Origin: Psychrobacter sp.
Lineage (GTDB): Bacteria; Pseudomonadota; Gammaproteobacteria; Pseudomonadales; Moraxellaceae
DNA length: 12,227 nt
Direction: 5' to 3'
Assembly: GCA_012270355.1 (NCBI GenBank)
Contig: JAAXIL010000249.1
Location: 1-12,227, forward strand
Numbering within the stretch: position 1 is the first letter of the stretch; each line of letters opens with the position of its first letter. Below are positions 1-12,227 of this stretch, in pieces. Both the position numbers and the translations under genes were made by a program. The notes under the pieces were generated by a model. It did not search any database. It saw nothing but the letters and a program-made list of their open reading frames with translations, and was not told the origin of the DNA.

Positions 1-1734
1 ACACCCGAATTGATCGAAAAAAACGACTTTATCCGCAACATTATTCGAGAGGATTTAGCAAACAACAAAGTTCAGCAAGTCGTTACCCGTTTTCCGCCTG
101 AGCCAAACGGCTATTTACATTTGGGGCACGTCAAATCCATTTGTCTAAACTTTGGCGTGGCCGATGAGTTTGATGGCGTGTGTCATTTGCGATTTGATGA
201 CACCAATCACACCGCTGAAAAACAAGACTACATCGACAACATCAAAAAGGACGTGGAATGGCTAGGCTTTGACTGGGTGGGGGAAGCTCGGCATGCGTCC
301 GCTTATTTTGACCAACTGCACGATTGGGCGGTGCAATTGGTTAAGCAAGGCGATGCCTATGTGGATTTGCAAACGCCTGAGCAAATTAAAGACAATCGGG
401 GTTCGTTTAATGAGGCAGGCACGCCATCGCCCCAGCGTGATGCCAGCGTGGAAGACAATCTAAAACGCTTCGAGGACATGAAAAACGGCAAATATGCCGA
501 AGGCGAAGCGGTATTGCGGGCAAAAATCGACATGGCAAGCCCCAATATGAACCTGCGAGATCCCGTAATTTATCGGGTCATGCACCAGTCACATCACCAG
601 ACAGGAGACAAATGGTGCATCTATCCCATGTACGATTATGCCCATCCGCTGTCCGATGCGATTGAAGGCATTACCCACTCGCTTTGCACGTTAGAATTTG
701 AAGACCATCGTCCGTTTTATGACTGGGTGGTGGACAAAATTGGCGAAAAAGGGGGCATCAAGACCCCACCGCATCAGTATGAATTCAGCCGTCTTAATGT
801 TGACCATACTTTGACTAGCAAGCGAAAACTCAAGCAATTGGTTGATGAAGGCATTGTTAGCGGTTGGGATGACCCACGCATGCCGACGGTAGCAGGGATG
901 CGTCGTCGGGGTTACACGCCCGAAGGCTTACGGGATTTTTGTGAGCGGGTGGGTGTGGCAAAAGCTGATGGTGTGGTCGATTATCGGTTGTTGGAATTTA
1001 GCATTCGTCAATCGCTTGAGACCACAACAGCACGAGGCATGGCAGTATTACAACCGCTTAAAGTGACCATTACTAACTTTGATGAAGCAGTGAGCCAGTG
1101 GCAGGATTTAAAAGCCGATAGCGTCACAGCTCGCTTTGACGAGGTAACGCAAACACTTTGGCTAACTCAACCTAAACACCCACAAATCGACATGGGCGAG
1201 CGAGAAATTCCGTTTACCAAGACCATTTATATCGATCAATCTGATTATGAGCTGGAACCGCCAAAAGGTTATAAAAGGTTATCACCAGAGAAAACCGAAA
1301 TTCGTTTGCGTAACACTTATTGCCTAAACGTTACCGAACATGTTACCGATAGTGATGGCAACGTGACCGAACTTAAAGCAACGATTGACCCAACGACGTT
1401 GGGCAAAAATCCTGAAGGTCGCAAGGTTAAAGGGGTGATTCACTGGGTGTCTGCCGAGCAAGGCGTACCTGCTACGGTGCGTTTGTATGAGCATTTATTC
1501 AGTGTTGATGATCCATCAAGTGCTGATGACGTTCATGCGGTGCTAAATCCTAATTCACTTACCGAACTAGATGCTGTGGTTGAGCCGTCGCTTGCAAATG
1601 CCGAGGGGGGCACACGCTTTCAGTTTGAGCGTGAAGGCTATTTTATTGCTGATAGCGAAAAGCATACGTCTGACAAACCTGTGTTTAATCAGATTGTCAG
1701 TTTACGGGATAGTTTTACCCCGCTACGCTCTTAA
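1..1734 (+). CDS. glnS: Glutaminyl-tRNA synthetase (GlnRS), 5' end outside window
   Basis: Cytoplasmic class I aminoacyl-tRNA synthetase that joins glutamine to tRNA-Gln using ATP. The frame is open from base 1, so the true start probably lies upstream; a TTG at 10 is in frame but has no visible ribosome binding site. Counting from the first codon, the class I HIGH signature appears as HLGH at residues 40-43, inside FPPEPNGYLHLGH. The KMSKS loop appears as LTSKRKL at 271-277. The catalytic core is followed by the beta-barrel anticodon-binding region, ending with the typical QFEREGYF and KPVFNQIVSLRDS stretches. At about 577 codons it is slightly longer than the E. coli enzyme (554), with extra residues near 360-400. 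It ends in TAA, 137 bases before aroC. Identification rests on motifs plus strong recalled similarity over the whole length. Confidence 0.95.
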   Translation, partial: TPELIEKNDFIRNIIREDLANNKVQQVVTRFPPEPNGYLHLGHVKSICLNFGVADEFDGVCHLRFDDTNHTAEKQDYIDNIKKDVEWLGFDWVGEARHASAYFDQLHDWAVQLVKQGDAYVDLQTPEQIKDNRGSFNEAGTPSPQRDASVEDNLKRFEDMKNGKYAEGEAVLRAKIDMASPNMNLRDPVIYRVMHQSHHQTGDKWCIYPMYDYAHPLSDAIEGITHSLCTLEFEDHRPFYDWVVDKIGEKGGIKTPPHQYEFSRLNVDHTLTSKRKLKQLVDEGIVSGWDDPRMPTVAGMRRRGYTPEGLRDFCERVGVAKADGVVDYRLLEFSIRQSLETTTARGMAVLQPLKVTITNFDEAVSQWQDLKADSVTARFDEVTQTLWLTQPKHPQIDMGEREIPFTKTIYIDQSDYELEPPKGYKRLSPEKTEIRLRNTYCLNVTEHVTDSDGNVTELKATIDPTTLGKNPEGRKVKGVIHWVSAEQGVPATVRLYEHLFSVDDPSSADDVHAVLNPNSLTELDAVVEPSLANAEGGTRFQFEREGYFIADSEKHTSDKPVFNQIVSLRDSFTPLRS

Positions 1735-1784
1735 CATTTCAAGCGTTGTCGCTGAAACGTCTGAAGTTGAGGTGCTTTCTGATG

Positions 1785-1837
1785 AACAATAATGGATTAA
1801 ACCTATTGTTTGAGACTGTTTAATAATAAACGTTTTT
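1785..1837 (+). terminator. Weak hairpins with a T-run between glnS and aroC
   Basis: AACAATA (1785-1791) pairs with TATTGTT (1804-1810), extendable by GG/CC with a small bulge. Just downstream GTTTA (1818-1822) pairs with TAAAC (1827-1831) and is followed by GTTTTT. The stems are short and AT-rich, so this may be a weak intrinsic terminator for glnS or only AT-rich leader DNA. No convincing -35/-10 pair for aroC was found in the rest of this gap. Confidence 0.25.
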
Positions 1838-1871
1838 AGCCTTAGATACACATATAAAAAAGAGAACCCTT

Positions 1872-2972
1872 ATGGCAGGCAACACAATTGGGCAAGCATT
1901 CACCGTTACTACCTGTGGCGAATCGCATGGGGCAGGGCTGATGGCAATCGTCGATGGCGTACCGCCAAATATGCCCCTTACTAAAGCAGATTTACAAACT
2001 GATCTTGACCGCCGTAAACCGGGCACGTCCAAGTTTGCCACCCAGCGTAAAGAACCTGACGAAGTGGAAATCATCTCAGGCGTGTTTGAGGGCAAAACCA
2101 CAGGCACGTCCATTGGTTTGCTGATTCGCAACACCAATCAAAAATCCAAAGACTACAGCGACATCAAAGACACCTTTCGTCCTGGTCATGCCGACTATAC
2201 CTACAGCATGAAATACGGCTTTCGAGACTACCGTGGGGGCGGACGCTCATCGGCACGTGAAACAGCGATGCGGGTAGCGTCAGGAGCCATCGCCAAAAAA
2301 TACCTAAAAGAAAAGTTTGGGCTTGAGATTCACGGACACGTCGTTCAAATTGGTAATGAGACTGCCAATCCGCCAGCCTTAAGCGATTTTGATTGGGTGT
2401 TTGTGAATAGTCTCCCGTTGGTTTGTGCGGACCCTGATGCCATTCCCCGTTTTGAAGCCTTAATCACCGACTTACGCAAGCAAGGCACAAGCTGTGGAGC
2501 AATGCTCGAAGTTATAGCGACAGGCGTGCCCGTCGGACTGGGCGAGCCTGTGTTTGACCGCTTAGATGCCGACATTGCCCATGCGATGATGGGCATCAAT
2601 GCGGTAAAAGGCGTGGAAATTGGTGATGGCATGGCGGTTGCCGAACAGTTTGGACACGAAGCACGTGACGAGCTGACCCCCGACGGCTTTACCGCCAATC
2701 ATGCAGGCGGAATTTTGGGCGGTATTTCATCAGGGCAAGATATTGTTGTCAGAATTGCCTTAAAGCCCACCTCAAGCATCACCACCGCAGGTAAAAGTAT
2801 CGACACGTACGGCAATCCCACCGAAATGCTCACCAAAGGACGGCATGACCCCTGCGTAGGCGTACGAGCGACCCCCATCGCTGAGGCGATGCTGGCAATT
2901 GTGCTGATGGATCACGTCATGCGTCATCGTGGGCAAAATGCCGATGTGGTGCAACCATTACAGGCGATTTGA
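1872..2972 (+). CDS. aroC: Chorismate synthase
   Basis: Last enzyme of the shikimate pathway. It converts 5-enolpyruvylshikimate-3-phosphate to chorismate, the precursor of aromatic amino acids and folate, and needs reduced FMN. The 366-residue length matches the family (E. coli AroC is 361). Visible signatures are the N-terminal GESHG (residues 16-20, with the conserved His19), RPGHAD (103-108, His106) and [11 protein letters not shown] (121-131), then GGISSGQDI and the C-terminal [17 protein letters not shown] stretch. The ATG at 1872 starts [20 protein letters not shown], the usual family N-terminus, with a weak purine-rich AGAGA site about 7 bases upstream. The gene is intact and ends in TGA. 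It is followed by the nitroreductase after 47 bases, and a likely promoter for that gene overlaps the aroC stop codon. Confidence 0.97.
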
Positions 2973-2997
2973 TAATAAACTCATAAAACAGTATAGA
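2969..2997 (+). promoter_or_regulatory. Candidate sigma-70 promoter for the nitroreductase gene
   Basis: TTGATA (2969-2974) and TATAGA (2992-2997) are separated by exactly 17 bases. The -35 box overlaps the aroC stop codon. The predicted transcription start near 3004 would fall at the ribosome binding site AAGGAAA (3005-3010), giving a very short leader before the ATG at 3020. Both boxes are good matches, but the short leader lowers confidence and the gene may be co-transcribed with aroC. Confidence 0.4.
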
Positions 2998-3019
2998 ATA
3001 AAAAAGGAAAGCCTATCTT

Positions 3020-3664
3020 ATGGACAACAAGAATCAAGAACCCACAAACACAGATAGCAACATTCAGAAAACCCAAAACGAACAAGTTACCCCCGACCAT
3101 CTCATCAATTGGATAAACTCACGGCGAAGCATCGGCAACCTGACCATTCCTGCCCCAAGCGATGAGCAAATCCAGCAAGCGATTGAATGTGCCATGACTG
3201 CCCCTGACCACAAAAAGCTAAAACCGTGGCGATTTATCATCATCAAAGGGCAAGCACGGCATGAGTTTGGGCGAGCCTTGTTATTGGCTGAGGAAGCCAA
3301 AGCCGAGCGAAATTGGGAAACCTTAACCGAACAGACCCAGCAAAAAACGCTCGGTATGCCTCTGCGTGCCCCCGTCATCATTGCCGTCGTCACTCGCATG
3401 CAATACCATGAAAAAGTGCCCGCTTACGAGCAGATGCTTAGTGCAGGGGCGAGCGTGCAAAACTTAATATTGGCTCTCAAGGCTCAAGGCTTCAGCACCG
3501 TTTGGCGGACTGGCACGCTTGCCAACGAGCCTGCCGTCAAATCATATTTTAATGTTGGTTTTGAAGATTATGTCACCGCCTTTGTCTACGTTGGCAAAAG
3601 TGCATGTGATTTCCCCAATCGAGGCGACATCGACACCACAGGCTTTATTGAATATCGAGATTAG
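3020..3664 (+). CDS. Nitroreductase family protein, YdjA-like
   Basis: Predicted FMN-dependent oxidoreductase of the nitroreductase superfamily, closest by recall to E. coli YdjA (183 residues). The physiological substrate is unknown. The flavin-binding N-terminal signature is SRRSIGNL (34-41), followed by APDHKKLKPWRF (61-72), which matches the YdjA-type APDHK..PW motif. KVPAYEQMLSAGASVQN and the GFSTVWRTG motif (157-165) follow, the latter lying near the flavin in relatives. The first ~27 residues are a polar, Gln/Asn-rich extension absent from E. coli YdjA. The start has a strong ribosome binding site, AAGGAAA at 3005-3010. The stop is TAG, the only intact gene here to use it; reading through would add 19 codons to a TAA at 3722. 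Family assignment is firm, specific function is not. Confidence 0.88.
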   Translation: MDNKNQEPTNTDSNIQKTQNEQVTPDHLINWINSRRSIGNLTIPAPSDEQIQQAIECAMTAPDHKKLKPWRFIIIKGQARHEFGRALLLAEEAKAERNWETLTEQTQQKTLGMPLRAPVIIAVVTRMQYHEKVPAYEQMLSAGASVQNLILALKAQGFSTVWRTGTLANEPAVKSYFNVGFEDYVTAFVYVGKSACDFPNRGDIDTTGFIEYRD

Positions 3665-3787
3665 AACAGTTTTAACTATCAACAGAGCCTACTGGTGAAC
3701 TCTAAACAGACCCTCATTGATTAACCACGCCAAATGTGCGACAGTTAGCCTAATTCGTTCTCATTTGCCAACCAAAAGACCATAACC

Positions 3788-5035
3788 ATGCCAAACGTGC
3801 CATTTTCCAACCTTTTAAAAGGCAAAAAACAAACAGGTGTGCCTGAAGAAATCATCGCCGATGCCGAAGCCCGCATGCAAGCTGGTTTATCCAAATCGGA
3901 TTCAACTGAGACGGAAGGCAATGCTGAGACAGACACGCACCCTCAATCGACACCGTCTAAAAAATCCGCCGACAACCTACGCCTTACCTTTTTGGGCGGG
4001 GGCAGTTTTGGCACAGCAATGGCAAACCTTGCCTCAAAAAACGGATGCAACGCCACGCTTTGGGTACGCAATAAACGCACGGTCAAATCGCTAAATAAAA
4101 CCCGCATCAACAAAAAATACCTACCCGATTATTCCCTAGACGATAGCCTTAAATTCGAACACGACCTAAAAACCGCAGTCGCTGACAAAGACATTATTTT
4201 TGTTGCCGTCCCCAGCTCTGGTTTTCGAGAAACCCTACAAAACATCGCCCCACACATCAAAGGGCAAGCCATCGTATCGCTCACCAAAGGCATGGAAAAA
4301 GACACCTTTGCCCTAACGACCGACATCATCACAGATGAATAGCCCGAGGTCAACTTCGGGGTTATGTCAGGACCCAACCTCGCGGTTGAAATCATGCAAA
4401 ACATGCCATCTGCCTCGGTCATCGCCAGCGAATCCGAACCCTTGCGTCATGCCGTGCAATCCGCCTTGCACAGTGCTTTTTTTCGGGTTTTCGGCTCAGA
4501 CGACGTGACGGGCGTGGAGCTTGGCGGAGCCCTCAAAAACATCTACGCCATCGCCATGGGCATGGCTTCTGCCTACAACGTTGGCGAAAACACCAAAGCC
4601 CTCATTCTAACCCGTGCTCTCGCCGAAATGAGCCGATTTGGCGTAGCTTACGGAGCCAACCCGCTCACCTTTTTGGGGCTGTCGGGCGTGGGCGACCTTT
4701 ACGCCACCTGCAACTCGCCGTTATCCCGCAATTACCGCATCGGCAACATGCTCGGCAAAGGCACAAACCTCGACACCGCCATCAAAAAACTCGGACAAAC
4801 CGCCGAAGGGGTCAACACCATTGCCCAAGTCCACGACAAAGCCAAACAGATAGGCATCTACATGCCCATCACCCACGCCCTACACTCGGTGATTTTCGAC
4901 GGACAAGCCCCCCTCGGCGTGGCATTGCACCTGATGGAAGTCGGTTTCCGTAGCGACGTGGAGTTCGTCATGCCCCACGACGTCAGCAACGAGGCATTAG
5001 AAGACAGCTTAAACGACGACACAGAAGACAAATAA
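3788..5035 (+). pseudogene. gpsA: NAD(P)H-dependent glycerol-3-phosphate dehydrogenase, interrupted by in-frame TAG
   Basis: GpsA reduces dihydroxyacetone phosphate to sn-glycerol-3-phosphate, the backbone for membrane phospholipids. The Rossmann nucleotide-binding motif is LGGGSFGTAMA (69-79), then SLTKGME (164-170, conserved Lys167), SGPNLAVEI (194-202) and GGALKN with catalytic Lys250. Codon 185 (4340-4342) is TAG, between ITDE and PEVNFGVMSGPNLA, with the same frame continuing to TAA at 5033-5035. No frameshift or other lesion is visible, and the residues around the stop align with intact relatives. By recall these relatives carry leucine there, so TTG to TAG is the simplest change. An ATG at 4364 could only restart a C-terminal fragment lacking the NAD domain. 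Full length would be 415 residues including a ~60-residue polar N-terminal extension, as in recalled Psychrobacter GpsA. The status could be pseudogene, readthrough or sequence error. Confidence 0.9.
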
Positions 5036-5123
5036 ATAGGGTAGTAATAGGGGTAGCTTTATAGCGAGAATGCAAAATAAGTATCCACCCGATAGCGGTA
5101 GTTTTTATGTAGTTGGTTTTACT

Positions 5124-5270
5124 GGAGCTATTTCCCGCTTTCCGCTTGTATCTTGCTAGCCGATGGCGTGCGTGCTATGTGGCTAAGTGCGTTCCAGACT
5201 TCGAGCGACCACCCTTAGCCACAGCCCGCATCGCCATCGTACACGCAAGGATATCGCTACAATCGGGGCT
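5124..5270. repeat. Imperfect palindromic (hairpin) element
   Basis: The arms 5161-5187 and 5214-5239 are imperfect inverted repeats. Both share outer CGATGGCG and inner TGGCTAAG, with a few mismatches and one or two gaps between. The loop is about 26 bases. The pairing extends weakly outward: TATCTTGC near 5149 against GCAAGGATA ending at 5253. The element edges, GGAGCTATTTCCCGC (5124) and CTACAATCGGGGCT (ending 5270), resemble from memory the edges of compact palindromic repeats in other bacterial genomes, notably Bacteroidetes. That resemblance is unverified. There is no T-run, so an intrinsic terminator is unlikely. Confidence 0.6.
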
Positions 5271-5273
5271 ATG

Positions 5274-5343
5274 CCCGACTACTTAATTTAAGTTAAAATT
5301 AGCTCGGAGTTTTAAATTAGCGTTCATAAATTAAGTAGTCGGG
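5274..5343. repeat. Perfect 17-bp inverted repeat around a 36-bp spacer
   Basis: CCCGACTACTTAATTTA (5274-5290) is the exact reverse complement of 5327-5343. Inside the spacer TTAAAA (5293-5298) pairs with TTTTAA (5310-5315), and AAATTAGC occurs twice as a direct repeat (5296-5303 and 5314-5321). The layout suits a small non-coding mobile repeat or a stable stem-loop. No T-run follows on either strand, so it is not a standard terminator. It directly abuts the preceding hairpin element. Confidence 0.65.
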
Positions 5344-5376
5344 TGTTCACACATAACAATCTTAAAAGGCACGTTT

Positions 5377-5808
5377 ATGCACCTCATCTTAATGCGACAC
5401 GGCGAAGCCGAACGCCAAACCCCACAGGACAACGAACGTCAACTTACCGACTTTGGCAGGCAACAAGCCGAAGAACCGGCTGAAAACCTCCTCGCTAATT
5501 AGACCCCCGACCATTTTGTGGTTAGCCCTTTCGCCCGTGCCCAGCAAACCCTTGAAACCTTTACCAGCCGTTTGCCCGACGTGCCTGTCAGTGTCCACGA
5601 CGACATCACCCCCAGCGACGATGCAATGCAAGCCATTTCAGGGCTTGCTGACGTGCAAGGTGAGTGCGTGCTTGTAGTGTGCCACATGCCGATTGTGGCA
5701 AAACTGGCAGGTTTGCTCACAGGACAATCGCCTGAAAGCTATGCTCTAGACGAAGCTCTATTGATTGAGCTGGATTTTGTCGCCTCGGAAATGGGCGAAG
5801 AGTTTTAA
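5377..5808 (+). pseudogene. sixA: SixA-type phosphohistidine phosphatase, interrupted by in-frame TAG
   Basis: Small member of the histidine phosphatase (phosphoglycerate mutase-like) superfamily. SixA of E. coli removes phosphate from a histidine of phosphotransfer proteins. The ATG at 5377 gives MHLILMRHGEAE with the RHG motif at 7-9 (catalytic His8) and an AAAAGG site upstream. Codon 42 (5500-5502) is TAG. The frame then continues through SPFARAQQT (50-58, phosphate-binding Arg54) and VVCHMP (second catalytic His103) to TAA. Full length would be 143 residues, a little short of E. coli SixA (161). The amber sits in LLAN-stop-TPDHFVVSP; relatives often carry an aromatic or polar residue there, so a Tyr codon (TAT or TAC) to TAG is a plausible single change. 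No other damage is seen. The fragment after the stop lacks catalytic His8 and should be inactive without readthrough. Confidence 0.85.
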
Positions 5809-5828
5809 CGGTTTGTCCCTAAACAAAA

Positions 5829-5932
5829 TTAGTCAACCAAAATGGCACCAGCACTGTGTTAAACTCGCTTGAAGTACTTAATGTACATCTGCACTCGTTT
5901 GCCTTGTGCTGATGCCATTTTGCAATGACTAA
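5829..5932 (-). repeat. Dispersed palindromic element, copy 1
   Basis: AAAATGGCACCAGCAC (5839-5854) pairs with 5906-5921 with one mismatch, and the outer edges TTAGTCA (5829-5835) and TGACTAA (5926-5932) also pair. The loop region, read on the minus strand, holds ACAAGGCAAACGAGTG (complement of 5892-5907) and TACTTCAAGCGAGTTTAA (complement of 5859-5876). Both blocks recur in the same order in copy 2 at 8825-8919. The centre contains the small palindrome GTACTTAATGTAC. It fills much of the gap between sixA and gspL. Confidence 0.75.
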
Positions 5933-5970
5933 GTCAACTATTCGACCACAAGAGCGGGTGATAACCCCCA

Positions 5971-6000
5971 AATATCAATGATTGCAGTGATTAATATCAA
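5971..6000 (+). promoter_or_regulatory. Direct repeat upstream of gspL
   Basis: AATATCAA occurs at 5971-5978 and again at 5993-6000, 22 bases apart (about two helical turns), just upstream of the gspL ribosome binding site. A TTGCAG at 5982-5987 lies between the two but lacks a good -10 partner. This could be an operator, but the motif is short and AT-rich. Confidence 0.2.
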
Positions 6001-6008
6001 AACTCATT

Positions 6009-6016
6009 AAAAGAGA
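6009..6016 (+). promoter_or_regulatory. Ribosome binding site supporting the GTG start of gspL
   Basis: The purine run AAAAGAGA ends six bases before the GTG at 6023. An in-frame TAA at 6008-6010 closes the frame immediately upstream, so GTG 6023 is the only sensible start for the complete N-terminal domain. Confidence 0.5.
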
Positions 6017-6022
6017 CCCCAA

Positions 6023-7555
6023 GTGATTCATGTTTGGCAACCTTCCGCCCTCCAAGCGGATACATTTTTAGTCTGGTCAGAAACTATAAAGAAGTGGCAA
6101 TCGGTCACGGGCTGGCATGGCGTTGCTCAAGCTGTTAATCAGTCCTATGTCTCTGCCAAATCCAGCCCCTCTAGCGTCTGCTTTTATGTGCCCACTGCCA
6201 GCGTTTTAAGCCTGAACAATCATTTGTCCACCAGTGAGCTGAAGCATCTCGGCGAGCAGGGGCAACAGTATTTGTTTGAAGACATGAGCCTATCGCCCGT
6301 TGAGCAGTTGCGGGTACGGCATCGCTCAGGAGTCACGTCGCCAAAGCTTGTTTCTAAAGCTAACCAAGAATTTCAGAATGATGATAGTAATGCAAAGCCA
6401 GCCGATTCAACCAACACGCAATCAGCGGTTTTATATGCCTTGAACCAAACCCGTATCACCAGTTTGCAAAGTGGAGCGGAGTTAGCAGGGTTTAGCAGCA
6501 CTGCTGTTTTGCCCGATTTTGTGTTGTTGCCATCGCCTGAATTGCCTGCCACCGCCGTTGCGGTTGACACTGCTAATCTTGCAACCAGTCTTTCTAATAC
6601 TGGCGGCAATCAAACCTCTAGCCCTGTCAATCAATCCTCACCTGCAACTACTCAATCCGCTCATTCAAGCCAATCTGCTCTAACGCTACGCCTATCGGAG
6701 CATCATGGCTTAGCCGTCAGCGTCCTGTCTTTGTTGCCAGCAACCTTGCCAAATTTAGAAGAGTTGATTTTGCTCGGCAAACAAGAGGCGGAAATTGCCC
6801 CAGAACTTCAATCTCTCTGCCAAGAGTATGGCATTGTGTTGGGTTTGCAAGATGCCCAGCCTATGCCCGTAGCTAATCCAAGCAAACACTGGCTTAACTT
6901 TGTGCAGGCGGAACGCAATCGTTTGGCATCCCCCTATCTACAAGTAGCAATGGGCGTGCTTTTATTGGCAGGCATGGTACAAATGCTGGCTGATGCGGTG
7001 CAATGGTATCAATATGAACAAGCGACAGTGGCGGTCAAGCAAGCCAATATCAATCAGTTTAGCAGTTGGTTTGCAGGTGAAACTCTTAATCCTCGGGTCA
7101 CTGTCCGAACCCAAGTTGAGCCTCGTTTGATCACTACAGGCGACGACGCACAAACTCAGCTTGACCTGATGAATACGCTCGCCCCGCTGATTAAACAAAA
7201 TGACCTCACTGCCCAGGCCATACGCTGGAGTGATAATCAATTATCCTTAACGCTGATTAGCGATAGCCGAGCGGGTATCGATAATTTGCAACGCACCCTT
7301 ACCGAGCAGGGCATTGTCAGCAATCTTGGAGCCATCACCCCGTATGCCCTCGATTCAGGCGACACGGACATGAATACATCCGAGGCGACTGGCGTACAGG
7401 CGGAACTCACATTGCCACTCACGCCTGACACATCTGCTAACGCTTCCGATAGCTTGGCGTTGTCGAAGTTTGCTTTCTCAAACAATGCGTCATCGAAAAA
7501 TACGCTTATCAACATAAACATGCCAGCTTTCACTTCAAACCACTTTGTCAGCTAA
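6023..7555 (+). CDS. gspL: Type II secretion system protein GspL
   Basis: Inner-membrane platform protein of the type II secretion system. It ties the cytoplasmic ATPase GspE to GspM and the periplasmic pseudopilus machinery. Residues ~1-280 look like the cytoplasmic actin-like domain: MIHVWQPSA at the start, then YLFEDMSLSPVEQLRVRH. One membrane helix lies at about 305-325 (YLQVAMGVLLLAGMVQMLADA) and a periplasmic ferredoxin-like domain follows. The 510 residues exceed the usual ~400. The excess is a Ser/Thr/Gln/Asn-rich insert at about 183-219 inside the cytoplasmic part and a ~45-residue low-complexity tail after the last expected strand. The start is GTG. gspM follows after 12 bases and is surely co-transcribed. 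The remaining gsp genes are not in the window, consistent with scattered T2SS genes in Moraxellaceae. Confidence 0.85.
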   Translation: MIHVWQPSALQADTFLVWSETIKKWQSVTGWHGVAQAVNQSYVSAKSSPSSVCFYVPTASVLSLNNHLSTSELKHLGEQGQQYLFEDMSLSPVEQLRVRHRSGVTSPKLVSKANQEFQNDDSNAKPADSTNTQSAVLYALNQTRITSLQSGAELAGFSSTAVLPDFVLLPSPELPATAVAVDTANLATSLSNTGGNQTSSPVNQSSPATTQSAHSSQSALTLRLSEHHGLAVSVLSLLPATLPNLEELILLGKQEAEIAPELQSLCQEYGIVLGLQDAQPMPVANPSKHWLNFVQAERNRLASPYLQVAMGVLLLAGMVQMLADAVQWYQYEQATVAVKQANINQFSSWFAGETLNPRVTVRTQVEPRLITTGDDAQTQLDLMNTLAPLIKQNDLTAQAIRWSDNQLSLTLISDSRAGIDNLQRTLTEQGIVSNLGAITPYALDSGDTDMNTSEATGVQAELTLPLTPDTSANASDSLALSKFAFSNNASSKNTLININMPAFTSNHFVS

Positions 7556-7567
7556 GGATAATTTGTT

Positions 7568-8092
7568 ATGGCAATCACTGCCCCAAAACTTAGCCGGAAA
7601 AAAACAGCACGGCAAACAACGCAGGCAACGTCATCATCACTTGCGATCCTTGGTGAACGCTGGCAACAACTGCCGTCCCGTGACCAACTGGCGTTGGTGC
7701 TACTCGGATTGTTTCTATTGGCAGTTGCTGGCGGATATGGGGGTTACAAATTGCATCAATCCGCAAATGAGCAACAAGCCAATTACAATCAAGCAATTGA
7801 TGAATTTTTTTGGCTTCGAGGACAAGCAGGCAACCTTAGCGACAGCACTGATGCCAACGTCCAACCCTTACCCGAACGGCTAAATCAGCAATTAGCAAGG
7901 GCGGGCGTGCAGTCGCTTCAAGTGTTGCCCGCAGGTGAGGCGGTGCAAATCAGCTTTACCCATGACAATCAGGCGGTGATTAGCAATTCGCTCGGTTCGC
8001 TCGTCGACTCAGGCTTGTCTTTAACCCAGCTCAACATGACGCAAAATCCCAAGACGGGCGTCATTACGGTGCAAGCGACGGTGAGTGAATAA
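7568..8092 (+). CDS. gspM: Type II secretion system protein GspM
   Basis: Small bitopic inner-membrane protein that pairs with GspL in the secretion platform. Residues 1-40 are a basic cytoplasmic tail containing WQQLPSRDQ, matching the W..L..R(E/D) pattern that precedes the helix in GspM proteins. A single membrane helix spans about 41-60 (LALVLLGLFLLAVAGGYGGY). The rest is a periplasmic ferredoxin-like domain. The 174-residue length is typical. The start ATG has AAGGAT (7555-7560) upstream, overlapping the last base of the gspL stop codon. Identification comes from topology, the pre-helix motif and position behind gspL, since the family has low sequence conservation. Confidence 0.83.
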   Translation: MAITAPKLSRKKTARQTTQATSSSLAILGERWQQLPSRDQLALVLLGLFLLAVAGGYGGYKLHQSANEQQANYNQAIDEFFWLRGQAGNLSDSTDANVQPLPERLNQQLARAGVQSLQVLPAGEAVQISFTHDNQAVISNSLGSLVDSGLSLTQLNMTQNPKTGVITVQATVSE

Positions 8093-8158
8093 CAGACATT
8101 GAAATTATTCCAAATCGTCGCTATCAATGACGTATCAGCCTGCCACGTTAATATCACC

Positions 8159-8767
8159 ATGACCGAACCGAATCCAAAATCGCCTCAACCCGACTTAAAC
8201 TTAAGCAAGCAAAAACCATCAACTAAATCTTCTGAACAAGTATCGGCACAAACGTCGACAGCGGGGAACAGCCAGTTTGATGATTTTATCAGTCCCAATC
8301 CAATGCCTGCTTCAGATTTATCCTATCAGCTACACTTACCTGCCCACACTCATCAAACACCCCGGCTGAGCAAGGCGGAAGAAACCTCTCTCATTCGGCA
8401 TAATCACTTAACCTATCTTATGTATGTGTTGAGTTTTTTTACCGCAGGGCTATTGTGGATCGTGCCAATTGTTATGAACTATGCCCGCAGGCGAGAAGCT
8501 GACGGCACTTGGCTGGCGACCCATTTCGATTGGCAGATCAAGACGTTTTGGTATTCGTTGGTGTTTGGGCTAATTGGCGTGGTTATGGTCATTATCGGAC
8601 TGGGCGGCGTCGGCATTAGTGCATTAGCCGAAAGTACAGGCGGGGCAATCGGTTCAGTTGGCTTGGGATTGTTTGGCGGATTGATATTATTTTTGGCAAC
8701 CATCTGGCATATTTATCGCATCGTTCGGGGTTGGGTTGCCTTAACGGACAAACGCCCTGTGCCTTAA
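8159..8767 (+). CDS. Uncharacterised three-helix membrane protein
   Basis: I cannot name this gene. The 202-residue product has a ~75-residue hydrophilic Pro/Ser/Gln-rich N-terminal segment, then three predicted membrane helices at about 84-106 (LTYLMYVLSFFTAGLLWIV), 130-154 and 165-188. The stretches HFDWQIKTFWYS (122-133) and WHIYRIVRGWVAL (183-195) look conserved and resemble small DUF4870/Tic20-like membrane proteins from memory; treat this as a guess. ATG 8159 is preferred. The frame extends to a TTG at 8099, only six bases after the gspM stop, but that adds 20 residues with no clear ribosome binding site; neither start has a strong one. It may belong to the gspLM transcript, but membership in the secretion system is not implied. 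Confidence 0.7.
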   Translation: MTEPNPKSPQPDLNLSKQKPSTKSSEQVSAQTSTAGNSQFDDFISPNPMPASDLSYQLHLPAHTHQTPRLSKAEETSLIRHNHLTYLMYVLSFFTAGLLWIVPIVMNYARRREADGTWLATHFDWQIKTFWYSLVFGLIGVVMVIIGLGGVGISALAESTGGAIGSVGLGLFGGLILFLATIWHIYRIVRGWVALTDKRPVP

Positions 8768-8824
8768 TAAGTCGCTTTAAGTCGTATCTAAATGAAGCTA
8801 CCGATGGGTACAAACGTACAGTCA

Positions 8825-8919
8825 AGTCAGAATGAAATTGGTACAAGGCAAACGAGTGAAGAACAAATATTACTTCGAGCGAGTTTAATACCGTACCAGT
8901 TTTATTGTGTACAGACTAA
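8825..8919 (+). repeat. Dispersed palindromic element, copy 2
   Basis: TTGGTAC (8838-8844) pairs with GTACCAG (8893-8899) with one wobble, and AGTC (8825-8828) faces GACT (8914-8917) at the edges. Between the arms lie ACAAGGCAAACGAGTG (8843-8858) and TACTTCGAGCGAGTTTAA (8871-8888). Both also occur in copy 1 at 5829-5932, there on the opposite strand. Arm sequences differ between the copies but pairing is kept. The right edge touches the expected -35 region of pyrD. Confidence 0.72.
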
Positions 8920-8942
8920 ATTCAAAAATAACGCCAGACTGC

Positions 8943-8951
8943 TGTTATAAT
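8943..8951 (+). promoter_or_regulatory. Extended -10 promoter of pyrD
   Basis: TGTTATAAT contains a perfect TATAAT (8946-8951) preceded by the TGn extension (8943-8945). The predicted start near 8958 gives a leader of about 23 bases before the pyrD ATG. No TTGACA-like box lies 16-18 bases upstream; TTCAAA at 8921-8926 is 19 bases away. An extended -10 can act without a good -35. The leader shows no clear Shine-Dalgarno sequence. Confidence 0.6.
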
Positions 8952-8980
8952 AGCCCGCATATTTTCTCAATTAAATTGTC

Positions 8981-10012
8981 ATGTCTTACGCTTTGCTACG
9001 CCCGTTTCTGTTTGGGATCGAACCCGAACAGGCTCACGACACCACGCTAAAACTGCTTGAAAAGGCTCACAAGTCGCATAGTTTGGGCTTTGTTTATTCC
9101 CGTCAATCATTGCCGACGCAGTGCATGGGTTTGCATTTTGATAATCCCGTCGGCTTGGCAGCAGGGCTGGACAAAAACGGTGAATATATCGATGCGTTGG
9201 CAGCTCTCGGCTTTGGTTTTATTGAAATCGGTACGGTTACGCCGAAACCGCAGGCAGGCAATGACAAGCCGAGAATGTTTCGCCTTAAAGACGCACGAGC
9301 CATCATTAACCGTATGGGCTTTAATAATGAAGGGGTGGACAATCTAATAGCGAATGTGAAACGGGCGAAATATCAAGGTAATTTGGGCATAAATATTGGC
9401 AAAAATGCGGTGACCCCAGTCGAAAACGCCGCTGAAGACTATGTGTATTGTCTTGAACGGGTGTATCCGTATGCGTCTTATATCACGGTCAATATTTCCT
9501 CACCCAATACCAAAAATTTGCGAAATTTGCAAAGTGGTTCTGCCCTTACTGAGCTTTTGGATACCATCAAAAATACGCACACTCGTCTTGCAACTGATTA
9601 TGGTTTTTATGTGCCCATGGTGCTAAAGGTTGCTCCCGATTTGGATGACACACAGATTGAGTACATTGCCCAGCAACTCATTGATTTTGATATTGATGGA
9701 CTGATTGCGACCAATACCACACTGAGCCGAGTGGGGGTGGAGGACTTACCACATGGCGATGAAGCAGGTGGGTTATCAGGACGACCAGTTAGCCACATGA
9801 GTACGCAGGTGCTGAGCCAATTCGCTAGGCACCTACAGGGGCAAGTCCCAATTATTGGGGTAGGGGGCATTGACTCTGGCGACAAAGCGGTGCAAAAGTT
9901 GCAAGCGGGAGCCAGCATGGTGCAACTGTATTCGGGCATGGTGTATCAAGGTCCTCGGCTTATTCAAGAATGTGTGGAAGCCATTGCAGGTTTTTGGGAT
10001 TTGCAGGGCTAA
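8981..10012 (+). CDS. pyrD: Dihydroorotate dehydrogenase (quinone), class 2
   Basis: Fourth enzyme of de novo pyrimidine synthesis. It is an FMN flavoprotein at the inner membrane that oxidises dihydroorotate to orotate and passes electrons to quinone. The N-terminal helical segment [15 protein letters not shown] is the membrane and quinone-facing part that marks class 2. The barrel follows: [48 protein letters not shown] (171-177, with Ser174 matching the E. coli catalytic base Ser175), ATNTTL, GGLSGRP and GVGGIDSG. At 343 residues it is close to E. coli PyrD (336). ATG 8981 gives the usual N-terminus. The gene sits alone behind its own promoter, 71 bases before cvpA. Intact. Confidence 0.97.
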
Positions 10013-10047
10013 CGTACTCAAGTGTTAAGGATTTTTAGGGTTGGCTA

Positions 10048-10074
10048 ATGAGTGACAGATTTTATGATGAATAG
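10048..10074 (+). other. Eight-codon upstream frame before cvpA, ending in TAG
   Basis: ATG at 10048 with AGGG (10037-10040) upstream opens MSDRFYDE and ends at TAG 10072-10074, nine bases before the cvpA ATG and in the same frame. It could be a tiny leader frame coupling translation into cvpA, or chance. The TAG overlaps the bases that would serve as the cvpA ribosome binding site. Confidence 0.2.
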
Positions 10075-10083
10075 GTTGTATTG

Positions 10084-10572
10084 ATGCTAGACATTATCAT
10101 TGCGGTCATCGTGCTGATAGGACTATGGCGAGGCTATCAAGCAGGATTTATCCGTACTGCTATCGGACTTGTCGGTTGGTTTATTGCCCTCGTCGCCGCT
10201 ACTCGACTTGCTGATGATATTGCCCCACAGATGACAGAGTTTGTTGCCTCACCCGTATTGCAAACAGGCTTGGCATTTTTGGCGGTGGTATTGGTGGTAC
10301 TAGCCATCATGCAGGTGGTTGGGTTTATGGCACGAAGTTTGATCAAAGGATTAAAATTAAGTTTGCTCGACCAAATGGCTGGGGGGGTTTTAGGAGCAAC
10401 CAAAAACATTCTCGTGATTTTGGTTATGCTGAGTATTTCTGCCCCTGTTCTTGTGCAAATGCCCATGTGGACAAACTCGACCCTTGCTCCAGAACTTTTA
10501 CCCTATGCCCCTTTCGCTACCGATTTTACCAAACAAGTCTTGGGCGGAGCGTGGGAGCAGTTGAATTCTTAA
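10084..10572 (+). CDS. cvpA: CvpA family inner-membrane protein
   Basis: Polytopic inner-membrane protein. In E. coli, CvpA is needed for colicin V production and affects envelope stress tolerance; its biochemical role is unsettled. The 162 residues match E. coli CvpA (162). Four hydrophobic helices are visible at about 3-22, 26-42, 61-82 and 108-125. Between helices 3 and 4 lies LLDQMAGGVLGATK (94-107), equivalent to the family's DR.LG...GA.RG loop. ATG 10084 is chosen over the adjacent TTG 10081; TAGG at 10071-10074 is a modest ribosome binding site. It lies 59 bases ahead of purF, the cvpA-purF pairing seen widely in gamma-proteobacteria, so the two are probably one operon. Confidence 0.9.
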   Translation: MLDIIIAVIVLIGLWRGYQAGFIRTAIGLVGWFIALVAATRLADDIAPQMTEFVASPVLQTGLAFLAVVLVVLAIMQVVGFMARSLIKGLKLSLLDQMAGGVLGATKNILVILVMLSISAPVLVQMPMWTNSTLAPELLPYAPFATDFTKQVLGGAWEQLNS

Positions 10573-10631
10573 ATCTAAATCCCATAACCTCGAATTATTT
10601 CTAAACAAATCTCTAAGCGAAAGGACACTAT

Positions 10632-12170
10632 ATGTGCGGAGTTGTCGGCATTGCCGCTTTTGAACCTGTCAACCAAATGCTCTATGACGCATTAACGGTG
10701 CTTCAGCATCGGGGACAGGATGCGGCAGGCATCGTCACCATGCAGGACGGGCGATTTTTTCTACGCAAAGACAATGGCATGGTGCGAGACGTGTTTATGA
10801 CCCGCCACATGCTAAGACTGGTTGGCAATTACGGCATCGGACACATTCGCTATCCGACCGCTGGTACCTCCAGCAGTGCCGAAGCCCAGCCCTTTTATGT
10901 CAACTCGCCTTATGGCATCACGCTGGCTCACAATGGCAATTTGACCAATGCCGAAGACCTCGCTATCGAATTGTATCAAGATGATTTGCGTCATCTCAAC
11001 ACCAACTCGGATACCGAGGTTTTGCTAAACGTCTTAGCCCATGAGTTGAACAATTTGGGCAAAACCACTCCCAGCCCCGAAGATATCTTTGCGGCAGTTA
11101 GCAAAATGTATGACCGCATCGAAGGGGCGTATGGGGTCGTGGCATTGCTGTCAGGTCAAGGGTTGCTTGCCTTTCGTGACCCAAATGGCATTCGCCCTCT
11201 GGTTTATGGCGAGCGAATTGGCAAAGATGGTGGCACAGAATATATGGTAGCGTCCGAATCGGTTGCGTTGTCGGGCAATGGCTTTACGCTGATCCGTGAC
11301 GTGAAACCTGGCGAAGCAATTTTTGTGGACATGAACCACAAGTTGCATACCATGCAATGCACCGAGCCGAGAGAATACACGCCTTGCATTTTTGAATATG
11401 TGTATTTTGCCCGCCCTGACTCCATCATGGACAACATTTCGGTGTATAAGTCTCGCCTTAGAATGGGCGAAACACTGGCGGATAAAATCCTAGAAGAGTG
11501 GGGCGAAGACCATGACATCGACGTGGTGATTCCAATTCCCGATACGTCTCGCACCTCAGCGATGGAACTTGCATTAAAATTGGGCATCAAGTACCGTGAG
11601 GGCTTTATGAAAAATCGCTATATCGGGCGAACCTTTATCATGCCAGGGCAACAACAACGCAAAAAATCGGTACGCCAAAAGCTCAATGCTGTGCCACTGG
11701 AATTTAAAAACAAAAACGTGTTGTTGGTTGATGATTCAATTGTGCGTGGCACGACCTGTCATGAAATCATCCAAATGGCACGTGATGCAGGGGCAAAAAA
11801 TGTTTTCTTTGCCAGTGCTGCACCGCCTGTCAAATTTCCGAACGTGTATGGCATTGATATGCCTGCCCGTAGCGAATTGATTGCTTCGGGGCATAGTGTT
11901 GAAGAAGTCCGCCAAATCATCGGAGCGGATCGTTTGATTTATCAAGATTTGGACGATTTGATTGAAGCGGTGCAAGACACCAAACACAGCAAGGTTGAAG
12001 GCTTTGATTGTGCGGTATTCAATGGATGCTACATTGCAGGGCAAATCAACGAAGCCTACCTTGAACACTTGCAGGAAATACGTTCTGAAACCGCCAAGGT
12101 AAAAAAATCGGGCGTACAAGTGATTGCCGACACGCCCGTTGATATGACTGGAATTGAGGAGGGAGCTTAA
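10632..12170 (+). CDS. purF: Amidophosphoribosyltransferase (glutamine PRPP amidotransferase)
   Basis: First committed enzyme of purine synthesis: transfers ammonia from glutamine to PRPP to give phosphoribosylamine. The N-terminal Ntn-type glutaminase domain opens with MCGVVGI, where Cys2 becomes the catalytic N-terminal residue once Met is removed. [16 protein letters not shown] and [13 protein letters not shown] follow. The C-terminal phosphoribosyltransferase domain carries the PRPP loop [14 protein letters not shown] (362-375, acidic pair Asp367-Asp368) and [10 protein letters not shown]. Its 512 residues fit the family (E. coli 505), and no extra N-terminal propeptide is present. A strong AAGGA (10621-10625) precedes the ATG. 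It ends in TAA; the remaining 57 bases of the window show no clear gene or terminator. Intact. Confidence 0.97.
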
Positions 12171-12227
12171 GATAGACGTTTCAAGCAACAAAAGACATCT
12201 TTCGTAGTAACATACCCCCAAGCACAA

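Follow-up and report, generated by a model that had tools for sequence, protein, structure and literature searches.

The window, a stretch of 12,227 nucleotides of Psychrobacter sp. DNA that was analysed as a whole, carries two copies of a palindromic sequence whose arms differ between the copies yet pair in both, which raises the question of what this element is, what moves it and why its fold persists. A first-pass annotation had proposed either a REP-like or MITE-like element moved by an enzyme encoded elsewhere or a structured RNA, and knew no name for it. We consider it highly probable that a non-autonomous IS630-type MITE, a homologue of the Correia element (CREE/NEMIS), inserted at both places long ago, was moved by an IS630 transposase and has a core selected as RNA.

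Two copies of one element in the window

Both copies lie where they had first been read, with boundaries that became slightly wider by family alignment, and both are indeed intergenic (Table 1); the ORF before copy 2 ends at 8767 and pyrD starts at 8981. The likenesses reported between them hold as well: the 16-mer ACAAGGCAAACGAGTG is shared at 16 of 16 positions, TACTTC[A/G]AGCGAGTTTAA occurs in both with a single difference, and the AGTCA and GACTAA edges are found in both. In the 1.95-Mb assembly, the exact 16-mer occurs twice and its reversed control not at all; with up to three mismatches, there were 67 matches versus 29 for the control. Together with the shuffled covariation counts given below, these controls exclude a chance likeness of the two copies.

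The covariance model R1, built from 29 sequences with CREE excluded, covers both copies over positions 1-107, at 95.7 bits for copy 1 and 100.8 bits for copy 2, both being members of the model. Their terminal TATAG motifs are altered (CTTAG...CTAAT in copy 1, TACAG...CTAAA in copy 2). The outer TA is changed at both, and the TA duplication described below is seen at a site in another genome, not at the window copies.

Table 1. Features of the two Correia-like elements in the window
Feature	Position	Strand	Details
Copy 1, Correia-like element	5828-5933	minus	106 bp; between sixA frame and gspL; family alignment
Copy 1 5' arm GGCATCAGCAC	5906-5916	minus	pairs with 5844-5854
Copy 1 3' arm GTGCTGGTGCC	5844-5854	minus	pairs with 5906-5916
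Copy 1 inner-stem 5' strand AAAC	5897-5900	minus	covarying four-base stem within core
Copy 1 inner-stem 3' strand GTTT	5861-5864	minus	fold and covariation
Copy 2, Correia-like element	8817-8920	plus	104 bp; between ORF without NCBIfam hit and pyrD
Copy 2 5' arm TTGGTAC	8838-8844	plus	pairs with 8893-8899
Copy 2 3' arm GTACCAG	8893-8899	plus	fold
Copy 2 inner-stem 5' strand AAAC	8850-8853	plus	fold and covariation
Copy 2 inner-stem 3' strand GTTT	8883-8886	plus	fold and covariation

A dispersed and mobile family in Psychrobacter

The search of this and related genomes with a covariance model, which the first-pass annotation had suggested, revealed a palindromic family of about 107 bp with dozens of copies and strong covariation. 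This genome holds 35 matches, and 56 of the 60 sampled genomes of the genus contain the family (E <= 1e-3), the high per-genome counts being lower bounds (at least 65 at the top). Across the Moraxellaceae, 40 of 119 genomes in four of 16 genera had matches. In the rest of the class, three of 368 genomes gave weak matches (34-38 bits) at E <= 0.001 among ten candidates scored in each, which is a poor measure of absence.

The element has moved recently. In one genome (G461), 21 of the 28 fetched copies are identical over 107 bp and have unrelated flanks, which marks a recent burst. An empty and a filled site could be aligned at one place, upstream of cysG, where G501 reads CTTT-TA-TAGTC...GACTA-TA-TAATAAA and five relatives, which lack the insert, show CTTT-TA-TAATAAA (in two cases with an extra T), so that a 105-bp insert is accompanied by a duplicated TA. 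R1 found no element at the other 23 of the 24 cysG loci, and no counterpart of either window copy was found at its position among the relatives covered. A handful of copies fixed at conserved positions is thus not what the family shows: it numbers dozens of copies, sits at polymorphic positions and covaries strongly. The element is short, lacks a transposase gene and occurs in many dispersed copies, as expected of a MITE, and the earlier proposal that it depends on an enzyme encoded elsewhere is supported. Its orientation relative to genes was unbiased under crude ORF calling (34 sense, 26 antisense, p 0.37). In a plasmid collection, three copies of the element used as nucleotide queries gave no match, nor did copy 1 in a phage collection.

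The fold is kept under sequence change

Read as RNA, the sense strands of both copies fold better than nearly all shuffles: copy 1 at -46.0 kcal/mol (z -7.9, equalled by 0 of 200) and copy 2 at -27.4 kcal/mol (z -4.3, 1 of 200). For copy 2, the fold of the opposite strand exceeds chance only weakly (z -1.7, 10 of 200). Covariation had been claimed from the two copies, which alone are insufficient; it is the further genomic copies that carry the claim. Among 25 of the genome's 35 matches, in an alignment fitted to the model, 87 cells were changed on both sides and still paired, compared with 24.6 after shuffling (reached in 0 of 500). Arms and inner stem covary strongly. By one other measure, pairs changed on both sides were unexceptional (16 versus 13.7 shuffled, reached by 32 of 500). 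The core alignment (A7) leaves out five of 34 cores (L202, L206, L209, L214 and L125).

Paired changes could also arise by palindrome correction, that is, by hairpin template switching during replication that copies arm onto arm with no selection for pairing. Consistent with this, even the outermost bases of the copies in this genome show paired changes: under a strict seven-base rule, canonical ends are present in three of 25 copies and TATAG with CTATA is kept in six, and altered ends mirror each other (GATAGCC/AGCTATC, TATCGTC/GACGATA, TTTAGTC/GACTAAA). Inner pairs are moreover 94% kept in the three copies with canonical ends and in the 22 with other ends alike. However, such correction would erase mismatched internal loops, and the loops seen here (GA opposite GA, AAGGC opposite AACRC) belong to the best conserved columns of the alignment, even where the arms are different. 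Nor does it predict an asymmetry between G.U and A.C, which stand at 47:19 in inner pairs (p 8e-4). Counted by position, the same comparison gave 12 versus 4 (p 0.077). The outer ends, unclustered, are asymmetric too (117 G.U, 33 A.C), driven by two positions absent from the 47:19 test, so that ends and core do not contrast cleanly. As evidence for selection as RNA, the wobble counts are mixed. We regard palindrome correction as an unlikely account, if one that deserves a serious hearing.

Relation to the Correia element of Neisseria

The first-pass annotation knew no established name for the element, but an established relative exists in the Neisseria Correia element. R1 gave five matches to CREE sequences taken from IMG/VR contigs (four contigs, positions 1-107, same strand, E 6.9e-11 to 2.2e-6), two of which, L143 and L144, are the same copy; a truncated locus (L147) reached E 0.79 only. 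As judged from these matches, the Psychrobacter element is homologous to the Correia element from end to end. Both measure 107 bp including the TA, begin their inverted ends with TATAG, target TA with a 105-bp insert, agree in the order and strand of the core, form a long hairpin and occur in many copies per genome. They differ in host, here Psychrobacter and relatives, and in their ends, which are TATAGTC/TATAGCC in Psychrobacter and TATAGTGG/TATAGCGG in CREE, and their arms have diverged. The long form of about 155 bp is absent among the Psychrobacter matches read (97-111 bases). The 26-bp Correia repeat, TATAG[CT]GGATTAA..., was not found at up to three mismatches, as judged by eye, the ends reading TATAGTCGATTCAATTTAAAAG or similar. 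Since the ends are unlike this repeat, the family is a sister of CREE rather than CREE itself.

Correia elements have been called "unique to the Neisseria spp." in a statement from PMC5039591, which homologues in 56 of 60 Psychrobacter genomes contradict. According to PMC2649163, the mechanisms mobilizing CREE "have not been determined", and PMC2229807 and PMC10969869 present RNase III cleavage of NEMIS transcripts as a proposal. The MITE of Candidatus Thiomargarita nelsonii constitutes an earlier Correia-like report outside Neisseria: its structure is described as most similar to Correia elements, with diverging internal sequence and no strong insertion-sequence candidate found (PMC4853749), and by description it resembles our element in TATAG ends and a large hairpin. 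RUP of Streptococcus pneumoniae is likewise described as a 107-bp MITE with a TA target and IS630-like ends, with IS630-Spn1 proposed as mover (PMC2229807, PMC3049150). MITEAba12, as outlined in PMC6382973, is a 113-bp MITE from the same bacterial family, but was rejected as unrelated because its ends (GGCTTTGTTGCACAAA) and 9-bp target duplication differ; its parent is ISAba12. Two things are new here: a family homologous to the Correia element outside Neisseria, and a structured core found again within other arms.

IS630 insertion sequences as the likely mover

In the genus, 60 of 78 ends of IS630-family insertion sequences, from 39 distinct places, match an element end at 20 or more of 30 positions (best 27), a level reached by only 27 of 23,516 (0.11%) other TA-starting 30-mers. 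Psychrobacter IS630 copies (plasmid CP151284.2, L268, L277) share TATAGTC, AAAA and GTAC or GTTAY at equal spacing with the element. They differ from it in being autonomous-looking and equipped with two transposase frames, and are 904-921 bp long where both ends are TATAG. Their interior is unlike the element, which is therefore not a simple deletion derivative of the insertion sequence. These ends suggest that the element is probably moved in trans by an IS630 transposase.

Another transposase than this IS630 group might move the element, with the similar ends reflecting an older shared origin. Over 60 genomes, IS630 and element counts are indeed uncorrelated (Spearman 0.08, p 0.56): 11 of 32 genomes with at least 30 element matches have no IS630 protein match at E <= 1e-20, G016 among the genus combines at least 65 element matches with no such protein, and no element is seen in G040 and G046 despite 18 and 16 IS630 matches. 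The sole IS630 match in this genome is interrupted by an in-frame stop and its ends cannot be recognised, and in L269, an IS630 copy from the burst genome, the first of the catalytic-looking D residues is missing. Loss of insertion sequences after a burst would, however, account for the missing correlation, and an older origin sits poorly with 30-base ends that agree at up to 27 positions and share the TATAG start, G461 included. We hold a different mover to be improbable.

The fold could instead matter as DNA, a cruciform or single-strand hairpin forming part of the transposition substrate with RNA uninvolved. In its favour, the element forms a near-perfect palindrome over its whole length and has moved; against it, DDE transposases such as those of the IS630/Tc1 group work on double-stranded ends, end-altered copies retain the inner fold, and G.U exceeds A.C in inner pairs. 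This makes a role as DNA quite improbable. A REP-like palindrome mobilised by a RAYT (Y1) enzyme, a reading first offered, would fit the palindromic, intergenic and multicopy character of the element but is very improbable: the TA duplication at the G501 site and the terminal inverted repeats resembling a DDE insertion sequence do not reflect how such enzymes work, and the 107-bp unit is homologous to CREE.

We thus return to an IS630-type MITE with an RNA-selected core. The unit comprises 105 bp plus the duplicated TA. Its structured core, about 50 bases long, is flanked by terminal inverted repeats of about 28-30 bp, which in well-kept copies read TATAGTC...GTAC. An IS630-family transposase, a DDE enzyme that cuts and pastes into TA, would bind the shared ends and move the element in trans. 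Read-through transcripts of intergenic insertions may then fold into the hairpin, and selection on the folded RNA would keep the core, for instance as a signal for RNase III or other processing, which could make intergenic insertions tolerable, as proposed for NEMIS.

The core as a possible RNA module

The core reads CAAGGC-N4-GAGYG ... RAGYGA-N4'-AACRC, with complementary N4 and N4' and fixed mismatched internal loops. We speculate that it is an undescribed structured RNA module, carried by several palindromic elements inside unrelated arms and ends, acting post-transcriptionally and under selection of its own, separate from the transposase by which the arms are moved; we find this an attractive possibility, held at somewhat less than even confidence. 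Bound by a protein or an RNase, the module might serve as a signal through which insertions become harmless or even useful. Cores occur in Moraxellaceae, Neisseria and three further families of the class (L179/L183, L180, L181), as well as in viral contigs and in a record titled Christensenella, from a different phylum (L061), whose R1 match (51.5 bits, E 5.6e-9) strengthens this reading.

In the genome contig collection, the exact 16-mer lies in 81 stretches, many expected by chance, and R1 was run on 80 of these loci (L005-L084). Full elements were found in two Psychrobacter loci (L019, L057) and weaker matches, besides that in L061, in L042 (38.6 bits), L048 of Psychrobacter aquaticus (36.8) and L081 of the same Christensenella isolate as L061 (29.1); the other 74 loci gave nothing at E <= 0.01. 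The core pattern occurs at four loci in viral contigs, of which two, L405 and L407, contain one and the same folded element; the others, L406 and L408, have no complementary stem and were rejected as chance-like. The distant core-bearing element L179 had no match in the plasmid collection. A known Rfam RNA was also rejected as identity, as the window gave no match at gathering score; below it stood a plant miRNA model (E 2.4e-4) and a thermometer. On eight related loci, the sole Rfam match was a c-di-GMP riboswitch that lies outside the element.

Implications

Correia elements have been described as confined to Neisseria and without a known mover. With the Psychrobacter family, insertion sequences of similar ends and the G461 burst, the mover becomes directly testable outside a pathogen. 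The covarying core common to elements with different arms poses a separate, testable question, namely whether it is a functional RNA module.

Two copies in the window belong to a Correia-like family

The element forms a family of Correia-like MITEs of IS630 type in Psychrobacter. The first-pass annotation had described two palindromic repeats, and both proved real, stand where it placed them and are intergenic. The 1.95-Mb assembly has two exact occurrences of their common 16-mer, and a bigger family appears once mismatches are allowed. The covariance-model search that had been proposed there gave 35 matches in this genome; the model (R1) was built from 29 copies, both window copies among them, so that their own R1 scores are not independent. 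Across the genus, R1 matched at E ≤ 0.001 in 56 of 60 genomes, with 65 candidates scored per genome and per-genome counts near 60–65 to be read as lower bounds. Matches extended to 40 of 119 genomes of the bacterial family, in 4 of 16 genera, and to 4 of 369 genomes of the class, this one included (10 candidates scored in each). The sequence displayed around the match in one genome (G012, L091) is identical to its counterpart in Psychrobacter frigidicola (L080), and full elements are present in two named Psychrobacter records (L019 and L057); the genus is therefore inferred to be Psychrobacter. One of the 79 copies examined lies inside an open frame of at least 80 codons. PyrD of this genome is at most 79% identical to PyrD of the other 59 genomes searched; judged from sequence, this genome is a divergent member of its genus.

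The element copies and neighbouring frames in the window
Feature	Position	Strand	Remark
gpsA	3788-5035	plus	one in-frame TAG at 4340-4342, frame otherwise open
sixA	5377-5808	plus	one in-frame TAG at 5500-5502, frame otherwise open; neighbour of gpsA
Element copy 1	5828-5933	minus	full element extent, between genes
Element copy 2	8817-8920	plus	full element extent, between genes

The in-frame TAGs of gpsA and sixA may reflect decay, assembly error or something else. Between these two frames, at 5274-5343, a 17-bp sequence, CCCGACTACTTAATTTA, forms a perfect inverted repeat across a 36-base spacer; it gave no match to the element model.

The element has moved

In one genome with a recent burst (G461), 21 of the 28 copies fetched were identical over 107 bp, six had 1–3 base differences and one a small insertion, while their flanks, judged by eye, were unrelated. 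The comparison of empty and filled sites suggested in the first-pass annotation could be made upstream of cysG, where the sequence of one filled genome (G501) aligns with those of five relatives in which the site is empty. The inserted sequence measures 105 bp and TA is duplicated; one extra T stands beside the site in two of the five empty relatives, and an R1 match was absent from the other 23 of the 24 cysG loci. Among 30 loci fetched for pyrD (60 genomes had matches) and 30 for gspL (52 of 60 genomes had matches), the R1 element was found in this genome only; the relatives' loci reached upstream of the frame by 705 bases or more in all 29 cases for pyrD and by 639 or more in 28 of 29 for gspL, with no upstream bases in L397. 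Each of the two window copies was therefore most probably acquired by this lineage independently of the relatives covered. Target duplications of both window copies are no longer readable. In another locus (L099:1475-1680), two elements stand head to tail with their terminal TATA bases in common, as though the terminal TA of one had served as target for the other.

Relation to the Neisseria Correia element

The Correia element of Neisseria (CREE) likewise measures 107 bp and can be aligned with the Psychrobacter family over its whole length. CREE copies were taken from IMG/VR contigs using the Correia ends published in the part of PMC2649163 consulted; their origin in Neisseria is inferred from these ends and, in L146, from the word GCCGTCTGAA, given as an uptake word in PMC2911385. 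R1 matched CREE over positions 1–107 on the same strand, with E values from 6.9e-11 to 1.4e-8 in four short matches, two of which (L143 and L144) are one copy in two contigs, 2.2e-6 for a long form (L145) and 0.79 for a truncated copy (L147). A passage of PMC5039591 terms CREE 'unique to the Neisseria spp.', and one of PMC4853749 describes a Thiomargarita MITE that bears TATAG ends and whose structure comes closest to that of Correia. Among the matches listed from a mainly open-access literature, available in part, we found no report of this family, whether Correia was paired with Psychrobacter, Moraxella, Acinetobacter or IS630 or Psychrobacter with MITEs or palindromic repeats. A table in PMC12306157 counts REP sequences of Psychrobacter arcticus, and the passage found does not describe the element. 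The excerpt of PMC2817692 already lists Correia among IS630-derived MITEs; that of PMC2229807 gives RUP, a 107-bp MITE of Streptococcus pneumoniae, as the only one for which similar insertion-sequence ends were found.

IS630 insertion sequences are the likely mover

The IS630-type domain PF13358 was sought in 8 genomes, and 60 genomes were searched with one transposase; together this yielded 59 loci. Of these, 49 were long enough, giving 39 distinct places whose best TA-starting inverted-end pair, picked without reference to the element, reached at least 18/30. We found that 60 of the 78 ends agreed with an element end in at least 20 of 30 bases (best 27), against 27 of 23,516 other TA-starting 30-mers (0.11%). 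Some low values reflect a register shifted by two or four bases (L263, L275, L364, L369), others fragments. Both ends were TATAG in 30 of the 39 places, 904–921 bp apart. Each of 11 IS630 elements read has a shorter and a longer overlapping frame, and in six aligned proteins the second D and the E of a D/D/E set, which we take to be the catalytic triad, are invariant, the first D being lost in L269. A plasmid of a named Psychrobacter (CP151284.2) encodes a 95% identical protein annotated as IS630, and related insertion sequences with TATAG ends occur on one plasmid each of Acinetobacter, Moraxella, Moellerella and Piscirickettsia. IS630 insertion sequences are thus the likely mover.

Against a simple mover story, element and IS630 counts did not correlate over 60 genomes (rho 0.08, p 0.56); the IS630 protein is present in 21 of 32 genomes with at least 30 elements and in 15 of 22 with fewer than 10. 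Element bursts after which the insertion sequence was lost could account for the missing correlation. Three genomes (G071, G040 and G046) have 32, 18 and 16 matches to the IS630 transposase, the latter two being without an element match.

The core outside the family

The same core stands between other arms in two viral contigs and in three genomes from the scan of the class (L179/L183, L180, L181). When R1 was run on all 80 named loci from the 16-mer scan, a record titled Christensenella (L061) gave, besides the Psychrobacter records, a full match (51.5 bits, E 5.6e-9), with arms resembling those of the viral contig L405 and the same loop pattern; a second locus of that isolate (L081) matched weakly. 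Since the record is a metagenome-assembled genome, contamination is possible. The other core-bearing loci scored 29–39 bits, a level that R1 also reaches on the antisense strand of its own palindromes (up to 39 bits), and their homology therefore rests on core letters and on the loop pattern, compared by eye. L061:6849-6954 and the viral contigs L405 and L407 hold this core within arms such as TGTGGGCGAGAGATTTTGCCGCAAG; this second element type looks like one family of its own. A c-di-GMP-I riboswitch (L181:2166-2250) shares a 3.1-kb locus with a distant core-bearing element.

The fold is kept while its sequence changes

The element alignment held 71 cells changed on both sides yet still paired, against 24.4 in shuffles (0/500), and the 25 copies of this genome 87 against 24.6. 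For 29 deliberately diverse cores, CREE and other-arm elements included, 133 such cells compare with 40.5 in shuffles. The covariation score of these cores was 0.69, and slid partners reached 0.18 at most, although the tally of doubly changed pairs was unexceptional (16 vs 13.7; 32/500 shuffles). The inner four-base stem occurs as AAAC/GTTT, AACC/GGTT, AGAC/GTCT, GCGC/GCGC and AACG/CGTT, and the mismatched loops on either side of it rank with the best conserved columns. Template switching that corrects the palindrome could also keep the arms paired and account for mirrored changes at the element ends, but it leaves the conserved mismatches unexplained.

If the fold is selected as RNA, G·U should be tolerated and A·C not. 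After antisense, short and duplicate matches were dropped, 84 copies remained from 115 + 21 matches, and wobbles were counted over 28 clusters at 75% identity, at positions Watson-Crick in at least 60% of copies only. Inner pairs showed 47 G·U against 19 A·C (p 8e-4; by position 12 vs 4, p 0.077) and outer ends 35 against 29 (p 0.53); with 61 clusters at 95%, the ratios were 55:19 and 48:32 (p 0.09 for the ends). An unclustered count of 57 copies speaks against this contrast, as the outer ends also gave 117 G·U against 33 A·C, mostly due to positions 8/100 and 11/97, both excluded by the 60% rule. For the inner part, the balance therefore tilts towards sense-strand RNA, and its contrast with the ends is suggestive only. 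The element family offers a testable mover and, inside it, a possible RNA module.
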